Assembly: GCA_036504735.1 (NCBI GenBank)
Contig: DASXUQ010000005.1
Coordinates: 837,377-901,376 of the forward strand
From: a bacterium
GTDB taxonomy: Bacteria; Electryoneota; RPQS01
Direction of reading: 5' to 3'
Length of the DNA stretch: 64,000 nucleotides
In this document: positions 1 to 64,000 of the stretch, one piece after another
Layout of the letters: every line of letters starts with the position of its first letter
How positions within the stretch are numbered: the first letter of the stretch is position 1
The notes under the pieces: generated by a model
Told to the model about the DNA's origin: nothing
The model's database searches: none
The model's input: the letters and a program-made list of their open reading frames with translations, nothing else
Translations under genes and position numbers: made by a program

Positions 1-15
1 AGGGTTGTTTCGACT

Positions 16-909
16 ATGAATACACTGATTTTTCTATTCTTACTGGCGCTACCGGCCATTTCTTTTGCCGCTGCCACGCCTCAGTTACTTGTTTCAGCCG
101 GCAAAACCGGGTGGACAAACCCCGTCATCTCCCGCGACGGCTCGAAACTGGCGTTCAGCAACGCCTCGCATAGTGAGATCCGAGTGCTCGTAATCGGCGA
201 AGACTCCAGCCGGCAGGTGGTACTGAATGCCGGTGTCGGCAGACGTTTCGTCTTCGAGCCGGGGGATCAGGAGCGGGTCACCTATCGCCGCCGCATTGCC
301 GCGCTTCCGGAACAGCCCGAGCGATTGCTGTCAGTCTCGCTCTACATGCTGGACCCGGTCTCCCGCACACAGAATGTCCGGGGCGATCTGTTTGGCCCGT
401 ATCTGATCGGCAACCAGATCTATTACCGGGATTCCCTTACAGCACCCTTGATCTCTCTGGCTGGCAAAGCCCGTAAGGACGGTCCCTACTGGAACACCAC
501 CACAGGCCAGCTTATGGTAAAGGATCCCAACGGTAAAGCCGTTTACACCTCGGATCCGACAGAACGCTTTGGGGCGATGGAAATCTCACCCGATGGCAAT
601 TGGGTGGCGGCTGCCCAGACGGAGCCTTCTCGAGCCCTGCTGGTAATTCGCGTTTCGGATGGCAAAGTCATCAAGGAAAATAATGCCGCCGACCCCGGCT
701 GGGCAGGCAATTCGATGAGTCTGGTGTGCGTGCGGCAAGAAGGCTCAAATCCTCCGGAACTGTACCGGCTTCGCCTCCCCAAAGGGACCGGCGACGTGCT
801 CTTCAGTTCCCCCAAATTCTCCCCGGAAACTCCAGTTCTCAATGTAGATGGAAGCCGGGCGGTGTTTGTCAGCCAAGGCTCGATTTACTCGGTAGACGCC
901 TTGCCGTGA
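16..909 (+). CDS. Secreted WD40/TolB-like beta-propeller protein
   Basis: This 297-residue protein starts with a classic signal peptide (residues 1-19, hydrophobic core after MNT, cleavage near SFA-AA), so it is exported. The body carries repeats of the PD40/TolB type: S-R-D-G-S-K-L-A-F near residue 40, S-P-D-G-N-W-V-A near 192 and V-D-G-S-R-A-V-F near 278. These blades normally build a periplasmic beta-propeller that mediates protein contacts. No catalytic motif is visible. Only 15 bases precede the start, so upstream context is unknown, but signal peptide and frame argue it is complete. It is followed by a strong hairpin terminator and converges on hisC. The specific role is unknown. Confidence 0.75.
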   Translation: MNTLIFLFLLALPAISFAAATPQLLVSAGKTGWTNPVISRDGSKLAFSNASHSEIRVLVIGEDSSRQVVLNAGVGRRFVFEPGDQERVTYRRRIAALPEQPERLLSVSLYMLDPVSRTQNVRGDLFGPYLIGNQIYYRDSLTAPLISLAGKARKDGPYWNTTTGQLMVKDPNGKAVYTSDPTERFGAMEISPDGNWVAAAQTEPSRALLVIRVSDGKVIKENNAADPGWAGNSMSLVCVRQEGSNPPELYRLRLPKGTGDVLFSSPKFSPETPVLNVDGSRAVFVSQGSIYSVDALP

Positions 910-1032
910 CCGCTATAAAATCGCCATCTGATGTGCGGCCAAGGTTTGCCTCTGCATGAGATATAGCAAAAAGCGTGCGCTGATTCAGCAGGAGCAACCT
1001 TTCAGTTGCCGTGTCATCTCACAAAGCGTCCT

Positions 1033-1073
1033 AAACGCAAGATCCTCGTCACATTGACGAGGATCTTGCGTTT
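1033..1073. terminator. Bidirectional hairpin terminator, 19-bp perfect stem
   Basis: A perfect 19-bp inverted repeat with a 3-base loop (stem arms 1033-1051 and 1055-1073) sits between the convergent beta-propeller gene and hisC. The arms begin AAA and end TTT, so either strand yields a hairpin with a short U run. Confidence 0.85.
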
Positions 1074-1093
1074 CAAAACAGGTGAGAATCGGT

Positions 1094-2191
1094 TCAGGCG
1101 TGCTGTACGGGCAGGGCGGCCTTCAAAGCATTCACCAGCACCGCATTCTGGTCCGGCGTGCCAACGGTAATGCGCAAGCCATTGGGGATGCCAAAGGCCT
1201 TCAGCGGGCGAATAATTACCCCGCGGCGCAACAGATCAGTATAAAGCTGCATCGCTTCCGCCTCGCTTCCCAGCGCCACCAGGAAAAAGTTCGCTGCCGT
1301 GGGAGTGACATTCAGCCCCAGGTCTTTCAGCGCCGCGCTCAAGAACTCCTTGCCCTTGCGGTTGACATCCAGTGTCTTGGCCAGAAAATCGTGATCCTCC
1401 AGCGCACCCAGTCCCGCGGCTTCGGCAGCGACGGACGGCTCAAACGGCAGTTTCACCTTGCGGACATTGTCGCACAGTTCTTCATGGGCGAATCCGTAGC
1501 CGATGCGCATCCCCGCCAGACCATAGGCCTTGGAAAATGTCCGCAGCGTAATTACGTTATCCAAACGGTATTTCATCGAGTCCGGGTAGTCCGGGATGTC
1601 CTGGGCGTATTCGAAATACGCTTCATCGAGGATCACCAGACAATGTTCCGGAACCCGCGTCATAAAGGCGTCGAATTCGCTGCTTGAGAAGATTGTGCCG
1701 GTGGGATTGTTCGGGTTGGCCAGATAAATGATCTTGGTTTTTGGGGTAATCGCGGCGGCAATAGCATCCAAATCATAGTGGTAGTCCTTCAGCGGCACCG
1801 TCACCAGCTTTACGCCGCGCGAGCGCGCCAGCACATAGAAGCCGATAAAGGTACCTTCCGCCGTCAGCACCTCCTCGTCATCGCACAGAAAGGTGCGGAT
1901 GACGTTGGCCATAATCGCCTCGGAGCCTGAGCCCACCACTACATTGCCGATCTTCACCCGGAAACGGTTCGCCAATTCCTGCCGTAGCTTCTGGCCGCCG
2001 TCGGGATAGAGATGAATATCATCCAAAATCGTACCAATACGGGCGACCGCCTTGGGGGACGGCCCCATCGGGTTCTCATTAGATGCCAGCTTGATGACCC
2101 GCGAAATACCAAATTCCCGGCGGATGTCATCGGCGTTGCGCCCCGGCTGATAGGCAACCAGAGCTTGAATATTGGGAGGAACAAGAGGCAT
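1094..2191 (-). CDS. hisC: Histidinol-phosphate aminotransferase
   Basis: PLP-dependent class I/II aminotransferase of 365 residues that converts imidazole-acetol phosphate to L-histidinol phosphate in histidine synthesis. Family features are the N-terminal KLASNENPMGPSP segment, the YPDGG stretch, the NPNNPTG motif, and the SKAYGLAGMRIGYG block containing the PLP-binding lysine. The reading frame is open to 2266, but the ATG at 2191 (MPLVPPNIQ) matches the family N terminus and gives the usual length, so it is preferred. No other his genes are nearby, so the gene is isolated from its pathway. A tyrosine/phenylalanine aminotransferase activity in the same subfamily cannot be excluded. Confidence 0.9.
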   Translation of the reverse strand: MPLVPPNIQALVAYQPGRNADDIRREFGISRVIKLASNENPMGPSPKAVARIGTILDDIHLYPDGGQKLRQELANRFRVKIGNVVVGSGSEAIMANVIRTFLCDDEEVLTAEGTFIGFYVLARSRGVKLVTVPLKDYHYDLDAIAAAITPKTKIIYLANPNNPTGTIFSSSEFDAFMTRVPEHCLVILDEAYFEYAQDIPDYPDSMKYRLDNVITLRTFSKAYGLAGMRIGYGFAHEELCDNVRKVKLPFEPSVAAEAAGLGALEDHDFLAKTLDVNRKGKEFLSAALKDLGLNVTPTAANFFLVALGSEAEAMQLYTDLLRRGVIIRPLKAFGIPNGLRITVGTPDQNAVLVNALKAALPVQHA

Positions 2192-2536
2192 AGTGGGGAT
2201 TCTATCCTTAAAGAAAACCAAGGACGGGGCCATAGACGTCAGGTCATGGGCATAATTTAAGATCAATCCTGCTAAGTTGCAAGTTTGCCGGTCGCGTTGT
2301 ACTGGCTTTAGACTGCCTTGCCGGAATTTTCGATGTACTTACCGATGGCACCCCCTCGTTAGCTGTTGACTTCCGGGCAATTGTCAGCTAAATCGGTGGG
2401 CCTGTGACAGGCTTAGACTATGAAATCGGGAGGCTGGCGGAGGTGTGTCAGCACCGTTACCGCAGGTCATTATAGAAAAGGGCGACCCACCAGCCGGATC
2501 GCCCTTTTCTCACGTCTCTGGTCTTAGGTCTTAGGT
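2192..2536. other. Intergenic region upstream of hisC
   Basis: No credible gene is seen here. The left part (2192-2470) must hold the hisC promoter on the minus strand. The right part holds the terminator of the upstream secreted-protein gene, followed by a short GGTCTTA-type repeat that also occurs near 4660 and, inverted and diverged, near 32220. Confidence 0.5.
2474..2510 (-). terminator. Terminator of the first sialidase-like T9SS gene
   Basis: A 12-bp perfect stem (arms 2474-2485 and 2499-2510) begins AGAAAAGGGCGA on the plus strand. It lies just downstream of the minus-strand gene ending at 2537. The same stem recurs at 4617-4653 behind the paralogous gene. Confidence 0.75.
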
Positions 2537-4492
2537 CTACTTCATCAGGACCATCTTGCGGGTCTGCTTGACCGTCGGGGTTTCCAGACGGTATAAGTAG
2601 ATCCCCGAAGCCAAACTGGATGCATCAAACGGCACCAGTTGCACCCCCGCACCCAACCGCGCATTGTCCAGCAGCGTCGCCACCTGCCGCCCCAGCACAT
2701 CGAACACCTTCAGGCTAACTGTGCTCTGCGACATCAGGTCAAACTGAATCGTCGTCGTCGGGTTGAAAGGATTCGGGTAGTTCTGGTAAAGCGTGAACTC
2801 GCCCGGAATCGCCCTATGCCCGTTCCCCACCGCCAATGTCGTGTCCAGATCGCGCGGGAAACCGGTAGAATCCAGCCGCAGCACGCGGTACGGATTTATG
2901 TATGGACGCGCGGGAATCTGCTCGGCAGGAATGCGCTGATAGAGAATTGGATTGTGAGTGGGCGAACCTTCGGGCGTCGAATTGATAGCCGTCCCGGCGT
3001 CAAGGTCCAACTCATACTGCATGTGAATCGTGCCGTCGGTGACGAACTGCGCGAGGTTGATGTCACGCTCGCTGACGCACTGCCCAACCGCGGTATTCTG
3101 CCCGCCGTTGCTGTTGGTGACATTCGTGCCTTCCGACCACATGCGGCCACCGCTGGTGGACACACTCACCCATGCATCCGACTGCAAATAGCCGCCTTCA
3201 CTGTATTGCGCCGTGTCAAAGGCCTGATAGGAGCAGTAGAGGAAACCGGTCGTGGTGTCGACAGCCAGACTGGGACGCTGAACCATGGTCTGCACGCGTC
3301 CGAGACCGTGATCAAGCGTGCCATAGGGGCGCTCGGCAATGATATTGAATTCCTGATGCAATTCATCCCAGTGCCAGATTGAACTGACGCCGTCATTATG
3401 CAGCCACGGACCCACCGCGCCCGTCTCGTCCCAATAGTAGAAGCCACGGGCCATGAACGCAAGATGCACCACGTCATTCTGATCAAATACGACCGACATG
3501 TCGATGTAAGGCCGCATGGTGTCCTGATTGCAGGCGGCAATATTGCCGCCGTTGTTGACACAATTGGTGTCGATCACCGGGAAGTTGGTCACGTTGATCG
3601 GAGCATCCCACGTCGCGCCACCATCCTCGGAAGTCTTCAAAAACACATTCATGCCATACCACGACCGCCAGTCAAAATAGATCCACGCCATCGCCACCCG
3701 GTTGCTGCGATACGATACCGCGATGTCGCGGGACAGATAGAAGGTCGAATCCTGTTCGAGCATTCCATCCGGCCAGTTGATGCTGTCGCCGTTTCCGTTC
3801 GTGAAATACGGGTGCCCCTTAGCGTAGTAACCGAAATTGCCGGGTGTGCCTTCCGTGGCGGTCAGGTGCAGATTGCCGTCAATGTCGCAGCCAATCTTCG
3901 GGTAGATAATTTTCTTGTCCTGAAAGTAGGGCAGGTCATGCACCGTGAATACACCGAGGCGGGGTGCGAAGTCGATGCCTACCGCCGTGTGCGCAATGGC
4001 GCCATTGGTCAGCACCTGATGGAAGGTCGGAAAGGCAATGCCTTCCCGGTTCACGGTCACATTGGCATAACCGGACTTGTACGCGGCGTCCACCACGGCA
4101 CCGGTAGGCACATCCGGACTGGGGATCACAAAGGCCGAGGCCGTCGGATCCCAGACATTGTAGTAGATGTGGCGGTCGCTGGACGTCTCGTTGCGGCCAT
4201 TGGTCCAGACGTTGTGAACATACCCCTCGTGATCCACGGCAATCTGCTTGCCGCAGGTGGTGTACTGCTGTTCATCATACCATGTGTACCCGACCGTGTC
4301 CACCGTGCCGATGGGATCATCCAGCGAGTGGCGGGCAGGTCCGCGCACGGTGTTAGCCGGAGCAGGAACGGCCTCTTCCAGACCAGTGCGCGCCGGAATC
4401 GGCTCAAGACGCACGTTTTTCGGCAGCTTTGCCAGTGCAAAACCGCACACGGCCAGTACAGTCAGCAAAACAAAAATGGATCGGACTCGCAT
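2537..4492 (-). CDS. Secreted sialidase-like beta-propeller with T9SS sorting domain (copy 1)
   Basis: This 651-residue protein has a signal peptide (residues 1-21) and two Asp-box motifs of sialidase/BNR propellers, SEDGGATW and STSGGRMW. It ends in a type A T9SS C-terminal sorting domain (YQNYPNPFNPTTTIQF ... SGIYLYRLET ... KMVLMK) over the last 90 or so residues. T9SS domains carry proteins across the outer membrane and are usually cleaved on secretion. Asp-boxes indicate a propeller fold, but sialidase catalytic residues cannot be assigned, so enzymatic activity is not claimed. It lies head-to-tail behind a paralog (4680-6641) with a similar layout; the two are nearly identical only in the sorting domain. 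Confidence 0.85.
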   Translation of the reverse strand: MRVRSIFVLLTVLAVCGFALAKLPKNVRLEPIPARTGLEEAVPAPANTVRGPARHSLDDPIGTVDTVGYTWYDEQQYTTCGKQIAVDHEGYVHNVWTNGRNETSSDRHIYYNVWDPTASAFVIPSPDVPTGAVVDAAYKSGYANVTVNREGIAFPTFHQVLTNGAIAHTAVGIDFAPRLGVFTVHDLPYFQDKKIIYPKIGCDIDGNLHLTATEGTPGNFGYYAKGHPYFTNGNGDSINWPDGMLEQDSTFYLSRDIAVSYRSNRVAMAWIYFDWRSWYGMNVFLKTSEDGGATWDAPINVTNFPVIDTNCVNNGGNIAACNQDTMRPYIDMSVVFDQNDVVHLAFMARGFYYWDETGAVGPWLHNDGVSSIWHWDELHQEFNIIAERPYGTLDHGLGRVQTMVQRPSLAVDTTTGFLYCSYQAFDTAQYSEGGYLQSDAWVSVSTSGGRMWSEGTNVTNSNGGQNTAVGQCVSERDINLAQFVTDGTIHMQYELDLDAGTAINSTPEGSPTHNPILYQRIPAEQIPARPYINPYRVLRLDSTGFPRDLDTTLAVGNGHRAIPGEFTLYQNYPNPFNPTTTIQFDLMSQSTVSLKVFDVLGRQVATLLDNARLGAGVQLVPFDASSLASGIYLYRLETPTVKQTRKMVLMK

Positions 4493-4616
4493 CCTTTATT
4501 CCCTCATCGGTTTAGTCGGCATACCCTCCAAAACATAATAATATACTCAAGATACGCCTGAATATCAAGGCTCAGCCGCCGGGTTTTCTATCAAACTTTA
4601 CAAGCGTTTAGACCAT

Positions 4617-4653
4617 AGAAAAGGGCGACCCTTGTGCCGGATCGCCCTTTTCT
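4617..4653 (-). terminator. Terminator of the second sialidase-like T9SS gene
   Basis: A 12-bp perfect stem (arms 4617-4628 and 4642-4653) is identical in its arms to the hairpin at 2474-2510. It sits directly downstream of the paralogous minus-strand gene ending at 4680. Confidence 0.75.
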
Positions 4654-4679
4654 CACGTCTCTGGTCTTTGGTCTTAGGT

Positions 4680-6641
4680 CTACTTCATCAGGACCATCTT
4701 GCGGGTCTGCTTGACCGTCGGGGTTTCCAGACGGTAGAAGTAGATCCCCGAGGCCAGACTGGATGCATCAAAGGGAACCATCTGCACCCCCGCGCCCAGC
4801 TTGGCTTGGTCCAGCAGCGTCGCGACCTGGCGGCCCAGCACATCGAATACCTTCAGGCTGACAGTGCTCTGCGACATCAAGTCAAACTGGATCGTCGTCG
4901 TCGGGTTGAAGGGATTCGGGTAGTTCTGGTAAAGCGTGAACTCGCCCGGAATCGCCGTATGCCCGTTCCCCACCGCCAACGTCGTGTCGGGGAAGCCGGT
5001 GGAATCCCAATGCAGCGCGCGAACCGGCATCAGCGGCGACGTCGGAATGGAATCGACAGGAATTCGCAGATAGTAGATCTCATTCAGCGTCACCACGCCA
5101 CCGGGGGTCGAGAAGACCGCTGTGCCGGCATCATGGTCCATCTCATAGGTCATATGCACGTTGCCGCCGGTGACATACTTGGCAAGCATGATGTCCCGCT
5201 CGGACTTGCTATTGGGCGGGGCCGTGTTCTGACCGCCATTGGTCAGGGTGACATCCGTGCCTTCCGCCCAACGCCGGCCACCGTCGGTGGAGACCGTCAT
5301 GTAGGCGTCGGACATCAGAATATTCGGCGTGAAGTTGTTCCACTGCGCCGTATCGAACGCCTGGTAGGAGCAGTAGAGGTATCCGGTCGTGGTGTCAATG
5401 GCCAAACTGGGACGCTGAACCATCAGGTTGTTGAGGCTGACGGTATGGGCGGTCGGATCTTCCGGGCCGTACCAGCGGTCGGCCACAAGGCTGAACCAGT
5501 CAGTAGCCTCACTCCAATGCCAGATCTGGCTGAAGCGTCCGGTGAAGGTCCAGCCGCCGGGTGCAAAGGTCGAATCGCCGGGGAACCAGTAGTAATAGCC
5601 TTCCGTCGAGAAGGCAATATGCAGCATGTCATGATCATCGAAGACCATGGAGAGGTCAATCCACGGACGCAGCGTGTCCTTATCGCAGGTGGCCGCATCG
5701 CCGCCCAGCGCGATACAATTCGTGTCCACGACTGCAAAGTTGGTCATATTGACCGTCGGTCCCCAATTCAAACCGCCGTCTTCGGAAATCTTGTAATAGA
5801 TGTTGTCGCCCACCCAAAGCGTGCTGGAGTTGCCATAAATCCAGGCCATGGCGATACGGTCGGAATGCGGCGCTGCCGCGACGTCTGCCGTGGGGAAGGT
5901 TCCCAGTTCACCGGGCGATTGGAAGCCGCCTGGCCAGTTAACGCTGTCACCATAACCTTCGACGGAGAAATAGGGTACGCCGCGCGCGTAGAAATGGCGG
6001 CTCTGGCCACCTTGCTGCGTGCTGACCGTATGTAGAACGCCGTTGCGGTCGATGTCCGCGTGCGGCCAAATCAGCGTGTCGCCCGTCATTGGCGGAATTT
6101 CCCACGCCGCCAAGGCGCCCAACCGTGACTGGAAGTCAATGGCAGCCGCAGAGCGGGCGATGCTCTGAGAGTTATTGATCTGATGGAATACCGGGAAACC
6201 GAAGCCATTGTCATTCACAGCAACGTTGACGAATCCACCGCGGCTGCCAGTGTTGGCCTGATAGCCTGTGGGGGAGATGAATTCCTGTGTTGACGGATCC
6301 CAGACGTTGTAATAGACATGCCGGGGCGAGTTGGCCGAGTTCAAGCCGTTGGTCCATACCACGTGTACCCAGCCATCACGATCGACCGCGATCTGCTTGC
6401 CGGCCGAGCCGTTCTGCTGCAGATCATTCCAGGTCGTGCCTACAAGGTACCGCGACCCGACAATCGTGTCATCCAACGCATGCGCCCGACCGCGGGGCAA
6501 GCTCACCGACTGTGCGGCTCCCGGTTCCATACCGGTAACCGCGCTCGGTTGCGGGACGCGAATGTGCGAAGGAACGGCCGCCAGTGCAACTGTGCACAGA
6601 AGCAAGCCGATGAAGAATACCCATGAACCGCGAAGTCGCAT
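4680..6641 (-). CDS. Secreted sialidase-like beta-propeller with T9SS sorting domain (copy 2)
   Basis: Paralog of the 2537-4492 protein, 653 residues. The signal peptide is residues 1-22. Asp-boxes SEDGGLNW and STDGGRRW mark a BNR/sialidase-like propeller, and shared landmarks such as MVQRPSLA, DTTTGYLYCSYQAFDTAQ and GGQNTA align the two copies throughout. The C-terminal 90 or so residues are a type A T9SS sorting domain almost identical to copy 1. The start is well supported, with AGGAGG six bases before the ATG. The substrate is unknown. Its own terminator follows, so each copy is probably transcribed separately. Confidence 0.85.
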   Translation of the reverse strand: MRLRGSWVFFIGLLLCTVALAAVPSHIRVPQPSAVTGMEPGAAQSVSLPRGRAHALDDTIVGSRYLVGTTWNDLQQNGSAGKQIAVDRDGWVHVVWTNGLNSANSPRHVYYNVWDPSTQEFISPTGYQANTGSRGGFVNVAVNDNGFGFPVFHQINNSQSIARSAAAIDFQSRLGALAAWEIPPMTGDTLIWPHADIDRNGVLHTVSTQQGGQSRHFYARGVPYFSVEGYGDSVNWPGGFQSPGELGTFPTADVAAAPHSDRIAMAWIYGNSSTLWVGDNIYYKISEDGGLNWGPTVNMTNFAVVDTNCIALGGDAATCDKDTLRPWIDLSMVFDDHDMLHIAFSTEGYYYWFPGDSTFAPGGWTFTGRFSQIWHWSEATDWFSLVADRWYGPEDPTAHTVSLNNLMVQRPSLAIDTTTGYLYCSYQAFDTAQWNNFTPNILMSDAYMTVSTDGGRRWAEGTDVTLTNGGQNTAPPNSKSERDIMLAKYVTGGNVHMTYEMDHDAGTAVFSTPGGVVTLNEIYYLRIPVDSIPTSPLMPVRALHWDSTGFPDTTLAVGNGHTAIPGEFTLYQNYPNPFNPTTTIQFDLMSQSTVSLKVFDVLGRQVATLLDQAKLGAGVQMVPFDASSLASGIYFYRLETPTVKQTRKMVLMK

Positions 6642-6701
6642 GATCTGCCTCCTGTTCTGAGTTGGTCAAGTTTCGGGCAACGGGCAGTCCGAAAACGAAA
6701 C

Positions 6702-6738
6702 ACCCTGTTTATGTTCTGACAAAGAATATAAACAGGGT
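6702..6738 (-). terminator. Hairpin terminator of the receptor/HD-hydrolase operon
   Basis: A 16-base stem with one G-U pair (arms 6702-6717 and 6723-6738, 5-base loop) is followed on the minus strand by a T-rich stretch. It lies about 50 bases downstream of the HD hydrolase stop codon, behind a smaller hairpin. Confidence 0.7.
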
Positions 6739-6760
6739 TTGGAGAAATGTCAATAGCAGG

Positions 6761-6791
6761 AGCACACTACGACAAACTTATCGAGTGTGCT
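6761..6791 (-). terminator. Second hairpin at the HD-hydrolase stop codon
   Basis: An 8-bp inverted repeat (arms AGCACACT at 6761-6768 and AGTGTGCT at 6784-6791) starts within the stop codon of the HD gene. It may protect the 3' end or act with the stronger hairpin at 6702-6738. Confidence 0.4.
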
Positions 6792-7342
6792 TAAAGTCCC
6801 AATTCCACCGCCACGCCTTGCATCGCTTCGATCACATTGGCAATATGCTCATCCAGCGTAATCCCCAATAGCTCCGCGCCGCGCACAATGTCCGCCCGGT
6901 TCACCTTGCGGGCGAAACCCGATTCCTTCATCCTCTTCTTCACCGAGGACGCCTTCAGGTCTGCTATCTTCCGGCTGGGCAAGACATAAACCGTTGCCGT
7001 AATCAGTCCGGTCAGCTCATCGGAGGCCAGAAGTGCCTTGGCCAAAGGCGTACGCGGCTCCACGCCGGTATAGTCTGCATGGGCAAGAATTGCCTCGAGC
7101 CAACTTTCCGGCACTCCCAAGGTCCGGAGATGTTCCACCCCACGGAACGGATGATCTTCAGCCGTGGGAAAACGTTCGTAATCGAAATCGTGGAGCAGCC
7201 CGACGATTCCCCATTCTCCCTCGTCCCCGCCCAGTTTGCGGGCGCAGAAGCGCATCGCCGCTTCCACCGACAGCGCATGCTTGCGCAGGCTTTCCGACGG
7301 CGTCCATTCACACAGCAGATTCCAGGCCTGTTCCCGTGTCAT
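6791..7342 (-). CDS. HD-superfamily hydrolase (COG2316-like)
   Basis: A 183-residue protein of the HD phosphohydrolase superfamily. The metal site is visible: a His in LRKHALSVE near residue 20, the HD pair in GLLHDFDYERFP near residue 48, and further histidines in EDHPFRGVEHL and ILAHADYTG. Length and the HD-DYERFP pattern fit the predicted HDIG hydrolases of COG2316, whose substrates are not established. The frame is open upstream to 7504, but the ATG at 7342 is chosen because it leaves a one-base gap to the stop of the preceding DUF4249 lipoprotein gene and begins the conserved region. That spacing implies translational coupling with the TonB receptor operon, an unexpected partner for a soluble hydrolase. 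Confidence 0.75.
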   Translation of the reverse strand: MTREQAWNLLCEWTPSESLRKHALSVEAAMRFCARKLGGDEGEWGIVGLLHDFDYERFPTAEDHPFRGVEHLRTLGVPESWLEAILAHADYTGVEPRTPLAKALLASDELTGLITATVYVLPSRKIADLKASSVKKRMKESGFARKVNRADIVRGAELLGITLDEHIANVIEAMQGVAVELGL

Positions 7343-7343
7343 C

Positions 7344-8177
7344 TCACTGTCCTCCCAGCGTCGTTTGGTCCGTAAGATAGAAATAGGCCGTATCCACCCC
7401 CACGGCTGAAAACAGCCCCAGCCCGCCTTGCACATTCGACACCGGGTAATTCTCCGTCTGCCCGTAATAGGCCGTGTAGGAATAGTCCCACAAAGCGCGG
7501 TCACAGGAGAAGATAATCGCCTCGTGGCGTCCCCGGTAGCGCAGCATCACCCAAGGCACTTGGAGACTGTCATCCCGGTGGCTGACACTCCAGTTGCTGG
7601 CGCTGCTCGTGGCGAACGGATTGATGTTACAGTCGACCGGGTTGTCCTCATAATTGAATTCCATGTTGTCGACCAGCACGTAATAGCCGGACGCCAACGA
7701 GTCAGGACGCCAACGCAGCACCAGCGCCGTAGGGCTCCCGCACACTACCGTGTCCTCATTCTGGTACAGCAGGAACATGCGTCCCGCCGCCACGGTTTCC
7801 GCGCGGAGCGTATCGCCTCGAACCGCTACCGTAATGGCATAGTGAACACCCGGCGTGACGCGGTGGCCGTTGTTGAGGGTGTAATAGCCGGGCCAACCGC
7901 GGCTGGAGTATTCCGTCATGCGGTAATCCACACTGTTCGAATCCGTGCCGATTCGCATCCGCACGTCGGCGCCGGCAACCCCGACGTCGTACTCCTCCGA
8001 TGCCTCGCCGATGGGCACCGTATGGGTCAACCGCACCGTCGGCGGATAGCCGACAATCATCTGTCCTTGCAGCACCAGTTGCTCCTGATACTCATTCTGG
8101 CGGTTGACATCGCAGCCCCAGTATACCAGCAGGCTCAGCGTCAGCGCCAGCAGCACAAACTTCAGGCGTAGGCTCAT
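7344..8177 (-). CDS. DUF4249-type outer-membrane lipoprotein (copy 1)
   Basis: A 277-residue protein with an N-terminal hydrophobic segment ending in a Cys at about residue 22 (VYWGC). This is an imperfect lipobox, so lipidation is likely but not certain. DUF4249 features are the QLVLQGQMIVG...PPTVRLTHT opening, the beta-rich middle, and the C-terminal NVQGGLGLFSAVGV motif. Such proteins in Bacteroidota sit beside TonB-dependent receptors and are thought to act with them, by analogy to SusD with SusC. Here the gene starts two bases after the stop of the receptor at 8180-10450 and leads by one base into the HD hydrolase. It is paralogous to 10529-11419. Confidence 0.8.
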   Translation of the reverse strand: MSLRLKFVLLALTLSLLVYWGCDVNRQNEYQEQLVLQGQMIVGYPPTVRLTHTVPIGEASEEYDVGVAGADVRMRIGTDSNSVDYRMTEYSSRGWPGYYTLNNGHRVTPGVHYAITVAVRGDTLRAETVAAGRMFLLYQNEDTVVCGSPTALVLRWRPDSLASGYYVLVDNMEFNYEDNPVDCNINPFATSSASNWSVSHRDDSLQVPWVMLRYRGRHEAIIFSCDRALWDYSYTAYYGQTENYPVSNVQGGLGLFSAVGVDTAYFYLTDQTTLGGQ

Positions 8178-8179
8178 GG

Positions 8180-10450
8180 TCAGAACTCCACGTTAACGCC
8201 CACGGAGGGCAGGATGGGCAACTGGGTGATCTCGTTGATCCGCGGCGGACTGTGCGACAGATCATAATCCCGGGTCAATACATTCTTGTGGTTATACACG
8301 TTGATGACTTCCAGATAGGGAGCCAACGTCCAGTGCCTGTAAGCATACCGCATCCGATAGGCGGCATCAAGGCGGTGATAATCGGGAATGCGGTAGCCGT
8401 TGCGGCGGTCGGGCAGGAACAGCGTCCCAAAGGCTCCGCCCGGATAGTAGTAGGCCATCACCTGTGTGATCGGCTGGCCTGTACCGTAGTTGAACCGGAG
8501 TTCGAGCGAACTGTGCTTGCCGATCTTCTGGCTGACGGCCACATTGGTGTTGTGCAGGCGGTCGAAGGCGGCGGGGAAAGTGAGTCCGCCATCATAGGCG
8601 TTGAAGGAACGCAGCGACGTCCCCAGTCCGTAGCCCGCCATGAAGCCGAAGCGGCCATAGTCCGCCTGCAGGAAGAGATCCATACCGAAGGCCCGCCCGC
8701 TGCCCACGTTGAACAGCTCCGACAATGGCTTATTTGCATTTTGGCCGTCGGGCGAATTGGTCATATTCCGCCGCAGTTCAATGACCCGCTGAAACCGTTT
8801 GTAGTAAACATCGGAAGAAATCTGGAAATGCTCACCGGCTTCACCCTCAAAGGTGAGCGCATATTGCTCGCCGCGATTGGGCGACAGGGTGTGATCCAGC
8901 GGAATGTAAGCGTCGAAGATCGAAATCAGGTTGCCGCCCATGCTCACCAGTTGCAGGTACTGGCTGTAGAGTCCCCATGCCGCGCTGAGGGAGGTCTTCT
9001 CCGACAGTTGGCGCTTGATGGCCAGACGCGGCAGCCAGTCCGTTGCCCGCGCGATTTCGTTGCGCTCCACCCGGATGCCGGGAGTGATCGTCCAGTTCTC
9101 TGTGGGGCGAAAATCGTCGGACAGATAGCCCGAGTACTGCCAGCCGCGGTTCGAACGGTCTACCAGTGTATCACCCGGCCCGCCGATGAAATACACGATT
9201 CGGATTCCTTTGGCGGTCGCGCCGAAGTCAAAGGTGTTGCGGGCAGTGGCGAACCACGTCACGTCGGATTTGAAGGTGAAGTCCTGAATCTGATTCTTGT
9301 ACTTGATCAGGTTGCCGGCGGATTGAAAGCCGAAATCCGAATCATAGAAGCTCCCGGCCACGATGTTGGTCGAGAACAGCCGGTGGGACCACACATGCAC
9401 AAAGGGCACACTGTAGGTGGCATTGCCCCACGTCAGGTGAACCTGATCGTGCGATGTCGACGTCAAGGACAGCACGTCGCGTCCGAAGAAGGCCGACGGA
9501 GACAACCGGTCTCCGTTGGCAAAATCCCGCGTGACTTTGACATTCAGGTCGTAGAAGTAGTAAGGGAAATCGTCCTCGATGATTCCATTGTGCTTGAGGG
9601 TCCGCGACGCCCAGTCAATATACGTACGGCGACCGGCGAGCAGATAGGAGCCATGCGGCAGCGGACCTTCGACGGTGCCGTTTGCCGAGAGGAAGGACAG
9701 TCCCAATTTGGCAACCCGGCGGTTGCGGTTGCCTTCGCGGTCTGCCACATCCACTACGGCGGAAAGCCGTCCGCCGTACTTGGCTCCGAAGCCTCCCTTG
9801 ATCAGCTTGACGTCCTTGATGGCATCCATATTAAACACAGAGAAAAGCCCGCCAAGATGGACGGGCTTATACACTTCAATGCCATTCAGGAGAATCAGAT
9901 TCTGGTCGCTGGAGCCACCCCAGATATTCAAGTCCGCGGAAAAATCCGAGGAGGGCAGCACGCCGGGAATCACCTGCAAGGAGCGGAACAGATCGGCTTC
10001 TACCAGTTGCGGCAGGGCGCTTAGTTCACGCCGCTCCATCTGGTACTGCGCCACCTTGGGAGTATATTCGCGGTCCGCCGTCTCCCGCGTCTCCACCGTG
10101 ACCTCGATCATCTTCACGGCTTCCGGCATCAGCCGGACGGTAAGGTGCTGGTCCACACCTTCAACCAGTTCAAGCTTCTGCGCCTGCGGCTGATACCCCA
10201 GCGCGGAGATTCGCAGCTCCGTCTTCCCTGCCGGAAGATCCGGAATCGAAAACAGACCTTCCACATCGGCGGCGGCCCCGCGCGGAGTCCCCACTACCGA
10301 TATGCCGGCGCTGGGAACCGACTCCCCGGTTTCGCGATCCAGAATCTTACCGGAAATCGTTACCGCATACAGATTCCCAACCACAGCACCTGTCAGCATG
10401 ACCACCATCAGGAGGATGCTTGTCCACAGTCGGCGTGAGTCGTGGTGCAT
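8180..10450 (-). CDS. TonB-dependent receptor with carboxypeptidase-regulatory domain (copy 1)
   Basis: An outer-membrane receptor of 756 residues. Domains in order: signal segment (1-30), a carboxypeptidase-regulatory-like beta-sandwich (about 31-115, GKILDRETGESVPSAGISV...GLFSIPDLPAG), a plug domain (about 145-240, GGSSDQNLILLNGIEVYKP ... GGFGAKYGGRLSAVVDV), and a beta-barrel to the C-terminal Phe of NVEF, the usual BAM recognition end. It should import or bind a TonB-dependent ligand; the substrate is not evident. It forms a unit with the DUF4249 lipoprotein that follows after two bases. That unit is duplicated in tandem at 10529-13694; the two receptors are clearly homologous over their full length. 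Confidence 0.9.
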   Translation of the reverse strand: MHHDSRRLWTSILLMVVMLTGAVVGNLYAVTISGKILDRETGESVPSAGISVVGTPRGAAADVEGLFSIPDLPAGKTELRISALGYQPQAQKLELVEGVDQHLTVRLMPEAVKMIEVTVETRETADREYTPKVAQYQMERRELSALPQLVEADLFRSLQVIPGVLPSSDFSADLNIWGGSSDQNLILLNGIEVYKPVHLGGLFSVFNMDAIKDVKLIKGGFGAKYGGRLSAVVDVADREGNRNRRVAKLGLSFLSANGTVEGPLPHGSYLLAGRRTYIDWASRTLKHNGIIEDDFPYYFYDLNVKVTRDFANGDRLSPSAFFGRDVLSLTSTSHDQVHLTWGNATYSVPFVHVWSHRLFSTNIVAGSFYDSDFGFQSAGNLIKYKNQIQDFTFKSDVTWFATARNTFDFGATAKGIRIVYFIGGPGDTLVDRSNRGWQYSGYLSDDFRPTENWTITPGIRVERNEIARATDWLPRLAIKRQLSEKTSLSAAWGLYSQYLQLVSMGGNLISIFDAYIPLDHTLSPNRGEQYALTFEGEAGEHFQISSDVYYKRFQRVIELRRNMTNSPDGQNANKPLSELFNVGSGRAFGMDLFLQADYGRFGFMAGYGLGTSLRSFNAYDGGLTFPAAFDRLHNTNVAVSQKIGKHSSLELRFNYGTGQPITQVMAYYYPGGAFGTLFLPDRRNGYRIPDYHRLDAAYRMRYAYRHWTLAPYLEVINVYNHKNVLTRDYDLSHSPPRINEITQLPILPSVGVNVEF

Positions 10451-10528
10451 GTGCGGCCCTTGTCGTTTCAGTGCAGGTTACAGCAGACTCTCCAAAGGGT
10501 ACTTTATCCGCGATGGCCAATCCACTGC

Positions 10529-11419
10529 TTAGGGACAGTTGTCGAAGGCGGGATTTTTGGCAATGTAGAAATAGACGGTGTCCACGCCGCCGACCGAGAA
10601 CAATCCGAGGGCACCGTGCACGTTGCTGATCGGATTCGGCTGAATGGCGATGGGCATCCACGTGCTGCTCCAGTACCACAATGCACTGTCACAGGAGAAG
10701 ATTCTCGCGCGGTGCAGCCCGTCCCGGTTGAATAGAATCGCCGGAGAATTGGTGCTGTCCATTGTTGGTGGCACACTCCAGTAGGAGGCGTAAACGCCTT
10801 CCCGCTTGTCAGGCCCAGCGTTGGTGGCGCACAGCAGTGTCGAGTCATCCGCATGATGCGGATTGACATTTTCGTAAATCAGCCAGTAACCTCGCGCCAG
10901 GCTGTCACGCTCCCAGTTGATGCCGTAACGGAACTGGCCATCATAGAGAATGGTATCCGGAGCCTGGTCCCTTGCGGGCACGGTGACGCGCACAAAACCT
11001 GCGGCCCGGGTCTGGGCTGTGATCGTGTCTGTGCCGGCAATGGCGCGGATCGAGTAGTGTGCTCCGGGAGTCAAGATGAGGGAATCACCGGGGCGGAGAC
11101 CGTAATATCCCGCTCCGCGCAGATCCGAAAGCCGCTCGGTCAAATGAAAAGTATCCGCTTCAGCCGTCAGCACCACATCCGCGCCACTGATGCCGACATT
11201 ATTGGGATCGTACCGTGTTTCCAGCCGGACCGTATGAGCCAGCCGGATTTCCGGCGCCTGTCCGACGAACATCTGTCCTTGAAGTACAATCTGCTCGACG
11301 TAATGATCCTTGTTGGCCGGATCACATCCGGCAATCAGCGCCAGCATCACCGTCAGTGTCGCGGCAAAGATGCAAAGAACGTTTGACTTTTTGGTTTTTT
11401 GGCATTTTGGCTTTTGCAT
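10529..11419 (-). CDS. DUF4249-type outer-membrane lipoprotein (copy 2)
   Basis: A 296-residue lipoprotein. A basic N terminus and hydrophobic stretch lead to a good lipobox (ALIAGC, Cys near residue 32). The DUF4249 signature is present: QIVLQGQMFVGQAPEIRLAHT at the start and SNVHGALGLFSVGGVDTVYFYI at the end, parallel to the paralog at 7344-8177. The ATG at 11419 is preferred over the longest frame (11443) because it leaves only one base to the stop of the TonB receptor 11421-13694, matching the arrangement of the other pair. The first 13 codons are built from A-rich CAAAA/GCCAAAA words that also occur between genes elsewhere in the window. It probably works with the upstream receptor as an accessory ligand-binding lipoprotein. 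Confidence 0.8.
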   Translation of the reverse strand: MQKPKCQKTKKSNVLCIFAATLTVMLALIAGCDPANKDHYVEQIVLQGQMFVGQAPEIRLAHTVRLETRYDPNNVGISGADVVLTAEADTFHLTERLSDLRGAGYYGLRPGDSLILTPGAHYSIRAIAGTDTITAQTRAAGFVRVTVPARDQAPDTILYDGQFRYGINWERDSLARGYWLIYENVNPHHADDSTLLCATNAGPDKREGVYASYWSVPPTMDSTNSPAILFNRDGLHRARIFSCDSALWYWSSTWMPIAIQPNPISNVHGALGLFSVGGVDTVYFYIAKNPAFDNCP

Positions 11420-11420
11420 C

Positions 11421-13694
11421 TCAGAACTCCACGTTGACGCCAACGGACGGCAGGAAAGGCAACTGATGGGTTTCGGCTACAACGGGCGGGTTGTCCTTGA
11501 ACTTGTAATCCAGCGACAACACGTTCTTGCGATTGTACAGGTTGACCACTTCGATGTACGGCGCGAGCTTCCAGTGGCGGTAGTCATAGTGCAGCCGGTA
11601 CGCCACGTCGAGGCGATTATAATTGGAGACACGATACCCATTCTGCCGAGAAAACGGCAGCGACTGACCGGGCAGGTCAAAACCGGGGCTGTACACGCCT
11701 TCCGCCTTGGTGATCGGCTGGCCTGTACCGTACGTGAAGCGTGCCTCCAGAGTGCCGTGCTTCGTCATCTTCCGGCTGACAAACAGGTTCGCGTTGTGCA
11801 GGCGGTCGAAACTGGCGGGGAAATTGTAAGGACCATAGTAACTAAACGAGCGCAGGGTGCGGCCCAGACCATAACCCGCCATCACCGTGTACTTGTCGAA
11901 ATCGCCCTGCATGAACAGGTCGACTCCCCAGGCATGGCCGTCACCGACGATAAACAGCTCGGAGAGCGGGCGATCCTGGTTTCTGCCGTGCTGTGTGTCA
12001 GTGAGCTTGGGATCGAGCTGAATAATCCGGTTGAAGATTTTGTAGTAGGCGTCCGCCGAAATCTTGAAGCGGCCGTCCATCGCATTCTCATAGCCCAGCG
12101 CGAACTGCTGCCCGCGATTGGGGTTCATCGTCTTGTCGATAGGCACGTAGGAATCGAAGATCGACACCAGATTGCCGCCCATGCTCACCAGTTGCAGATA
12201 CTGGCTGTACATGCCCCACGCCGCGCTGATGGAAGAGTTGGCGGTGAGATACCGCTTGGCCGATAGGCGCGGCAGAATATCGGTGGTACCGGCGATCTCG
12301 TTGTGCTCCAGCCGCAGTCCCGGGGTAATGGTCCACAGCGGCGTCAGGCGGAAATCATCCGACACATAGGCCGCCGCCATCAGGCCTTTGCTGGTGTGAT
12401 CCACCAAAGTATCCTGCGGGCCGCCGATGAAGAACGACAGGTCCATCGCCTTGGCCTGCACTCCGAAGTCCATCGCATTGCGGTCGCTGATGAACCACGA
12501 AAAGTCTGTCTTGAAGGTGAAGTCCTGTATCTTGTTCTTGAACAGGAAATAGTTGCCACCGGTATCGAAACGGAAATCCGAATTGTAGAAACTACCCGCC
12601 ACGATGTTGGTGGAGAACAGCTTATGCGACCAGACATGCACAAAAGGAATACTGTAGGTGGCATTTCCCCACGACAGATGGATCTGGTCGTTGGTGTTGG
12701 ACGTCAGGAACAGCACGTCCCGTCCGAAGTAGGCCGAGGGGGACAGGCGGTCGCCGTTGGCAAAATCCCGCGTGACCTTGGCGTTCAAATCATAAAAGTA
12801 ATACGGAAAGGCGTCGCTGATCACGCCGTTGTTCTTCAGCGTCTTTGACGCCCAGTCCACATAGGTGCGGCGTCCGGCCAACAGCCAGGAGCCATGAGGC
12901 AGCGGCCCTTCCATTGTGCCATTGGCACTGAGCAAAGACAACCCGAACTTGCCCCGCATTTTGTTGCGGTTGCCTTCGCGGTCGGCAATGTCTACCACCG
13001 CCGAAAGTCTGCCGCCGTATTTGGCCCCGAACCCGCCTTTAACCAGCTTGACGTCCTTGATAGCATCCGTATTGAATACGGAAAACAGACCGCCCATATG
13101 CACAGGCTTGTAGACGTCGATCCCGTTGAGCAGAATCAGGTTTTGGTCACTGGATCCGCCCCAGATGTTGAGGTCGGACGAGAAGTCCGATGTGGGCAGC
13201 ACGCCGGGAATGATCTGCAGTGAGCGCAGCAGGTCGGCCTCTACCAGTTGAGGCAGAGCCGTCAGTTCGCGGGACTCAAGATGATACTGTGCCACCTTGG
13301 GAGTGTACTCGCGTTCCTTGGTCCCCTGAGCTTCGACATTCACTTCCATCATCTGCACGGCTTCCGGCACCAGCCTCATGATGATGTGCTGATCATTGCC
13401 TTCAACGAGAGTGAGATCTTTGGTAAAAGGCTGAAACCCCAGCGCGGAGATCTTTAACTGAACGGCTCCCGCCGGGAGATCGGGAATCGAGAACAGCCCT
13501 TCTACATCGGCTGCAGCTCCACGCGTCGTGCCAACCACCATAATTGCGGCGCTGGGGACCGACTCCCCGGTCTCTTTGTCCAGGATCTTGCCGGAGACGG
13601 TAACGGCGTGCGCGGTGGAAAAGCAGATCGTGGACAGCAAGATAAGCATCATGAATTTAAGATGCATGCCTGTCCCTGTTTTGTGTTCACTCAT
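11421..13694 (-). CDS. TonB-dependent receptor with carboxypeptidase-regulatory domain (copy 2)
   Basis: A 757-residue outer-membrane receptor with the same architecture as copy 1: signal segment (to about residue 30), carboxypeptidase-regulatory-like domain (GKILDKETGESVPSAAIMV), plug (NLILLNGIDVYKPVHMGGLF, GGFGAKYGGRLSAVVDI) and beta-barrel ending NVEF. The start at 13694 has AGAGGATT upstream; a second ATG nine codons in is possible. It lies 55 bases after a MarR regulator on the same strand and one base before its DUF4249 partner, so it is probably the first structural gene of the operon. The transported ligand is unknown. Confidence 0.9.
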   Translation of the reverse strand: MSEHKTGTGMHLKFMMLILLSTICFSTAHAVTVSGKILDKETGESVPSAAIMVVGTTRGAAADVEGLFSIPDLPAGAVQLKISALGFQPFTKDLTLVEGNDQHIIMRLVPEAVQMMEVNVEAQGTKEREYTPKVAQYHLESRELTALPQLVEADLLRSLQIIPGVLPTSDFSSDLNIWGGSSDQNLILLNGIDVYKPVHMGGLFSVFNTDAIKDVKLVKGGFGAKYGGRLSAVVDIADREGNRNKMRGKFGLSLLSANGTMEGPLPHGSWLLAGRRTYVDWASKTLKNNGVISDAFPYYFYDLNAKVTRDFANGDRLSPSAYFGRDVLFLTSNTNDQIHLSWGNATYSIPFVHVWSHKLFSTNIVAGSFYNSDFRFDTGGNYFLFKNKIQDFTFKTDFSWFISDRNAMDFGVQAKAMDLSFFIGGPQDTLVDHTSKGLMAAAYVSDDFRLTPLWTITPGLRLEHNEIAGTTDILPRLSAKRYLTANSSISAAWGMYSQYLQLVSMGGNLVSIFDSYVPIDKTMNPNRGQQFALGYENAMDGRFKISADAYYKIFNRIIQLDPKLTDTQHGRNQDRPLSELFIVGDGHAWGVDLFMQGDFDKYTVMAGYGLGRTLRSFSYYGPYNFPASFDRLHNANLFVSRKMTKHGTLEARFTYGTGQPITKAEGVYSPGFDLPGQSLPFSRQNGYRVSNYNRLDVAYRLHYDYRHWKLAPYIEVVNLYNRKNVLSLDYKFKDNPPVVAETHQLPFLPSVGVNVEF

Positions 13695-13749
13695 GTATGG
13701 TTAATCCTCTGATGTGCTTCTTTCTTCGGGTTGTGAAGGGCGCTTCGTG

Positions 13750-14274
13750 TCACGCCTCGTCGAACGGGTTGGGGGTTGGGCGCAAATGGCCGACGCCCGC
13801 CGCATCGCCAGCCTTCCAGATCCATTTGATCATGACCATCACGGTGTCGCGCAACTCATTGGTGGGAAAGTCTTTCAGGTAGACGTCCATGATTTCGAAG
13901 TACTTCACCATTACGCGTTCGGTAAGTGCCCGGCCTTCGTCCGTAATCTCCACCAAAGACACTCGGCGGTCTTCCTTGGACGAAATGCGCTGAAGCAGAT
14001 GTCGGGCTTCCAGATCGTCCACCATCTGCGTCAGGTTGGACTGGCTGCGCATCATGCGCGCCTGATCCTTGAGTTCGGACATGGACAGTTGACCGCCGCA
14101 GTGACTGAGGGTAGCCAGCAGGCTAAACTTGGCCACGTTCAGGCCGAATTCCTCAAAAATCAGCGCATCTCCAGCTCTGGCCGTAATTTCCCCGGCCATG
14201 ATCAGAATCCGTGGGAAGGCGATCAGTAGCTGTGCCCGGCTTTCAAGATCAACATCAAATGCAGTGCTTTTCAT
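13750..14274 (-). CDS. MarR-family transcriptional regulator
   Basis: A 174-residue winged-helix regulator. Recognition helix and wing are visible in LSMSELKDQARMMRSQSNLTQMVDDLEARHLLQRISSKEDRRVSLVEITDEG (residues about 63-114, with the typical EDRR wing). The N- and C-terminal helices would form the dimer interface. It is the first gene of the probable operon that continues into the two receptor/lipoprotein pairs and the HD hydrolase. A palindrome upstream (14317-14328) is a candidate autoregulatory operator. The C-terminal PTPNPFDEA tail lies outside the usual fold. The effector is unknown; MarR proteins commonly sense small phenolics, drugs or oxidants. Confidence 0.85.
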   Translation of the reverse strand: MKSTAFDVDLESRAQLLIAFPRILIMAGEITARAGDALIFEEFGLNVAKFSLLATLSHCGGQLSMSELKDQARMMRSQSNLTQMVDDLEARHLLQRISSKEDRRVSLVEITDEGRALTERVMVKYFEIMDVYLKDFPTNELRDTVMVMIKWIWKAGDAAGVGHLRPTPNPFDEA

Positions 14275-14293
14275 AACTTAGAAAAACTTCTTT

Positions 14294-14328
14294 CGGAAAT
14301 TATTCTTCCGTGAAACTTACATATGTAA
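14294..14328 (-). promoter_or_regulatory. Candidate MarR operator/promoter region
   Basis: Upstream of the MarR gene is a perfect 12-bp palindrome, TTACATATGTAA (14317-14328), and closer to the gene an inverted CGGAA...TTCCG pair (14294-14298 and 14306-14310). MarR proteins usually bind such AT-rich palindromes over their own promoter. Assignment as operator is inference. Confidence 0.5.
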
Positions 14329-14446
14329 ATTAACCAGTCAGTATGTATTTGTCAAGAGGAGTAACTTCTGGAGCTTTGGGTAAAGGAGACTGTAATATCT
14401 GTATTTGACGAAACTCGGAGAGGCAGCCGACAAAACAACAACAAAA

Positions 14447-14472
14447 AGAGGCAAGCCCGAAGGCTCGCCTCT
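14447..14472 (-). terminator. Terminator of the M32 carboxypeptidase gene
   Basis: An 11-bp stem with one mismatch and a CGAA loop (arms 14447-14457 and 14462-14472) is followed on the minus strand by CTTTTTGTTGTTGTTTTG. It sits 22 bases downstream of the stop codon. Confidence 0.8.
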
Positions 14473-14494
14473 CTGAATCGATTCGAAGGAACGA

Positions 14495-16003
14495 TTACAG
14501 CTTGTACAGCGCCGAGTATTTTTCGTTCAAATAGCGGATGTAGTCTGCGGTGCCAAGGGGTTTGCCGGTGGCTTTTTGCATGAGTTCGTTGCGGACGAAG
14601 CGGCGGCCATACTGGTGGACATTCTCCCGCAGCCAGTGCAGAACCTCGGCGAAGTTGCCCTGCTCCATCTGCTGGTCCATGCCGGGCATTTGAGCGCGCA
14701 TGGCATACCAGAACTGTCCGGCGGCCATGTTGCCAAGACTGTAAGACGGGAAGTAGCCGAAGGCACCGCCTGACCAGTGAACATCCTGCATCACGCCTTC
14801 CTTGCCGTTGTTGGGCGGCGTGACGCCGAGATACTCTTCCATCTTGCGGTTCCACGCTTGGGGAAGATCAGAAATGGAGAGCTTGCCGGCAAACAGATCG
14901 CGTTCGATTTCGAAGCGCAAAATGATGTGCAGATCATAGGTCATCTCATCGGCTTCCACCCGCACCAGAGATGGCTCGACATGATTGATGGCGAGCACGA
15001 ACTGATCCAGTGAAACCTGCGCCAGTTCATTGGGGAAGAGTTCCTTCAGGCGCGGCAGGAAGAAGGTCCAGAAGGGCTTGCTGCGTCCCACGAAGTTCTC
15101 CCACATGCGCGACTGGGATTCATGAATGCCGTAGCTGAGAGCTTCGGCCAGCGGAGTCCCAAGATTCTCGGGGAGGAATCCCTGCTCGTAGAGCGCGTGG
15201 CCGGTCTCATGGATGATGCCGAAGATGGCCTGCTGCGGCGCGTGCTCATTGTAGCGCGTGGTGATCCGCACGTCGCCGTAGGTGCCGGAACAGAACGGAT
15301 GCACTGAGGTATCCAGGCGACCACCCTGAGTATCAAAGCCCATAGCCTGCATCACCTGCTCGCCGAACTTCTTCTGCATGGCAGCGGGATAGTCCATCTC
15401 CAGAAACCGATGGTTCGCCTTCACAGGCGAGGCCATAATTTTGCGGAGCAGCGGGACATTGGCGGCCTTGAGTTCATCGAACAGCGTGGTGAACATGGCG
15501 GTCGTGGCGCCGGGTTCGAACTCATCGATGAGGGCATCGAGCGGAGTATCCCGATACCCCAGATATTCGGCTTGCTCGGCGGTGAGGCGCACCATCTTTT
15601 CAAGGAAGGGCGCGTACTCGTTGAAGTCGCCGGACTCGCGCGCTTTGACCCAGGCTTCATGACAGACCGACTGGTGACGGCTGAGTTCTTCCACCAGTTT
15701 CTGGGGAATCTTGGTAGCGCGGCGGTAATCCCGGGTAATCTCCCGGAGGTTGGCTAACTGTTCGGGCAGCAGGTCCTGTTCATGAGCTTCAAGATCGGAA
15801 AGCAATTCACCAATCCGCGGCGAGGTCAGGCGGCCATGAGCCATGCCGGACGTGAGAGCGAGCTGGTCGGCACGCCTCTCGGCTCCTTTGGGAGGCATAA
15901 TCGTCTGCATATCCCAGTGGAGCAGTTCGGAAATGGTGCGCAGGACCGTGTACTCGCGGTACTTGGCGACCAGTTCGCCGTAGTGTGTCTGAACATTTGT
16001 CAT
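14495..16003 (-). CDS. Carboxypeptidase Taq, M32 metallopeptidase
   Basis: A 502-residue cytoplasmic metallocarboxypeptidase of family M32. The zinc motif HETGHALYEQG (HExxH) lies near residue 245, with downstream family motifs HESQSRMWENFVGRS and LVRVEADEMTYDLHIILRFEIE containing the third ligand glutamate region. These enzymes remove C-terminal residues from peptides with broad specificity. The ATG at 16003 (MTNVQTHYGEL) is chosen because it begins the family N terminus and has GGAG upstream; the longer frame to 16063 adds a poorly conserved 20 residues. No signal peptide. It is a monocistronic gene, divergent from the giant beta-helix gene. Confidence 0.92.
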   Translation of the reverse strand: MTNVQTHYGELVAKYREYTVLRTISELLHWDMQTIMPPKGAERRADQLALTSGMAHGRLTSPRIGELLSDLEAHEQDLLPEQLANLREITRDYRRATKIPQKLVEELSRHQSVCHEAWVKARESGDFNEYAPFLEKMVRLTAEQAEYLGYRDTPLDALIDEFEPGATTAMFTTLFDELKAANVPLLRKIMASPVKANHRFLEMDYPAAMQKKFGEQVMQAMGFDTQGGRLDTSVHPFCSGTYGDVRITTRYNEHAPQQAIFGIIHETGHALYEQGFLPENLGTPLAEALSYGIHESQSRMWENFVGRSKPFWTFFLPRLKELFPNELAQVSLDQFVLAINHVEPSLVRVEADEMTYDLHIILRFEIERDLFAGKLSISDLPQAWNRKMEEYLGVTPPNNGKEGVMQDVHWSGGAFGYFPSYSLGNMAAGQFWYAMRAQMPGMDQQMEQGNFAEVLHWLRENVHQYGRRFVRNELMQKATGKPLGTADYIRYLNEKYSALYKL

Positions 16004-16325
16004 GTTCGAATCTCCATTACTTTCCGAAATTGTAAATGAAATGCCATAATTCGGCAGTATCACTCATTCCAGCGCGAAGTCCACGATCGTAAGGCGGCCG
16101 TGGCAATTTGCTCACCGGTCAGAGCAGTAAGCTCAACCCTGCAACAGTTTTGTAAGATATGAGAAATCCTTGTTAAGATCAAGGATGTGAAGCGTTAAAG
16201 GATCCGGGCTTTTTTGAATATGTGTGATGCAGCTCTTTACACAGGCGGCTGTGCGCCTTATCTTATAGATTCGCGGCATGGGTGAATGGATGTTGATGAT
16301 TGCGATGGATGGGACGGACGATTCT
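16004..16325. other. Divergent intergenic region
   Basis: About 320 bases separate the minus-strand M32 peptidase from the plus-strand giant secreted protein. It should hold both promoters. I see no convincing gene, tRNA or strong hairpin, and no clear -35/-10 pair that I would commit to. The reading frame of the giant protein is open back to 16278. Confidence 0.4.
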
Positions 16326-19300
16326 ATGGTTTTCGCGCGCGTGGTGCTTTTATTGGCGGGTCTGCTGGCAGGGGTGGCATGTGTTTCAGCACTGCCGCTG
16401 ATGGAGACCTTTGAGGGCGATTTTCCGCCGTCAGGGTGGCAGACTTTTGAAACCGGTGACGGCACGACCGGATGGACGCGCTCCGGTGGTGCGACGAGCC
16501 CGTGGGGATACAGTGCGGCCTCGCAGCACGACCCAAATGTATTCGGCGGGACGATCCGGCAATGGCTGATCACACCCGCACTGTATGCCGACTCTGCACA
16601 CGCGGAGTTGGCTTTTTATGTGCGTTCTTCGGGCCAGTCCGTATCGTTTTCGGACACTCTCTATGTACTGCTGTCAACGACCGGCACGGCAGCCGGAGAT
16701 TTTTCGGTGCGGTTAGCCGTGCTGAGCCCGGGCCGCGATTTTGACTCGGCTTTTGTGCGGCGGGCCGTCGGTTTGCGTGCATATTCCGGCACCGTTGTGC
16801 ACATCGCGTTGGTGCGAGCGGTACGCAACGCAGCGGCAAGCACAATTCTGCTGGACAATGTCGGCGGTCCGCTGCTGATCCTCCCCCCTGCCCTTCCGAC
16901 TTTTCCTGAGCCAGCCGATCAGTCTTCCAATGCCAGCGTGACTTCGGCCCTGACGTGGATTGCGGACACAGAGACCTCGGCGATTGACCTGTATCTGTCT
17001 CGAACGGCATCCGACGTGCAACAGATGCTGCCTGCGGCAAGGGTGATCGCGAACGGGCAAGGGACGCGCTATGTGCAGCCTTCCCACCTGCTGAGCAGTC
17101 ACGTTTATTACTGGCGGGTAGTGACGCGGAATCCGTGGTTTCAGACGGTTGGTCCGGTGTGGAGCTTCACTACGGGAACCGGTCCTTTGGGGGGCACCTA
17201 TGCGGCAGGCGGCACAAACGCGGACTTTGCAGGATTGACCGAGGCCGTGGCTGCACTAACGGCAACGGGTGTGTCCGCGCCGACCGTAATCTCGGTGGCG
17301 CCGGGGGCGTACAGCGGGCCGGTGGTGATTTCCGCTGTGCCGGGGGCATCTGCGGAAAGTCCGGTTACGATCCGTAATGCGGGAGGCGGCGCCGTAACGG
17401 TTTCCTGCGGGAGCACGGTGGATACGGCAACGGTGACACTCGCGGGCGCACGTTACCTGACGCTCGATGGCATTGACATCACGGCGTTGTCCGGGACAGT
17501 GCGCCACTGTCTGATAATGACGGACGGAAGCCAACACAACACGGTCCGCAACGCGACCCTGCGGGGACAGAGTGCAGGCCTTGCCAACAGTGATGGGATT
17601 CTGTTGCGCGGGACGGCGTGCGAATTCAATCGCTTTTCCATGTTGACGGTGCGGAGAGCGGTGCGGGGAATTCAGCTTGAAGGCACGGTTTCGGGGGTCG
17701 GCACAGGCAACGAGATCGACAGTTGCCACGTGGACAGTGTGCGCTGCGGGATCTATCTGAAGTATCAGTCCGCCTGCACGGTGCAGGCAAATGACATCGC
17801 GGTGAATGGCGGATCGGCAGATGAAGTGGATGGGATCTGGGCGGGAGCGATGCTGCCGGACGATACGCTTGAGGTGTTGGCAAACCGGATTCACGGTATG
17901 AAAACCTCGAGCGTGTACGCCGTGGGAATCCGGGTGAAGCCGGATTCGGCGACGGCGGTCGTGCGCATCCGCAACAACTTTATCTACGGATTTCAGAACA
18001 CGGGTGGCTCACAGGCGCGGGCGCTGTACATCTCGTCAGGCCAGACGGAAGTGGCGGACAACAGTGTGCTGGTAAATGACGTCTCCGCGACAGGCGCCGC
18101 TTATGCGCTGTATATCGGGACAAGCGCCGCGACGGGGAACACGCGGATCGTGAACAACATCTTCTGCAACCGCGAACTCTCCAGCCCGGCGTACAACATT
18201 TTTCTGATGCTGAACACGTCGCCGCTGGAGTCGGACTACAATGTCTTTCAGGGCACGGGAAGCAGTTACCGCGTGGGACATTTGGGTGTGGATCTTCCCG
18301 GCCTTGCGGACTGGAGAGGCGCGACGGGCGGGGACCTGTATAGCCTCGAGGGCGATCCGGGGTTTGTCAACTCAAATGATCTGCACATTCTTCCGGCATA
18401 TGGGCTGGCTAATCGCAACGGGACAGCGATAGCGGACCTGCTGACGGATATTGACGGCGAGCCGCGATGGACGCCGCCCTGCCGGGGTGCGGATGACTAT
18501 GCGTTTGCGGCACCGTCCGCAGACGTGGCGGTGGTGGGGTTTGCGGAACCGGCATCGCAGGTGGTAGAGCACTCTGCCGTGCCGGTACAGATTATGGTGC
18601 AGAATCGCAGCGCAGCAACAGTGAATAGTGTACCGCTGCGATTGTATTTCAACAATGTTCCGCTGGACAGTACGGCGCTCGCGCTTACTCCGTGGCAGAC
18701 GGATACGGTGACGCTGGTATGGAATACTCCGGCAGCGCCTTCCACGGGGCGACTGAAAGCCCAAGGCTTTCTGGCGGGAGACGCCGATCCGGCAAACGAC
18801 AGCGCCGCCGTGTGGGTGAATGTGGTGCGTGCGCCGTTAAGCGGTGTGTATTCCGTCGGTGCGGACCATAGCAGCTTCAGATCGATTTCCGACGCGGTGC
18901 GGGATGTGCAGGAGCGGGGAATCAGCGGGCCGGTGGTGTTCAGCATCCTACCGGGAGCGTACAACGAACCGATTCTGCTCGGTCCGGTGGCGGGGACATC
19001 TGGAGATCATACGGTGACGTTCCGGCCTGCGGACTCGCTCGGCGGGGTTACCCTTAGCGCGGACAGCGGCGTGGCGGTAGTGATTTTCAGCGGTGCACGG
19101 CACGTGGTTCTCGACGGACTGGCGATTGTCCCGGAGTATCCTTGCCTGAGCGCCGTGCGGATGGACAGCGATGCGGATTCCAACCGGATTCTGAATTGCA
19201 CCTTGACGGGTTCGGCGCTCGCGGCAACCACAGCTTGCGGGGTGATCATTGCGGGCGGAGGGAACGACGGGAATGTGCTGCGCGATTTGGCCATCAGCGG

Positions 19301-22049
19301 ATTCTACTATGGCATCCGGCTGGATGGCAGCGCAGGGGCGGATGACCGGGGCAACACGGTGGAACGGTGCACGATCACGACGACTCGCACCGCTATCCGC
19401 GCTGATTATCAGGACAGCACACGGCTGGTTTCCAATAGGATCCGCCCCGGGTTTGACGGCGCGGGAGCCTGTTACGGGGTGTATCTTGGCGCGCAGAGCA
19501 GCGGCATGCAGGTGATTGCCGACGGGAATGAGATTACCGGAGGGCGGAGCGCGACAGGCTGCTGTGGTGTGTACAGCGCGTCAGGCGAAGGCGACGCGAC
19601 GGTGCAGAACAACATGATCAGCGGATGGACTGCAAGCGGTGCGGATGCGGTATACGGAATTCTGGTGGGCAGCGGGCACGCGGACGTGCGATTTAACAGC
19701 GTGTGGATGAACGATATTGCGGGCAGCGGCGATGTGGTTGCCCTGGCGGATACGGGGCTGGCCACCCACACGGTCGCGCAGAACAATGTCCTGCAGATCA
19801 GTGAGACGGCCAACAATGCCTGGTGCCTGGTGCGGAGCGGTGGCACTCTTAGCAGTGACTTCAATGCGTTCAGTGACCGCACCGGAGGCAACGGCCATGC
19901 CCATCTTGGACGATCCGGAAATACGGACTATGCCACGCTAAGTTTGTGGCAAGCAGGAACGGGCGGAGAGGCTCACAGCGTAACGGGAGATCCGGGGTTT
20001 GTGGATTCGGTGCATCTGCATATTCTGCCGAACATATCGCTGCTGAACCATCGCGGTGTCAGCAGCGTGGGAGTCGACAGTGATTTTGACGGGCAACTAC
20101 GAGATGATCCGCCGGATATCGGCGCGGATGAGTACGACTTTCTGGCGGCGCAGCATGATCTGGCCGTATCCTGGGCGCAGATTCCCGGGGGACGCTATGA
20201 GGCGGCTTTTGACTACGATATTGCTGTGCGGGTGGTGAACCAGGGGACCGTGGCGGCATCCTCGGTGCCGCTGCTGCTGTATTTCGGAGGGATTCCCTGC
20301 GGCAGCGCATCGGTGAGCGTCGCGGCGGGCGGTGCCGATACCGCGCTTGTTCACTGGGCGACGCCGGATACGGGGCTGGCGAGTGGCGTCTTGAAGGCAC
20401 AGTGTTTTTTGACCGGTGACCAGATTGCGGTGAACGATACCGCAACGGCAGAGGTGACGGTAGTGGGGCCGCCGCTGGCCGGACATTACAGCATCGGCGG
20501 GGTTGAGGCGGATTTTGCAACGCCGGCAGAGGCCGTAGATCATCTGTCGATGCGCGGTGTATCCGATGAAGTGGCACTGCGGATTACTCCGGGAATATAC
20601 ACCGGAACGCTTTGCATTCCGGCCATCCCCGGTGCCGGCGAAACTCATCCTGTGACGATCGAGTCGCTGTACGGGTTGCAGAATCCGGCACTGCTCAGAG
20701 CGGCTACGGGTGAAGCTGTGATCCTGCTGGATAGCGCGCGGTATGTAAACCTGGCCGACATGGAGATTGTCGCCGCGGGCAACTGCACGACAGCGGTAAC
20801 ATTGCGCAGCGGGTCCTCGCATTGCGAGATTCGACGTTGTGGCATTCATGGCGCCGATTCTGCCGCAAGCATAACCACGGGGATCTTCGTGCATGGAGAC
20901 GGCTGCCATAACAATCTGATAGACGGCGTGACGGTAAGTGGTGCCTTTACGGGAATTGCGATCGGAGGGGATGCCACGGCAGGGCAGGACAGCGGCAATA
21001 CCGTCAACCGCTCCATGATCTTGAATGCGCGCTACGGGATTTCTGCCGGCAAGCAGGTGGACTGCGTCATTAACGGCAACGAAATCGTTCCCGGATCTCC
21101 GTCTCCTTTGGCGGCGGCCTGCTATGGGGTATATATAGCGGGACTTGGGACAGGTGGCAGCGTGCAGATTTCGGGAAACCGGATTCACGGGTTTGCGGAT
21201 GGGTCTCTGTCGGCGTCGAACCGCGCGGCGGGAATTTACGCGGCGGCGGGAAGCGGCGCGGCGGTGATGGCGGTCAACAATTTCATCTACGGTTTTTCCA
21301 ATGCGGGACATCTGAAGATCAACGGATTCTATCTCTCGTCAGGCACCAATACGATTTTGCACAACAGTGTGCGGCTGGATGACATGCCGTGGACCAATGA
21401 CCTATCGGCCATCTGCATTTCCACGGGGAGCAGTCAGGTAATTGAGAACAATATTCTGGTGTCCCTCGAAGGCCATGTGACCAGCTATGGAATTTTGCAA
21501 TACAGCGGCGGGAGTCCGCAATGCAACGGAAATGATATTTTCGGAACGTCACCGCTGTTTGCCGTGGGACGCGTGAACGGAGTTTCCTACGCGACCCTCA
21601 CGGCCTGGCAGGCGGCGGGATACGACAGCAGCGGGATTGCGGCCAATCCGGGTTTTATCAGCGGGAGCGATTTGCACATAGCGGATACGTCGGGAGTGGT
21701 GGATGGACGAGGTATTGTGACCGGGTTAGTGACGACAGATATTGACGGCGACGTGCGAGGAAATCCACCGGATATCGGGGCGGATGAGTACCACCCGCTG
21801 CCGGCGGTGATCCGGGATCTGGCCGTATACACGCAGAGCGACTCCGTGCGGTTAGTGTGGAGACACTCCGCACGGGCCAGTGGCTATCGGGTGTATGCCG
21901 GGAATTCGGCAGTGTCCGCCCAGCCGCAGTTCCTGGTTGCTTCCGTTACAGATACGGCGTTTGTCGAACCGGTGGTGGCCACAGGCCAGGGAAAGCGGTT
22001 CTATGTGGTAACGGCGGTGGAAGAAGGGGTGAGAATGGTTGGGAGATAG
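16326..22049 (+). CDS. Giant secreted three-module beta-helix protein
   Basis: About 1,907 residues. Order (numbered from a possible upstream ATG at 16278): signal peptide (MVFARVVLLLAGLLAGVACVSA), a choice-of-anchor J / cleaved-adhesin-like domain (about 40-200, METFEGDFPPSGWQ), an Fn3-like domain (about 203-300), then three repeats starting near residues 302, 850 and 1396. Each repeat opens G-x-Y-x-(A/V/I)-G, continues as a right-handed parallel beta-helix rich in N-x-I and D-G motifs, and the first two end in CARDB-like linkers. A final Fn3-like domain starts near 1840. The ATG at 16326 is preferred because it begins the signal peptide. No T9SS sorting domain is present, unlike the other large secreted proteins here. 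The likely role is a surface or extracellular adhesin or carbohydrate-binding protein; substrate unknown. Confidence 0.8.
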   Translation: MVFARVVLLLAGLLAGVACVSALPLMETFEGDFPPSGWQTFETGDGTTGWTRSGGATSPWGYSAASQHDPNVFGGTIRQWLITPALYADSAHAELAFYVRSSGQSVSFSDTLYVLLSTTGTAAGDFSVRLAVLSPGRDFDSAFVRRAVGLRAYSGTVVHIALVRAVRNAAASTILLDNVGGPLLILPPALPTFPEPADQSSNASVTSALTWIADTETSAIDLYLSRTASDVQQMLPAARVIANGQGTRYVQPSHLLSSHVYYWRVVTRNPWFQTVGPVWSFTTGTGPLGGTYAAGGTNADFAGLTEAVAALTATGVSAPTVISVAPGAYSGPVVISAVPGASAESPVTIRNAGGGAVTVSCGSTVDTATVTLAGARYLTLDGIDITALSGTVRHCLIMTDGSQHNTVRNATLRGQSAGLANSDGILLRGTACEFNRFSMLTVRRAVRGIQLEGTVSGVGTGNEIDSCHVDSVRCGIYLKYQSACTVQANDIAVNGGSADEVDGIWAGAMLPDDTLEVLANRIHGMKTSSVYAVGIRVKPDSATAVVRIRNNFIYGFQNTGGSQARALYISSGQTEVADNSVLVNDVSATGAAYALYIGTSAATGNTRIVNNIFCNRELSSPAYNIFLMLNTSPLESDYNVFQGTGSSYRVGHLGVDLPGLADWRGATGGDLYSLEGDPGFVNSNDLHILPAYGLANRNGTAIADLLTDIDGEPRWTPPCRGADDYAFAAPSADVAVVGFAEPASQVVEHSAVPVQIMVQNRSAATVNSVPLRLYFNNVPLDSTALALTPWQTDTVTLVWNTPAAPSTGRLKAQGFLAGDADPANDSAAVWVNVVRAPLSGVYSVGADHSSFRSISDAVRDVQERGISGPVVFSILPGAYNEPILLGPVAGTSGDHTVTFRPADSLGGVTLSADSGVAVVIFSGARHVVLDGLAIVPEYPCLSAVRMDSDADSNRILNCTLTGSALAATTACGVIIAGGGNDGNVLRDLAISGFYYGIRLDGSAGADDRGNTVERCTITTTRTAIRADYQDSTRLVSNRIRPGFDGAGACYGVYLGAQSSGMQVIADGNEITGGRSATGCCGVYSASGEGDATVQNNMISGWTASGADAVYGILVGSGHADVRFNSVWMNDIAGSGDVVALADTGLATHTVAQNNVLQISETANNAWCLVRSGGTLSSDFNAFSDRTGGNGHAHLGRSGNTDYATLSLWQAGTGGEAHSVTGDPGFVDSVHLHILPNISLLNHRGVSSVGVDSDFDGQLRDDPPDIGADEYDFLAAQHDLAVSWAQIPGGRYEAAFDYDIAVRVVNQGTVAASSVPLLLYFGGIPCGSASVSVAAGGADTALVHWATPDTGLASGVLKAQCFLTGDQIAVNDTATAEVTVVGPPLAGHYSIGGVEADFATPAEAVDHLSMRGVSDEVALRITPGIYTGTLCIPAIPGAGETHPVTIESLYGLQNPALLRAATGEAVILLDSARYVNLADMEIVAAGNCTTAVTLRSGSSHCEIRRCGIHGADSAASITTGIFVHGDGCHNNLIDGVTVSGAFTGIAIGGDATAGQDSGNTVNRSMILNARYGISAGKQVDCVINGNEIVPGSPSPLAAACYGVYIAGLGTGGSVQISGNRIHGFADGSLSASNRAAGIYAAAGSGAAVMAVNNFIYGFSNAGHLKINGFYLSSGTNTILHNSVRLDDMPWTNDLSAICISTGSSQVIENNILVSLEGHVTSYGILQYSGGSPQCNGNDIFGTSPLFAVGRVNGVSYATLTAWQAAGYDSSGIAANPGFISGSDLHIADTSGVVDGRGIVTGLVTTDIDGDVRGNPPDIGADEYHPLPAVIRDLAVYTQSDSVRLVWRHSARASGYRVYAGNSAVSAQPQFLVASVTDTAFVEPVVATGQGKRFYVVTAVEEGVRMVGR

Positions 22050-22099
22050 ACCGGAGACCTGTGTGTCCCGGTCAGGGCTTCGGTCGGTAGCAATGAAAG

Positions 22100-22124
22100 G
22101 AGAGGTTCGCCTCTCATTTTTTTG
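22100..22124 (+). terminator. Rho-independent terminator after the beta-helix gene
   Basis: Stem GAGAGG/CCTCTC with a stable TTCG loop (22100-22115), followed immediately by A and seven T residues. A textbook intrinsic terminator 50 bases after the stop codon. Confidence 0.9.
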
Positions 22125-22470
22125 TTCGGGGTTATAGCTGGTGACATAACAAATGATCTAAACAAATCTAAAGCGGCAACTCTTACCCAGCGGGAGGGAA
22201 TAATTCTGACAGACAAAGAGTTACACGGTGGAAAAGTGGACAATCACATCTGAATACCAAAGGCAGCTCCTGAGCGGAAGTTGAAGTCCAAATGTGCCGG
22301 AAACATGTTCAAATATTGCACATAGATTCATGGAGAAAAAAATGCAGGGGTGGGAACGCGGCTTTTCCGACGCGGGTATCAAGTAATAGAGACCCTATGG
22401 GAACAAGTGGGATCTCGGAGGAATGTGATTTGCATTGCACAATTGCACCTGCCATAGAGAGTTTAAGAAT

Positions 22471-22520
22471 GCCGGTTGAACCCGGCGGTGATAGGTTTCC
22501 GGAAACGGGACTGCTCCGCC
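22471..22520 (+). promoter_or_regulatory. Possible structured leader of the stress protein mRNA
   Basis: Two adjacent structures are readable: a CCGG...CCGG hairpin (22472-22485), and an outer GGCGG/CCGCC stem (22484-22488 with 22516-22520) enclosing a GTTTCCGGAAAC palindrome (22495-22506). It ends 21 bases before the start codon at 22542. I could not match it to a known riboswitch class, so regulatory function is a guess. Confidence 0.3.
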
Positions 22521-22541
22521 TTAAGAGAGTGATGCGGAACA

Positions 22542-23618
22542 ATGGTCTTAGACGAACGAATCCCGTATGCAAGCTCCGGCGAAACCACGGCCGCTCGCGA
22601 GCGGCTGTCCGGCACAGGAGAGTTGTCCAGTAAGTTATTTGAAAACGTACTTATTCCTACAGACCTTGATCCTGCTGCCAAACCTCTGGTCACCCTTGCG
22701 GCCGATCTGGCCGGAAGATTCCACAGCCAATTTGTCTTAGTGCACGTTGTTCCTCACGAGCCGACACTGGCGCGAGATCCTGCCGTTCTAAGAGAGCGCC
22801 GCACAGAGCTTGAAAAACTCGCGGCAAAGTTGCGCGATGCCGGAGCGTCTTACGTGCAGACGATTTTGATGGAAGGCAATCCGGCCTACCACATCGAGCA
22901 GGCCGCCCGGCAGCACCATGTAAGCGTGATCCTGCTCTCCGAACGCAGCGATGCGTCGCAGACCCACGCCTGGTTCGGCACGCTGACACAAAAGCTTGCG
23001 CGGCGCGTAGATGTCCCACTGATGGTAGTGCGCCCGGTCGGGCAGCACACGCTGAAGCCCGTGTTGTGCGTGGTGGATTTTACCGAATCCTCGCGCAAGG
23101 CGCTGAAGTACGCGATTGCACTGTCACGACAAACAGGGACTCCGTTGGCCGTGCTGCATGTAGTCCCCGAACCGCTGCCATCATCGATGTTGGAAGGGCC
23201 CATCTGGCAAGGCTGCGGCCCGGCAGACGCAGGCGGCAAACGCTCGTATGCCGCTTCTCAGAATCCGGATGCGACGACTTCCACCTTGATTGAAGACAAC
23301 CGGCGTACGACGCTGGCACGGCGGGAAGTGGAAGATTTTTTGAGCCGCTTTGACTTTTCGGGTGTGAAGCACGATGTTGTGGTGCGAAGCGGTTCCCCGG
23401 TGGTGGAAGCCCTCATGGTTGCTAAAGAGCACAAGAGCGGTGTGATTGCCATCGGTGCGGACCACCGGTCAGGGTTTGTGCATCTGATGAGCCAGAGCAC
23501 GGCGGAAACGCTGGCAGAGACGGCGGATATTCCGGTCTTGATCTTCCGCAGTGCGGGCGAGCGGCCTAAGGTAGTTGGTGCGCGGTCGAACCCTGCGGTT
23601 AGTTTGCCAATCAACTAA
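22542..23618 (+). CDS. Tandem universal stress protein (two UspA domains)
   Basis: A 358-residue cytoplasmic protein with two UspA folds. Domain 1 runs from about residue 31 (FENVLIPTDLDPAAKPLV) to 165 (VDVPLMVVRP); domain 2 from about 172 (KPVLCVVDFTESSRKALKYA) to 343 (ADIPVLIFRS). The ATP-loop equivalent in domain 2, GADHRSG followed by STAE after about seven residues, is close to the G-x2-G-x9-G(S/T) consensus. In domain 1 the loop is degenerate, so only domain 2 is likely to bind nucleotide. A basic linker of about 50 residues (SYAASQNPDA...NRRTTLARREVED) lies inside domain 2. The ATG at 22542 has a weak ribosome site; the N-terminal 30 residues are outside the domain. A terminator follows. 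Confidence 0.85.
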   Translation: MVLDERIPYASSGETTAARERLSGTGELSSKLFENVLIPTDLDPAAKPLVTLAADLAGRFHSQFVLVHVVPHEPTLARDPAVLRERRTELEKLAAKLRDAGASYVQTILMEGNPAYHIEQAARQHHVSVILLSERSDASQTHAWFGTLTQKLARRVDVPLMVVRPVGQHTLKPVLCVVDFTESSRKALKYAIALSRQTGTPLAVLHVVPEPLPSSMLEGPIWQGCGPADAGGKRSYAASQNPDATTSTLIEDNRRTTLARREVEDFLSRFDFSGVKHDVVVRSGSPVVEALMVAKEHKSGVIAIGADHRSGFVHLMSQSTAETLAETADIPVLIFRSAGERPKVVGARSNPAVSLPIN

Positions 23619-23677
23619 CAACCGGACAGGATGTGAACGGACCGGGTTAGATACATTTGGACGAAGCAATTGAGCTA

Positions 23678-23718
23678 AAGAGGCTGCTTTCGCAAACGCG
23701 ATAAAGCAGCCTCTTTTT
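23678..23718 (+). terminator. Terminator of the universal stress protein gene
   Basis: Inverted repeat AGAGGCTGCTTT / AAAGCAGCCTCT with a loop of about 14 bases, followed by a run of T. It lies 60 bases after the stop codon. Confidence 0.85.
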
Positions 23719-23731
23719 CATGACCAGTTTG

Positions 23732-23745
23732 TCTAATTAATTAGA
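23732..23745 (+). promoter_or_regulatory. Palindrome upstream of the Rrf2 gene, candidate operator
   Basis: TCTAATTAATTAGA is a perfect 14-bp palindrome about 40 bases upstream of the -35 box of the Rrf2-family regulator. Autoregulation through AT-rich palindromes is common for Rrf2 proteins, so this is a candidate binding site by inference. Confidence 0.45.
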
Positions 23746-23784
23746 TAACAAGATACTGGAATTTATGATCAAGTATTTTTCGAC

Positions 23785-23813
23785 TTGACTTTGTGTAAGT
23801 TTTCCCATAGATT
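23785..23813 (+). promoter_or_regulatory. Sigma70-like promoter of the Rrf2 gene
   Basis: TTGACT (23785-23790) and TAGATT (23808-23813) are separated by 17 bases, 40 bases before the start codon. This is close to the housekeeping consensus, although the promoter consensus of this phylum is not known. Confidence 0.6.
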
Positions 23814-23852
23814 GGAGATGTATTGATCATCAAGTAATAGAGAGAGACAACC

Positions 23853-24344
23853 ATGTTATCAGCAACTTGGCAGTATTCCGTCCGCGCTCTCGTTCACTTG
23901 GCGATGGCCAAGGGCAAAGGCCCAGTGCTGGCCAGCCACATCGCAGATGCAGAAGGCATTCCATTGCCGTTTTTATCCAAGATTTTGCATCAGCTCAAGG
24001 TATCGGGAATCGTCGCGGCCACGCGGGGCCAGAAAGGCGGTTACATTCTGCAGCGCGATCCGGGCAAGCTTACGCTGCTGGATGTCGCGCATCTGACCGA
24101 CCATGTAGATTTTGGAGAGCAGTGTCTGCTGGGCTACAAGTTTTGTGACGACCACTGCAACTGCGTGTTGCACCACCAGTGGGAAGGGATCAAGAAAGAG
24201 ATCCGGCATTTTCTGGAAGCGCGAACCATTGAGCAGCTCGCGACGGATCAGTCCCGGGTCGAACTGGATGTGAGCGGCATGATGCGCTTCCGCCAGCCGC
24301 CGCTGAGGCCGCCCTATGAAGTGGCGGCGGGAGAACTGGAGTAG
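23853..24344 (+). CDS. Rrf2-family transcriptional regulator, probable Fe-S sensor
   Basis: A 163-residue winged-helix protein. The N-terminal helix-turn-helix (YSVRALVHLAMAKG..ASHIADAEGIPLPFLSKILHQLKVSGIVAATRGQKGGYIL) is the Rrf2 signature. Cysteines at 91, 98, 102 and 104 (C-x6-C-x3-C-x-C) lie where IscR/NsrR-type members ligate an iron-sulfur cluster, so redox, iron or NO sensing is likely. Start supported by GAGAGAG upstream and by a good promoter. No isc/suf genes are adjacent, so the regulated targets are not evident. A bidirectional terminator separates it from the convergent EamA transporter. Confidence 0.88.
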   Translation: MLSATWQYSVRALVHLAMAKGKGPVLASHIADAEGIPLPFLSKILHQLKVSGIVAATRGQKGGYILQRDPGKLTLLDVAHLTDHVDFGEQCLLGYKFCDDHCNCVLHHQWEGIKKEIRHFLEARTIEQLATDQSRVELDVSGMMRFRQPPLRPPYEVAAGELE

Positions 24345-24388
24345 GTTTTTCGAGGATTTGTTCTCCCGGTCACGACGGGCGAACACAC

Positions 24389-24417
24389 GAAGAGCGCGGC
24401 CTGAACGCGCGCTCTTC
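24389..24417 (+). terminator. Hairpin downstream of the Rrf2 gene
   Basis: GC-rich inverted repeat AAGAGCGCG / CGCGCTCTT (24390-24398 and 24408-24416), 45 bases after the stop codon and just before a stronger bidirectional hairpin. Confidence 0.5.
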
Positions 24418-24431
24418 AACCATGCTGAAGC

Positions 24432-24464
24432 AAAAAAGTGCAAGACGAACTCTTGCACTTTTTT
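24432..24464. terminator. Bidirectional terminator between Rrf2 and EamA genes
   Basis: A perfect 14-bp stem (arms 24432-24445 and 24451-24464, 5-base loop) begins with six A and ends with six T, so it gives a U-tailed hairpin on both strands. It serves the convergent genes on each side. Confidence 0.9.
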
Positions 24465-24476
24465 GTTGGGTCACAT

Positions 24477-25361
24477 TCAAGGGATAGTGCGCCGCCGGGT
24501 GATGGCGACGCCGGAAAGAATCAGCCCGGCACCGAGGATCATTTGCCACGTCAGGGACTCATGCAGGGCAAGGGTGGCCAGTGCAAGGCCCCAGATGACA
24601 TTCAGGTATTCGATGATGCCGGTGCGGGAAGCGCCACGGCGCTGCAACAGCCACGCCCACATGACAAACGCCGTGATGGTGGAGAATACGGCAAGGGATG
24701 CGGCGCATAGCCACGGAGCATAACCCGCGGGGAGACCATGGGGAAAGGAGAACGGAGCCAAAGGCAGAAGCACTACGGCACCGGAGAGCACACAGGCGGC
24801 AGGCGCGGTGAAGAAACCCAGCTTGGGGATCACGTCCGCCAGCAAAATCGTGTACACGCCCCAACTGACCGGACCGATCATCAGAATCGCGACGCCGGTC
24901 GCGGTGGTTTGATCGATGCCCAGTCCGCCACGGGAGAGAGTCAGCACAGCGACGCCGGCAAAGGCGAGGATCATGCCAAGCACGAAATATTTTTTGACAT
25001 GCTCGGCGCGGAAGATTACGGCCAGCAGGAAAATGGCAGGCGGATTGAGAGCATCCATCAGCGCGGCAATGCCCGCACCGACATGGGTCTGGCCGGTGTT
25101 CAGCGCGAGATTATGAATGACCGTGCCGAAGAGCCCGGCAGCAAACAACTTGGCCCAATCGGCGCGATTCAGGAGACGGAACTTCTCCCGCGAGTACCAG
25201 CAGATGGCCGCGAACACCGGAACCGTGGGAAGAAAGCGAACAAGAATAAGCTGCCAAGGGGTGAAGCTTTGCAACGCAATCTTGATGACCGAGAACAGCG
25301 ACCCGGAAATCGCGGTCAGCAGAAAGATGATGAAGTATTCGAAGGATTTGCTGCGAGACAC
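24477..25361 (-). CDS. EamA/DMT-family transporter
   Basis: A 294-residue inner-membrane protein with about ten hydrophobic helices forming two EamA repeats (residues about 8-140 and 155-288). Family landmarks include SGSLFSVIKIAL, HNLALNTGQTHVGAGIAALMDALNPPAIFLLAVIF and the second-half GASRTGIIEYLNVIWGLALA. Such proteins export or import small metabolites and amino acids; the substrate cannot be told from sequence. It lies downstream of metH on the same strand, separated by about 100 bases with a hairpin, so it is probably a separate transcript. Confidence 0.88.
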   Translation of the reverse strand: MSRSKSFEYFIIFLLTAISGSLFSVIKIALQSFTPWQLILVRFLPTVPVFAAICWYSREKFRLLNRADWAKLFAAGLFGTVIHNLALNTGQTHVGAGIAALMDALNPPAIFLLAVIFRAEHVKKYFVLGMILAFAGVAVLTLSRGGLGIDQTTATGVAILMIGPVSWGVYTILLADVIPKLGFFTAPAACVLSGAVVLLPLAPFSFPHGLPAGYAPWLCAASLAVFSTITAFVMWAWLLQRRGASRTGIIEYLNVIWGLALATLALHESLTWQMILGAGLILSGVAITRRRTIP

Positions 25362-25410
25362 AGAAAGAAAGGATGAAAGATGAAGGATGAAACGTAACCC
25401 CCATCCCTGG

Positions 25411-25438
25411 CCCTTCCCCCACTAAAGTGGGGAAAGGG
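25411..25438 (-). terminator. Hairpin between metH and the EamA gene
   Basis: A 12-bp stem with one mismatch and a TAAA loop (arms 25411-25422 and 25427-25438), 22 bases after the metH stop codon. The arms are homopurine/homopyrimidine blocks of C/T and G/A typical of intergenic repeats as well as terminators. Confidence 0.45.
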
Positions 25439-25459
25439 AACAAGAAGAAGGGGATATGG

Positions 25460-28400
25460 CTATGCGGCGAAGTACTCGGCGCGGGGATGATGGAAAACCA
25501 GGGCAGAAACGCTGGACTCGGGAACCATCATCATCTCCTCGGTGAGGGTTACGCCAATGGTCTGCTGCGGTTTCAGCAGGTCGAAGAGCTGCACCTGATC
25601 TTCAAGATTCGGGCAGGCGGGGTATCCGAAGGACAGGCGGATGCCGCGATAGGCGGTGCGCAGCAGATCCTGCCACGTGAACTCGGCAGGATCGGGAAAA
25701 CCCCAATCGGCGCGCAGTCTGCGGTGAGTCCATTCGGCGGTAGCTTCGGCCATTTCGATGGCCAGCGCCGAGAGAATATGCGACGAGAGCAGTTCGCCTT
25801 CCTGTTGCAACTGTTTGGCGCGGGGTTGCACATTGTCTCCGGCAGTGGTGACAAACACGGCGAGGTAATCTTCTCCACCGAGAGACTTCGGGCGCACCCA
25901 ATCGGCAGCGCAATGGAACGGCGCGGTGCGTTCCCGGGGGAAGGTCCACTCGGCGATTTTGGCTTTGGTCACCGGGTGGAGCACCGACACGACTTCGTTT
26001 TCGCTGTATACGGGGAACCAGCGCCACGTGGCGCGCGGGGAAAGGAGCTGTTCACGCTCGGCCATCGCCAGAATGCGCTCGACGTGAGCCTTAAGGTCCT
26101 GCGCCTGCTTGTCGGAAGGATTATCCAGCCGTGAACTGGCCAAACGCAGCCCCAGGTGCTTGCCGTAGAGCATCGCCCGGGAGATCAGCGGATAGATTTC
26201 CCGGATGGGAATATCTTTCAGCACATGCAGATCGAGGTCCGGCGGACGCGGGATAGGGGTCTCTTCATAGAGCGATTGGGACGGCGCGGGGGGCAACTGT
26301 TCGACGGCATCGCGCGCGGTGCGCACGGCCTTTTCGCGCAGAGCAGTCCACTCGGATTCGAGTGCCGGGCGTTCGGCGTCATCCATCAGGCGATTGGCCA
26401 GCCGCAGGCCCTGCATGGCTTCCCCGGCATAGAACACGGGACCGTCATACTCGGCGGCGATGCGGGTCAGTGTGAAATTTTGCGTAAGGGCAGCGCCGCC
26501 AACGATGAGCGGCAGATCAATGCCGGCTTCCTTAAAATCATGCGCGGTGACCACCATCTGCTGGGCAGAGCGCACCAGCAGACCGGACAGGCCGATGAAA
26601 TCGGGATGATGGGCGGCTACGGCTTCGATGAGCACATCCGGCGGAATCTTGATCCCCAGATTGACAACCTCATAGCCGTTGTTGGAAAGAATCATGTCCA
26701 CCAGATTTTTCCCGATGTCATGTACGTCACCCTTGACCGTAGCGAGCAGCATCTTGCCACGTACAGAGGTTGTCTCGCCGGGCTCGAGGAATTTCTCGAG
26801 ATAGTCGACGGAGGCCTTCATGACTTCGGCAGATTCGAGCACTTCGGCAACGATCAGCTTGTTGGCGCCGAACAGTTCACCCACGACCTTCATTCCGTTC
26901 ATGAGCGGACCATTCACCACGTCGAGGGGCTTCATCCGCGTCAGCAAGTCATCTATCATCTTCTCGATGCCGGCGCGGGTGCCTTCCACGATGCACTTGG
27001 CGAGGCGCTCCTCGGAGGTCAGGTGCGCGTCTTCATCGGCGCTCTTCTCCTTTTTGGCTTCGCGATAGTGCGCGGCAAAGGCAGCAATGGATTCGGAATC
27101 ACCTTTGTAAAGCACATCCTCGCAGAGCCTGATCTCTTCGGGGGCGAGTGTACCGTAGCGCTTAATGCCGGCGGTGTTGACAATAGCCATATCAAGACCC
27201 GCCTGAATACAGTCATAGAGAAAGACCGAATTCAGCGCCTCACGGCCTTCGGCAGGAAGACCGAAACTCACGTTGGAAATGCCGAGAATCGTGCAGGCTT
27301 CGGGATAGCGCTTGCGGATTTCGGAGAGGGCATCGCGCGTGGCGGCGGCGGCTCCCAGATAGTTGGGATCGCCCGTGCCGGCGGGGAACGTCAGCGGATC
27401 GAAAATAATTTCGCCGGGATCGAAGCCCCACACGTCCGTAAGCGTTTTGTAGGCGCGGTCAGCAATCGCGAGCTTGCGCTGCAACGTTACCGCCATGCCG
27501 GACTGCTTGTCCTCATCGATTAAGCCGAAGACCACGGACGCGCCGTATTTCTTGGCAATGGGGCAGACCAGTTCAAGGCGCTTCTCACCATCTTCGAAAT
27601 TGATGGAGTTGATGGCTGCCTTGCCGCCGATCTGCTGCAAGGAAGCTTCCACCACCGCGGCATCGGTGGTGTCAATCATGATCGGGACACGCACCTTACG
27701 CAGCAGCGGCCTCAGCGTGGCGAGGGTGTCACTCAACTCGTTGCGGTCAGGATTGGCGAGGCAGACGTCCACGAGGTGCGCGCCTTTGGCAACCTGTTCG
27801 CGGCCCACTTCGGCGGCGAGTTCGAACTTCTCCGCTTCGATCAGCCGCTTGAACTTACGCGAGCCGATGACATTGGTCCGCTCGCCGACAAACACCGGGC
27901 GAATGAATTCATCGATCTTCAGCGGTTCATTTCCGGCCAGAGCGCGGCGAATAGCTTTTGTCTGCGGCTTGCGGGGCGAGTGATGATCGGCCACCTTGCG
28001 CAGCGCCCGGACATGGTCCGCCGTGGTGCCGCAGCAGCCACCGACGAGGTTGATGAAGCCTTCGGAACAGAAGCGCTCAAAATGATCGCGGAAGTGCTCC
28101 GGGCCCTCATCATACTTACCTTCGGTATTGGGCAGGCCCGCATTAGGCACACAGGACACCGGCACATGGGAAAGTCCCGCGAGAGTCCGCAGATGATCGG
28201 TCATCTGCGACGGGCCGGTGGCACAGTTCATGCCGAGGTACAAAAGATCGCGCGAGGCCAGCGTGTAGTAGAGAGCTTCGATATTCTGTCCGGCCAGCAT
28301 GGTGCCATTGGTCTCGATGGTCACGGACACGGCCAGCGGAACGGTCCTCCCCGCCCTTCTCATGGCCTCATCAATGCCGATGAGGGCGGCCTTGATGGTG

Positions 28401-28921
28401 ACGGTGTCCTGCTGCGTTTCCAGCAGCAGATAGTCCGCGCCGCCGAGAATCAGACCTTCTGCCTGAATGGCGTAGGAGCGCGCGAGCTGCTCGAAGGTCA
28501 CGCCGCCGGTAATCGAAATGGACTTATTGGTGGGCCCCATAGACCCGGCGACAAACACGCGGCGCTGGGCCGCGAAGGTCTGCGCGGCTTCGCGGGCTAA
28601 CTCTGCGGCGCGGCGATTGGTTTCGAGAGTCCGGTCCTGCAGACCGTATTCGGAAAGAACAATGGTCGAGCCGTTAAACGTATTGGTCTCGAGAATATCG
28701 GCGCCGGCATCCAGATAGCCCTTGTGCAGGCGGAGCACGAAATCCGGCGCGAAGAGGTTCAAGGCCTCATTGCAGCCGAACAGCGCATCACCGCCGAAGT
28801 CCTTGGCTGTGGGGGCGAGTGCTTCAAGGCCCGTGCCGGTTGCACCGTCGAGCACCAGAATCCGCTGCGATAGTTCGCTGCGGAGTTCGCGGGTCAGTTC
28901 ATCTCCGGAAGGGAATGCCAT
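25460..28921 (-). CDS. metH: Cobalamin-dependent methionine synthase
   Basis: A full-length 1,153-residue enzyme that transfers methyl groups from methyltetrahydrofolate through cobalamin to homocysteine. Domains: homocysteine-binding TIM barrel (1-320) with zinc cysteines C233 (GMNCATG) and C296/C297 (GGCCGTT); pterin-binding barrel (about 340-600); B12 cap helices (about 635-725); B12 domain with the cobalt-ligating DxHxxG motif GDVHDIGKN at 731-739; and the C-terminal reactivation domain (about 890-1153) with the AdoMet-binding RIRLSFGYPACP-like stretch (YRGIRLSFGYPACPN). All modules are present, so it should be active and self-reactivating. It appears to be monocistronic; no cobalamin riboswitch was recognised in the 235 bases upstream. 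Confidence 0.96.
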   Translation of the reverse strand: MAFPSGDELTRELRSELSQRILVLDGATGTGLEALAPTAKDFGGDALFGCNEALNLFAPDFVLRLHKGYLDAGADILETNTFNGSTIVLSEYGLQDRTLETNRRAAELAREAAQTFAAQRRVFVAGSMGPTNKSISITGGVTFEQLARSYAIQAEGLILGGADYLLLETQQDTVTIKAALIGIDEAMRRAGRTVPLAVSVTIETNGTMLAGQNIEALYYTLASRDLLYLGMNCATGPSQMTDHLRTLAGLSHVPVSCVPNAGLPNTEGKYDEGPEHFRDHFERFCSEGFINLVGGCCGTTADHVRALRKVADHHSPRKPQTKAIRRALAGNEPLKIDEFIRPVFVGERTNVIGSRKFKRLIEAEKFELAAEVGREQVAKGAHLVDVCLANPDRNELSDTLATLRPLLRKVRVPIMIDTTDAAVVEASLQQIGGKAAINSINFEDGEKRLELVCPIAKKYGASVVFGLIDEDKQSGMAVTLQRKLAIADRAYKTLTDVWGFDPGEIIFDPLTFPAGTGDPNYLGAAAATRDALSEIRKRYPEACTILGISNVSFGLPAEGREALNSVFLYDCIQAGLDMAIVNTAGIKRYGTLAPEEIRLCEDVLYKGDSESIAAFAAHYREAKKEKSADEDAHLTSEERLAKCIVEGTRAGIEKMIDDLLTRMKPLDVVNGPLMNGMKVVGELFGANKLIVAEVLESAEVMKASVDYLEKFLEPGETTSVRGKMLLATVKGDVHDIGKNLVDMILSNNGYEVVNLGIKIPPDVLIEAVAAHHPDFIGLSGLLVRSAQQMVVTAHDFKEAGIDLPLIVGGAALTQNFTLTRIAAEYDGPVFYAGEAMQGLRLANRLMDDAERPALESEWTALREKAVRTARDAVEQLPPAPSQSLYEETPIPRPPDLDLHVLKDIPIREIYPLISRAMLYGKHLGLRLASSRLDNPSDKQAQDLKAHVERILAMAEREQLLSPRATWRWFPVYSENEVVSVLHPVTKAKIAEWTFPRERTAPFHCAADWVRPKSLGGEDYLAVFVTTAGDNVQPRAKQLQQEGELLSSHILSALAIEMAEATAEWTHRRLRADWGFPDPAEFTWQDLLRTAYRGIRLSFGYPACPNLEDQVQLFDLLKPQQTIGVTLTEEMMMVPESSVSALVFHHPRAEYFAA

Positions 28922-29030
28922 GCCGATTTGCTTGATCTTTCCTGTGGTCGAGGGTAAAGTTTACAAATATAATCATATTCAGAAGGAAATGCAACTCCTA
29001 AAGTGGGGTGAGGACCTTAGCGTCCTACAG

Positions 29031-29047
29031 TATCGCCAAGCGGGGCA
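29031..29047. repeat. 17-bp intergenic repeat, copy A
   Basis: TATCGCCAAGCGGGGCA occurs here between metH and yceI and again at 32277-32293, followed in both cases by a similar GGCC-containing stretch. Function unknown. Confidence 0.6.
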
Positions 29048-29104
29048 GGCCCAAATCCCCAAGCCTGCGCCGCGACGCTCCGGGCTTTCCCTCCTCGATG
29101 CTAA

Positions 29105-29135
29105 CAAGAAGGCTGACTTGCGCCAGCCTTCTTGC
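29105..29135 (-). terminator. Hairpin downstream of the YceI gene
   Basis: A 10-bp perfect inverted repeat AAGAAGGCTG / CAGCCTTCTT with a loop of about 8 bases. It lies about 25 bases beyond the YceI stop codon. The T run is better on the plus strand, so it may be bidirectional. Confidence 0.6.
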
Positions 29136-29156
29136 TTTTCAGGAGGAGAGTTGCTG

Positions 29157-29723
29157 TCAGGCTTTACGCACCAGCGAGAGATCGAGTTTGATCTGAATTT
29201 TTTCGCCGACGATGAGACCACCGGTTTCGATGGCCGCATTCCACTTCAAGCCATAATCAAAGCGGTTAAGAGAAGCAGTCGCCGTGCCGCCGACGCGGAA
29301 GTTGCCCCACGGGTCCTTGATTTCCTCGGTGAAGCCTTCCATATCCAGAGTAATTTCTTTACTGATCCCGCGAATCGTAAGGTCTCCTGTCAACTTCCAG
29401 CGGTCATCCGCGAGGCGCTGGAGATTCTTCGACCGGAAAGTGATCTGCGGGTACTGCTCGGCATCAAAGAAATCCGCGCTGCGCAGATGCTCATCGCGCT
29501 TGGGTTCACGGGTGTCAATAGAGGCGGCCTCGATATGGGCTTCCACTTTGGTGGTTTCGGGCGACTTCGGATTGAAATCGATGGTCGCATCATAGCGAGT
29601 GAAGCGGCCGCGCACGGTGGTAATGAGCATATGCTTGGCCGTGAATCCGATTTCCGAGTGCGAGGAATCCACCGTCCATATCATTTCTTTCGCCGGAGCT
29701 TGAACTGGGGTACGGGTTTCCAT
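29157..29723 (-). CDS. YceI-family lipid-binding protein (cytoplasmic form)
   Basis: A 188-residue beta-barrel protein of the YceI/lipocalin-like family. Visible signatures are TVDSSHSEIGFTAKHMLITTVRGRF at residue 17 on, DFFDAEQYPQITFRSK near 83, GDLTIRGISKEITLDM near 112, and RFDYGLKWN near 155. YceI proteins bind polyisoprenoid lipids such as ubiquinone. This copy has no signal peptide, so it is predicted cytoplasmic, whereas E. coli YceI is periplasmic. It starts 54 bases after the MarR gene on the same strand and is likely co-transcribed with it. Confidence 0.9.
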   Translation of the reverse strand: METRTPVQAPAKEMIWTVDSSHSEIGFTAKHMLITTVRGRFTRYDATIDFNPKSPETTKVEAHIEAASIDTREPKRDEHLRSADFFDAEQYPQITFRSKNLQRLADDRWKLTGDLTIRGISKEITLDMEGFTEEIKDPWGNFRVGGTATASLNRFDYGLKWNAAIETGGLIVGEKIQIKLDLSLVRKA

Positions 29724-29777
29724 AGTATACCGCCTGCGTTTGTATGTTTAGAACGATCTATAAATCCGAAGGGTAGC

Positions 29778-30233
29778 CTATTTGGGATTGACCGCCTTGC
29801 CAAGTTTGCGGCAGAGAGCACCGAGGGCTTCCTGCTCCGAGGGCTCAAGGGCGGACATCTGCACTGTAATGAATTCCGCGTGACGGGGAAAAATACCGGT
29901 GATGAGCTGCTTACCTTCCTCTGTCAGGCGAATGGTGAAACTGCGGCGGTCCTCGGGGATCTTCTCCCGCGAGATCAGCCCGCGTTTTTCGAGGTTGTCC
30001 GCCACGGTGGTCATGTTGGCGCCGCTGGTGAGCAACTTGGACGCCAGTTCACAGGGCCGCATCGGGCCGATGTGCATCAAAGCCTCCAGCACACCGAACT
30101 GGCTCTCGGTCAGCCCGGATTGCGCCAGGCTGCGGGAGATCGTCAGTGAGACCGAATCGGCGGCACGAGCCAGCTTAATGTAGGCGTCGAGTGCCCGAAC
30201 CTGCTCGGGATTACCTTTGTGTCGTGTAGACAT
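29778..30233 (-). CDS. MarR-family transcriptional regulator next to YceI
   Basis: A 151-residue winged-helix regulator. The DNA-binding core is MRPCELASKLLTSGANMTTVADNLEKRGLISREKIPEDRRSFTIRLTEEG, with the P-E-D-R-R-S wing typical of MarR. The frame is open upstream to 30440, but the ATG at 30233 is chosen: it has AAGGA five bases upstream and begins with the short basic segment normal for the family. It probably regulates itself and the YceI gene downstream, an arrangement seen in other bacteria. No cysteine lies at the OhrR position, so direct thiol-based peroxide sensing is not indicated. Divergent from the M14 peptidase gene. Confidence 0.88.
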   Translation of the reverse strand: MSTRHKGNPEQVRALDAYIKLARAADSVSLTISRSLAQSGLTESQFGVLEALMHIGPMRPCELASKLLTSGANMTTVADNLEKRGLISREKIPEDRRSFTIRLTEEGKQLITGIFPRHAEFITVQMSALEPSEQEALGALCRKLGKAVNPK

Positions 30234-30438
30234 ATTCCTTCGATGTTTAAGTATTATACGTCGAACAAGCACGGAAGTTCCTTGAGTAGGGAAGCACTGG
30301 CGAATGACGTTAACTGTTGTTATTTTTAGCATAGGATGTTTTGTTCCGAAATCAGAGCGGCTACGCGCGGGCACTTGCTTTTGCCGCGAAGCTTCGTAAA
30401 TTGGAAGCTTATCTAACTTGACCCAGTCTGGAGAGTCC

Positions 30439-32211
30439 ATGCGGTTTATATCCCATGTATTGGCTGTGCTTTGCCTTGCGATGAGTGCTGCGGCCGCTGT
30501 ACCGGCGGATTGGCAAACGGTGTACGAGCAGAGCGGTTTTGTGCAGACCTCCCGCTATGATCAGACGGTGGAATTCTGCAAGCGGCTGGCAATTGCCAGC
30601 CGGGGGAAAGCGGAGTACCGCGTGTTTGGCAAGAGCCCCGAAGGACGGGATTTGCCGATGCTGCTGGTGAACTACGAATCGGATACCTCCAAGCCGCTGT
30701 TGCTGATCTGGGCGGGAATTCACTCAGGCGAGATTGACGGCAAGGACGCGGGGCTGATGCTGCTGCGGGATGCGCTGGTGCTGGGACAGTATCCGCAGTT
30801 GTTGAGCGGAGTGCGGATTGCGTTCATACCGATTTTGAATGTGGACGGGCACGAGCGGTGGTCGGCCTTCAACCGGATGAATCAGCGCGGACCGAAGGAG
30901 ATGGGCTGGCGGACGACGGCGCAGAATCTGAACATGAACCGCGATTTTTTGAAGACGGATGCTCCGGAAACGCGCGCGCTACTGAAGCAGATGACCGCGC
31001 TGAAGCCGGATTTCCTGCTGGATATTCATGTGACCGACGGCGCGGATTACCAGTATGTGCTCACCTACTCGATGAACGACCACGAAGACTCTCCCGAGCC
31101 GTTGCGTAAATACACGCATGAGCAGTTTCTGCCGGAGGTCAAACGGACGCTGAAGAGCGCGGGATACGACTTTGTGCCGCAAGTTTTCTTCAAGGATGGC
31201 GAGCACATCGAGAGCGGCTGGGTAAGCCCGGTGTTCGAACCGCGCTTCTCGACAGGCTACGGCACGGTGATTAACCGCCCCTCCCTGCTCATCGAGACTC
31301 ACAGTCTGAAGGACTATCACACACGGGTGACGGCAACGTACGAATTATTGAAAGCGGTGATTCAGACGGTGAGTGTGCAGGGAGGCCTGCTGAAGAACTC
31401 CATCCACCGCAGCAATGTGCAGACCTCGAACCTGGCGGGCAAGAAATACTACGTAAGCTGGGACAACACGAACGACTCGACGATGGTGGATTTTCTCGGA
31501 GTGGATTACAGGCGGGAGTATTCGCCGACGCTGGGGGATTCGGTGGTCCGCTGGCTGGGGACGCCGCATACCTACCGCATTCCGCTGTTCGAGAAGAGCG
31601 CGCCGACCGACAGCGTGGTCGTGCCCTATGCGTACATTATTCCGCCCGCCTGGCTGCCCCTCGTGGAGGATCTGCTGAAGCTGCATAACATTCCGCTGAC
31701 GCGCACTACAAGGCCGATGGAACTGGCGTATGAGACCTACCGCTTCAACAAGGTAGAGTTTGGGAAGAAGCCCTATGAAGGGCGGTTCCGGGCCAGTTAC
31801 CAGAGCACACCGATCCGGCAGACGGCGACCTTTCCGACGGGAAGCGGTGTGGTGTTTCTGGATTATCCCCGGGCGCAGATTACGATCCACCTGCTGGAAC
31901 CCAGCGGGCCGGACTCCTTTGTGCACTGGGGGTTTTTGAATCAGATCTTCGAGCAGAAGGAATACGCCGAAGCCTACATCATGGACACTCTGGCAACGCG
32001 GATGCTGAAGGAATCCCCACCGCTGGCCGCGGAATTTATGAGCCGACTGGCCGATTCCACGTTTGCCAAAGACCCGCAGGCGCGGCTGCAATTCTTTTAT
32101 GAACATTCTCCCTACTGGGACGCGCGCAAGGATGTATATCCCATTGCGCGGATCACGGACCCGAATGACTTTGCCGTGATGCGAAGGCTGATGGGGAAGA
32201 TTGAGAGATGA
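30439..32211 (+). CDS. Secreted M14-family zinc carboxypeptidase
   Basis: A 590-residue exported metallopeptidase. The signal peptide is residues 1-20 (MRFISHVLAVLCLAMSAAAA). The M14 catalytic domain spans about 40-320 with zinc ligands H95 and E98 in GIHSGEIDGKD and H197 in DFLLDIHVTDG; N-M-N-R-D-F near 166-170 is the substrate-carboxylate region. The C-terminal 270 residues are a family-specific extension without a recognised domain and without a T9SS sorting signal. The start at 30439 has GGAGAG upstream and begins the signal peptide; the longer frame to 30418 does not. The likely role is peptide trimming in the periplasm or outside the cell. It is followed by a bidirectional terminator. 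Confidence 0.88.
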   Translation: MRFISHVLAVLCLAMSAAAAVPADWQTVYEQSGFVQTSRYDQTVEFCKRLAIASRGKAEYRVFGKSPEGRDLPMLLVNYESDTSKPLLLIWAGIHSGEIDGKDAGLMLLRDALVLGQYPQLLSGVRIAFIPILNVDGHERWSAFNRMNQRGPKEMGWRTTAQNLNMNRDFLKTDAPETRALLKQMTALKPDFLLDIHVTDGADYQYVLTYSMNDHEDSPEPLRKYTHEQFLPEVKRTLKSAGYDFVPQVFFKDGEHIESGWVSPVFEPRFSTGYGTVINRPSLLIETHSLKDYHTRVTATYELLKAVIQTVSVQGGLLKNSIHRSNVQTSNLAGKKYYVSWDNTNDSTMVDFLGVDYRREYSPTLGDSVVRWLGTPHTYRIPLFEKSAPTDSVVVPYAYIIPPAWLPLVEDLLKLHNIPLTRTTRPMELAYETYRFNKVEFGKKPYEGRFRASYQSTPIRQTATFPTGSGVVFLDYPRAQITIHLLEPSGPDSFVHWGFLNQIFEQKEYAEAYIMDTLATRMLKESPPLAAEFMSRLADSTFAKDPQARLQFFYEHSPYWDARKDVYPIARITDPNDFAVMRRLMGKIER

Positions 32212-32276
32212 GGCATAAGACCTGAGACTGGAGACGTGAGAATTATTTGATTGTGCCCGCTGATCCATGGCAACAC

Positions 32277-32293
32277 TATCGCCAAGCGGGGCA
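32277..32293. repeat. 17-bp intergenic repeat, copy B
   Basis: Identical to 29031-29047 over TATCGCCAAGCGGGGCA and similar for a few bases beyond. It lies between the convergent M14 peptidase and T9SS genes. Confidence 0.6.
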
Positions 32294-32381
32294 AGGCCAA
32301 GCCACAAGAGCCCTGCCGCCGCGAAGGGTGGGGATGCCGCCGCGAAGCTTATTGAAGAGGCCGATGGCGTTGATGGAATAG

Positions 32382-32413
32382 AAACAGGGCGACCCATGCG
32401 GGTCGCCCTGTTT
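32382..32413. terminator. Bidirectional terminator between M14 peptidase and T9SS cargo
   Basis: A perfect 14-bp stem (arms 32382-32395 and 32400-32413, 4-base loop) continues into a T run on the plus strand. It lies between convergent genes. Its core (AGGGCGACCC) resembles the AAGGGCGACC hairpins at 2474 and 4617. Confidence 0.85.
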
Positions 32414-32476
32414 TTTGTGATTGTACCGTTTGAGATCCTTCCGCCCGAAGACGAGCGTCAGGATGACCCTGAAGGG

Positions 32477-34531
32477 TCATTTCATCAGCATCATCTTCTT
32501 GATGTCGGTGAAGGAGCCGGCTTCGAGACGGTAGAAGTAGATTCCCGTGGGCAGGCGGGACGCGTCGAACATGCTGGTGTGGACGCCCGCGGGCAGCGTG
32601 CTGTTGACCAGCGTGGTGACTTCCTGACCGAGCACATCGTACACGGTCAAGCGAACATGCGACTGCACCGGCAGGGAGAACTGAATGTCCGTGCTCGGGT
32701 TGAACGGGTTCGGGAAGTTCTGCGTCAGCGAGAACTGCGAGGGCAGAACGCTCTCATGATCACCGGCGGCTGCGGGACGAACGCCCGAGCCACGAACGAT
32801 CAGGGAGTCACGGCGGTTGTTGTTCGAGTTATTGAACAGCACGAAGCCGCCGGCATAGGCCTGAATACGCGACGGATTGAAGGTCGCCACGGCGCTGGCG
32901 GAATCGCCGGCAGCGATGACGAGGGACGTCGGGTTCACGGTGCAGACCGCGGCGATGCTGGCGGGCTTGAAGCGCATCGAGTCGACACGCAGGTCCACGC
33001 CGCCGAGGTTGTATACCCAGAAGGTAATCTGTGCACTGGTGCTGCCGGTGGTGTCCACAGGACCGAACGCCAGCGTGTCCAAACTGGTGGAGATCAGCGA
33101 ATAGTTCGGGGTCGCGCTGGTCGTGTCGAGGTGAGCCTGAATCATCCAGTTGCCGATGGCATCGCCTTCCCACGTGCTGCCGTCACCCTGCCAGGCGATG
33201 GTGTCCATGAGCGTGATGCTGGCTTCGTTGGGCGGATTGTTGTCTTTGCCCAAACCTGCCGTGGTGCTGTAGAAATAGGCGACGGTGAAGGTCTGACCGC
33301 CGAAGATATTGACGACCGGCGTCACGGCGATGTCATTCCAGCCGGTGAGGACGCCTGCGGGGGAACTCCATACGGGCTCGCCCGTGGGACGTCCCTGAGC
33401 GTCATTGAGGTAAATCTTGACCTGGCCCTGATCATCGCCGCTGACGTTCACGCGGACGGTGTCGATACGGGTCGGATAGACAGCGGGACGATAGGAAACG
33501 CCGGTGGCGGACCCTTCGCCAAAATAGGTGGAGCCTTCCGAGTCGCCGTTATCATCATAACGATACCAGCGCGGGTAGCCGCCCACGAAGAAACGCTGAT
33601 AGGTGGTATCGTTCTGCGTATCGGCATCATTGTCGGCAAGCACGACGCAACGGGCCATATACTCGCCCGGCGTGGTCACCGTAAACGGGGCGGTGGCGCT
33701 CAGGATCTGGGTCGCCTGCGGAGCAATCGTGGTGCCCACGACTTCTTCCGAGAAGACTTCGGTGCCGCTGGGATTGCGGACGGACCATGCCATGGTGAAA
33801 GCATCAATGGCGGCGCTGGAGAGATTCTTCGCCTGGCCCTTCATGAGGACGGATGAACCCGCCGGCATGAAGAACAGACCGCGGCCACCGTCCACCTGAT
33901 TGTAGCACTGTTCCGCAGACATATCCACGAAAGTGGCAATGCTGCCGCCGACGCGTACGCGCAAGTCCACCGCTACGCTCTGGTAGGGGCCGGTCATGCG
34001 GGAGGCATTGGCGTTGGTGACAAACGAACGGTTCACGGACGTCGCGCCGTCAAGCAGCGGAGTCCAGCCGTTGGGGCCAACCGCGCGGCCAAACACGATC
34101 AGGAAATCTTCAGCAGCGTCAAGGTGCACCGTGTCGGGCAGCGTAGCGTCATACCAGAAGGATCCCGTCTGGGGCGCAATCGCCGTGCGGGACAGCAGCG
34201 TTCCGGGCAGGGTACCGTTTGCGGTATAAACGAACAGTGAGCAGGGCGTGGTATTGCCGGACGTATTCGACAGTGCAACGTAGATGCTGCGCAGATCGAA
34301 GGCGGCGGGCGGGGTGAAACGGACGTACGACCAGAAATTGGTGAGAGCGTTGAAATAGTAGCTCTGCGTCAGGTTGTCGTCATACTGCAGGGTATCCGGT
34401 TCGGGATTGTCCAACGAATTCCCGATGCGCCCGGACGGCGAGAGAATTACCTGCTGAGTGTCAAAGTTGCCCGCAAATGCAAATGCGGCCAACATCAACA
34501 GGCACAGGAGCAAACACGTTCTAAAAAACAT
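32477..34531 (-). CDS. Secreted T9SS cargo protein with beta-sandwich domains
   Basis: A 684-residue protein with signal peptide (1-20, ending AFAG). The body is beta-rich with a choice-of-anchor-like N-terminal region (SYYFNALTNFWSYVRFTPPAAFDLRSIYV), a CARDB-like middle (about 205-310), and an abnormal-spindle/HYDIN-like segment (about 480-580, SLDTLAFGPVDTTGSTSAQITFWVYNLGGVDL). The last 85 residues are a type A T9SS sorting domain (LTQNFPNPFNPSTDIQFSLP ... GIYFYRLEAG ... KKMMLMK). It should be exported through T9SS. No enzymatic motif is seen. It has its own 240-base upstream region and a strong terminator, so it is probably monocistronic. Confidence 0.85.
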   Translation of the reverse strand: MFFRTCLLLCLLMLAAFAFAGNFDTQQVILSPSGRIGNSLDNPEPDTLQYDDNLTQSYYFNALTNFWSYVRFTPPAAFDLRSIYVALSNTSGNTTPCSLFVYTANGTLPGTLLSRTAIAPQTGSFWYDATLPDTVHLDAAEDFLIVFGRAVGPNGWTPLLDGATSVNRSFVTNANASRMTGPYQSVAVDLRVRVGGSIATFVDMSAEQCYNQVDGGRGLFFMPAGSSVLMKGQAKNLSSAAIDAFTMAWSVRNPSGTEVFSEEVVGTTIAPQATQILSATAPFTVTTPGEYMARCVVLADNDADTQNDTTYQRFFVGGYPRWYRYDDNGDSEGSTYFGEGSATGVSYRPAVYPTRIDTVRVNVSGDDQGQVKIYLNDAQGRPTGEPVWSSPAGVLTGWNDIAVTPVVNIFGGQTFTVAYFYSTTAGLGKDNNPPNEASITLMDTIAWQGDGSTWEGDAIGNWMIQAHLDTTSATPNYSLISTSLDTLAFGPVDTTGSTSAQITFWVYNLGGVDLRVDSMRFKPASIAAVCTVNPTSLVIAAGDSASAVATFNPSRIQAYAGGFVLFNNSNNNRRDSLIVRGSGVRPAAAGDHESVLPSQFSLTQNFPNPFNPSTDIQFSLPVQSHVRLTVYDVLGQEVTTLVNSTLPAGVHTSMFDASRLPTGIYFYRLEAGSFTDIKKMMLMK

Positions 34532-34775
34532 GGCCCGACCTCAAATGTTTGATGTGGATAGCGTTATCAAAAAGAATGGTTTCTTCCAAGGGATGGTGCC
34601 GCAAAACAGACAGACTGAAGCGGCTTGGGATTAACGAGTATGAAAATGTTTGCAACTCTCATGCCTGCAAGAGCCGTTGCTAACATGCTGACAATATGCT
34701 TCTTAAAAGGAAGGAGCCGTCACGCAGGGTAGAAAGAGCGCAAATCTTGCACGGACAGACGCATTGTTTGCCCGT

Positions 34776-35366
34776 CTATTGGTAGAGTTGGTGAGCGAAA
34801 ATGTAGTTGCGGACCGGGTCCGCTATCAGTCCTGCGACCGATTGTCCACGGTGCAAGCGCTCGCGAATTTCAGTGGCGGAAATGCTGAGCATGGGAGTTT
34901 TCAGAACACGAACGCGGGCGAGGTAATGAGGATCCACCTTGCCGATATCAAATCCCGGCCGCGGCAGCACCGCCACATTCGCATCCCGGAAGAGCGCTTC
35001 GGGATCTTTCCAGCGGGGCAGTTCGATCATCGAGTCCATGCCGACAATCAGCCACAACTCGCGTTGTTCTTCGGGAGGCAGCGAGGCGATCACACGGCGC
35101 ACGGTGTCTGTAGTATACGCAGGGCCAATGGCCTGTTCCTCAAAGTCCGCCATTTCCAGCGCGGGGAATTCCTGAAGCGCCAGCCGCAACATCTCCTTGC
35201 GATGCACATACGGAGTAAGCGGATAGGCGAGCTTGTGCGGCGGCTGCGGATTAGGAAGGATAAGCACTCGCGGCAGGTCCAGTTCGCGGCGCGCACTGTC
35301 GATGGTCTTTAGATGGCCGTAGTGCACGGGGTCAAAGGTCCCGCCGAAGAGCCCCAGTTTGATCAT
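34776..35366 (-). CDS. nadD: Nicotinate-nucleotide adenylyltransferase
   Basis: A 196-residue enzyme that forms deamido-NAD from nicotinate mononucleotide and ATP. The nucleotidyltransferase motif GGTFDPVHYGHL begins at residue 8, and the second motif ISATEIRERL is near residue 168, both typical of NadD. Length is normal. The start overlaps the stop of bamD by four bases, so the two are translationally coupled. It is the last gene of a long minus-strand series. Confidence 0.95.
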   Translation of the reverse strand: MIKLGLFGGTFDPVHYGHLKTIDSARRELDLPRVLILPNPQPPHKLAYPLTPYVHRKEMLRLALQEFPALEMADFEEQAIGPAYTTDTVRRVIASLPPEEQRELWLIVGMDSMIELPRWKDPEALFRDANVAVLPRPGFDIGKVDPHYLARVRVLKTPMLSISATEIRERLHRGQSVAGLIADPVRNYIFAHQLYQ

Positions 35367-36217
35367 GGCTGCGTCGTGGGGCGGGTAGCCGTGTTCAGAT
35401 GCTTATCCGCAACGGTCAGCATCTCCTTGGCGCGCAAAGCAAATTGCCCGCCGGGGAATTTGTCCAGATACGTCTGCAATTCCTTCTGTGCGCGGCCCCA
35501 ATCCTCCAGATCATAGAAGGAGCGGCCTTTCAAGAACTGCGACGGAGCGGCCCACGACGTATCGTAGTAGTTGGCCAGCACCACGTCAGTATAAAGCACG
35601 GCGGAGGCGAATTCGCCAAGATCGTAGTAGAGCTTGGCGGCCGCGTATTCCTTGTGGGCAAGCTTGTCGCGGCAGAACCCGAGATATTTGTAGGCACTGT
35701 CGGTCAGGGAGTGCTGCGCGTGCTCTTCGAGGAACCGCTGAAAACCCTGCACGGCCTTGGTGGTGTACTGCTGATCAAGCTGATACTGCGGAGCCTGCTC
35801 GTAATAGCAGCGGGCTTCCCAATACTGGGCGTCACCCCCGAGGTTGCTTTGCGGATACTGCTCCACCATTTTGTGGAACTGGTCGGCCGCAGTGAGGTAT
35901 TCTCCTACCTCGTAATGGGTGCGGCCCAGCAGAAACTGCACGGAGTCGATAATCGCCGCGCCGGGATAGTTCAGGGTGATGTCCTTGAGGACCTGCTGAG
36001 CCTTGAGATATTTCTCGCGGGCGAAGAGATCCTTGGCTTTTTGCCACGCGACTTCCGGCCCCAGCACCTGTTCGCCGGAGGATTGCTTGCCGCATCCGGC
36101 GAGAACGACCGCCGCGATGATCAGGGCCAGTACGAAACCATGCAGGATAGCCGAACGGATTTTGTTCAACAGGGTACGCGTTCCGGTTTTTGAGAGTTTC
36201 TTAACGAGAGATGGCAC
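35363..36217 (-). CDS. bamD: Outer-membrane assembly lipoprotein BamD
   Basis: A 284-residue lipoprotein with lipobox VLAGC (Cys near residue 42) after a 25-residue basic lead. It is followed by TPR-type helices: AWQKAKDLFAREKYLKAQQVLKDITLNYPG, DSVQFLLGRTHYEVGEYLTAADQFHKMVEQYPQS and GFQRFLEEHAQHSLTDSAYKYLGFCRDKLA. The layout matches BamD/YfiO, which with BamA inserts beta-barrels into the outer membrane. It starts 10 bases after the small membrane protein and overlaps nadD by four bases. The start at 36217 may be a little long; an internal start nearer the hydrophobic segment is possible. Confidence 0.9.
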   Translation of the reverse strand: MPSLVKKLSKTGTRTLLNKIRSAILHGFVLALIIAAVVLAGCGKQSSGEQVLGPEVAWQKAKDLFAREKYLKAQQVLKDITLNYPGAAIIDSVQFLLGRTHYEVGEYLTAADQFHKMVEQYPQSNLGGDAQYWEARCYYEQAPQYQLDQQYTTKAVQGFQRFLEEHAQHSLTDSAYKYLGFCRDKLAHKEYAAAKLYYDLGEFASAVLYTDVVLANYYDTSWAAPSQFLKGRSFYDLEDWGRAQKELQTYLDKFPGGQFALRAKEMLTVADKHLNTATRPTTQP

Positions 36218-36227
36218 CGATGGGCAC

Positions 36228-36488
36228 TCAGCGGGACCGTGTGCTGAAGAGCAGCCACACCGCCGTGCCGGTCAGAACAATGACGCCTAAGGGAATCAGC
36301 CAGCGGTCTACGGTTCGTTTGCCGCCGCCGAGGGAGTCGCTATGGGCAAAGGTGGAGTCGCTCCAAAGGGGCATCTGCTGTGCGGCCACATGCAGCGAAT
36401 CGGCCGTCTTCAGCGAATCGCCCACCTGAGCGGCAGCGATACCGGCGGCACAAAGGATGACGAGCGCAACGGCCCTGAAGGGGCGCAT
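36228..36488 (-). CDS. Small signal-peptide plus single-TM protein
   Basis: An 86-residue protein with an N-terminal signal segment (RAVALVILCAAGIAAA) and one C-terminal transmembrane helix (about 65-80, RWLIPLGVIVLTGTAVWLLFS) ending in basic residues. The middle is polar, Ser/Asp rich. The ATG at 36488 shares bases with the TGA of the preceding outer-membrane gene (TGATG); a GTG one codon earlier is also possible. I recognise no family. Position between an outer-membrane barrel gene and bamD suggests an envelope role, by inference only. Confidence 0.65.
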   Translation of the reverse strand: MRPFRAVALVILCAAGIAAAQVGDSLKTADSLHVAAQQMPLWSDSTFAHSDSLGGGKRTVDRWLIPLGVIVLTGTAVWLLFSTRSR

Positions 36489-37507
36489 CACAATCTCCAG
36501 GCACAGGTCAGAGAGCCAATTCCGAGGCGGGGAGTGCGGCGATGATAGACCACCGCCACCGCTACTTGCAAGACGTCATCGGGGACCAGCAGCCGCGCGA
36601 CTTTGCTGCGCAGCCAGTTGGCGTCCAGGAGTCCGATGCCCGAGGTCCAGGCCCAGTCTGCGCTGCGGGAGAATTGCACGCCGCCGGCGCGAATCGCCAG
36701 CGCCCGCACGGGCCGCCATTCAAAACCCGCGTGGGGTTCAAGAAAAGCGGGCTGATCCGACTGAGTAAGGTTCATCACCTGCGCGCTGACCGTAAAGGTT
36801 TCCCGGACGACGGCCACACCGGCGGAGGTGGACTGATCGCTGCGACGGTCGAGGGGATGCCAGACGCGCGCGCCGGACGCGGGGAAGCGCTGATATTGAA
36901 CACCGACGTTCATACCGCGCGGCCTGAGGATCACACCGTAACTGTAGCTCTCGCCCTCGGGACGGTCATATCGATAGTAACGGTCCACCCTACCCCCCAC
37001 CGATACGCGCGGATGCAGCGCAAGGGACATGGAGAGGCTGTTCTGGTGATAGTCGAGTGACGAGCGCTGCTCAAAGCGGTGGTAGCGCGCGGTGTCGTCC
37101 CGGGCCATCACGGGCTGGGAAACAAACGCCGCCAGTGTGATGATATGAGATTGAAGCGCCGCGCCATGCAAAAGCAAGCGGGCGCCGTCTCCCGCCCTTG
37201 CCAGAGACGGCCGGCTGCCGGCCTCGCGGTCGGCGTAGTTCTTCAGTTGCCAGAGCCCGCCGGGATTGAGAAAGACCGTGGCGTGAAAATCATCACGCGG
37301 ACTGAAGAGCGTCAGTCCCGCTGGGTTGATGCTCTGCGATTGCGGCGCAAAGGACATCGCCAGGGTGCTGGCGCCCATCGCCAGATCGCGACTGTACGCC
37401 GGATTGGGCGCGACGGCGATCCATTCGAACGCCAACGCATCGGAACCCCGGACAAAAAGCAGCAGCGCCGCCACGCACAGAAACCAGACCGCGGTTCTGC
37501 TTTTCAC
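36488..37507 (-). CDS. PorV/FadL-like outer-membrane barrel protein
   Basis: A 339-residue predicted outer-membrane beta-barrel. The signal peptide follows the start directly (KSRTAVWFLCVAALLLFVRGSDALA). After it comes NPAYSRDLAMGASTLAMSFAPQSQSINPAGL, similar to the AMGGA...NPAGL opening of PorV/PorQ and FadL-like proteins. The remainder is alternating strands rich in Tyr, Arg and Gly. The longest frame starts at 37612 inside lnt, but the GTG at 37507 overlaps the lnt TGA as GTGA and begins the signal peptide, so it is chosen. Coupled to lnt upstream and to a small membrane protein downstream. The exact role is unknown. Confidence 0.7.
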   Translation of the reverse strand: MKSRTAVWFLCVAALLLFVRGSDALAFEWIAVAPNPAYSRDLAMGASTLAMSFAPQSQSINPAGLTLFSPRDDFHATVFLNPGGLWQLKNYADREAGSRPSLARAGDGARLLLHGAALQSHIITLAAFVSQPVMARDDTARYHRFEQRSSLDYHQNSLSMSLALHPRVSVGGRVDRYYRYDRPEGESYSYGVILRPRGMNVGVQYQRFPASGARVWHPLDRRSDQSTSAGVAVVRETFTVSAQVMNLTQSDQPAFLEPHAGFEWRPVRALAIRAGGVQFSRSADWAWTSGIGLLDANWLRSKVARLLVPDDVLQVAVAVVYHRRTPRLGIGSLTCAWRL

Positions 37508-39018
37508 AGAACCGGACGGGACGTGCGCGGGTGCCGGACTTTTATCCACAGGACCACTAAGGTAAGCAGAAGGATTGCGCCGTAAAACGGCAGCCAGATA
37601 TGCGCGAGCCACGCGGCCAGAGTAATTTCGGTCTGCTCAGGCACCGTGCCGTGAATTTCGCCCGCGCGATTATATCCGAGGGTTTTGGACATCGCACCCG
37701 TGGGAAGAATCAAGGCACTGATGCCAGTATTGGCGGAACGCACAATGCTGCGGCGCACGGCGATAGCGCGCAAGCGGGCCAGATCGAGGTGCTGGTACGG
37801 ACCGGATGAGTTGCCGTACCATCCGTCATTGGTGATGGTAGTCAGAAGCCTGGCACCGCCCCGGGTCATATCGGCAGCGAGGTCAGGAAAGACCACTTCA
37901 AAACAGATCAGGCAGCCGGATGCGGGAATACCGTTATTCGGAGGAAAGACCACTACCGACTTGCCGGGCTCCCATTCCGCCTGCCCAAGATGGAGACGGT
38001 GCAGAAAGGGAAATATCTTCTGCGCGGGGATACGCTCGCCGAAAGGCACCAGATGAATCTTGGCGGAACTCAGCAGTTCACGCGTACCGGGGCGAATCAG
38101 AAAGGCCGAGTTTAACGGCACCATGCCGCGCACGGAATCCTGTTCATAATCGGTTGCCCCGGTCAGCAGCGTCATGTTGCTGCCATCGCAGAAGGTGTGC
38201 AGCTCGTCGCTTAACCATTGGCGGTAGCGCAACGGCGTCGGTGTAGCCGTTTCCGGCCAGACCACGAGGCGTGTGCCGGTGCCGACCAGCGGCGCGGAGG
38301 TCTTCAGATAGCTTTGGGCGATGTCTTCGGCAGACATTTCCCACTTCTCCTCGACCGGGGTGTTGGCCTGCACCGCCGCCACTTGAACAGGTGGGCCGAA
38401 GCTGAAGGTTGAAAGGCGGATGATTCCGTAGAGAAGCGGGACGACAAAGGTGAGAGCGGTAATCAAGCCGATTTGTTTCCGCCGCGCCGGAATTTTCCAT
38501 AAGAGAAAGAGCAGCGCGTTGAGGCTGACCACCCAGAGGGACAGGCCGTAAACATCGCCCAGATCGGCGAGCTGCGCGGCGGGAAGGAAGCCGATTTGCG
38601 TCAGCCCCCAGAGCGCCCACGGGAACCCCAATTCCCCCGTTCCCCAGAAAACTTCAAAGAACAGATAAAGCACGACGAAGAGGATCATCGCCGTCACCAG
38701 ACCAAAACGGCGGGCGGCCAACGAGACTGCGCCAGCCGTGATGCTCCAAACCGTGGAGAGAATCAGCACAACCACCACCACAGACGCCGCGGATAGCATC
38801 GGTGGAGCGCCGCTATTCAGGCCAAGCCAGTAGAGCAGACCGGCGAAAAACACGAATCCACCGAGATAAGCCCACCGGCGCGCGCGTTTAGGCGGCAGGG
38901 CAACGCAGGATGCAAGAAAGGGAATCAGCGCGACATAGGAGAGGGGCCAAATCCCGACGGGCGGAAAACTGAGAATGCCTAAGACGGCAGAGAGCAGAAA
39001 TCCCAGAGGTGCTGACAC
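37504..39018 (-). CDS. lnt: Apolipoprotein N-acyltransferase
   Basis: A 504-residue inner-membrane enzyme that adds the third acyl chain to outer-membrane lipoproteins. About six to eight N-terminal hydrophobic helices (residues 1-200) precede a nitrilase-like periplasmic domain with the catalytic triad: Glu in VVWPETA, Lys in AKIHLVPFGE, and Cys in GCLICFEVVF. A C-terminal TM helix (YGAILLLTLVVLWI) closes the protein. All key residues are present, consistent with lipoproteins such as BamD and the DUF4249 proteins in this window. It follows the oxidoreductase by five bases and overlaps the next gene by four. Confidence 0.95.
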   Translation of the reverse strand: MSAPLGFLLSAVLGILSFPPVGIWPLSYVALIPFLASCVALPPKRARRWAYLGGFVFFAGLLYWLGLNSGAPPMLSAASVVVVVLILSTVWSITAGAVSLAARRFGLVTAMILFVVLYLFFEVFWGTGELGFPWALWGLTQIGFLPAAQLADLGDVYGLSLWVVSLNALLFLLWKIPARRKQIGLITALTFVVPLLYGIIRLSTFSFGPPVQVAAVQANTPVEEKWEMSAEDIAQSYLKTSAPLVGTGTRLVVWPETATPTPLRYRQWLSDELHTFCDGSNMTLLTGATDYEQDSVRGMVPLNSAFLIRPGTRELLSSAKIHLVPFGERIPAQKIFPFLHRLHLGQAEWEPGKSVVVFPPNNGIPASGCLICFEVVFPDLAADMTRGGARLLTTITNDGWYGNSSGPYQHLDLARLRAIAVRRSIVRSANTGISALILPTGAMSKTLGYNRAGEIHGTVPEQTEITLAAWLAHIWLPFYGAILLLTLVVLWIKVRHPRTSRPVL

Positions 39019-39023
39019 GGAGA

Positions 39024-40049
39024 TCAGGATTCTCCGATAACCACTTCCCGGCTTTCGCCGGTGGCGCGATAGGTGGCTTCGACCAGTTCCATCACCGCGG
39101 CCGCTTCGGCGCCCGTGGAGATCGGAACGGTGCCATTCAGCAGCGACTGGTAGAAATGGTCGATCTCCAGTTCGAACGACTTGCGGTAGAGATCCTGAGC
39201 GCGCATCGGTTTGCCGGCGGGAGTGACATTGACCAGGCTGCCTTGAACCTCCTTGGTGATCTTCAGGGGATTCAGGATGGCCGTGCCCTTGGTGCCGCTG
39301 AAAATCGTCTGCGCGTCGCTCTCATCGGCCATAAAGGCCCAAGTGACGTTCAGATACAACGACGCGTTGCCATCCAGCATGTAGAAGGCAATCATGGTGT
39401 CTTCGACGCGGAAGCCGAGACGGTCCCGCGTGGCATGGGCGGACACCCGTTTGACCTGCGGATTGCCGAGCACCCACAGACAGACATCGAGCATCTGAAT
39501 CCCGAGATCCATGAACACACCGCCACCGGAAATCCGGGAGTTGGAAAGCCACGGACTGCGGGACCAGCGATCTTTCTTCTTCAGCCAGCGGGCACGGGAC
39601 GCGCTGATGTGCCCAAGTTCGCCACCTTCCACGAACTTGCGGAGGGTCATCGAATCGGGACGAAAGCGCAGGTTCATCGCCACCATCAGGGTGCGGTCCG
39701 CTTCCCGGGCGGCTTCCACCATACGATAAGCCTCCTCGGCTTTGCGGGCGATGGGCTTTTCCACCAGCACGTGTTTGCCGGCGGAGAGGGCTGCCAGCGT
39801 CACGGCAAGGTGCGAGTTGGTGGGCGTGTTCACGTGCACCGCGTCGATATCGTCGCGGGCGAGCAGTTTTTCCGGATCGCGGTAGAAGTTGGGAATCTTG
39901 AATTTTTCCGCGACCGAAGCGGCCTTGGGCAGATCGAGGTCGGCGATTGCCACCAGTTCCGCATTGGGATGTTTCTTGACGATGGGAACATGCACGAGTT
40001 GGGAAATTCCGCCCGCGCCAATGATCCCGATCCGCAATTTATCCGCCAC
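39024..40049 (-). CDS. Gfo/Idh/MocA-family NAD(P)-dependent oxidoreductase
   Basis: A 341-residue enzyme. The N-terminal Rossmann fold begins LRIGIIGAGGISQLVHVPI (residue 5 on), and the family EKP motif is in KHVLVEKPIARKAEEAYRMV near residue 95. The C-terminal domain carries the substrate-binding lysine region and a DLGIQMLDVCLWVLGNP helix. Members oxidise or reduce sugars and inositols; the substrate here is unknown. The gene overlaps ruvX by 11 bases and is followed by lnt after five, so it is embedded in a housekeeping operon. Confidence 0.9.
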   Translation of the reverse strand: MADKLRIGIIGAGGISQLVHVPIVKKHPNAELVAIADLDLPKAASVAEKFKIPNFYRDPEKLLARDDIDAVHVNTPTNSHLAVTLAALSAGKHVLVEKPIARKAEEAYRMVEAAREADRTLMVAMNLRFRPDSMTLRKFVEGGELGHISASRARWLKKKDRWSRSPWLSNSRISGGGVFMDLGIQMLDVCLWVLGNPQVKRVSAHATRDRLGFRVEDTMIAFYMLDGNASLYLNVTWAFMADESDAQTIFSGTKGTAILNPLKITKEVQGSLVNVTPAGKPMRAQDLYRKSFELEIDHFYQSLLNGTVPISTGAEAAAVMELVEATYRATGESREVVIGES

Positions 40050-40467
40050 CGTGTTCCTTTCCTTCAGCGTGCATAGAGTCCAGATAGGCCTGCAGCATAA
40101 GAATAGCGGCAGACATATCTATCTTGCCCCGTTGTTTTCGCTGTGAAATGCCGAGCCGCGAGAGATTGCGGCTGGCGTCCTGGGTGGTGTAGCGTTCGTC
40201 CCAGCGGCACACATCGTAGCCCGCCGCCACAAGCCGGGCGATGAAGCGGTCCACTTCGCGAGCCTTGGGTCCGACCTCGCCGCGCAACGTCAGAGGATAG
40301 CCGACCACAATGCGGCCGATCTCCTCTTCCCTGACGGTAACGGCCAGTCGGGGGAACAGTTCCGCCGTCGGCCATACGGCATAGCCGACGGCAAAGAGGC
40401 CGCGGTCATCGGTGACCGCCACCCCAATGCGTTTCTCGCCCCAATCAAGGCCTAAGAGCCGGGACAA
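40039..40467 (-). CDS. ruvX: RuvX/YqgF-type Holliday junction resolvase
   Basis: A 142-residue RNase H-fold nuclease. The catalytic Asp is in LGLDWGEKRIGVAVTD at the N terminus, the central GRIVVGYPLTLRGEVGPKA motif follows, and the C-terminal acidic motif is DERYTTQDA. YqgF proteins process 16S rRNA 5' ends and are predicted junction resolvases. It starts seven bases after the HU gene and overlaps the oxidoreductase start. Confidence 0.92.
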   Translation of the reverse strand: MSRLLGLDWGEKRIGVAVTDDRGLFAVGYAVWPTAELFPRLAVTVREEEIGRIVVGYPLTLRGEVGPKAREVDRFIARLVAAGYDVCRWDERYTTQDASRNLSRLGISQRKQRGKIDMSAAILMLQAYLDSMHAEGKEHGGG

Positions 40468-40474
40468 GCGAGGA

Positions 40475-40786
40475 TCAGATCTGATCGAGGGGTTTCTTCA
40501 GCGCTTCTTTGAGAAGCTTGCCGGGCTTGAAGTGGGTCTTCCGGCGGGCAGCCACGTAAATGATCTCATTCGTCTTGGGATTGCGCGCCTTGGGTTTCGG
40601 CTTGGTCTTCTTGACTTCGAAGACGCCGAAATCCCGGACTTCAATCCGCAGTTCGGAATCGTTGCCCGACATAATCTCGCGCAACACGGTAAATGTGTCG
40701 TTGACGACCTTGGCCACGGTGTCCGGACGCTCCTGGCTACGCTGACAAACCCGTTCGACCACATCCTTCTTAATAAAAGTCCTCAT
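40475..40786 (-). CDS. HU/IHF-family DNA-binding protein
   Basis: A 103-residue nucleoid protein. It opens MRTFIKKDVVERVCQRS and has the HU core LREIMSGNDSELRIEVRDFGVFEVKKTKPKPKARNPKTNEIIYVAARRKTHFKPGKLLKEAL, in which the ARNPKT beta-arm tip intercalates DNA. The frame is open to 40891, but the ATG at 40786 has GGAGG six bases upstream and is the family start. The C terminus is slightly extended (KKPLDQI). It sits 52 bases after rel and 7 before ruvX. Confidence 0.93.
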   Translation of the reverse strand: MRTFIKKDVVERVCQRSQERPDTVAKVVNDTFTVLREIMSGNDSELRIEVRDFGVFEVKKTKPKPKARNPKTNEIIYVAARRKTHFKPGKLLKEALKKPLDQI

Positions 40787-40838
40787 TCGGCCTCCTTGGC
40801 ACGTTCTGCGGGTGAGGGGGTATAGAGAGTTGAAATGT

Positions 40839-43082
40839 TCATCGAGAGCCGTCTCCCGTAGCGGGATTTGCTTCGTCCACGCGTTCCACATGAATCACGT
40901 CTTTGATGGACTTCATGCGCTTGAACACGCGGGTGAGGTGCGGAAGGGATTTAACTTCAAGAGTAAGCTGCCCCACGGCAAACGCATCTTCGCGCTTCAT
41001 TTCCAGATACAGAATATTAACTTCTTCCTTGGCCATGGCATTGGTCAGTTCGCTTAAGAGCTTCTGCCGCTCCTTGGCGATGACGCGCACGCGCACGTTG
41101 AAAGTGGCTTCGCGGTCCACGTCCCATTCGACGCTGATGTTGCGCTCGGGGCGCTGCATGAGCACGGGGATGTTTTTGCAGTCGACGCGATGGACCGAAA
41201 CGCCGTGGCCTGTGGTGATGAATCCGGTGATGCGGTCACCCGGAAGCGGCTGACAGCAGCGGCCAAAGGTGATGGCCACGTTGGTCATGCCGTGAATGCG
41301 GACGGCAGAATCGGAGCCCTTGACGCGGCGGATAACTTTGGAGAGGATCGATCCCCAGCCCTGCTCCGCCGGCTCCTCGGCAGGCAGCACCTTGCGCAGC
41401 ACGGCCTGGGCGGTGATGTCACCCGCGCCGACCGCGGCCAGAAAACTGTTGGTCTCGGCATGACCGAAGAGCAGCGCGATTTCGGTGAGCTGCGCGTCGG
41501 TCTTCTTGATATGATACTTGGAGAACTCGCGCGTGAGAATTTCGTGGCCGAGCTTCACCGACTCGTCGTAGTGCTGCTCTTTCAGCCACTTCTTGATCTT
41601 GCTCGAGGCGCGGGTGGTGCGGACAAACTGCAGCCAGTCGAGGTTCGGACGCTGCGTAGGCGAGACGATGATTTCGACCACGTCGCCCGATTGCAATTCG
41701 CTCTTCAGCGGCGTAATCTGCCCATTGACCTTGGCGGCCATGGCATGCAGCCCGATGTCAGTATGCACGGCGAAGGCGAAGTCGACGGGCGTTGCGCCGC
41801 GCGGCAGGGGAATCACGCGGCCACGGGGCGTAAAGACGAAGATTTCTTCCTGAAAAAGATTGATCTTCAGGCTTTGCAGAAACTCGCTGGAGGTGGTGTC
41901 CTCGTTGCGGGATTCGATCAGGCCGCGCAGCCACTCCATCTGCCGGTCCATCTCCTCGCGCGTGGCGCCGCCTTCCTTGTAGCGCCAGTGGGCCGCGATG
42001 CCGATTTCGGCGGTGCGGTTCATCTCCTCGGTGCGGATCTGCACTTCGATCTTGCGGCCTTCCGGCCCGAAGACCTTGGTGTGCAGCGACTGGTACATGT
42101 TCGATTTGGGCGTGGCTACAAAGTCGGCGAACTTGCCTTCAATCGGCGTGTACAGGGAGTGAATCACCCCCAGTGCATGGTAGCAGTCCTCAATCCTTGG
42201 AACCACTACGCGCACGGCGATCAGATCGAGAATCTCTTCGAAGGAATAGCCGCGATGCTGGATCTTGCCGTAGATCGAATAGAGATGCTTGGCGCGTCCA
42301 TGCACCCGGGCGGGAATGCCCGCGCGCTGCAGTTCGCCTTCGATGCGCTCACGCACGTCCTTGACCATGCGCTCGCGCTCGCCGCGCTTCATCTGGACTT
42401 TTTCGGCCAGTTCCTTGTAGGTGCGCGGTTCGAGTACCTTAAAGGCGAGGTCTTCCAGTTCCCACTTGATCTGGTGGACGCCGAGGCGGTGAGCCAGCGG
42501 CGCGTAGACGTCGAGAGTCTCGTGGGCGATGCGTTCCTGCGTCTTGCGCGGCAGGTAGCCGATGGTCCGCATGTTGTGCAGGCGGTCGGCGAACTTGATA
42601 AGAATGACCCGCAGATCCTGCGACATCGACAGCAGCATCTTGTGGAAATTTTCGGCCTGCTTCTTTTCCTGGGACTCATACTTGAGTTCCGGGATCTTGG
42701 TCACGCCGTCCACCAGCGCCGCTACGGAATCGCCGAACTCCTTGCGCAGCGTTTCGACGGTGATATCGGTATCTTCCACCACATCGTGCAGGAATCCCGC
42801 CGCCACGGCGACGTCGCCCAGATGCAGATCGGCGATGATCTTGGCGACGGCGATGCTGTGGATGATGTAGGGCTCGCCGGAGATGCGGCGCTGTCCGAGA
42901 TGCGCTTTATAGGAAAAACAGAACGACCGCTCGAGCATATCCAGATCGGCGTCGGAAGACGCTTTGTCCACCGCCGCGCGGATGGCTTCAAACTCCCGCA
43001 CATGTTCGGGATCCATCTCATCGTAGAGTGGATCGGTGAGCGCGGGAAGTGGCGGTTTCTGTTCTGGAATGGCGGCGTCCAT
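40839..43082 (-). CDS. rel: Bifunctional (p)ppGpp synthetase/hydrolase
   Basis: A 747-residue long RSH protein. The hydrolase HD domain is intact (H75; H99-D100 in GFLHDVVEDT; E103-D104). The synthetase domain follows (about 250-365, with YSIYGKIQHRGYSFEEILDLIAVRVVV and YQSLHTKVFGPEGRKIEVQIRT). Then come a TGS domain (about 405-465, FTPRGRVIPLPRGATPVDFAF), a conserved Cys/zinc-finger-like region (FGRCCQPLPGD), and a C-terminal ACT domain (about 660-735). Both activities should be present, giving stringent-response control. It starts 87 bases after dnaB. Confidence 0.95.
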   Translation of the reverse strand: MDAAIPEQKPPLPALTDPLYDEMDPEHVREFEAIRAAVDKASSDADLDMLERSFCFSYKAHLGQRRISGEPYIIHSIAVAKIIADLHLGDVAVAAGFLHDVVEDTDITVETLRKEFGDSVAALVDGVTKIPELKYESQEKKQAENFHKMLLSMSQDLRVILIKFADRLHNMRTIGYLPRKTQERIAHETLDVYAPLAHRLGVHQIKWELEDLAFKVLEPRTYKELAEKVQMKRGERERMVKDVRERIEGELQRAGIPARVHGRAKHLYSIYGKIQHRGYSFEEILDLIAVRVVVPRIEDCYHALGVIHSLYTPIEGKFADFVATPKSNMYQSLHTKVFGPEGRKIEVQIRTEEMNRTAEIGIAAHWRYKEGGATREEMDRQMEWLRGLIESRNEDTTSSEFLQSLKINLFQEEIFVFTPRGRVIPLPRGATPVDFAFAVHTDIGLHAMAAKVNGQITPLKSELQSGDVVEIIVSPTQRPNLDWLQFVRTTRASSKIKKWLKEQHYDESVKLGHEILTREFSKYHIKKTDAQLTEIALLFGHAETNSFLAAVGAGDITAQAVLRKVLPAEEPAEQGWGSILSKVIRRVKGSDSAVRIHGMTNVAITFGRCCQPLPGDRITGFITTGHGVSVHRVDCKNIPVLMQRPERNISVEWDVDREATFNVRVRVIAKERQKLLSELTNAMAKEEVNILYLEMKREDAFAVGQLTLEVKSLPHLTRVFKRMKSIKDVIHVERVDEANPATGDGSR

Positions 43083-43169
43083 TTTCTTTCAAAAGCCAAA
43101 AAACCTAAAATCCAAAAAGCCAACGTGCGGGTGAACACAGTCTCGGACGGTCCAATGTGCAGCAAATGC

Positions 43170-44648
43170 TTAGAAGCCCGCGCCTTCTTCTTCAGGCTCG
43201 CTGTAGGCCTCTTCGCCTTCGGCCACAGGCGGCGGGGTTTCGCCGGTCATATCGGCAAACTTGGTGTATTCGCCGATGAAGGACATGGGCACGCTGCCGG
43301 TGGGACCGTTACGGTTCTTGGCGACGATCACTTCGGCCAAGTGTTCAGTGATGTCGTACTGAACGTTGGCGATTTCGTATTTCTTGACCTTCGTCTGGTC
43401 GCGGTAGACCCACGGACGGTAAATGAACATCACCATATCCGCGTCCTGCTCGATGGCGCCCGAGTCACGAAGATCGGAAAGCATAGGCTTGCGGTCGCCG
43501 CCACGGGTTTCGGGGGCACGGGAGAGCTGCGACAGGCAGATCACCGGAATGCTCAGTTCCTTGGCCAGAGCCTTAAGGGACGAACTGACGAAGGCCACCC
43601 ACTGCTGCTGGTTGTCCGCCATCTTGGGCGGCTGGATGAGCTGCAGGTAATCGATAACAACCAAGCCGATCTTGTGATCCATCCAGAGCTGCCGCGCGCG
43701 GGTGCGCAGTGACTCGATGCCCAACCCGGCGGTGTCATCGAAGTACATGGGAAGTTGGGCCAGCCGGCCCGCCGCGGCCACAAGCCGCGTCCACTCTTCG
43801 TCGCGCAGCTTGGCGGTGGTGCGCAGCTTCTGCAAAAAGATATTGGCTTCGCCGGAAAGCATACGCAGCAGGAGCTGCCGCGTTTCCATTTCCAGCGAGA
43901 AGACCGCTACCGGAGTATTCTTGTGCTCGGCGGCGGCGACGGCCATGTTCATGGCCAGCGAGGTCTTACCCATGGACGGACGGGCGGCGACAATCACAAG
44001 TTCGCCGGCGTTGAAGCCGGTGGTGAGATCGTCCAGCTTGCGGAAGCCGCTGGGCACACCGGTCACATATTCGCGGCTGAGCTTCATCTGGCTGATATAC
44101 TCCATCGTATCATGGAGCACATCATCCACCTTCATCGCATGGCGGCCACGGCGTTCGCGCAGCAGTTCCACCAGCTTTTTCTGAAGGGTTTCAAAGACCG
44201 AATCGGCGCGGGCGGCGCTGTCATACGCCTGCATGGCCGCTTCGTTGCTGACCGAGATCATGCGGCGCAGCATGGCCTTTTCGTGAACCATGCGCGCGTA
44301 ATGTTCGACGTTGGCGGCGGAAGGAACGACTTCCGCCAGTTCGGTCAGGAAAACCGGACCGCCGATCTCCTCCAGTTTGCCCATGCGCCGAAGCTGTTCG
44401 GTGACCGTAATGAGGTCAATGGGCTCATGGTGAGCGTCCAACTCGTGCATGGCGGTGTAAACCAGCGCGTGCGCGGGGCGGTAAAAGGACTTGTCATCCA
44501 GCAGATCGGCCACGCGGCTGAACGCGGACGCATCAAGGAGCAGCGCGCCTAAAAGGGCCTGTTCGCTTTCCTGCGACTGCGGCGGCGTGCGCAAGCCGTT
44601 CGTCTGAGCGTCCGTGGACTGAGATATACTTCTTGGAATACTTGGCAT
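43170..44648 (-). CDS. dnaB: Replicative DNA helicase DnaB
   Basis: A 492-residue hexameric helicase. The N-terminal helical domain starts at PPQSQESEQALLGALLLD (about 22-130). The RecA-like core has Walker A ARPSMGKTSLAMN near residue 225 and Walker B LVVIDYLQLIQ near 330; the DLRDSGAIEQDADMVMFIYRP and IVAKNRNGPTG motifs follow. A short acidic Glu-rich tail (GEEAYSEPEEEGAGF) resembles that of other DnaBs. No intein is present. It lies 21 bases after a uracil-DNA glycosylase gene. Confidence 0.96.
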   Translation of the reverse strand: MPSIPRSISQSTDAQTNGLRTPPQSQESEQALLGALLLDASAFSRVADLLDDKSFYRPAHALVYTAMHELDAHHEPIDLITVTEQLRRMGKLEEIGGPVFLTELAEVVPSAANVEHYARMVHEKAMLRRMISVSNEAAMQAYDSAARADSVFETLQKKLVELLRERRGRHAMKVDDVLHDTMEYISQMKLSREYVTGVPSGFRKLDDLTTGFNAGELVIVAARPSMGKTSLAMNMAVAAAEHKNTPVAVFSLEMETRQLLLRMLSGEANIFLQKLRTTAKLRDEEWTRLVAAAGRLAQLPMYFDDTAGLGIESLRTRARQLWMDHKIGLVVIDYLQLIQPPKMADNQQQWVAFVSSSLKALAKELSIPVICLSQLSRAPETRGGDRKPMLSDLRDSGAIEQDADMVMFIYRPWVYRDQTKVKKYEIANVQYDITEHLAEVIVAKNRNGPTGSVPMSFIGEYTKFADMTGETPPPVAEGEEAYSEPEEEGAGF

Positions 44649-44669
44649 CTATTCGAAAAAACGGTTCCA

Positions 44670-45389
44670 TCATGATTTCTTGGTGCGATCATCATACAGG
44701 CGGCGCAGCAGTTGAAAATCTTCCTCTCCGAAGTGGAGATTTCCCATGTTGCGCAGGTAATACGCCGGATGGTACGTCACCAGCACCTCGAATCCTTCCC
44801 ACGGAAGGACGCGGCCCCGCAATTCCTTCATCGCCGAATCCACGCCGAGCAGTGCATGGGCCGCATGCTTGCCGAGGCAGACGATAATGTCCGGGTTAAT
44901 CAGGGAAAGCTGCGCCATCAGATACGGGCTGCAGGTTTCCACTTCCGCCGGGAGCGGTTCGCGGTTGTTGGGCGGGCGGCACTTGAGCACGTTGCAGATA
45001 TAGACATCCTGCTCGCGCATAAAGCCGACGCCTTCGAGAAGCTGGTTCAGCAGGCGCCCCGCGGCTCCGACAAACGGTTTGCCCTGTTTGTCTTCTTCCG
45101 CGCCGGGCGCTTCGCCGACAAAGACAATGCGCGCCTTGGGATTGCCGTCGCCGAAGACAATATGCTCGCGCGCTTTTCCGAGCGGGCAGTTCGCGCAGTT
45201 GACAATGCTCTCGCGGAACGTCTCGAGATTCTTTGGCAGAGGCTCGAGGCTTCCGGGCAGAGCGCGGCGCGCACGCGAAGTCTTTTTGGCGGAAGGTGGC
45301 AAGTAGACGCTGTCCTCAAAGAGTTCAAGGGTCTTGAAATACTCACGCGCCAGATAACGCGCCCCGGATTTCGGCGGATGGTCCGACAC
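44670..45389 (-). CDS. Uracil-DNA glycosylase, family 4 (Fe-S type)
   Basis: A 239-residue glycosylase that excises uracil from DNA. The iron-sulfur ligands are visible: C65 and C68 (NCANCPLG), C137 (LKCRPP) and C153 (ETCSPYL). The catalytic/uracil-binding motif GEAPGAEEDKQGKPFVGAAG is near residue 92, and TYHPAYYLRN near 215 matches the H-P-(S/A) motif. About 60 N-terminal residues precede the first cysteine; they are basic and of unknown function, as in other long members of the family. It starts seven bases after coaBC. Confidence 0.92.
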   Translation of the reverse strand: MSDHPPKSGARYLAREYFKTLELFEDSVYLPPSAKKTSRARRALPGSLEPLPKNLETFRESIVNCANCPLGKAREHIVFGDGNPKARIVFVGEAPGAEEDKQGKPFVGAAGRLLNQLLEGVGFMREQDVYICNVLKCRPPNNREPLPAEVETCSPYLMAQLSLINPDIIVCLGKHAAHALLGVDSAMKELRGRVLPWEGFEVLVTYHPAYYLRNMGNLHFGEEDFQLLRRLYDDRTKKS

Positions 45390-45396
45390 GGTCGGG

Positions 45397-47808
45397 CTAC
45401 TCGTCGTCCGGAATAATTTCGTTATCGGGATTCTCCGCCGCGACCCGTACCTTCACCTTCGCCACTTTCTTGGCGGCAGGTTTACGGCGGGGAACAGGAG
45501 CGGGAGCGGCCGCTGGGTCTGCCGGAGCGGGAGCTGCAGCAGGAGTGCGTTTCGCCCGTTTCGGCTTTGCTTTTGCTACGGGAGCGGCTTCGGCAACTGC
45601 AACGGGCTGTGACGGTTGTTCCGGCCTTACTGCCGGCGCAGGAGGCGGTGCCATTACCGGTGCGGGCTCGATAGCGCGAGTCGGCTCGGGCGTGTGAACA
45701 GGTTCCGGTTCACGCGCAGGTTCCGCACCCCGAATGGGTTCAGGTGTACGCGCAGGTTCCGGCCTGCGTGCGGCTGGTGGCCTCGGTGCAGGCGCGGGCT
45801 TGCGAGCAGGTACCGGCGGGCGAGCAGGCGCAGGCGTACGAACCGGCGGCTCAGGAGCCACAGCGACGGGCTGGGGAGCAGCTATGACCGGCGATTCCTG
45901 AACGGCGCCAGACTCATTCACAGGCTGTTCTCCACCCACTGCCGCCTGACGCTTGGCACGGGCGCGCTGAGCGCGGCGGCCTCCGCGACGGCCACGGGAC
46001 TTCTTTGTGCCGGGCGCTCCCGGAATGGGAGTTCCGCTGTTGGGGAACGGCAGTTCCGCCGGGCTATCTATACTTGAACCCGGAAGATCCGTGGCGGTTT
46101 CGGCAACCGAAACGCGAGCACTCTCGGCAGCAACCGGCGGCGCCACACGCTCGGGAACATTCTGGCGGACGGGTGTGGGAACCGGCGGGCGAACAGGCGG
46201 ACGTACAGGCTGCGACTCGGGTACGGGAGCATGCTCCACAACCGGAGCAGGCGCATGCGCGGCGACGGTTTCCTGCGGACGCGGTGCGGGTTGAGGCACA
46301 GGACCGTGCGGCTTGTTGCGGTCGCGATCACGGTCGCGATCACGATGCTTTTTGTGCCGGCGGCTGTTGCGATCCCCCTGCGGGAACGGCTGGCCGGACG
46401 GCTGACCGTGAGCGGGCGCGGGCTGCTGCGGGGAGAAACGCTCCTCGAGCGCGGCGTCTTCGTCGATCTCCAGACCATCGAGATTCAGACCACCCAGATC
46501 CTCTTCCTCATCGAGCAGCAGCACTTCTTCCGGTTCGGGTTCAGGCTCGGGGTTGCGGTAAATTTCGATGACCGCATTCAGGATGTCGCGCGCGGCTTCC
46601 CGTTTCGATTGCAGCGGCAATTCGGTGACACGTCCCGTGCGGTGAATAATCAGGACCTGATTGGTCTCGACCGCAAACCCGCTGCCCTGAGCGAGTGGAT
46701 TGTTGGCCACCACGATATCGAGATGCTTGTCACGTAGCTTCTTCAGCGCGTTTTCCAGCAGATTTTCGGTCTCGAGGGCAAATCCCACCACGATGCGGTC
46801 GTTCTTCTTCTCGGCCAGACTTTTGAGAATGTCTTCCGTGGCAACGAGCTGGATCTCAGGCGAAGGCTCGCCCTTCTTGATCTTGTGCTCGGCCGTCTTG
46901 GCAAAGGTATAATCGGCGACGGCGGCGGCCATCAGCACCACCTTGGACTGCGCATATTCCTGTTTGACCGCGCTGGCCATTTCGGCGGCGGTGGTCACGC
47001 GGCGCAGCCGTACTCCGGTGGGCGGAATGACGTCGGTCGGGCCGTGAATCAGCACCACGTCGGCGCCGCGTTCACGGGCTTCTTCGGCCAGGGCAAAGCC
47101 CATGCGACCGGTGGAGCGATTGGTGAGCACGCGGACGGGATCCCACGATTCTTCGGTGCGTCCGCCGGTCACGAGCACACGCACGCCGCGCAGGTCCTGC
47201 GGAGCGGAGAGCATGTGACTCACTTCGCGGAAAATGGAGTCGAGATCGGCGAGGCGGCCAATGCCGTCTTCTTCGCCGGGCCGGGCCATCTGGCCCTCTT
47301 CGGGCATTACGAAGCGGAACCCACGGCGCTTGAGCACCGCCAGATTATCCTGCGTGGCCGGGTTTGCCCACATGCGATGGTTCATCGCCGGGCAGAGCAG
47401 GCGCGGACGATCCAGCGTGAGCATAATGGTGGTGAGCAGATCGTCGGCAAAGCCCGCCGCCAGGCGCGCCATGTGATTGGCGGTGGCGGGAGCGATGACG
47501 GCCAGATCCGGCCACGTGGCCATCTCCGTATGCCACGGCGAGAAGTCGCCGTGATCGGGAAACATCTCGATAAAGACGTGCCGTCCGGTGATCGTTTCGA
47601 AGGTCAGCGGCGCGACAAACTTCTCGGCGGCGGAGGTCATGACAACCTGTACCCGCGCACCCTGTTTGACAAACATCCGGGTCAGTTCGACCGCCTTATA
47701 GGCGGCGATGCCCCCGCATACGCCCAGCAATATCTTTCGGCCGTTCAGTTCCGGTCCCGGCTTCACGCCCGGGCGCGAAGGGGGATTACCCTTCATAGTA
47801 GAATTCAA
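45397..47808 (-). CDS. coaBC: CoaBC with an unusual long disordered C-terminal tail
   Basis: An 803-residue protein; CoaBC is normally about 400. Residues 24-200 are the CoaC flavin decarboxylase (GVCGGIAAYKAVEL, active-site His93 in PWHTEM, PAMNHRMW at 140-147). Residues 205-416 are the CoaB ligase (TGGRTEESWDPVRVLTNRS, AAAVADY, KIKK at 309-312). Together they make 4'-phosphopantetheine from phosphopantothenate, cysteine and CTP. The remaining 384 residues are predicted disordered: an acidic patch (419-456), then Pro/Ala/Glu-rich sequence with basic patches at 483-498 (RHKKHRDRDRDRDR), 602-621 (KKSRGRRGGRRAQRARAKRQ) and 747-786. The frame is unbroken, with no stop between the parts. The start overlaps rpoZ by 23 bases; an ATG four codons in is also possible. 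Confidence 0.9.
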   Translation of the reverse strand: MNSTMKGNPPSRPGVKPGPELNGRKILLGVCGGIAAYKAVELTRMFVKQGARVQVVMTSAAEKFVAPLTFETITGRHVFIEMFPDHGDFSPWHTEMATWPDLAVIAPATANHMARLAAGFADDLLTTIMLTLDRPRLLCPAMNHRMWANPATQDNLAVLKRRGFRFVMPEEGQMARPGEEDGIGRLADLDSIFREVSHMLSAPQDLRGVRVLVTGGRTEESWDPVRVLTNRSTGRMGFALAEEARERGADVVLIHGPTDVIPPTGVRLRRVTTAAEMASAVKQEYAQSKVVLMAAAVADYTFAKTAEHKIKKGEPSPEIQLVATEDILKSLAEKKNDRIVVGFALETENLLENALKKLRDKHLDIVVANNPLAQGSGFAVETNQVLIIHRTGRVTELPLQSKREAARDILNAVIEIYRNPEPEPEPEEVLLLDEEEDLGGLNLDGLEIDEDAALEERFSPQQPAPAHGQPSGQPFPQGDRNSRRHKKHRDRDRDRDRNKPHGPVPQPAPRPQETVAAHAPAPVVEHAPVPESQPVRPPVRPPVPTPVRQNVPERVAPPVAAESARVSVAETATDLPGSSIDSPAELPFPNSGTPIPGAPGTKKSRGRRGGRRAQRARAKRQAAVGGEQPVNESGAVQESPVIAAPQPVAVAPEPPVRTPAPARPPVPARKPAPAPRPPAARRPEPARTPEPIRGAEPAREPEPVHTPEPTRAIEPAPVMAPPPAPAVRPEQPSQPVAVAEAAPVAKAKPKRAKRTPAAAPAPADPAAAPAPVPRRKPAAKKVAKVKVRVAAENPDNEIIPDDE

Positions 47809-48103
47809 TTTTCTTCTCTTTCATTTCAGCCATAGAGAGCACGACCGGCTTGACGAACTTGGGCACGGGACGGTTGATGTGCTCCACGGGTTCGGGCGGA
47901 GCGGCGTCGTCGGATTCTTCCGCGCGCGCTCGGGCCGCAGCCTGCTCCAGCATTTCCGTCTGCCCAAGGTGGCGGTCAATCAGGCGCTTCTGCAACTCGC
48001 CGACCTGGCGTCCACGCTTAGCGATTACCAGCACCGCTTCATAAATGTTAAGGGCGCCTTCAAGGAAATCTTCGGGAAAGTACTCTTCTGCTCTCATGGT
48101 CAT
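47786..48103 (-). CDS. rpoZ: RNA polymerase omega subunit
   Basis: A 105-residue protein with the omega-type core EGALNIYEAVLVIAKRGRQVGELQKRL at residues 15-41, corresponding to the helix that contacts the beta-prime subunit. The gmk-rpoZ-coaBC order supports the call. The C-terminal half is longer than in E. coli and contains a conserved-looking VPKFVKPVVLSMAEMKEKKIEFYYEG segment. It starts 16 bases after gmk and overlaps coaBC. Confidence 0.85.
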   Translation of the reverse strand: MTMRAEEYFPEDFLEGALNIYEAVLVIAKRGRQVGELQKRLIDRHLGQTEMLEQAAARARAEESDDAAPPEPVEHINRPVPKFVKPVVLSMAEMKEKKIEFYYEG

Positions 48104-48119
48104 TTCTATTGTGGTTTGT

Positions 48120-48707
48120 TCAATTCAAGGTTTCGGGACGCGCATCCGGCGCGAAGTAGCGAACAATGGCCTGCTCAGTGTCGGTGACGGTCCGGTCAAG
48201 CTGATCGTTGACGATACTCACGTCGAAACGCGGGGCGAGGGCCAGTTCCATATCGGCGCGAGCCAGACGGCGCTCCACCAGCTCCGGGGTTTCGGTCTTG
48301 CGGGCTACCAGCCTCTGCCGCAGCACCTCACGGGAGGGCGGCAGGAGGAAAATGCTCAGCGCTTCAGGAAAGTGCGCCTTCAGGTTCAGTGCGCCTTTGA
48401 CGTCGAGATCGAAGATCACGGTCTCGCCCCGGTTCAGGCGCTCGCGGGTCGGAGCGATCAGCGTGCCGTACAGCTCGCCGTGCACATCTTCATGCTCGAG
48501 AAATTCGTCTGCCGCCACGCGCCGCAGGAATTCCTCGCGGGTCAAAAAATAATATTCCTTGCCGTCCGTTTCTCCGGGCCGGGGCCGGCGCGTGGTGGCG
48601 CTGATGGAAAATCCCCAATCCGGATGGGCCGTACGCAGGCGGCCAATGACGGTGCTCTTGCCCCCGCCCGCGGGAGCGGCAAAGACGATCAGACGGCCCT
48701 TACTCAA
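48120..48707 (-). CDS. gmk: Guanylate kinase
   Basis: A 195-residue enzyme phosphorylating GMP to GDP. The P-loop is VFAAPAGGGKSTV (the usual S-G-S is A-G-G here), followed by SISATTRRPRPGETDGKEYYFL and FLEHEDVHGELYGT, which bind GMP, and ETPELVERRLARA in the lid. The frame is open to 48776 inside yicC, but the extra N-terminal part is Cys/Arg-rich and non-homologous. A TTG at 48707, overlapping the yicC stop codon region with AGGTG upstream, gives the normal length and is preferred; the exact start is uncertain. Confidence 0.92.
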   Translation of the reverse strand: MSKGRLIVFAAPAGGGKSTVIGRLRTAHPDWGFSISATTRRPRPGETDGKEYYFLTREEFLRRVAADEFLEHEDVHGELYGTLIAPTRERLNRGETVIFDLDVKGALNLKAHFPEALSIFLLPPSREVLRQRLVARKTETPELVERRLARADMELALAPRFDVSIVNDQLDRTVTDTEQAIVRYFAPDARPETLN

Positions 48708-49581
48708 GGTTCTGCACCTGCTCGCGCAGGCGTTCGATCTCCTCGCGCATGCGCACGCCCAGATGAGAGATTTCAAGACTCGACGTTTTGGAACCGATGG
48801 TGTTGGCTTCGCGGTGCATTTCCTGCAGCAGGAACTCCAGCCGTTTGCCGGCCACTCCCTCGGGGGAGCGCAGGGTGCGGCGAAACGCTTCGATGTGGCC
48901 CTTCAGGCGCACGCACTCTTCGGTGATGTCGAGACGGTCGGCGAGAATCGCCATTTCCATCTCCAGCCGGTACTCATCATAGGCCTGCGGCAGAGTCAGT
49001 TTCTTGATCCGTTCACGCAGTTTTTCATGCGCACGGCTCGGGACGTCGGTCTGGATCTTCTCGATCTCCAGCAGCGCCTTTTCGATTTCGCCCACCCGCT
49101 CGATCATGTCCGCGGCCAGGTTCCGGCCTTCCAGTTCCCGCATGCGCATCAGATCGGTCATCGCCGCATCGGTGGCTTCCTTGGAAAGTTTCAGCAGCAG
49201 TTCGCTGACCTGCGGGTCTTCCACCTGCACGAGCAGTTCGGGGAAGTGCAGGAGATGCTCCAGCGTGACGCCGCCGATGAGTTTCAGGTTGTCCGTGAGC
49301 TTGTTCAGTTCACCGGCGAGTTTCTGAGCGGCGGCGAAGTCGAGCCTGGCGGCGGACGGCGCATCGGCGGTGCGGATCTCGGTGAGATTCAGATTGAGCT
49401 TGCCGCGCTGAATTCTGCCGCGGCACAGTTCGCGCACGTCGCCTTCGAAGTTCTGCAAACTGCGGGAAGCACGGAGACTGAAATCGAAAAAGCGGTTATT
49501 GAGCGTGCGCGCTTCGGCGATAATGCGGAAGCCTTCGGCGGACGCTTCTCCCCGCCCGTAACCTGTCATGGAATAGATCAT
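48700..49581 (-). CDS. yicC: YicC-family endoribonuclease
   Basis: A 293-residue protein of the YicC/YloC family. It starts MIYSMTGYGRGEA, the hallmark N terminus (S-M-T-G-Y/F-G), and ends with the conserved GKRLEFLLQEMHREANTIGSK block near residue 250 and ISHLGVRMREEIERLREQVQN. E. coli YicC is an endoribonuclease linked to small RNA turnover. Overlap with gmk is the usual arrangement for this pair. Confidence 0.93.
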   Translation of the reverse strand: MIYSMTGYGRGEASAEGFRIIAEARTLNNRFFDFSLRASRSLQNFEGDVRELCRGRIQRGKLNLNLTEIRTADAPSAARLDFAAAQKLAGELNKLTDNLKLIGGVTLEHLLHFPELLVQVEDPQVSELLLKLSKEATDAAMTDLMRMRELEGRNLAADMIERVGEIEKALLEIEKIQTDVPSRAHEKLRERIKKLTLPQAYDEYRLEMEMAILADRLDITEECVRLKGHIEAFRRTLRSPEGVAGKRLEFLLQEMHREANTIGSKTSSLEISHLGVRMREEIERLREQVQNLE

Positions 49582-49619
49582 GGGACGGGATTTGGATGTG
49601 CTATAGGGTTCAAAAGATT

Positions 49620-50603
49620 CTACCAGACAATACCGACTGAAATGCGGTGCGAGAAACCGAGATCATTGTGATTCTGAAAAGCGGCGTTGACATTCAGCCA
49701 GGAAAAGCGGATGCCCGCGCCATAGGTAATCGCATCGCCGTTGTAGCCGCCGCGCAGGGCGACGGTATTGGAAATCAGATATTCCGCGCCGACGTGCGGC
49801 TGCACCGTGAGTGGTCCGGCGCTGATCTTTTCCGCTTCGCCGCGCGATTCGAAATGGCTTTCGAGGTCTCCGGCCAGCGTCAGCTTGGCATTGACGGACT
49901 TGAGGTCCGCCGCATACGCTCCGCCGAGCACCGCCGAGGGAAGAATCGCCTCCGTGCGTCCGGTGCTCCAGGCCAGAATGCTGGTGGTCAGATCATGAAC
50001 GGCCAGACCGGCATCGAAGCCGGGCAGCAGCGTGCGGCCAAAACCGACGTCGAAACCCAGACCGCCCGCGGATTCTCCCGCAACATTTTTGAAAAGCACT
50101 TTGGCATTGGCGCCCGCGCGCCATCCGGACCCGATGGTCCGTCCCACGCCTGCCATCAACGCCAGTTCATTGTCCCCGGTCTTGTGATCCACCAGCACGC
50201 GATTGTTATCGCTCAGCGGTTGACTGGGATCATTCAGCTTGGTAACCGGAATGTCTCCCACCCGCGTGTACATGGCGGTCAGCGCGCCGGCCATGCCGTT
50301 GGACATGGGCTTGGCGAAGGACAGATAATCGTACGTGTAAAGATTGTCGAACTGCGACGCGTGCATGAACTCGAGATACCGCTTCTGAATCCCGGCCAAG
50401 GCCGAAGGATTGTAATACGAAGCGGAGGAAGCCGTCGGAGCGGCGACCGCGGCACCACCCATCGCCAGGGCACGTGCTCCCGCGCCCAGAGAGAGAAACT
50501 CTCCGGAGTAACGACCGATCACCAACTGAGCGGATGCCGTCCGGCAGGACCACGTGGCCGCCAGAAGGATCAGCATGAGGACGATAGCGCGCCGTGAAGT
50601 CAC
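49620..50603 (-). CDS. PorV/PorQ-family outer-membrane protein
   Basis: A 327-residue beta-barrel protein with signal peptide (about 1-26, ending ASAQ). The mature N terminus reads FLSLGAGARALAMGGAAVAAPTASSASYYNPSALAG, the typical PorV/PorQ opening, and the end is the barrel strand HRISVGIVW with an aromatic terminal residue. PorV shuttles T9SS cargo to the surface in Bacteroidota, which fits the three T9SS-type proteins here; assignment to that role is inference. The GTG at 50603 is chosen over 50630 because AAGGAGG lies five bases upstream. It precedes yicC by 38 bases. Confidence 0.82.
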   Translation of the reverse strand: MTSRRAIVLMLILLAATWSCRTASAQLVIGRYSGEFLSLGAGARALAMGGAAVAAPTASSASYYNPSALAGIQKRYLEFMHASQFDNLYTYDYLSFAKPMSNGMAGALTAMYTRVGDIPVTKLNDPSQPLSDNNRVLVDHKTGDNELALMAGVGRTIGSGWRAGANAKVLFKNVAGESAGGLGFDVGFGRTLLPGFDAGLAVHDLTTSILAWSTGRTEAILPSAVLGGAYAADLKSVNAKLTLAGDLESHFESRGEAEKISAGPLTVQPHVGAEYLISNTVALRGGYNGDAITYGAGIRFSWLNVNAAFQNHNDLGFSHRISVGIVW

Positions 50604-50837
50604 ATGTCCCTCCTTGCAGAAGAGCTTCACCAGATCGTCAAAGACGACCGGCAGAGTACTGCGGATCGAAAAAAGACAGCCATCCGCATTCCACAGTGTG
50701 AAGCGATTTCGGGTACCAAATCAAGATGCTACAAAAGAATTTCCGACGGACGGCGATCCGCCGCAGCAAGGGGCATGCAAAAAGCCTTCACGCTAAGACG
50801 TTAGTTCTTGTAAAAATAAGGAAAAGCAAGGGGATAG

Positions 50838-53453
50838 TCAAGGTCTTTTTCGGGTCTTGCGCATCCCATTTTCGATGAGTATCTCTCTAATTTCGAATAG
50901 TTTATTAAGCGCATCCCGAGGACTTAAGTGCTCCATGTCCAGGGCAAGGAGGGCATCGGCGGCTTTCTGAGTATCGGATTCAAATAGAGTTAGCTGAATC
51001 GCGCCATTCTCGTAAGCCGGAGCGGGCGGAGCCGATTGCGCACTATTTTGTTGACCTTCCCACGTTGGCAGCAGCGTTCGTGCCCGTTCCACGACTTTTG
51101 TGGGAAGTCCTGCCAGACGAGCCACTTCCACACCGTAAGAGCGATCCGTTTCGCCCGATGAAATGCGGTGCAAAAAGACGACGCGATCTCCCCACTCCTC
51201 TACCTCGACGCGATAATTGTTCACCCGGGGGAGCTGGCTGGCCAGCAGGTTCAGCTCATGGTAGTGCGTGGCAAAGAGGGTTTTGGCCGAAACCGCAGAC
51301 GTTTCGTGCAGATATTCCGTTATCGCCCAAGCGAGAGACAGACCATCGTACGTGGAGGTGCCTCGACCGACTTCATCAAGGATCACCAGCGAGCGGGGCG
51401 TGGCATTGCGCAGAATATTGGCGACCTCGGTCATCTCCACAAGGAAAGTGGACTCGCCGGAGGCCAGATTATCTCCCGCTCCGATGCGCGTGAAGATGCG
51501 GTCGACGATGCCGATCTCGGCGGACTGCGCCGGGACGAACGATCCGGTTTGAGCCATGATCACAATCAGCGCCGCCTGCCGCAGGAAGGTGGACTTTCCG
51601 GCCATGTTCGGGCCGGTGAGGATCATGATCTGAAAATTTTCCGCACCGATATCGAGATCATTGGGCACAAAACCGGTTCCCGCCGGCAACAGCGATTCGA
51701 CCACAGGATGGCGGCCCTGAAGAATCTTCAGCCGGTTGCCGGTGTTGATTTCGGGCCGCACGTAGTTCTGCTCGCGGGCAATGCGGGCCAGGCTGAGGGT
51801 GGAATCCAATTCGGCAATGGCGCGGGCAATGCGCGACAGGGTTTCGGCGCGTGACACAATCTCCTCGCGCACGCGCTGCCAGATTTCCGTTTCCAGCGTG
51901 GTGATCTTTTCTTCGGCGGTGAGGACCTTCTCCTCCCACGCCTTCAGTTCGGGAGTGACGTAGCGCTCAGCGTTGATCAGCGTCTGCTTGCGGATGTAAT
52001 TGGCCGGGATTTTATCCTTGTGCGGGTTGGTGATCTCGATGTAATAGCCGAACACCTTGTTGTAGCCGACCTTGAGCGAGGAAATGCCCGTGCGGCCGCG
52101 CTCGTCCATCTGGTGATCGAGAATCCAGCGGCTGGCGTTTTTCTTGATGTCGCGCAGCTCATCCAGTTCGGTTGAATAGCCCGCGCGAACCGTGCGGCCA
52201 TCTCCGACCATAAGCGGCGGCTCCTCACTGAGCACACTGCGCAGGAATTCCACCAGATCCGCCTGCGGCTTCAGCGGCTCGAGCAGCGGCGCGAGCGGGG
52301 AGTCCCGGTGCTCGCTGAAAATCTCATGCAGGCGCGGCAGCTTTTCGAGCACGTTGCGCATCGCCAGGGCATCGCGCGGCGAAGAGCGCTGCGTGGACAA
52401 CCGTGACAGTAACCGCTGCAAGTCCGCCGTTCCGGTCAGCCAATCGGCGAGCGAGCCGATGAGCAGCGGATGCTCATACAGGTAGGCCACGCGTGCCTGG
52501 CGTTCGAGAATACTCTCGACATGCGTCAGCGGCGAAAGCAGCCAGCGCCTGAGCAGCCGCGCACCGGGGCCGGTGCAGCAGCGGTTCATCACTGAGAACA
52601 ACGTGGCGCGGGCTTCTCCGGCCAGAGATTCCACCAGTTCCAGATTGCGCCGCGTGGCCGGATCGAGCACCAGTTCCTGCGTGGTGCTGAACACCTGCAA
52701 ATCGGGCAGCACCGGCGGCCTGTCGACGAGGCTCGAGCGCAGGTAATGCACCAGCGCGCCCGCCGCGCCTACCGCCAGATCAAGCCCGGACAGGCCGAAT
52801 CCCCGCAGCGTGGAGACTCCGAAGTGCTCAGTCAGCGTGCGGGACGACGCTTCGGGGGTGAACTGCCAGTGCGGCAGAACCGTGATGGCCGCCTTAGTGC
52901 GCTCGAAGCTGGGTTTCAATTCGCTCTGCTGATCTCCGGCGCAGAGAATTTCCGAAGGCTCCAGCGCAAACAGTCGCGCCGCCAGTTCACTCAGCGGCAG
53001 CACACCCGTAAAAAACTCTCCGGTAGTCACGTCCGCATACGCCAGACCGGCGAACTCGCCGTCGAGCACGACCGAAACGAGATAGTTGTTGCGCGCTTCA
53101 TCCAGCGCCGCTTCGGAAAACGTCGTACCCGCCGAAACCACTTCGGTCACCGCGCGCTTGACGATGCCCGTTGCGTGTCGCGGGTCTTCCACCTGCTCGC
53201 ACACCGCTACGCGGTAGCCGGCGCGCGTCATCTTAGTCAGATAGTTTTCGAGTTGATGGTGCGGAAACCCGGCCAACGGCACATCGCCGTCCTTGCCGTG
53301 ATTACGGCGGGTGAGAGTCAGCCCGAGCACTTCGGAAACCAGTTTGGCGTCTTCAAAAAACGTTTCGAAGAAATCTCCCATACGAAAAAAAAGCACCGCA
53401 CCCGGATAGGACGCTTTGACCTCATGGTACTGTTTCAGCATAGGAGTGGACAT
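50838..53453 (-). CDS. mutS: DNA mismatch repair ATPase MutS
   Basis: An 871-residue mismatch-recognition protein. The N-terminal domain has the Phe-x-Glu mismatch-reading motif in FFRMGDFFETFFEDA, and the VSAGT motif follows. The core and lever domains occupy the middle, and the ABC-type ATPase has Walker A TGPNMAGKSTFLRQ near residue 615, the signature-region SGESTFLVEMTE, and Walker B LVILDEVGRGTSTYDG. Length and order are those of MutS1. No mutL is adjacent. It is followed by a 234-base gap with no obvious gene. Confidence 0.96.
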   Translation of the reverse strand: MSTPMLKQYHEVKASYPGAVLFFRMGDFFETFFEDAKLVSEVLGLTLTRRNHGKDGDVPLAGFPHHQLENYLTKMTRAGYRVAVCEQVEDPRHATGIVKRAVTEVVSAGTTFSEAALDEARNNYLVSVVLDGEFAGLAYADVTTGEFFTGVLPLSELAARLFALEPSEILCAGDQQSELKPSFERTKAAITVLPHWQFTPEASSRTLTEHFGVSTLRGFGLSGLDLAVGAAGALVHYLRSSLVDRPPVLPDLQVFSTTQELVLDPATRRNLELVESLAGEARATLFSVMNRCCTGPGARLLRRWLLSPLTHVESILERQARVAYLYEHPLLIGSLADWLTGTADLQRLLSRLSTQRSSPRDALAMRNVLEKLPRLHEIFSEHRDSPLAPLLEPLKPQADLVEFLRSVLSEEPPLMVGDGRTVRAGYSTELDELRDIKKNASRWILDHQMDERGRTGISSLKVGYNKVFGYYIEITNPHKDKIPANYIRKQTLINAERYVTPELKAWEEKVLTAEEKITTLETEIWQRVREEIVSRAETLSRIARAIAELDSTLSLARIAREQNYVRPEINTGNRLKILQGRHPVVESLLPAGTGFVPNDLDIGAENFQIMILTGPNMAGKSTFLRQAALIVIMAQTGSFVPAQSAEIGIVDRIFTRIGAGDNLASGESTFLVEMTEVANILRNATPRSLVILDEVGRGTSTYDGLSLAWAITEYLHETSAVSAKTLFATHYHELNLLASQLPRVNNYRVEVEEWGDRVVFLHRISSGETDRSYGVEVARLAGLPTKVVERARTLLPTWEGQQNSAQSAPPAPAYENGAIQLTLFESDTQKAADALLALDMEHLSPRDALNKLFEIREILIENGMRKTRKRP

Positions 53454-53575
53454 GGGGGAGACTCAAAATTAGAAATTGGAAATAGGAAGGAAATCGAGTG
53501 CAGGAAGCGGAAGGCAAAGGAAACGAGCGCGCCGTCATCCTTCCGCCTTCATCCTTGTCTTCAAAAACGCCAAAC

Positions 53576-53597
53576 GCCGCCTCGCGCACGAGACGGC
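53576..53597 (-). terminator. Hairpin downstream of the SPOR gene
   Basis: Inverted repeat GCCGCCTCG / CGAGACGGC with a CGCA loop and one mismatch, about 30 bases after the stop codon. No strong T run, so termination efficiency is uncertain. Confidence 0.45.
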
Positions 53598-53629
53598 ATC
53601 GAAAGGCGATCCGGACTGTCAGGAGACCG

Positions 53630-54562
53630 TCATTCGTTGACCACCGCTGTGGGAACGCTGAATTGCTGTTTGAGCTGCGCCATGACCGCCTTCAACTCGG
53701 CGCGCTTCATGTATCCCCCCACGCGCACTTGCAACAGTTTCGTCTTGCCCTCAAGAGGCACCAGCTTTACCGAATACCCCGCCTGCTGCAAGGCAAGCGA
53801 AAGCTTGTGCGCGTTGTCGAAATTGGCAAACGCGCCGACCTGCACAAACCAGTGGCCCGCCGCGGGCTCCACGGGCTTATCGTGCGGCTGCAAATTTTCC
53901 TTCAAGGGTTGAACGCTTGTGGAAGCAATTGTCTCCCGCTCCGGCACCGGCACTGGCGCGGAAACGGGCGCCGGCTGATCGGACACCACTGGAACCTGCT
54001 CGGTGGCAGGGGCTTCCTCTTTGGCCGCAGGAGTCGCTGCCTGTTCCGGCGGCTTGACTTCGGCGGCTTCAGGAGTCTTGACTTCGGCAACTTCAGGAGC
54101 CTTGGGCTCGGGAACCGAATCCCGTTTGACGGGTTCCGGCGCGGCGACCACCGGCGAAGGTGGCGCAACATTACCCGGCGTGGCGGGTGTCACCGGTTCG
54201 GCAACGGCTGCTCTTTGCGAGAAGAGTGGCGTGGCGGCGGCTGGGGCTTGCGCCCATTCGGCAATGGGAACCACGGTAAAACCCATGGTGCGCGCCTGAT
54301 CCAGACGCTCGCGGGAGACGCTGTCACAATCGCTGCCGGGGTAGCGGATGGCAATCACCTGATAGAGCGAGCACGCCCGCGCGGCATCGGCCTCGGTCAT
54401 GGCAAAATACAGCAGCTCGTAGCGCGGGCTGAGATTGGATTTCTCGATCAGTTGCCGGGCTTCGCCAAACCGGCCTTCGAGCATCAGATCGAGCGCGGAC
54501 TTGGCGGCGAACAACGGGAGTGCAAAGGCCAGGAGAACCACGGCCCATCGCAGATTACGCAT
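53630..54562 (-). CDS. SPOR-domain envelope protein
   Basis: A 310-residue protein. A signal or anchor segment (about 4-20, RWAVVLLAFALPLFAA) precedes a small helical TPR-like part (about 21-95). Then comes a long Pro/Ala/Glu linker with repeats such as PEVAEVKTPEAAEVKPPE, and last a C-terminal SPOR domain (about 230-310: HWFVQVGAFANFDNAHKLSLALQQAGYSVKLV ... LLQVRVGGYMKRAELKAVMAQL). SPOR domains bind denuded peptidoglycan, usually at the division site. The ATG at 54562 lies within the last codons of lapB (8-base overlap) and starts the signal segment; the longer frame to 54619 is not preferred. Co-transcribed with lapA-lapB. Confidence 0.88.
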   Translation of the reverse strand: MRNLRWAVVLLAFALPLFAAKSALDLMLEGRFGEARQLIEKSNLSPRYELLYFAMTEADAARACSLYQVIAIRYPGSDCDSVSRERLDQARTMGFTVVPIAEWAQAPAAATPLFSQRAAVAEPVTPATPGNVAPPSPVVAAPEPVKRDSVPEPKAPEVAEVKTPEAAEVKPPEQAATPAAKEEAPATEQVPVVSDQPAPVSAPVPVPERETIASTSVQPLKENLQPHDKPVEPAAGHWFVQVGAFANFDNAHKLSLALQQAGYSVKLVPLEGKTKLLQVRVGGYMKRAELKAVMAQLKQQFSVPTAVVNE

Positions 54563-55691
54563 TGAAGGTATCCAGTTTATTGCAGCGCGGACAGAGCCAC
54601 AGAGGCTCCGTGGCGACATGCCCGCAATTTGAGCAGGAAAACTCGTATTGCGTCTTCATCACGCGGCTTAGAATATCCCGCGCCAGTTCCATCACGTGTC
54701 CCATGTCATTGACGTCGCCGTAGGCCTGAACCAGCAGACGGCGCAGCCATAGGCTGTCGGGATTGTGGTGCAAACCATCCTGCAGCACGGCGACCGCATC
54801 GGACACGTCCCCGCGCTTTTCGAGGAACCGCGCGAGCGCGGCATACGCGTGGACATTCTGCGGGTAGCTGCGAATCAACGCGCGATAGATCTGTTCGATT
54901 TCCGAGAAGCGGCCCAGATCAAACAGGTGCGACTCGAGCCGGTCGAACACCAGATGGGCGCGTGCCGGATTGACGCTGAGCAGCCGCCGCCAGATACGCA
55001 CGGCGTCTTCGGTGCGCTCTTCGCGAATATACGAATCGCCCCAATACAGATAGGGCGCGATCAGCGTGTTGTCGAACTTGATGGCGTCGCGGAACTGAAT
55101 GCGGCCATCGCGCTCTTTCTTGGACTGGCAGAGCTTGATGCCTTCCTGCACCTTCAGCACCGCCAGCAGCCGCGACGGCACCTTGCCGTCCTGGTATGCA
55201 AGCTTGTGCGCAGCGTCGAACGCTCCGGCCCAGTCCTGCTGAGCAATCAGCAACTCCGACTTCTTGTCCAGCCCCCAGCGGTCCTTTTTGGCCAGCGAGA
55301 GAATCTGTTCAATCGCTTCCAAGGCACGTTGCGGATCCCCAACCTTCAGATAATCATTGGCCAGAGCGCGGTAAATTTCGACCTTTTGCGCGACCATCAG
55401 ATCCCCGCGGAAGGTCAAGGACTTGTGAATCTTGATAGCTCGGGGGACATCACCAGAATTTGCAAAAAGCGCTCCAAGCCGCAGATAGGCATCCACGTTG
55501 GACGTATCCTGCGCCACAACGTCGCGGAATTTCTGAATGGCGCGCGGATTGTCGCCGTCCAGCATGGCCCGCAAGCCCTCGGCATACGGAGTAACCGGCG
55601 TGGGTTTGTTGCGGTCGCGGCGCTGCAGATAGTAAAAAGCTCCGCCCGCCGCGAAAATCACGATGAGCAGCAGCAGCAGGGATTCCGTCAT
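54555..55691 (-). CDS. lapB: LapB-type TPR protein with rubredoxin-like zinc ribbon
   Basis: A 378-residue protein: one N-terminal TM helix (LLLLLIVIFAAGGAFYYLQ), about nine TPR units (residues 35-340, for example RAMLDGDNPRAIQKFRDVVAQDTSNVDAYLRLG), and a C-terminal zinc ribbon with CSNCG and CPRC (residues about 357-374). This is the architecture of LapB/YciM, which in E. coli controls LpxC proteolysis and so LPS synthesis. It overlaps lapA by four bases and the SPOR gene by eight. Confidence 0.92.
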   Translation of the reverse strand: MTESLLLLLIVIFAAGGAFYYLQRRDRNKPTPVTPYAEGLRAMLDGDNPRAIQKFRDVVAQDTSNVDAYLRLGALFANSGDVPRAIKIHKSLTFRGDLMVAQKVEIYRALANDYLKVGDPQRALEAIEQILSLAKKDRWGLDKKSELLIAQQDWAGAFDAAHKLAYQDGKVPSRLLAVLKVQEGIKLCQSKKERDGRIQFRDAIKFDNTLIAPYLYWGDSYIREERTEDAVRIWRRLLSVNPARAHLVFDRLESHLFDLGRFSEIEQIYRALIRSYPQNVHAYAALARFLEKRGDVSDAVAVLQDGLHHNPDSLWLRRLLVQAYGDVNDMGHVMELARDILSRVMKTQYEFSCSNCGHVATEPLWLCPRCNKLDTFNA

Positions 55692-56032
55692 GGCAGGTCC
55701 TCCCCGTCGGCCGGTTCCGGTTCAACGGATGTGCCGGGAATGTCGCCTTCGAGAGCGAAATTCCGCAGCCGGTCCAGTTCGATTTGCAGTTCACGGTTCT
55801 TGCGGCGCAACGTGCCGATCTGTCCGCGCAGCCGGAGCTGATTGATCAACGCGACAATCAAGCACAACACATACCCGGCCAGGCCGGCAAAGAAGAGCGC
55901 GTACGAAAGCGGCGCGTCGGGAAACGGCTTGCCCAGCAACTTAACGGTCACAATCTGATCGGCATTCTCCGACAGGAAGCCAACCAGAAAAAACATGACC
56001 AGGATGAGCAGTAGCCAACGGAGGATCCACAT
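55688..56032 (-). CDS. lapA: LapA-domain membrane protein
   Basis: A 114-residue inner-membrane protein with two TM helices (about 3-20 and 45-65) separated by a short loop. A coiled-coil LRLRGQIGTLRRKNRELQIELDRLRNF follows, then a Pro/Glu-rich tail. The LapA/DUF1049 domain and linkage to lapB support the call. It is the first gene of the lapA-lapB-SPOR operon. Confidence 0.88.
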   Translation of the reverse strand: MWILRWLLLILVMFFLVGFLSENADQIVTVKLLGKPFPDAPLSYALFFAGLAGYVLCLIVALINQLRLRGQIGTLRRKNRELQIELDRLRNFALEGDIPGTSVEPEPADGEDLP

Positions 56033-56090
56033 AGGGTTTTCCTCAAAGGGTATAAAGTGCGATAAGAAAAATCGGGTGCGTCTTGCGACG

Positions 56091-57491
56091 CTACGATACG
56101 ACCACGCGCTCGGCGCGGAAGGTGAACCCCACCAGTTCGGTCAGGCGCACGGCAATCACGTCTCCCACGGTCTCCCCGTTGCGCGAGATCACCACGGGCC
56201 GGTAATCGGGTGTGCGGCCTGTCCACATGGCCGCGTCCTTGGGCGCCGGTCCTTCAATCAGGATCCGGGTCTCTCTGCCAAGCTGTTCCTGATTGCGCTC
56301 GTGGGCAATTTGTTGCTGCAGTTCGATCAGCCGCGTCAGCCGTGCCACCTTCACCGGTTCGGGAACATCGTCCTCAAGCTTGTCTGCCCGGGTGCCGGGA
56401 CGTGGAGAATACTTGAACGTGAACGCGGTATCATAGCGCACATCGCGCACGATGTCCAGCGTCTCTTCGAATTCCGCTTCCGTCTCGGTGGGAAAGCCGA
56501 CGATAATATCCGTGGAGAGCGCAAGATACGGCATGCGCTTGCGCGCGGAAGCAATAATTTCGAGGTACCGCTCGCGCGTGTAAGGCCGGTTCATCATCTG
56601 CAGGATGCGGTTGTTTCCCGCCTGTACCGGCAGATGCAGAAACGGGCAGATCTTCTCGTGCACAGCCATCGTGTCGAGCAGTTCATCCGAAATATCCGCC
56701 GGATGGGACGTCATGAACCGTACGCGCTCCAGGCCGGGCACTCCTGCCACGGCGGTCAGGCACTGCGCAAAACCGCGCCCTTCCCAGCGGTAAGAATCCA
56801 CGTTCTGCCCGAGCAGCATGATGTCCTTTGCCCCCTGCTCCACCAGCGTTTCCACTTCACGCAGCACGGACGGCAGCGGGCGGGAGCGTTCGCGGCCACG
56901 CGTGCGCGGAACGATGCAGAAGGTGCAGAACTTGTCGCAGCCGCGAATCACCGTCACGAAGGCCGTCACGCCGCCGCGATGCTTGGGCAGAATATCGTCG
57001 TACAGCTCTTCGCGCAGCAGCGTGGCTTCCAAAAGTCCCGGCGTTCCCGGTGGTGAGATCAACCTCTCTTCCAGCAGCACCGGCAACTTGCGGTAAGCAT
57101 CGGGCCCAACCACGAGATCCACGAACGGTTTCTCGTCGAGGATCTCTTTTTTTCGCGCCTGCGCCACGCAGCCGAGGATGCCGATCACCACGCACGGATT
57201 CTTCTTTTTGAGCCGCGCCAGATCGCCGAGTTGCCCCAGCGCCCGCGTCTCCGCGCTGTCTCTGACCATGCAGGTGTTGACCAGAATAATATCCGCATTC
57301 TCCGCCGCGTCTACAAACCGGAACCCCGCTTCATCGAGCAGCGATTCGATGGTCTGCGAATCCGCGACGTTCATCTGGCAGCCATAAGTTCGTATATATA
57401 CCTTCGGCCCGCGCGTCTGCTCATCCGTGGGGATGCGCTCCGGCTGCGGTTCGCCGGTAAGATCAAGATTAAGTTTAATGGGACCGTGCAT
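56091..57491 (-). CDS. miaB: tRNA-2-methylthio-N6-dimethylallyladenosine synthase
   Basis: A 466-residue radical-SAM methylthiotransferase. The N-terminal UPF0004 domain carries cysteines in YGCQMNVADS, VNTCMVRDSAE and LGCVAQ for one Fe-S cluster; the radical SAM motif is RGCDKFCTFCIVPRTRGRERSR (C-x3-C-x2-C). A C-terminal TRAM domain ends the protein (TRILIEGPAPKD ... VIAVRLTELVGFTF). The G-R-E-R-S-R context favours MiaB over MtaB or RimO. It modifies A37 of tRNAs reading UNN codons. No signal of an operon with neighbours, which are 58 and 97 bases away. Confidence 0.94.
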   Translation of the reverse strand: MHGPIKLNLDLTGEPQPERIPTDEQTRGPKVYIRTYGCQMNVADSQTIESLLDEAGFRFVDAAENADIILVNTCMVRDSAETRALGQLGDLARLKKKNPCVVIGILGCVAQARKKEILDEKPFVDLVVGPDAYRKLPVLLEERLISPPGTPGLLEATLLREELYDDILPKHRGGVTAFVTVIRGCDKFCTFCIVPRTRGRERSRPLPSVLREVETLVEQGAKDIMLLGQNVDSYRWEGRGFAQCLTAVAGVPGLERVRFMTSHPADISDELLDTMAVHEKICPFLHLPVQAGNNRILQMMNRPYTRERYLEIIASARKRMPYLALSTDIIVGFPTETEAEFEETLDIVRDVRYDTAFTFKYSPRPGTRADKLEDDVPEPVKVARLTRLIELQQQIAHERNQEQLGRETRILIEGPAPKDAAMWTGRTPDYRPVVISRNGETVGDVIAVRLTELVGFTFRAERVVVS

Positions 57492-57588
57492 CGTAGATCA
57501 GTGAGTTATCATTGTTTGCTTGTTCATCATTGGTCAGGCAGACGCTATTTACCTTTGTATGTGCCAACAGACCCCCATCCCCCCGGCC

Positions 57589-58281
57589 TTACAAATTCAC
57601 CTTCACCCTTTCCTTCAACCAAATCCCCTTCGGTGAAACCTCCGCCTTCCAGGCTTCGATCTTCACACCGGTCTTGGCGGCCACGCGCAGGATGCGGCCG
57701 AATTCGGGATCGAGATCATCGGCAGGAGTAAATACTCGGGCGGCGTGGTGCTGGATCACAAATAGCACGGCGGCGGTATTGCCGGCTTCGACGTGGGCTA
57801 TCAGGTGGCGCACATGCTTGGCGGCGCGGGTGCTCACGCAATCGGGAAATCGTGCCACGCCGTTTTCTACCAGCGTGACGTTCTTGACTTCCACCATGCA
57901 CTGGCCGCGCTTGCCCAGCACAAAATCAATCCGCGAGTCTTCCGAGATCTTGACTTCACTGCGGTATTCGGCATAGCGGCGGAAGGCGGGGATCAAACCG
58001 GATTCGAATGCTTCGGCGGCGATGCGGTTGGGGATCATGGTGTTGACGCCCACCCAGCCGTTATCAATCGAGATCATTTCCCACGTGTATTGCAGCACGC
58101 GCTTGTCGCTGGGATGATGGCTGATCAGCACCGGGTTGCCGGGAATATTGCAGCCCTTCATGCTCCCCGAATTCGGGCAGTGCGCCCACACGATTTCGCC
58201 GCTCGCCAGTTTCACTTCCGCCAAGAAGCGTTTGTGGCGTCGAAGCAGCGTACCGGGAATCAACGGTTCACTGAAGATCAC
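57589..58281 (-). CDS. sfsA: Sugar fermentation stimulation protein SfsA, nuclease
   Basis: A 230-residue protein of the SfsA family: RRHKRFLAEVKLASGEIVWAHCPNSGSMKGCNIPG at residues 14-48, FVLGKRGQCMVEVKNVTLVENGVARFPDCVSTRAAKHVRHL at 120-160, and FVIQHHAARVFTPADDLDPEF near 178-198. The D-x(n)-E-V-K arrangement is a PD-(D/E)xK nuclease core. It overlaps the end of hisS by 14 bases. Confidence 0.93.
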   Translation of the reverse strand: MIFSEPLIPGTLLRRHKRFLAEVKLASGEIVWAHCPNSGSMKGCNIPGNPVLISHHPSDKRVLQYTWEMISIDNGWVGVNTMIPNRIAAEAFESGLIPAFRRYAEYRSEVKISEDSRIDFVLGKRGQCMVEVKNVTLVENGVARFPDCVSTRAAKHVRHLIAHVEAGNTAAVLFVIQHHAARVFTPADDLDPEFGRILRVAAKTGVKIEAWKAEVSPKGIWLKERVKVNL

Positions 58282-59617
58282 GCAGCAAAGCCTGAACGGT
58301 TTCCACCAGCGCCGCGCGAGCGACTTTCTTCTGCTCGGTCGTCTTCAGGTTTTTGACGGCCGCCATGTTCTCGGCGCGCTCATCAGGTCCGGCGATGATC
58401 ACCAGCGGAATGCCCTGCTTGTCGGCAAAGGCAAACTGCTTCTTCATCTTGTCATTGTCGTACCAGATTTCCACGCGTACCCCAGCCTGCCGCAACTCCG
58501 CCGCGATCTTCAAGCCTTCGGACACGCCGTCGGCATCGAACCGCGATACCAGCACCTGCGTGGTGGACGGCTGCGTCTTGAACTTATTTAGCTGCGTCAG
58601 CGCCGTCTGGATCCGATCCAGCCCAATCGTCGTTCCCACCGCCGGGAAATTCTCTTTGGAGAAGGTCCCCACCAATCCATCATACCGCCCGCCACCGGAG
58701 AGAGATCCTAAATGCGGCAGTTCCGTCGAGACGCTCTCGAAAATCGGACCGGTGTAGTAATCCAAACCACGCGCCAGAAACGGATCACATTTGATGAAGG
58801 TCTGTGGCACGCCGAGATTGATCGCCTGATGAAAGACGGCTTCGATCTCCTTCACGCCTGCTTCGCCATCCGCATTGCCCTGCAGGTATCCCAAGGCTTC
58901 CGCAAAGTCGGACGCTGCAAAAGCGGCCTCGACCTTGCGCAAAACTTCCTGCGCCGTCGCGGCGGGAATACCGGATTGCTCCAGTTCTGCGGCCACGCCG
59001 TCCCAGCCAATTTTGTCCAGTTTGTCAATCGCGCGGCAAAAGGATGAGAATTTTTCCGGATCACCGGTGGCGGCAACCACGAGCCCCTTCAGGAATTTGC
59101 GCGATGAAAGCCGGATATGGAACTGCTCAAACCCCAAATCCCGCAGCACTTCATAGGTCAGCGCCACGATCTCCGCGTCGGCCAGCAGCGATTCGGTGCC
59201 GACAATGTCGGCATCGCATTGCACGAACTCGCGGAAACGGCCTTGCCGCGGCTGCGGGCGGTCGGCACGCCAGACCGGTTGGATCTGATACCGCTTGAAC
59301 GGCCTCGGAAGCTCGCCGGCATACTGCGCCACAACCCGCGCCAAGGGCACGGTCAGATCATAGCGCAGCGCGATGGCGGACTCGGCGGTCTCCTCTTCGT
59401 CACCGCGCGCCCGTTTGATTTCATAGATGAGCTTGTCATTCTCCTCGCTTTTTCCCGTGAGAATGTCAAGATATTCGATGGCGGGTGTTTCGAGAGGCTG
59501 AAAACCGTAGCGGCGGTACGCCTCCTCTATAACTTCCAGTATGCGGCGGCGACCCAGCAGTTCCGATGGCAGGAAATCGCGGGTTCCACGAAAGGTCCGG
59601 GGGGTGATTAACGGCAA
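58268..59617 (-). CDS. hisS: Histidyl-tRNA synthetase
   Basis: A 449-residue class II synthetase. Class II motif 2 (FKRYQIQPVWRADRPQPRQGRFREFVQCDADIVG) and motif 3 (SLSGGGRYDGLVGTF, TTIGLDRI) are clear, and the histidine-specific motif is LARGLDYYTGPIFE. The C-terminal anticodon-binding domain starts near residue 345 (VLVSRFDADGVSEGLKIAAELR). The motif-2 segment RADRPQPRQGRFREF is the bacterial/eukaryotic long form. Followed by sfsA with an overlap. Confidence 0.95.
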   Translation of the reverse strand: MPLITPRTFRGTRDFLPSELLGRRRILEVIEEAYRRYGFQPLETPAIEYLDILTGKSEENDKLIYEIKRARGDEEETAESAIALRYDLTVPLARVVAQYAGELPRPFKRYQIQPVWRADRPQPRQGRFREFVQCDADIVGTESLLADAEIVALTYEVLRDLGFEQFHIRLSSRKFLKGLVVAATGDPEKFSSFCRAIDKLDKIGWDGVAAELEQSGIPAATAQEVLRKVEAAFAASDFAEALGYLQGNADGEAGVKEIEAVFHQAINLGVPQTFIKCDPFLARGLDYYTGPIFESVSTELPHLGSLSGGGRYDGLVGTFSKENFPAVGTTIGLDRIQTALTQLNKFKTQPSTTQVLVSRFDADGVSEGLKIAAELRQAGVRVEIWYDNDKMKKQFAFADKQGIPLVIIAGPDERAENMAAVKNLKTTEQKKVARAALVETVQALLRDLQ

Positions 59618-59846
59618 AGTTCTTTTAAATTAATGAGTTAACAAAATTAGAGCCACGCGCCGCCAGCCGATACGGAGACCGGAGCGGCACCAACCACAGA
59701 AATGGGCTTAACTTTATATTATGCGAAATTTGAGACGCAAATGCAAGGCAGGCAGGGGTAACCACTGCACCCGGGTCCGCTTCGCGGCGCTGGCGTTGAA
59801 ACATCTGCCGTAGTGCCGAACGGCAGTCCGCTCTGCCGCCTGAAGG

Positions 59847-61565
59847 TCAGGAGACTGCCAGATCAATCGGCGCGAAGGCGTCCACGTCGATCAGACCAAG
59901 GTCGGTGAGCTTGAGATGGGGGATTACAGGCAGGGCAAGAAACGACAGCGCCATGAATGGCGCGGAGAGCGAACATCCCAATTCCCGCGCGGCGCGGTGC
60001 AGATTTTCCACGGCCTGAACCACATCCGGCGCACTCTGGTCCGACATCAATCCTGCCAGCGGCAAAGGCAAATGGGCCAGCACCTTTTCTCCTGCAACCA
60101 CCACCCAGCCCCCCCCCTGCTCGCCCAGCACCTGCGCGGCACAGAGCATATCCGCATCGCTCATACCCGCGCAAATCAGATTATGAGAATCGTGCGCCAC
60201 CGTCGAGGCCAGCGCGCCATGCTTCAGCCCCAGACCGCGCACAAATCCTTTGCCGATGTTTCCGGTGCGGCGGTGACGCTCGATCACCACCAACTTGGCA
60301 ATATCTTGTCCCACATCCGCCTGCCATTGCCCATTGCGTACGGGAAGCAGCGCCGCAGAACGTCCGGTGACGATCTGATCCGGAATAATGTCAATGATAT
60401 TCGTCTGCCCTTCCTGCGAAGGAACGGCCAAATCAGCGCCGGACAGCGACGGCAGCCTCACCGTGCCCAGCACCGCACTCGCATCGGCAACCGGAACATC
60501 GGCAAGCAGCGCGCCATTTGACGCAATCAATTTTCCATCGCGCCATACTTTCGCGGCGCGGAAAGATACCAGATCTTCGAAGGCCGCAAGATTCGCGCGG
60601 CGGCCCGGTGTGATGGCCCCGATCGCTTTCAATCCGAAAATCGCCGCCGTGTGCGACGTCGCCATCGCCAATGCAAGAACCGGATCAAGCCCCTGCGCCA
60701 CCGCCTTCGCCAGCGTGGCATTCATGTGGCCTTCACTGACCAGATCGTCCGCGTGGCGGTCATCGGAAACAAACGCGAAGCGGTGCGCATTGGCGGGAGT
60801 GACCAGCGGCAGCAACGCTTCGAGATTGCGCGCCGTGGAGCCTTCGCGGATGAACACCGCGATGCCGCGCCGCAACTTCTCCTGAGCTTCCGCGAAGGTC
60901 GTGCTCTCATGATCGGTTCCGATCCCCGCGGCCGCATAAGCGTTCAACCATTTGCCGCTCACCGCGGGAGCATGCCCATCCACCGGACGGCCATCGGCCA
61001 GAGCGATCTTGCGCAGCACCGCCTCGGCGCCGAACACCACGCCGGGGAAATTCATCACTTCAGCAAGTCCAAGCACACGGGGATGGGAGAGAAACGGCCG
61101 CAGCCGCTCGGCATCCAGATCCGCGCCCGACGTCTCCATATGCGTCGCCGGAACACAGGAGGGCAGCATCACGAACACATCCAGCGGCACAGAATCGGTC
61201 GCGTCCAGCATGTAGCGGATACCCGCTTCGCCGCACACGTTAGCGATTTCATGCGGGTCGCACACCACCGCGCCGGTCCCCCGTGGGACTACGGCGCGGG
61301 TGAATTCGGACGGTGAGAGCAGGCTGGACTCAATGTGAATATGACCGTCGATCAGCGACGGCGCAAGAAAAAGGCCCTCAAGATCGATGATCTCGCGGGC
61401 CTCATAGTCGCCGATACCTGCGATCAGGCCGTCGAAGACGGCCACGCTGCGCTCCTCAATCTCATAGGACAGCGTGTTCACCACGCGGCCATTGATCAGC
61501 AGGAGGTCCGCCGGCCGGTCTCCCCGCGCAACGGCCAAAAGTGATTGCAGACGCGGAATATTCAT
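59847..61565 (-). CDS. ade: Adenine deaminase
   Basis: A 572-residue amidohydrolase converting adenine to hypoxanthine. Metal-binding motifs are PSLIDGHIHIESSLLSPSEF near residue 70 and VCDPHEIANVCGEAGI near 103; FVSDDRHADDLVSEGHMN lies near 264 and VAHDSHNLICAG near 463, as in Ade proteins. Length is normal for the family (about 550-590). It begins three bases after the MCE/MlaD gene, so it is the last gene of the hprK-PTS cluster. Confidence 0.93.
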   Translation of the reverse strand: MNIPRLQSLLAVARGDRPADLLLINGRVVNTLSYEIEERSVAVFDGLIAGIGDYEAREIIDLEGLFLAPSLIDGHIHIESSLLSPSEFTRAVVPRGTGAVVCDPHEIANVCGEAGIRYMLDATDSVPLDVFVMLPSCVPATHMETSGADLDAERLRPFLSHPRVLGLAEVMNFPGVVFGAEAVLRKIALADGRPVDGHAPAVSGKWLNAYAAAGIGTDHESTTFAEAQEKLRRGIAVFIREGSTARNLEALLPLVTPANAHRFAFVSDDRHADDLVSEGHMNATLAKAVAQGLDPVLALAMATSHTAAIFGLKAIGAITPGRRANLAAFEDLVSFRAAKVWRDGKLIASNGALLADVPVADASAVLGTVRLPSLSGADLAVPSQEGQTNIIDIIPDQIVTGRSAALLPVRNGQWQADVGQDIAKLVVIERHRRTGNIGKGFVRGLGLKHGALASTVAHDSHNLICAGMSDADMLCAAQVLGEQGGGWVVVAGEKVLAHLPLPLAGLMSDQSAPDVVQAVENLHRAARELGCSLSAPFMALSFLALPVIPHLKLTDLGLIDVDAFAPIDLAVS

Positions 61566-61568
61566 AGT

Positions 61569-62462
61569 CTAAAAAAGAACGATCCGCTGTTTCATACCTT
61601 TGGTCCGGATGGAGACGGCCAGAGAGTCAATCTGCTCCAGCGTCCGGTTCAACCGCACGTACAGAGAACTGTCGGTAAGCACCTTGCCGAGGGTGCCTTG
61701 ACCCTCGTTCAACAGGCGCAACGTCTGCGTCGCGGACTGAGTCAGATGCGCCATCTGCGCCGTAACGGAATCCACACCGCCGAGAGTTCCGTTCAGACGG
61801 GCGGCGGCATTCTGCGAGAGTGACTTGACCGCGACCAGCGTGCTTTCCGCTTGTGTCACGGTGTTGGTCAGACGCTCGCGATTCTGCATCAGCCACTCGT
61901 TGGACGTACGCGCAATTTCACTCGCATTGTTCACCAGCGTGGTCACACCCTTGCGCGTCACGGTGTCCGCCGCCACACGATTCAGGTTCACCAGCAAGGT
62001 ATCCAAGTCACGCAGCGACGTCTGCACGTCGTTGGCAATGTCCTGAAACACGTGCACCGCTTCGGTCATGCCCACAGGATTGTCGCCGTTCAGGGGCATG
62101 GTGATATCCGCCGGCGGAAGTTTGGATCCCGGCAGCAGCGACAGCGCCTTGCCCGCCATGACCGTCGGGGACTCGACCGTAACGTGATAGTCCGAAAACA
62201 GCGTGACGCTCTTGTCTATGGCGGCATCCACAAACACTTTGCCGCCGGACAGGCTGATGCGCGTGACCTTACCCTTTACCACGCCGTTGGCCAGCACGTT
62301 GGCGCCGTTTTCGAGGCCGCCCACGTTATCGAACACGACTTGAATGTGATAGCGGGAGGACCGCAGGCGGTAGCCCTTGCCCCACATAATCCCGCCGATC
62401 AGAAAGACGATGGAAATGATGACGGCAATACCGACACGAATCTCATTTTTTCTTGGATCCAT
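61569..62462 (-). CDS. MCE/MlaD-family lipid-transport protein
   Basis: A 297-residue protein with an N-terminal TM anchor (about 10-28, VGIAVIISIVFLIGGIMWG) and one MCE domain (about 38-118, YHIQVVFDNVGGLENGANVLANGVVKGKVTRISL ... SLLPGSKLPPADI). The C-terminal 170 residues are helical, with heptad-like repeats suggesting a periplasmic tube or coiled-coil. MlaD proteins bind phospholipids and work with an MlaF ATPase and MlaE permease; neither is in this window. The gene is tightly linked to EIIB upstream (3 bases) and ade downstream (3 bases). Confidence 0.87.
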   Translation of the reverse strand: MDPRKNEIRVGIAVIISIVFLIGGIMWGKGYRLRSSRYHIQVVFDNVGGLENGANVLANGVVKGKVTRISLSGGKVFVDAAIDKSVTLFSDYHVTVESPTVMAGKALSLLPGSKLPPADITMPLNGDNPVGMTEAVHVFQDIANDVQTSLRDLDTLLVNLNRVAADTVTRKGVTTLVNNASEIARTSNEWLMQNRERLTNTVTQAESTLVAVKSLSQNAAARLNGTLGGVDSVTAQMAHLTQSATQTLRLLNEGQGTLGKVLTDSSLYVRLNRTLEQIDSLAVSIRTKGMKQRIVLF

Positions 62463-62465
62463 GCT

Positions 62466-62966
62466 CTACTCCTCGTAGGGTATGGGTTTCGTCGCGGGCA
62501 GATCCTGGCATTTGATCTTCACCCCGAGGTGGCGAAGTTCCTGCAGCGTCGTACGATCCCACTCCGATAAATAAATGTAAGACAGCACCTCTTCCCGCCC
62601 TTCGCGGAAATGCAGGCCGCCCAGAATAAGCTCTCTAAGAGGTACACCCAGACGCACCAGTTTCAGCGCGTCCACCGGAGTTTCCAGCACCAGCATCGCC
62701 CGCGTATTTTTGAAATCTCCGCGCTGCCAGCGCTGCGCCGCGTCGGCCAGGGAAATCACGTCGCCACGCTGCTCTTCGGGAATGAGCAGGCGGAAGGTCT
62801 GCGACAGGGTCCGGTCGCGGCTGACACGGTCGGAAACGAGCAAAACGGGACAGAGTTGCAGCGTCTGTCCCCAGCCAACGATGACCTGTCCATGCAGCAG
62901 GCGGTCATCGATACGCACAAGAGGAAAAACTAACTTGTCTTTCCTCCGAAGAAGATTTAAGCTCAT
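62466..62966 (-). CDS. PTS mannose-type EIIB component
   Basis: A 166-residue cytoplasmic protein with the EIIB active site RIDDRLLHGQVIVGWG, phosphorylated on H25, and the family segment LVLETPVDALKLVRLGVPLRELILGGLHFREGR. EIIB passes phosphate from EIIA to a sugar on EIIC/EIID. No EIIC or EIID genes occur in this window, so a regulatory role is possible. It overlaps EIIA by four bases. Confidence 0.9.
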   Translation of the reverse strand: MSLNLLRRKDKLVFPLVRIDDRLLHGQVIVGWGQTLQLCPVLLVSDRVSRDRTLSQTFRLLIPEEQRGDVISLADAAQRWQRGDFKNTRAMLVLETPVDALKLVRLGVPLRELILGGLHFREGREEVLSYIYLSEWDRTTLQELRHLGVKIKCQDLPATKPIPYEE

Positions 62967-63337
62967 GAAGAAATCCGTTGAATTCCGCGATGGGCGTCCG
63001 ATTCCACCATAGTCACCAGTTCGCTAAAGGCGAGCTGTTCGCGCTTGGTAAAAAAGGAAAACAGCATCGGCATGTTCACTCCCGAAATGATCGCGCATTC
63101 CGGATGAACCTGCTGAAGCGTTTTGCACGCGACGTAAGGTGAGCCACCACAGAAATCGACAAAGAAAATGAGGGGGCCGCCGCTCAGAGTCGATTGAACG
63201 GCGTGGATGATTTGATCGAGGGAAAGACCCTCATTGGACAGGACTTGCACGTCCGCCTGCGGCCCGAGCACGCCCTGCACGGTCGCCAGGAGTACCGCGC
63301 CCAGCGTACCGTGCGTCAGAATAACCGCACGAACCAT
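62963..63337 (-). CDS. PTS mannose-type EIIA component
   Basis: A 124-residue EIIA of the mannose family. Active-site H9 lies in AVILTHGTLGAVLLATVQ, and FVDFCGGSPYVACKTL near residue 60 corresponds to the family D-L-x-G-G-S-P motif. It would accept phosphate from HPr and pass it to EIIB. It starts 11 bases after hprK and overlaps EIIB. Confidence 0.9.
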   Translation of the reverse strand: MVRAVILTHGTLGAVLLATVQGVLGPQADVQVLSNEGLSLDQIIHAVQSTLSGGPLIFFVDFCGGSPYVACKTLQQVHPECAIISGVNMPMLFSFFTKREQLAFSELVTMVESDAHRGIQRISS

Positions 63338-63348
63338 GCGCGTTCCTC

Positions 63349-64000
63349 CTACTCGAAGTCTTTTTCCAGATAGGATTCAAGCTGGGTTTTCACACGCATC
63401 GCATCGGTCAGGGCTTCGCCGAATTGCTTGGCCGGATGAAACCCGTAGACTTTCAGATGCAGATTGAGGGCAATCGTTTCCGCCAGCACCGTAATGTTCT
63501 TGCCGGGAAAGATCGGCAGACGTACGTAAGGGATTTTGACTCCGAGATATTCCTTGAACTCGTCGTCAATCCCGGTGCGGTCGTAGTCCTGCTCCCCGCT
63601 CCAGTCCACCAGTTCCACTTCGGTTTCCACCCGCTTCTGCAGGCGAACCGCGCGCACGCCGAACATCCGGCCCACGTCGATGATGCCGATGCCGCGGATC
63701 TCCATGAAGTGCTTGAGCAGTTCCGAGCCGTGGCCCATGATCACGTTGTCCGCGGTGCGCGTCACCGTCACCACGTCATCGGAAACCAGGCGGTGGCCGC
63801 GTTCCACCAGATCCAGCGCCACTTCGGACTTGCCGATGCCGCTGCGCCCCGTGAAGAGCAGACCCGTGCCGTACACGTCCACAAGGGATCCGTGGACGGT
63901 CAGCGTCGGCGCGAACTTATGATCGAGGTAATCGGAAAGAAGGTGCGTCAGCTCGGTCGTCGTCAGCGGTGACGAAAAGATCGAGACGTCGGCCAGATCG
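63349..64000 (-). CDS. hprK: HPr kinase/phosphorylase (C-terminal part, runs off the window)
   Basis: At least 217 residues, with the 5' end beyond the right edge; no start is visible and the frame is open to 64000. The partial N-terminal domain ends FSSPLTTTELTHLLSDYLDHKFAPT, then the catalytic domain starts with VHGSLVDVYGTGLLFTGRSGIGKSEVALDLVERGHRLVSDD, containing Walker A GRSGIGKS and the HprK-specific RGHRLVSDD. MEIRGIGIIDVGRMFG and VKIPYVRLPIFPGKN are the later signatures. HprK phosphorylates and dephosphorylates Ser46 of HPr. It heads the cluster with EIIA and EIIB. Confidence 0.93.
   Translation of the reverse strand, partial: DLADVSIFSSPLTTTELTHLLSDYLDHKFAPTLTVHGSLVDVYGTGLLFTGRSGIGKSEVALDLVERGHRLVSDDVVTVTRTADNVIMGHGSELLKHFMEIRGIGIIDVGRMFGVRAVRLQKRVETEVELVDWSGEQDYDRTGIDDEFKEYLGVKIPYVRLPIFPGKNITVLAETIALNLHLKVYGFHPAKQFGEALTDAMRVKTQLESYLEKDFE

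Follow-up and report, generated by a model that had tools for sequence, protein, structure and literature searches.

In mycobacteria, twelve CoaBC subunits assemble into one particle around a CoaC core (PMC7794376). Known bacterial CoaBC proteins end at about 400–415 residues, whereas the CoaBC described here continues into a long tail. In yeast, the PPC decarboxylase subunits Hal3 and Vhs3 carry acidic C-terminal tails that are required for a second function and are about 47–68% acidic in the tabulated families (PMC9604783). In RNase E, charge blocks and arginine-rich sites have been linked to RNA binding and condensation (PMC4435900; PMC10412687), while AlgP and PhaF have H1-like Lys/Pro/Ala tails that help to position granules and that connect a body with polyphosphate granules or with the nucleoid (PMC9239181). 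Our search of the open-access literature found no paper on a bacterial CoaBC tail. To our knowledge, there is also no earlier bacterial parallel to the tailed Hal3 and Vhs3.

Enzyme core and reading frame

The coaBC gene of the window (the whole stretch of 64,000 nucleotides analysed here) is an unbroken frame, and an earlier note on this DNA read it as CoaBC fused in frame to a long, disordered tail with charged patches; the fusion holds in the window and in every family member compared with it (Table 1). Two starts are possible, TTG 47808, which gives 803 amino acids, and ATG 47796, which gives 799. The TTG aligns with a TTG in G001, G002, G004 and G006 (five family genes, including that of the window). 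At the position matching 47796 most relatives have an ATG, but G004 and G006 do not.

Table 1. Features of coaBC and its immediate neighbours, in window coordinates (all on the minus strand)
Feature	Residues	Position	Remarks
coaBC open frame with tail	1-803	45397..47808	803 codons from TTG 47808; stop 45399-45397
CoaBC enzyme core	about 21-418	46555..47748	CoaC flavoprotein domain, then CoaB ligase domain
Disordered C-terminal tail	418-803	45400..46557	from composition and AlphaFold2 model
Acidic block	418-457	46438..46557	begins PEPEPEPE; contains acidic-hydrophobic LDGLE
First basic patch with Arg/Asp repeat	481-499	46312..46368	NSRRHKKHRDRDRDRDRNK; peculiar to the window genome
Basic block	601-621	45946..46008	TKKSRGRRGGRRAQRARAKRQ; recovered by profile in 11/11 family genomes
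Invariant hexapeptide RRGGRR	607-612	45973..45990	inside basic block 601-621
Lys/Ala/Pro-rich basic segment	746-789	45442..45573	H1-like composition
rpoZ (RNA polymerase omega)		47786..48103	upstream; overlaps the coaBC start
udg (uracil-DNA glycosylase superfamily)		44670..45389	starts 7 bases past the coaBC stop

The protein belongs with CoaBC, as the CoaC and CoaB DFP domains stand in order and above curated cut-offs (Pfam Flavoprotein at 25–176, DFP at 206–388) and the TIGR00521 coaBC_dfp equivalog model, which has a cut-off of 220, scores 408 bits over residues 21–413. The nearest solved chain to the core is 6TGV, the full-length CoaBC of M. smegmatis, over residues 24–414. Among the residues that we take to be those of the active site, His 93, Asn 230 and Lys 309/311/312 are invariant in two CoaBC alignments, and Asn 143 (in PAMN) is invariant in the family alignment. 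The CoaC flap (about residues 172–186, MARPGEEDGIGR) is without the cysteine of LACG, the majority consensus among distant CoaBC proteins; this cysteine is also missing at the aligned place in M. smegmatis 6TGV, so its absence in the window is not unusual. The genome holds one PF04127 gene, the coaBC of the window, and the tail is therefore no ornament on an idle paralogue.

The tail and its distribution

The tail of the window's CoaBC comprises about 382–385 residues and is the longest in the family. Its disorder is supported by its composition, with no cysteine, 0.8% aromatic residues and 22% proline, alongside 13% Asp and Glu. In an AlphaFold2 model the last helix spans residues 402–418, the folded part ends at 418 and the remainder is modelled as coil, nearly all of it at pLDDT below 50, although the input alignment contained no tail relatives, so that low values were expected anyway and are weak evidence taken alone. 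The acidic start, the Arg/Asp repeat and the Arg/Gly/Lys patch that the earlier note described are all present, and the likeness that it saw to the charge-block layout of RNase E or H1-like tails holds. Its Lys-rich end stands as a Lys-rich stretch (746–789), but the final residues of the protein are acidic (NPDNEIIPDDE), and the last 40 residues have a net charge of +1 as against +7 to +12 in the relatives. The features that it placed in the foreground, the Arg/Asp repeat and the PEP/PAP expansions, exist in the window but proved to be specific to this genome, the repeat and most of the Pro/Ala expansions being absent from the relatives. The conserved RRGGRR lies within the Arg/Gly/Lys patch of the earlier note and was not singled out there.

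An in-frame CoaBC tail was found in 11 of 11 family genomes examined, which represent eight genera and include that of the window; in two of them (G008 and G009) coaBC is split or cut by contig ends, with the whole tail still visible. The CoaBC core of the relatives is 68–81% identical to that of the window, and their tails measure 169–240 residues, compared with 382 in the window by the same measure. In the sister family (two genomes) the tails shrink to 35 and 41 mostly basic residues, and the remaining 25 CoaBC genes of the phylum, with stop-to-stop frames of 400–439 codons, have no long tail. Beyond the family, 14 of the 15 longest CoaBC frames checked among the matches listed from a search of 232 genomes extend 11 residues or fewer past the domain, although those listed were a part of the 213 matches in all, which leaves room for rare long tails elsewhere. 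The exception among the 15, in another phylum (L191 of G231), has a 40-residue basic C-terminal tail (RAARTGRGKARAGS...) that is apparently independent. Long tails are not a habit of the proteome in a 400-kb sample of the relative G007, where two of 310 open frames passed a strict tail test that undercounts (the window's own CoaBC scores only 2 on it). The tail is thus a lineage-restricted and genuine in-frame fusion.

That the tail might instead reflect a frameshift, a false join in the assembly or a second gene downstream is scarcely credible, because the same in-frame fusion recurs in 11 genomes of eight genera, which refutes an artefact unless all assemblies share one error. The tail also contains a single Met, near residue 720. 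The arrangement that would have spoken for two genes, a stop after about residue 416 with a separate downstream start in relatives, was sought in the family and not found.

The gene lies, as the earlier note had it, between rpoZ and a DNA-repair gene, the latter being the uracil-DNA glycosylase gene. The family order, as far as contigs reach, is mutS, porV-like, yicC, gmk, rpoZ, coaBC, udg, dnaB and relA, and the coaBC portion of this order also occurs in the tail-less families f3, f5 and f7. The DNA-repair neighbour was therefore discounted as a hint of what the tail does: phylum members without a tail share this ancestral order, which does not depend on the tail, so that the neighbours provide no evidence for a link to DNA. 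The coaBC stop and the udg start share a four-base overlap (ATGA or GTGA) in seven of the 13 genomes compared for order, as against a gap of 7 bases in the window. Judged from this comparison of gene orders, the tail grew inside an old operon. An open frame of 840 codons (41190–43712, plus strand) lies antisense to the relA/spoT–dnaB region and probably arises from the codon bias of GC-rich DNA.

Conservation within the tail

Most of the tail is free to vary. Mean pairwise column identity is 11% across the 11 family tails, length differs twofold, microrepeats are visible in the tail DNA, and pN/pS among related genomes reaches 0.42–0.68 in the tail compared with 0.11–0.27 in the core, ratios that are rough since silent sites are near saturation. 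By these ratios, constraint on the tail is relaxed relative to the core but still present.

Within this variable sequence, the hexapeptide RRGGRR is identical in 11 of 11 tails. Its codons differ in 247 of 330 pairwise comparisons, every one of them silent, and common descent alone fails to explain the identity because the codons have diverged this far. In 1000 shuffles, made over whole tails or within 20-residue blocks and ignoring kinship, the longest word common to all tails was 2–3 residues, compared with the six observed. Judging from these codons and shuffles, RRGGRR is under purifying selection. The Arg residues of the motif are never exchanged for Lys, while elsewhere Lys is commoner than Arg in eight of the 11 tails, a pattern that would point to specific recognition over bulk charge. 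An invariant, Arg-only motif in an otherwise free-running tail is what is new here and is, at the level of sequence, the strongest evidence.

The order of charges is kept in all 11 tails as well: net charge is –8 to –17 over the first 45 residues and +9 to +11 over the motif block, and it is +7 to +12 over the last 40 residues in every family tail except that of the window. A second element, the LDGLE of the acidic block, recurs as [ILMF]xG[LF][DE] in six of the 11 tails, a count that none of 2000 shuffles reached, and may be regarded as a second, weaker candidate short linear motif.

These patterns bear on whether the tail could be mostly neutral C-terminal growth, in which slippage and repeat expansion filled the former gap between coaBC and udg with largely functionless sequence, harmful compositions alone being selected against. 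The twofold range of length, the DNA microrepeats and the pN/pS of 0.4–0.7 would fit such an origin, as would the fact that the window genome has the longest tail, with expansions that it does not share. We nevertheless consider it very unlikely, given a hexapeptide that stays invariant despite saturated silent change and a charge order kept throughout the family. The occurrence of the tail in every member, in frame and with the invariant hexapeptide, is more than chance, and on this evidence from the sequences the tail is kept by selection.

The motif is confined largely to this setting. A profile of the 26-residue block surrounding it recovers coaBC in 11 of 11 family genomes (E ≤ 2e-7) and, across 39 genomes of the phylum, finds nothing outside coaBC better than E = 0.07; the same block has no match among PDB sequences. 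RRGGRR as a widespread genomic element was rejected: a scan of the window genome with CGN codons only, which overlooks the AGR codons that profile searches do not, gave eight occurrences against eight in the reversed control, and sampled matches outside coaBC fall in frames overlapped by longer ones, a 424-codon frame in G001 excepted. The literature on RRGGRR yielded just synthetic antimicrobial or cell-penetrating peptides and other unrelated papers.

One other protein of the family has a comparable tail. In the 400-kb sample of G007, the sole identifiable tailed frame passing the strict test is a homologue of PSP1/RicT, the tail of which repeats the layout of acidic, basic and RRGGRR parts seen in CoaBC. 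PSP1/RicT and CoaBC are unrelated proteins; the former homologues (L134–L145) have basic C-terminal tails, with RRGGRR in G004, G005 and G007 and KRGGRRR in G010. RicT acts with RNase Y in RNA cleavage in B. subtilis (PMC10470536), and the presence of RRGGRR in its homologue leans, by analogy and without proof, towards RNA; it may be that CoaBC and PSP1/RicT, where they share the motif, also share a ligand. The PSP1/RicT of the window genome (G000:C5:564116-565243, outside the window) has KKKRKRRRHKK and no RRGGRR. RNase E/G is short and has no scaffold tail in the 12 of 12 genomes in which its C-terminus was read (L121–L133); a tail borrowed from RNase E/G is ruled out, since that protein is separate and tail-less.

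Possible roles and likeness to known systems

It is tempting to speculate that the tail is a lineage-specific tether on a probably 12-subunit CoaBC, in which RRGGRR docks a partner, likeliest RNA, a ribonucleoprotein or the nucleoid surface, and the acidic block acts as a counterweight. We hold this reading tentatively, at a little short of even confidence. If the oligomer is like that of mycobacterial CoaBC, each particle would display twelve flexible arms, each running from the acidic block through a variable linker to the RRGGRR docking motif and a basic end. RRGGRR and its flanking basic residues would bind the specific partner, with polyphosphate as an alternative polyanion ligand, and the acidic block near the enzyme would keep the enzyme clear of the basic part and set a salt- or ligand-dependent self-association. 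The binding partner, the localisation and the scaffold role are what we infer, from a family comparison of 11 genomes. RRGGRR could bind a protein or a membrane in place of RNA, and because RNase E/G is short and tail-less, there is no known degradosome hub from which to borrow. The restriction of RRGGRR in PSP1 to part of the family, with the window genome lacking it, counts against the tether.

Alternatively, the tail might be a docking or regulatory arm of the Hal3 kind, in which one or two proteins would recognise the acidic-hydrophobic element and RRGGRR as short linear motifs, so that the arm controls the activity of CoaBC or gives it a second job. The exactness of RRGGRR, with Arg never replaced by Lys, suggests specific recognition, the second element was not matched by shuffling, and acidic C-terminal tails are needed for the second function of Hal3 and Vhs3 (PMC9604783). 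That element is missing from about half of the family, however, and the strongly positive blocks and H1-like end suit polyanions at least equally; we regard such an arm as somewhat unlikely, if well worth weighing. Slightly less probable still is the bolder proposal that CoaBC moonlights as a scaffold whose twelve arms bind RNA or the nucleoid; it would then be a bacterial counterpart of Hal3, with RRGGRR as the docking motif that couples the making of coenzyme A to RNA or to the organisation of the genome.

Or, perhaps the tail needs no outside partner and serves as an entropic or solubility arm or as a self-assembly device, in which acidic blocks pair with basic blocks of neighbouring subunits and so tune the oligomer or drive the condensation of CoaBC itself. 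Every family member combines a near-neutral net charge with segregated blocks, and pairing of charge blocks has been proposed for the homotypic phase separation of RNase E (PMC10412687). Basic residues outside the motif switch between Lys and Arg, and self-assembly would not account for a hexapeptide that stays exactly RRGGRR; we think self-assembly distinctly unlikely. Returning to the tether and to the earlier note, whose interpretation was plausible and is partly supported, the nucleic-acid binding, condensation and moonlighting that it raised are likewise things that we infer. In any event, a conserved enzyme of central metabolism has, in one lineage, gained a disordered tail that appears to be selected and has a single invariant motif, which offers a small and tractable case of a metabolic enzyme becoming tethered or gaining a second role.

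Set beside known systems, the protein shares its whole enzyme core with known bacterial CoaBC (TIGR00521; the 6TGV dodecamer). Like the KPAA tails of AlgP and PhaF, its tail is disordered and rich in Lys, Pro and Ala, but it is bipolar and contains RRGGRR, and its segment 746–789 is without regular KPAA units. Like the RNase E scaffold, it is disordered, biased in composition and repeat-bearing, with a few conserved microdomains in fast-changing sequence and with alternating charge blocks, the arginine-rich sites of RNase E being those that bind RNA; it differs in that it is attached to CoaBC rather than to an RNase E catalytic domain and in that no named RNase E microdomain was identified in it. 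Yeast Hal3/Sis2 and Vhs3 resemble it in being flavoproteins of the same step of coenzyme A biosynthesis with a charged C-terminal addition. Hal3 tails, however, are predominantly acidic and regulate the phosphatase Ppz1, whereas the CoaBC tail, with 13% Asp and Glu, is bipolar, acidic and then basic, and carries RRGGRR on a bifunctional enzyme.

Follow-up and report, generated by a model that had tools for sequence, protein, structure and literature searches.

Genes of the hprK–ade run

The window, i.e., the whole stretch of DNA that was analyzed (64,000 nucleotides), contained at its right-hand end five genes arranged head to tail, all on the minus strand. From the first gene to the last, the features were as follows:

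63349–64000, minus strand: hprK, HPr(Ser) kinase/phosphorylase, C-terminal part (Hpr_kinase_C PF07475, 207 bits, cut-off 33)
62963–63337, minus strand: EIIA, mannose family (EIIA-man PF03610, 49 bits, cut-off 21)
62466–62966, minus strand: EIIB, mannose/sorbose family (PTSIIB_sorb PF03830, 124 bits, cut-off 27)
61569–62462, minus strand: MCE-domain (MlaD-like) protein (MlaD PF02470, 51 bits, cut-off 25)
59847–61565, minus strand: ade, adenine deaminase, the final gene of the run (Adenine_deam_C and Amidohydro_1, Pfam)

The intergenic gaps from hprK to ade were 11, −4, 3, and 3 bases, exactly as claimed in the sequence-only reading. Its proposal of a single tight operon was also supported by the common strand, the gap sizes, and the conserved linkage of the genes. 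The hprK gene was truncated by the window edge, and its start codon was 338 bases outside. The complete gene (L002:4726-5715) encoded 329 aa with both PF02603 and PF07475, and scored 350 bits against the HPr kinase equivalog TIGR00679 (cut-off 240). Furthermore, hpf was located 11 bases upstream of the complete hprK. The run is at least hpf-hprK-EIIA-EIIB-MCE-ade. No tRNA or Rfam family matched in the window, and a scan of this stretch for promoters and terminators stayed below shuffle expectation, with no match above the shuffles.

A probable mannose-family phosphotransferase system on two contigs

The phosphorylation residues of both PTS subunits in the run were conserved. His9 of EIIA was invariant in all 17 aligned rows, and His25 of EIIB, which was located in the motif R-x-D-D-R-L-x-H-G-Q, was invariant in 20 of 20. 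In addition, EIIB matched the solved EIIB chains 1ble, 1vsq, and 1nrz (phmmer). The scores of EIIA and EIIB were below the NCBIfam cut-offs for a named sugar PTS subunit (60.3 vs. 98.35 bits and 95.4 vs. 163.6 bits, respectively). A plasmid search gave matches to EIIB alone, all below 60% identity.

The other components were found on a separate contig. The search of the own genome gave one match each for EIIC, EIID, and HPr, all within C10:251015-254466, and therefore none was inside the window. The single EI of the genome belonged to the same cluster, and the other PEP-utilizer match was a 932-codon frame on C5. The gene order on C10 was polyprenyl synthase-EIIC-EIID-HPr-EI-PGI/PMI-like-nucleotidyltransferase. 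The EIIC and EIID profiles matched the solved mannose-PTS chains 7dyr_Y (2.6e-14) and 6k1h_Z (5e-35), respectively. EI was identified by its equivalog-domain score, and the HPr histidine was seen in the alignment, where GLHxRPA and the serine of KSI were present in all 26 rows listed, from 24 genomes. EIID was diverged, with 29–49% identity within the family, and EIIC was diverged too. Given this divergence and the scores of EIIA and EIIB below the NCBIfam cut-offs, a sugar substrate, and even transport itself, are putative.

The genome contained EIIA-Man and EIIB-Sor with a phosphorylatable histidine, EIIC and EIID at a separate locus, and EI and HPr. Moreover, EIIB, EIIC, EIID, and HPr were all present in the 13 searched genomes of the window's order (13/13), so the two halves most likely form a working mannose-family PTS over two loci. 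The sequence-only reading had correctly noted that the window held no EIIC or EIID, but this was misleading as a sign of a missing permease. It had also stated that its idea would be refuted by complete EIIC/EIID genes just beyond the edge, which would make the system a normal sugar PTS; such genes do exist, elsewhere in the genome and not at the edge, and in substance they count against the idea. The region upstream of hprK was occupied by hpf, xer, topA, and others, which ruled out EIIC/EIID or MlaE/MlaF just past the window edge.

The description of the PTS as incomplete was not borne out, as EIIC, EIID, HPr, and EI were each present once, at C10:251–254.5 kb. An incomplete, regulatory PTS in this organism would fit the lack of EIIC/EIID in the window or beside the operon, and the sister family f5 resembles it. 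However, the own genome has EIIC, EIID, HPr, and EI, which rules out incompleteness for the window's genome, and the other genomes searched from this order all had EIIC, EIID, and HPr. This reading is therefore extremely improbable. A split system can look incomplete at a window edge, and the system here is not a regulatory-only PTS.

Compared with the Man/Sor PTS, such as the E. coli mannose PTS (6k1h, 7dyr), the same EIIA, EIIB, EIIC, and EIID domains, the phospho-histidines on EIIA and EIIB, and encoded EI and HPr were observed. It was different in that EIIA/EIIB and EIIC/EIID were on separate contigs, with hprK accompanying EIIA/EIIB and HPr-EI accompanying EIIC/EIID.

The observations comprise which genes are present and in what order, the conservation of the phosphorylation residues and of the linkage, and the co-occurrence. 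On this basis, we consider it likely that the run encodes the soluble half of a split mannose-family PTS, with the rest at a second site, and that the MCE protein is the MlaD of a MlaEF encoded at a third. The phosphate flow, sugar uptake, and MCE-MlaEF pairing are what we infer from these observations. Phosphate from PEP would pass from EI to HPr (His15), EIIA (His9), EIIB (His25), and finally the sugar that EIIC/EIID transport, while Ser46 of HPr would be the site through which HprK tunes the relay. The genes that follow EI encode the isomerase and the sugar-nucleotide enzyme, which would then use the sugar phosphate.

The MCE protein and its probable MlaE and MlaF partners

According to the Pfam match, the family alignment, and an AlphaFold2 model, the MCE protein has an N-terminal membrane helix, one MCE domain, and a long helical C-terminal part. 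The overall confidence of the model was low (pLDDT 59, pTM 0.35), with pLDDT values of about 75–89 in the MCE domain and poor values elsewhere. Against the NCBIfam model of E. coli-type MlaD, the protein scored 52 bits, which is less than the cut-off of 135.

The own genome had two MCE matches and two MlaE matches. The MlaE-MlaF pair on C9 adjoined its own MCE gene, and the mlaE-mlaF pair at C5:532.9 kb had no MCE gene within the 18 kb read. MlaE and MlaF, which the sequence-only reading had proposed to look for past the edge, do not follow the operon; the two pairs occur elsewhere (C5 and C9). As in a Mla transporter, the MCE domain is preceded by an N-terminal membrane helix, and the genome encodes MlaE and MlaF; the MCE gene, however, is at the PTS locus and does not cluster with mlaE and mlaF. 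The MlaEFD complex of the long helical MlaD type has the same MCE domain, N-terminal membrane helix, and elongated helical C-terminus (PMC10665443), and MlaE and MlaF are present here as in that known system. In contrast to it, the MCE gene was located apart from mlaE-mlaF, inside a PTS operon.

The linkage of MCE to EIIB was compared with the type of mlaEF in 22 EIIB-bearing genomes. All 17 genomes with the MCE linkage also had the mlaEF type that lacks an adjacent MCE gene (17/17), and neither was found in the other five (5/5; Fisher p 3.8e-5, for genomes that are related and not phylogenetically independent). Within f5 alone, the co-occurrence was 2/2 vs. 0/4 (p 0.067). Two of the contigs were short at this point: that of G004 stopped inside mlaF, so that an adjacent MCE gene is possible, and that of G009 stopped about 0.7 kb after mlaF. 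The search for all MCE genes covered the own genome, and other genomes may have more. The MCE-less mlaEF type was also found in five EIIB-less genomes (G016, G017, G022, G031, and G034).

Since the linked MCE tracks the MCE-less mlaEF (17/17 vs. 0/5), the protein is probably the MlaD subunit of the distant C5 MlaEF. The permease and ATPase of this phospholipid ABC transporter would be encoded by the mlaE-mlaF that stand alone at the third site, with the MCE gene product most likely acting as their MlaD. Much of the phylum thus has a MlaD-type gene kept in a PTS operon and apart from its probable MlaE/MlaF, an arrangement that gene-neighborhood annotation would misread.

Conservation of the linkage and possible control of lipid transport

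The PTS-MCE linkage extended well beyond one assembly, as the synteny comparison proposed earlier revealed. EIIB and MCE were adjacent in 17 of the 22 EIIB-bearing genomes, and the adjacency was kept across four families, down to about 26–30% MCE identity, with variable genes after MCE. The MCE linkage is old. The run topA-xer-hpf-hprK-EIIA-EIIB was conserved to an equal degree, indicating that MCE was not singled out. The position of MCE in the PTS operon may most likely be explained as an old neighborhood of growth and envelope genes, kept for common expression.

The sequence-only reading suggested that the phosphorylation state of the PTS may control envelope lipid transport or purine metabolism. 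For lipid transport, the phosphorylated or free state of EIIA/EIIB (or HPr) might directly govern the MCE transporter and thereby match the flow of phospholipids to the outer membrane to the sugar supply; uptake would be left to the EIIC/EIID locus, and the operon would exist for control. The retained adjacency with changing downstream genes is consistent with this, and so is the relay of f5, which lacks a detectable permease while two of six genomes keep the MCE neighbor. However, besides the equal conservation of the topA-to-EIIB run, EIIB had no MCE neighbor in four of the six f5 genomes, and the mlaEF type occurred without EIIB in five genomes. Moreover, MCE domains are in the periplasm and EIIB is in the cytoplasm, and contact would therefore go only through MlaE/MlaF. 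Such control is unlikely.

In f5 (six genomes), the relay down to EIIB was kept, with the histidines of EIIA and EIIB, and no EIIC/EIID was detected. It seems that a permease-less EIIA-EIIB relay exists in f5, not in the window's genome. In alphaproteobacteria such as Brucella, a regulatory PTS that has HprK and EIIA-Man but no PTS permease, and whose phosphocarrier is serine-phosphorylated, has been described (PMC2937029). The window's genome differs by having EIIC and EIID, and f5 is closer to the Brucella type, yet retains EIIB. With a relay leading to EIIB and no detectable permease, EIIB in f5 would have to serve another use. In the Ca. Electryonea phylum, the relay might do something other than sugar uptake, either in addition to it or in its place, with EIIB (phosphorylated or free) acting on MlaEF-MCE and f5 as a stripped-down regulatory form. 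Carbon supply would in that case set outer-membrane lipid traffic via EIIB, but we regard this as very unlikely.

The E. coli neighborhood murA-ibaG-mlaBCDEF-yrbG-kdsDC-lptCAB-rpoN-hpf-ptsN-rapZ-npr showed the same closeness of hpf, a PTS phosphorelay, and mla genes, so proximity alone is not proof of control. It was different in having EIIA-Ntr and NPr instead of EIIA/EIIB-Man; hprK was absent from that region, and mla formed a separate unit on the opposite strand. Among open-licence papers, no report was found linking MlaD, PTS, and HPr kinase, on a phosphotransferase system in Calditrichota, or on the MlaD/hpf/ptsN/lptB neighborhood, a result that applies to those papers and not to print as a whole. 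The papers listed on orphan MCE genes did not contain the word phosphotransferase, and those listed on EIIB and HprK did not contain the word deltaproteobacteria. The main text of the Electryoneota paper did not mention PTS, phosphotransferase, or mannose (PMC10439189), and a PTS-Ntr review did not mention mla, lpt, or hpf (PMC13104625).

MCE and ade might be merely the next genes downstream, with no common expression or function. The E. coli mla, hpf, and PTS genes, which adjoin without being one operon, are in line with this, as is the distribution of ade. For MCE and ade, such chance proximity is improbable given the 3-base gaps on the same strand, the promoter and terminator matches below shuffle expectation, and the MCE adjacency retained across four families. 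The adenine deaminase scored 592 bits against the equivalog TIGR01178 (cut-off 472.5). In the window's family f1, 10 of 11 genomes had it linked to MCE, which ruled out a linkage peculiar to one assembly. In the stretches read from the 11 EIIB-bearing genomes outside f1, no ade gene followed MCE or EIIB. Adenine deaminase is a family-level addition to the operon, and it would have joined later, in f1 only.

Two-part organization of the PTS

At the window's end, the minus strand carried hprK, the genes for EIIA, EIIB and an MCE-domain (MlaD-like) protein, and the adenine deaminase gene (ade). The gaps between them were 11, −4, 3 and 3 bases, and Pfam confirmed the identity of each gene; the operon proposed in the sequence-only reading was real, with correct coordinates. 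The window covers positions 837377–901376 of contig C5 (source assembly G000: 4.16 Mb, 19 contigs). This contig was extended past the edge, giving the remaining 338 bases of hprK, then hpf 11 bases upstream of it, and xer and topA beyond hpf. The whole HprK protein (329 aa) exceeded the HPr kinase equivalog cut-off. Downstream of the run were hisS, sfsA, miaB and LapA/LapB-like genes.

The EIIC, EIID, HPr and EI genes were found on another contig (C10), inside 251–254.5 kb. The gene run there reads polyprenyl synthase, EIIC, EIID, HPr, EI, phosphoglucose/phosphomannose isomerase-like and sugar nucleotidyltransferase-like; the synthase, isomerase-like and nucleotidyltransferase-like genes were under the NCBIfam cut-offs of their best-matching families. 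The genome had one match each to PF00381 (HPr), PF03609 (EIIC) and PF03613 (EIID), and one of its two PF02896 matches was EI. The best matches of the EIIC and EIID profiles were solved mannose PTS chains. With all four components present, the PTS of this genome is complete in gene content, and its earlier description as incomplete has to be dropped. Most likely, this is an ordinary PTS of the mannose family divided between two loci, with a detached MlaD-type subunit adjoining one of them.

The phosphorylation residues were retained: EIIA His9 in 17/17 aligned rows, EIIB His25 in 20/20, and, in HPr, the motifs of His15 and Ser46 (usual residue numbering) in each of the 26 rows listed, drawn from 24 genomes, two of them represented twice.

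Distribution of the split among relatives

The window's own genome and 40 relatives were compared, and EIIB was present in 22 of the 41. Both EIIC and EIID were found in 16 of these 22, namely 13/13 of the window's order, two f7 genomes and a single outgroup genome. Where the loci were read, two layouts were shared: topA-xer-hpf-hprK-EIIA-EIIB and synthase-EIIC-EIID-HPr-EI, with flanks covered as far as each contig reached; hpf had no tblastn match in G024. The two-locus split is the rule in the window's lineage.

In the sister family f5, the six EIIB-bearing genomes (86–94% complete) possessed HPr, HprK, EIIA and EIIB, with the EIIA and EIIB histidines kept. EI was present in five of the six HPr loci and absent from the stretch read in G020. 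The latter genome is Ca. Electryonea clarkiae (NCBI phylum Ca. Electryoneota); it is grouped in one phylum with the window's genome, which makes Ca. Electryoneota the probable phylum of the window as well. No EIIC or EIID match was obtained in the six at E 0.001, and in G020 and G027 the synthase directly adjoined HPr, with nothing EIIC/EIID-sized in between. Diverged EIIC and EIID may lie under the detection limit. Family f5 appears to have the incomplete PTS type proposed earlier, in organisms other than the window's own. The Brucella PTS, too, is described as having no permeases, with hprK grouped with an EIIA-Man gene (PMC2937029).

PTS loci of the EIIB-bearing f5 genomes
EIIB: G015, L048
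EIIB: G020, L030
EIIB: G024, L046
EIIB: G027, L047
EIIB: G030, L049
EIIB: G033, L029
HPr: L186–L191

The MCE protein and its probable transporter

The linkage of the MCE gene to EIIB was common among the relatives, occurring in 17 of the 22 EIIB-bearing genomes (11/11 in the window's family f1, 2/2 in f2, both EIIB-bearing f7 and 2/6 in f5), with identities as low as 26–30% in the most distant ones. The protein was predicted, with low confidence, to have one membrane helix, the MCE domain and long helices with no C-terminal barrel.

The window's genome had two MCE and two MlaE genes. On contig C9, mlaE, mlaF and mlaD lay together. The second mlaE-mlaF pair, at C5:532.9 kb, had no accompanying MCE gene and was flanked by a PD40/peptidase-MA gene on one side and by mraZ-mraW on the other. 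Each of the remaining 10 f1 genomes and each of the two f2 genomes had exactly one MlaE, of this MCE-less type, and no MCE gene was found beside it in the stretches read (the G009 contig ends ~0.7 kb past mlaF, and the G004 contig ends inside mlaF, where an adjacent MCE gene may exist). Among the 22 EIIB-bearing genomes, the linked MCE gene and the MCE-less mlaEF type coincided in 17/17, and neither was present in 5/5 (Fisher p = 3.8 × 10−5 over genomes related to one another; p = 0.067 within f5 alone). In G024, G027, G030 and G033, mlaE-mlaF was followed by an MCE match, and no MlaE was found in G039 (59% complete). From this co-occurrence we infer that the EIIB-linked protein is probably the MlaD of the MCE-less mlaEF transporter. 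Mla systems of MlaEFD alone, with a long MlaD, have been described as widespread and ancestral (PMC10665443).

The same mlaEF type also occurred in five EIIB-less genomes, which speaks against a need for EIIB.

MCE-less mlaEF loci in EIIB-less genomes
G016, L110
G017, L104
G022, L093
G031, L099
G034, L107

Two further genes were observed at locus L084.

L084:5529–8714, protein of 1061 aa combining peptidase-MA and PD40 propeller domains, its gene adjoining the MCE-less mlaE-mlaF in the majority of the relatives read; may be an envelope partner
L084:12137–12460, 107-aa ORF separating mraZ from mraW and conserved across several relatives; STAS-like by eye, with no Pfam match

Regulatory reading and adenine deaminase

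In E. coli K-12, mlaFEDCB, lptCAB, rpoN, hpf, ptsN, rapZ and npr share one stretch, so in that species as well mla genes lie close to hpf and a PTS relay. Control of lipid transport by the PTS is possible, judging from gene position only.

The MCE-ade linkage was shared beyond the window's assembly, with ade following MCE in 10/11 f1 genomes (the exception being G001). The ade gene was found after MCE or EIIB in 0/11 non-f1 EIIB-bearing genomes as far as read; for G028 and G033, reading on that side was limited to 1.1–1.5 kb. It is a family-level addition to the run.

On the hisS side of ade or MCE, five f1 genomes (G001, G002, G005, G008 and G010) carried a sigma-54-dependent activator gene, placed either between hisS and the run or where the contig stops in that direction; the window is without one there.

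Sigma-54-dependent activator genes
L033:5104–6435
L032:6815–8173
L041:11679–13055
also at L036 and L039
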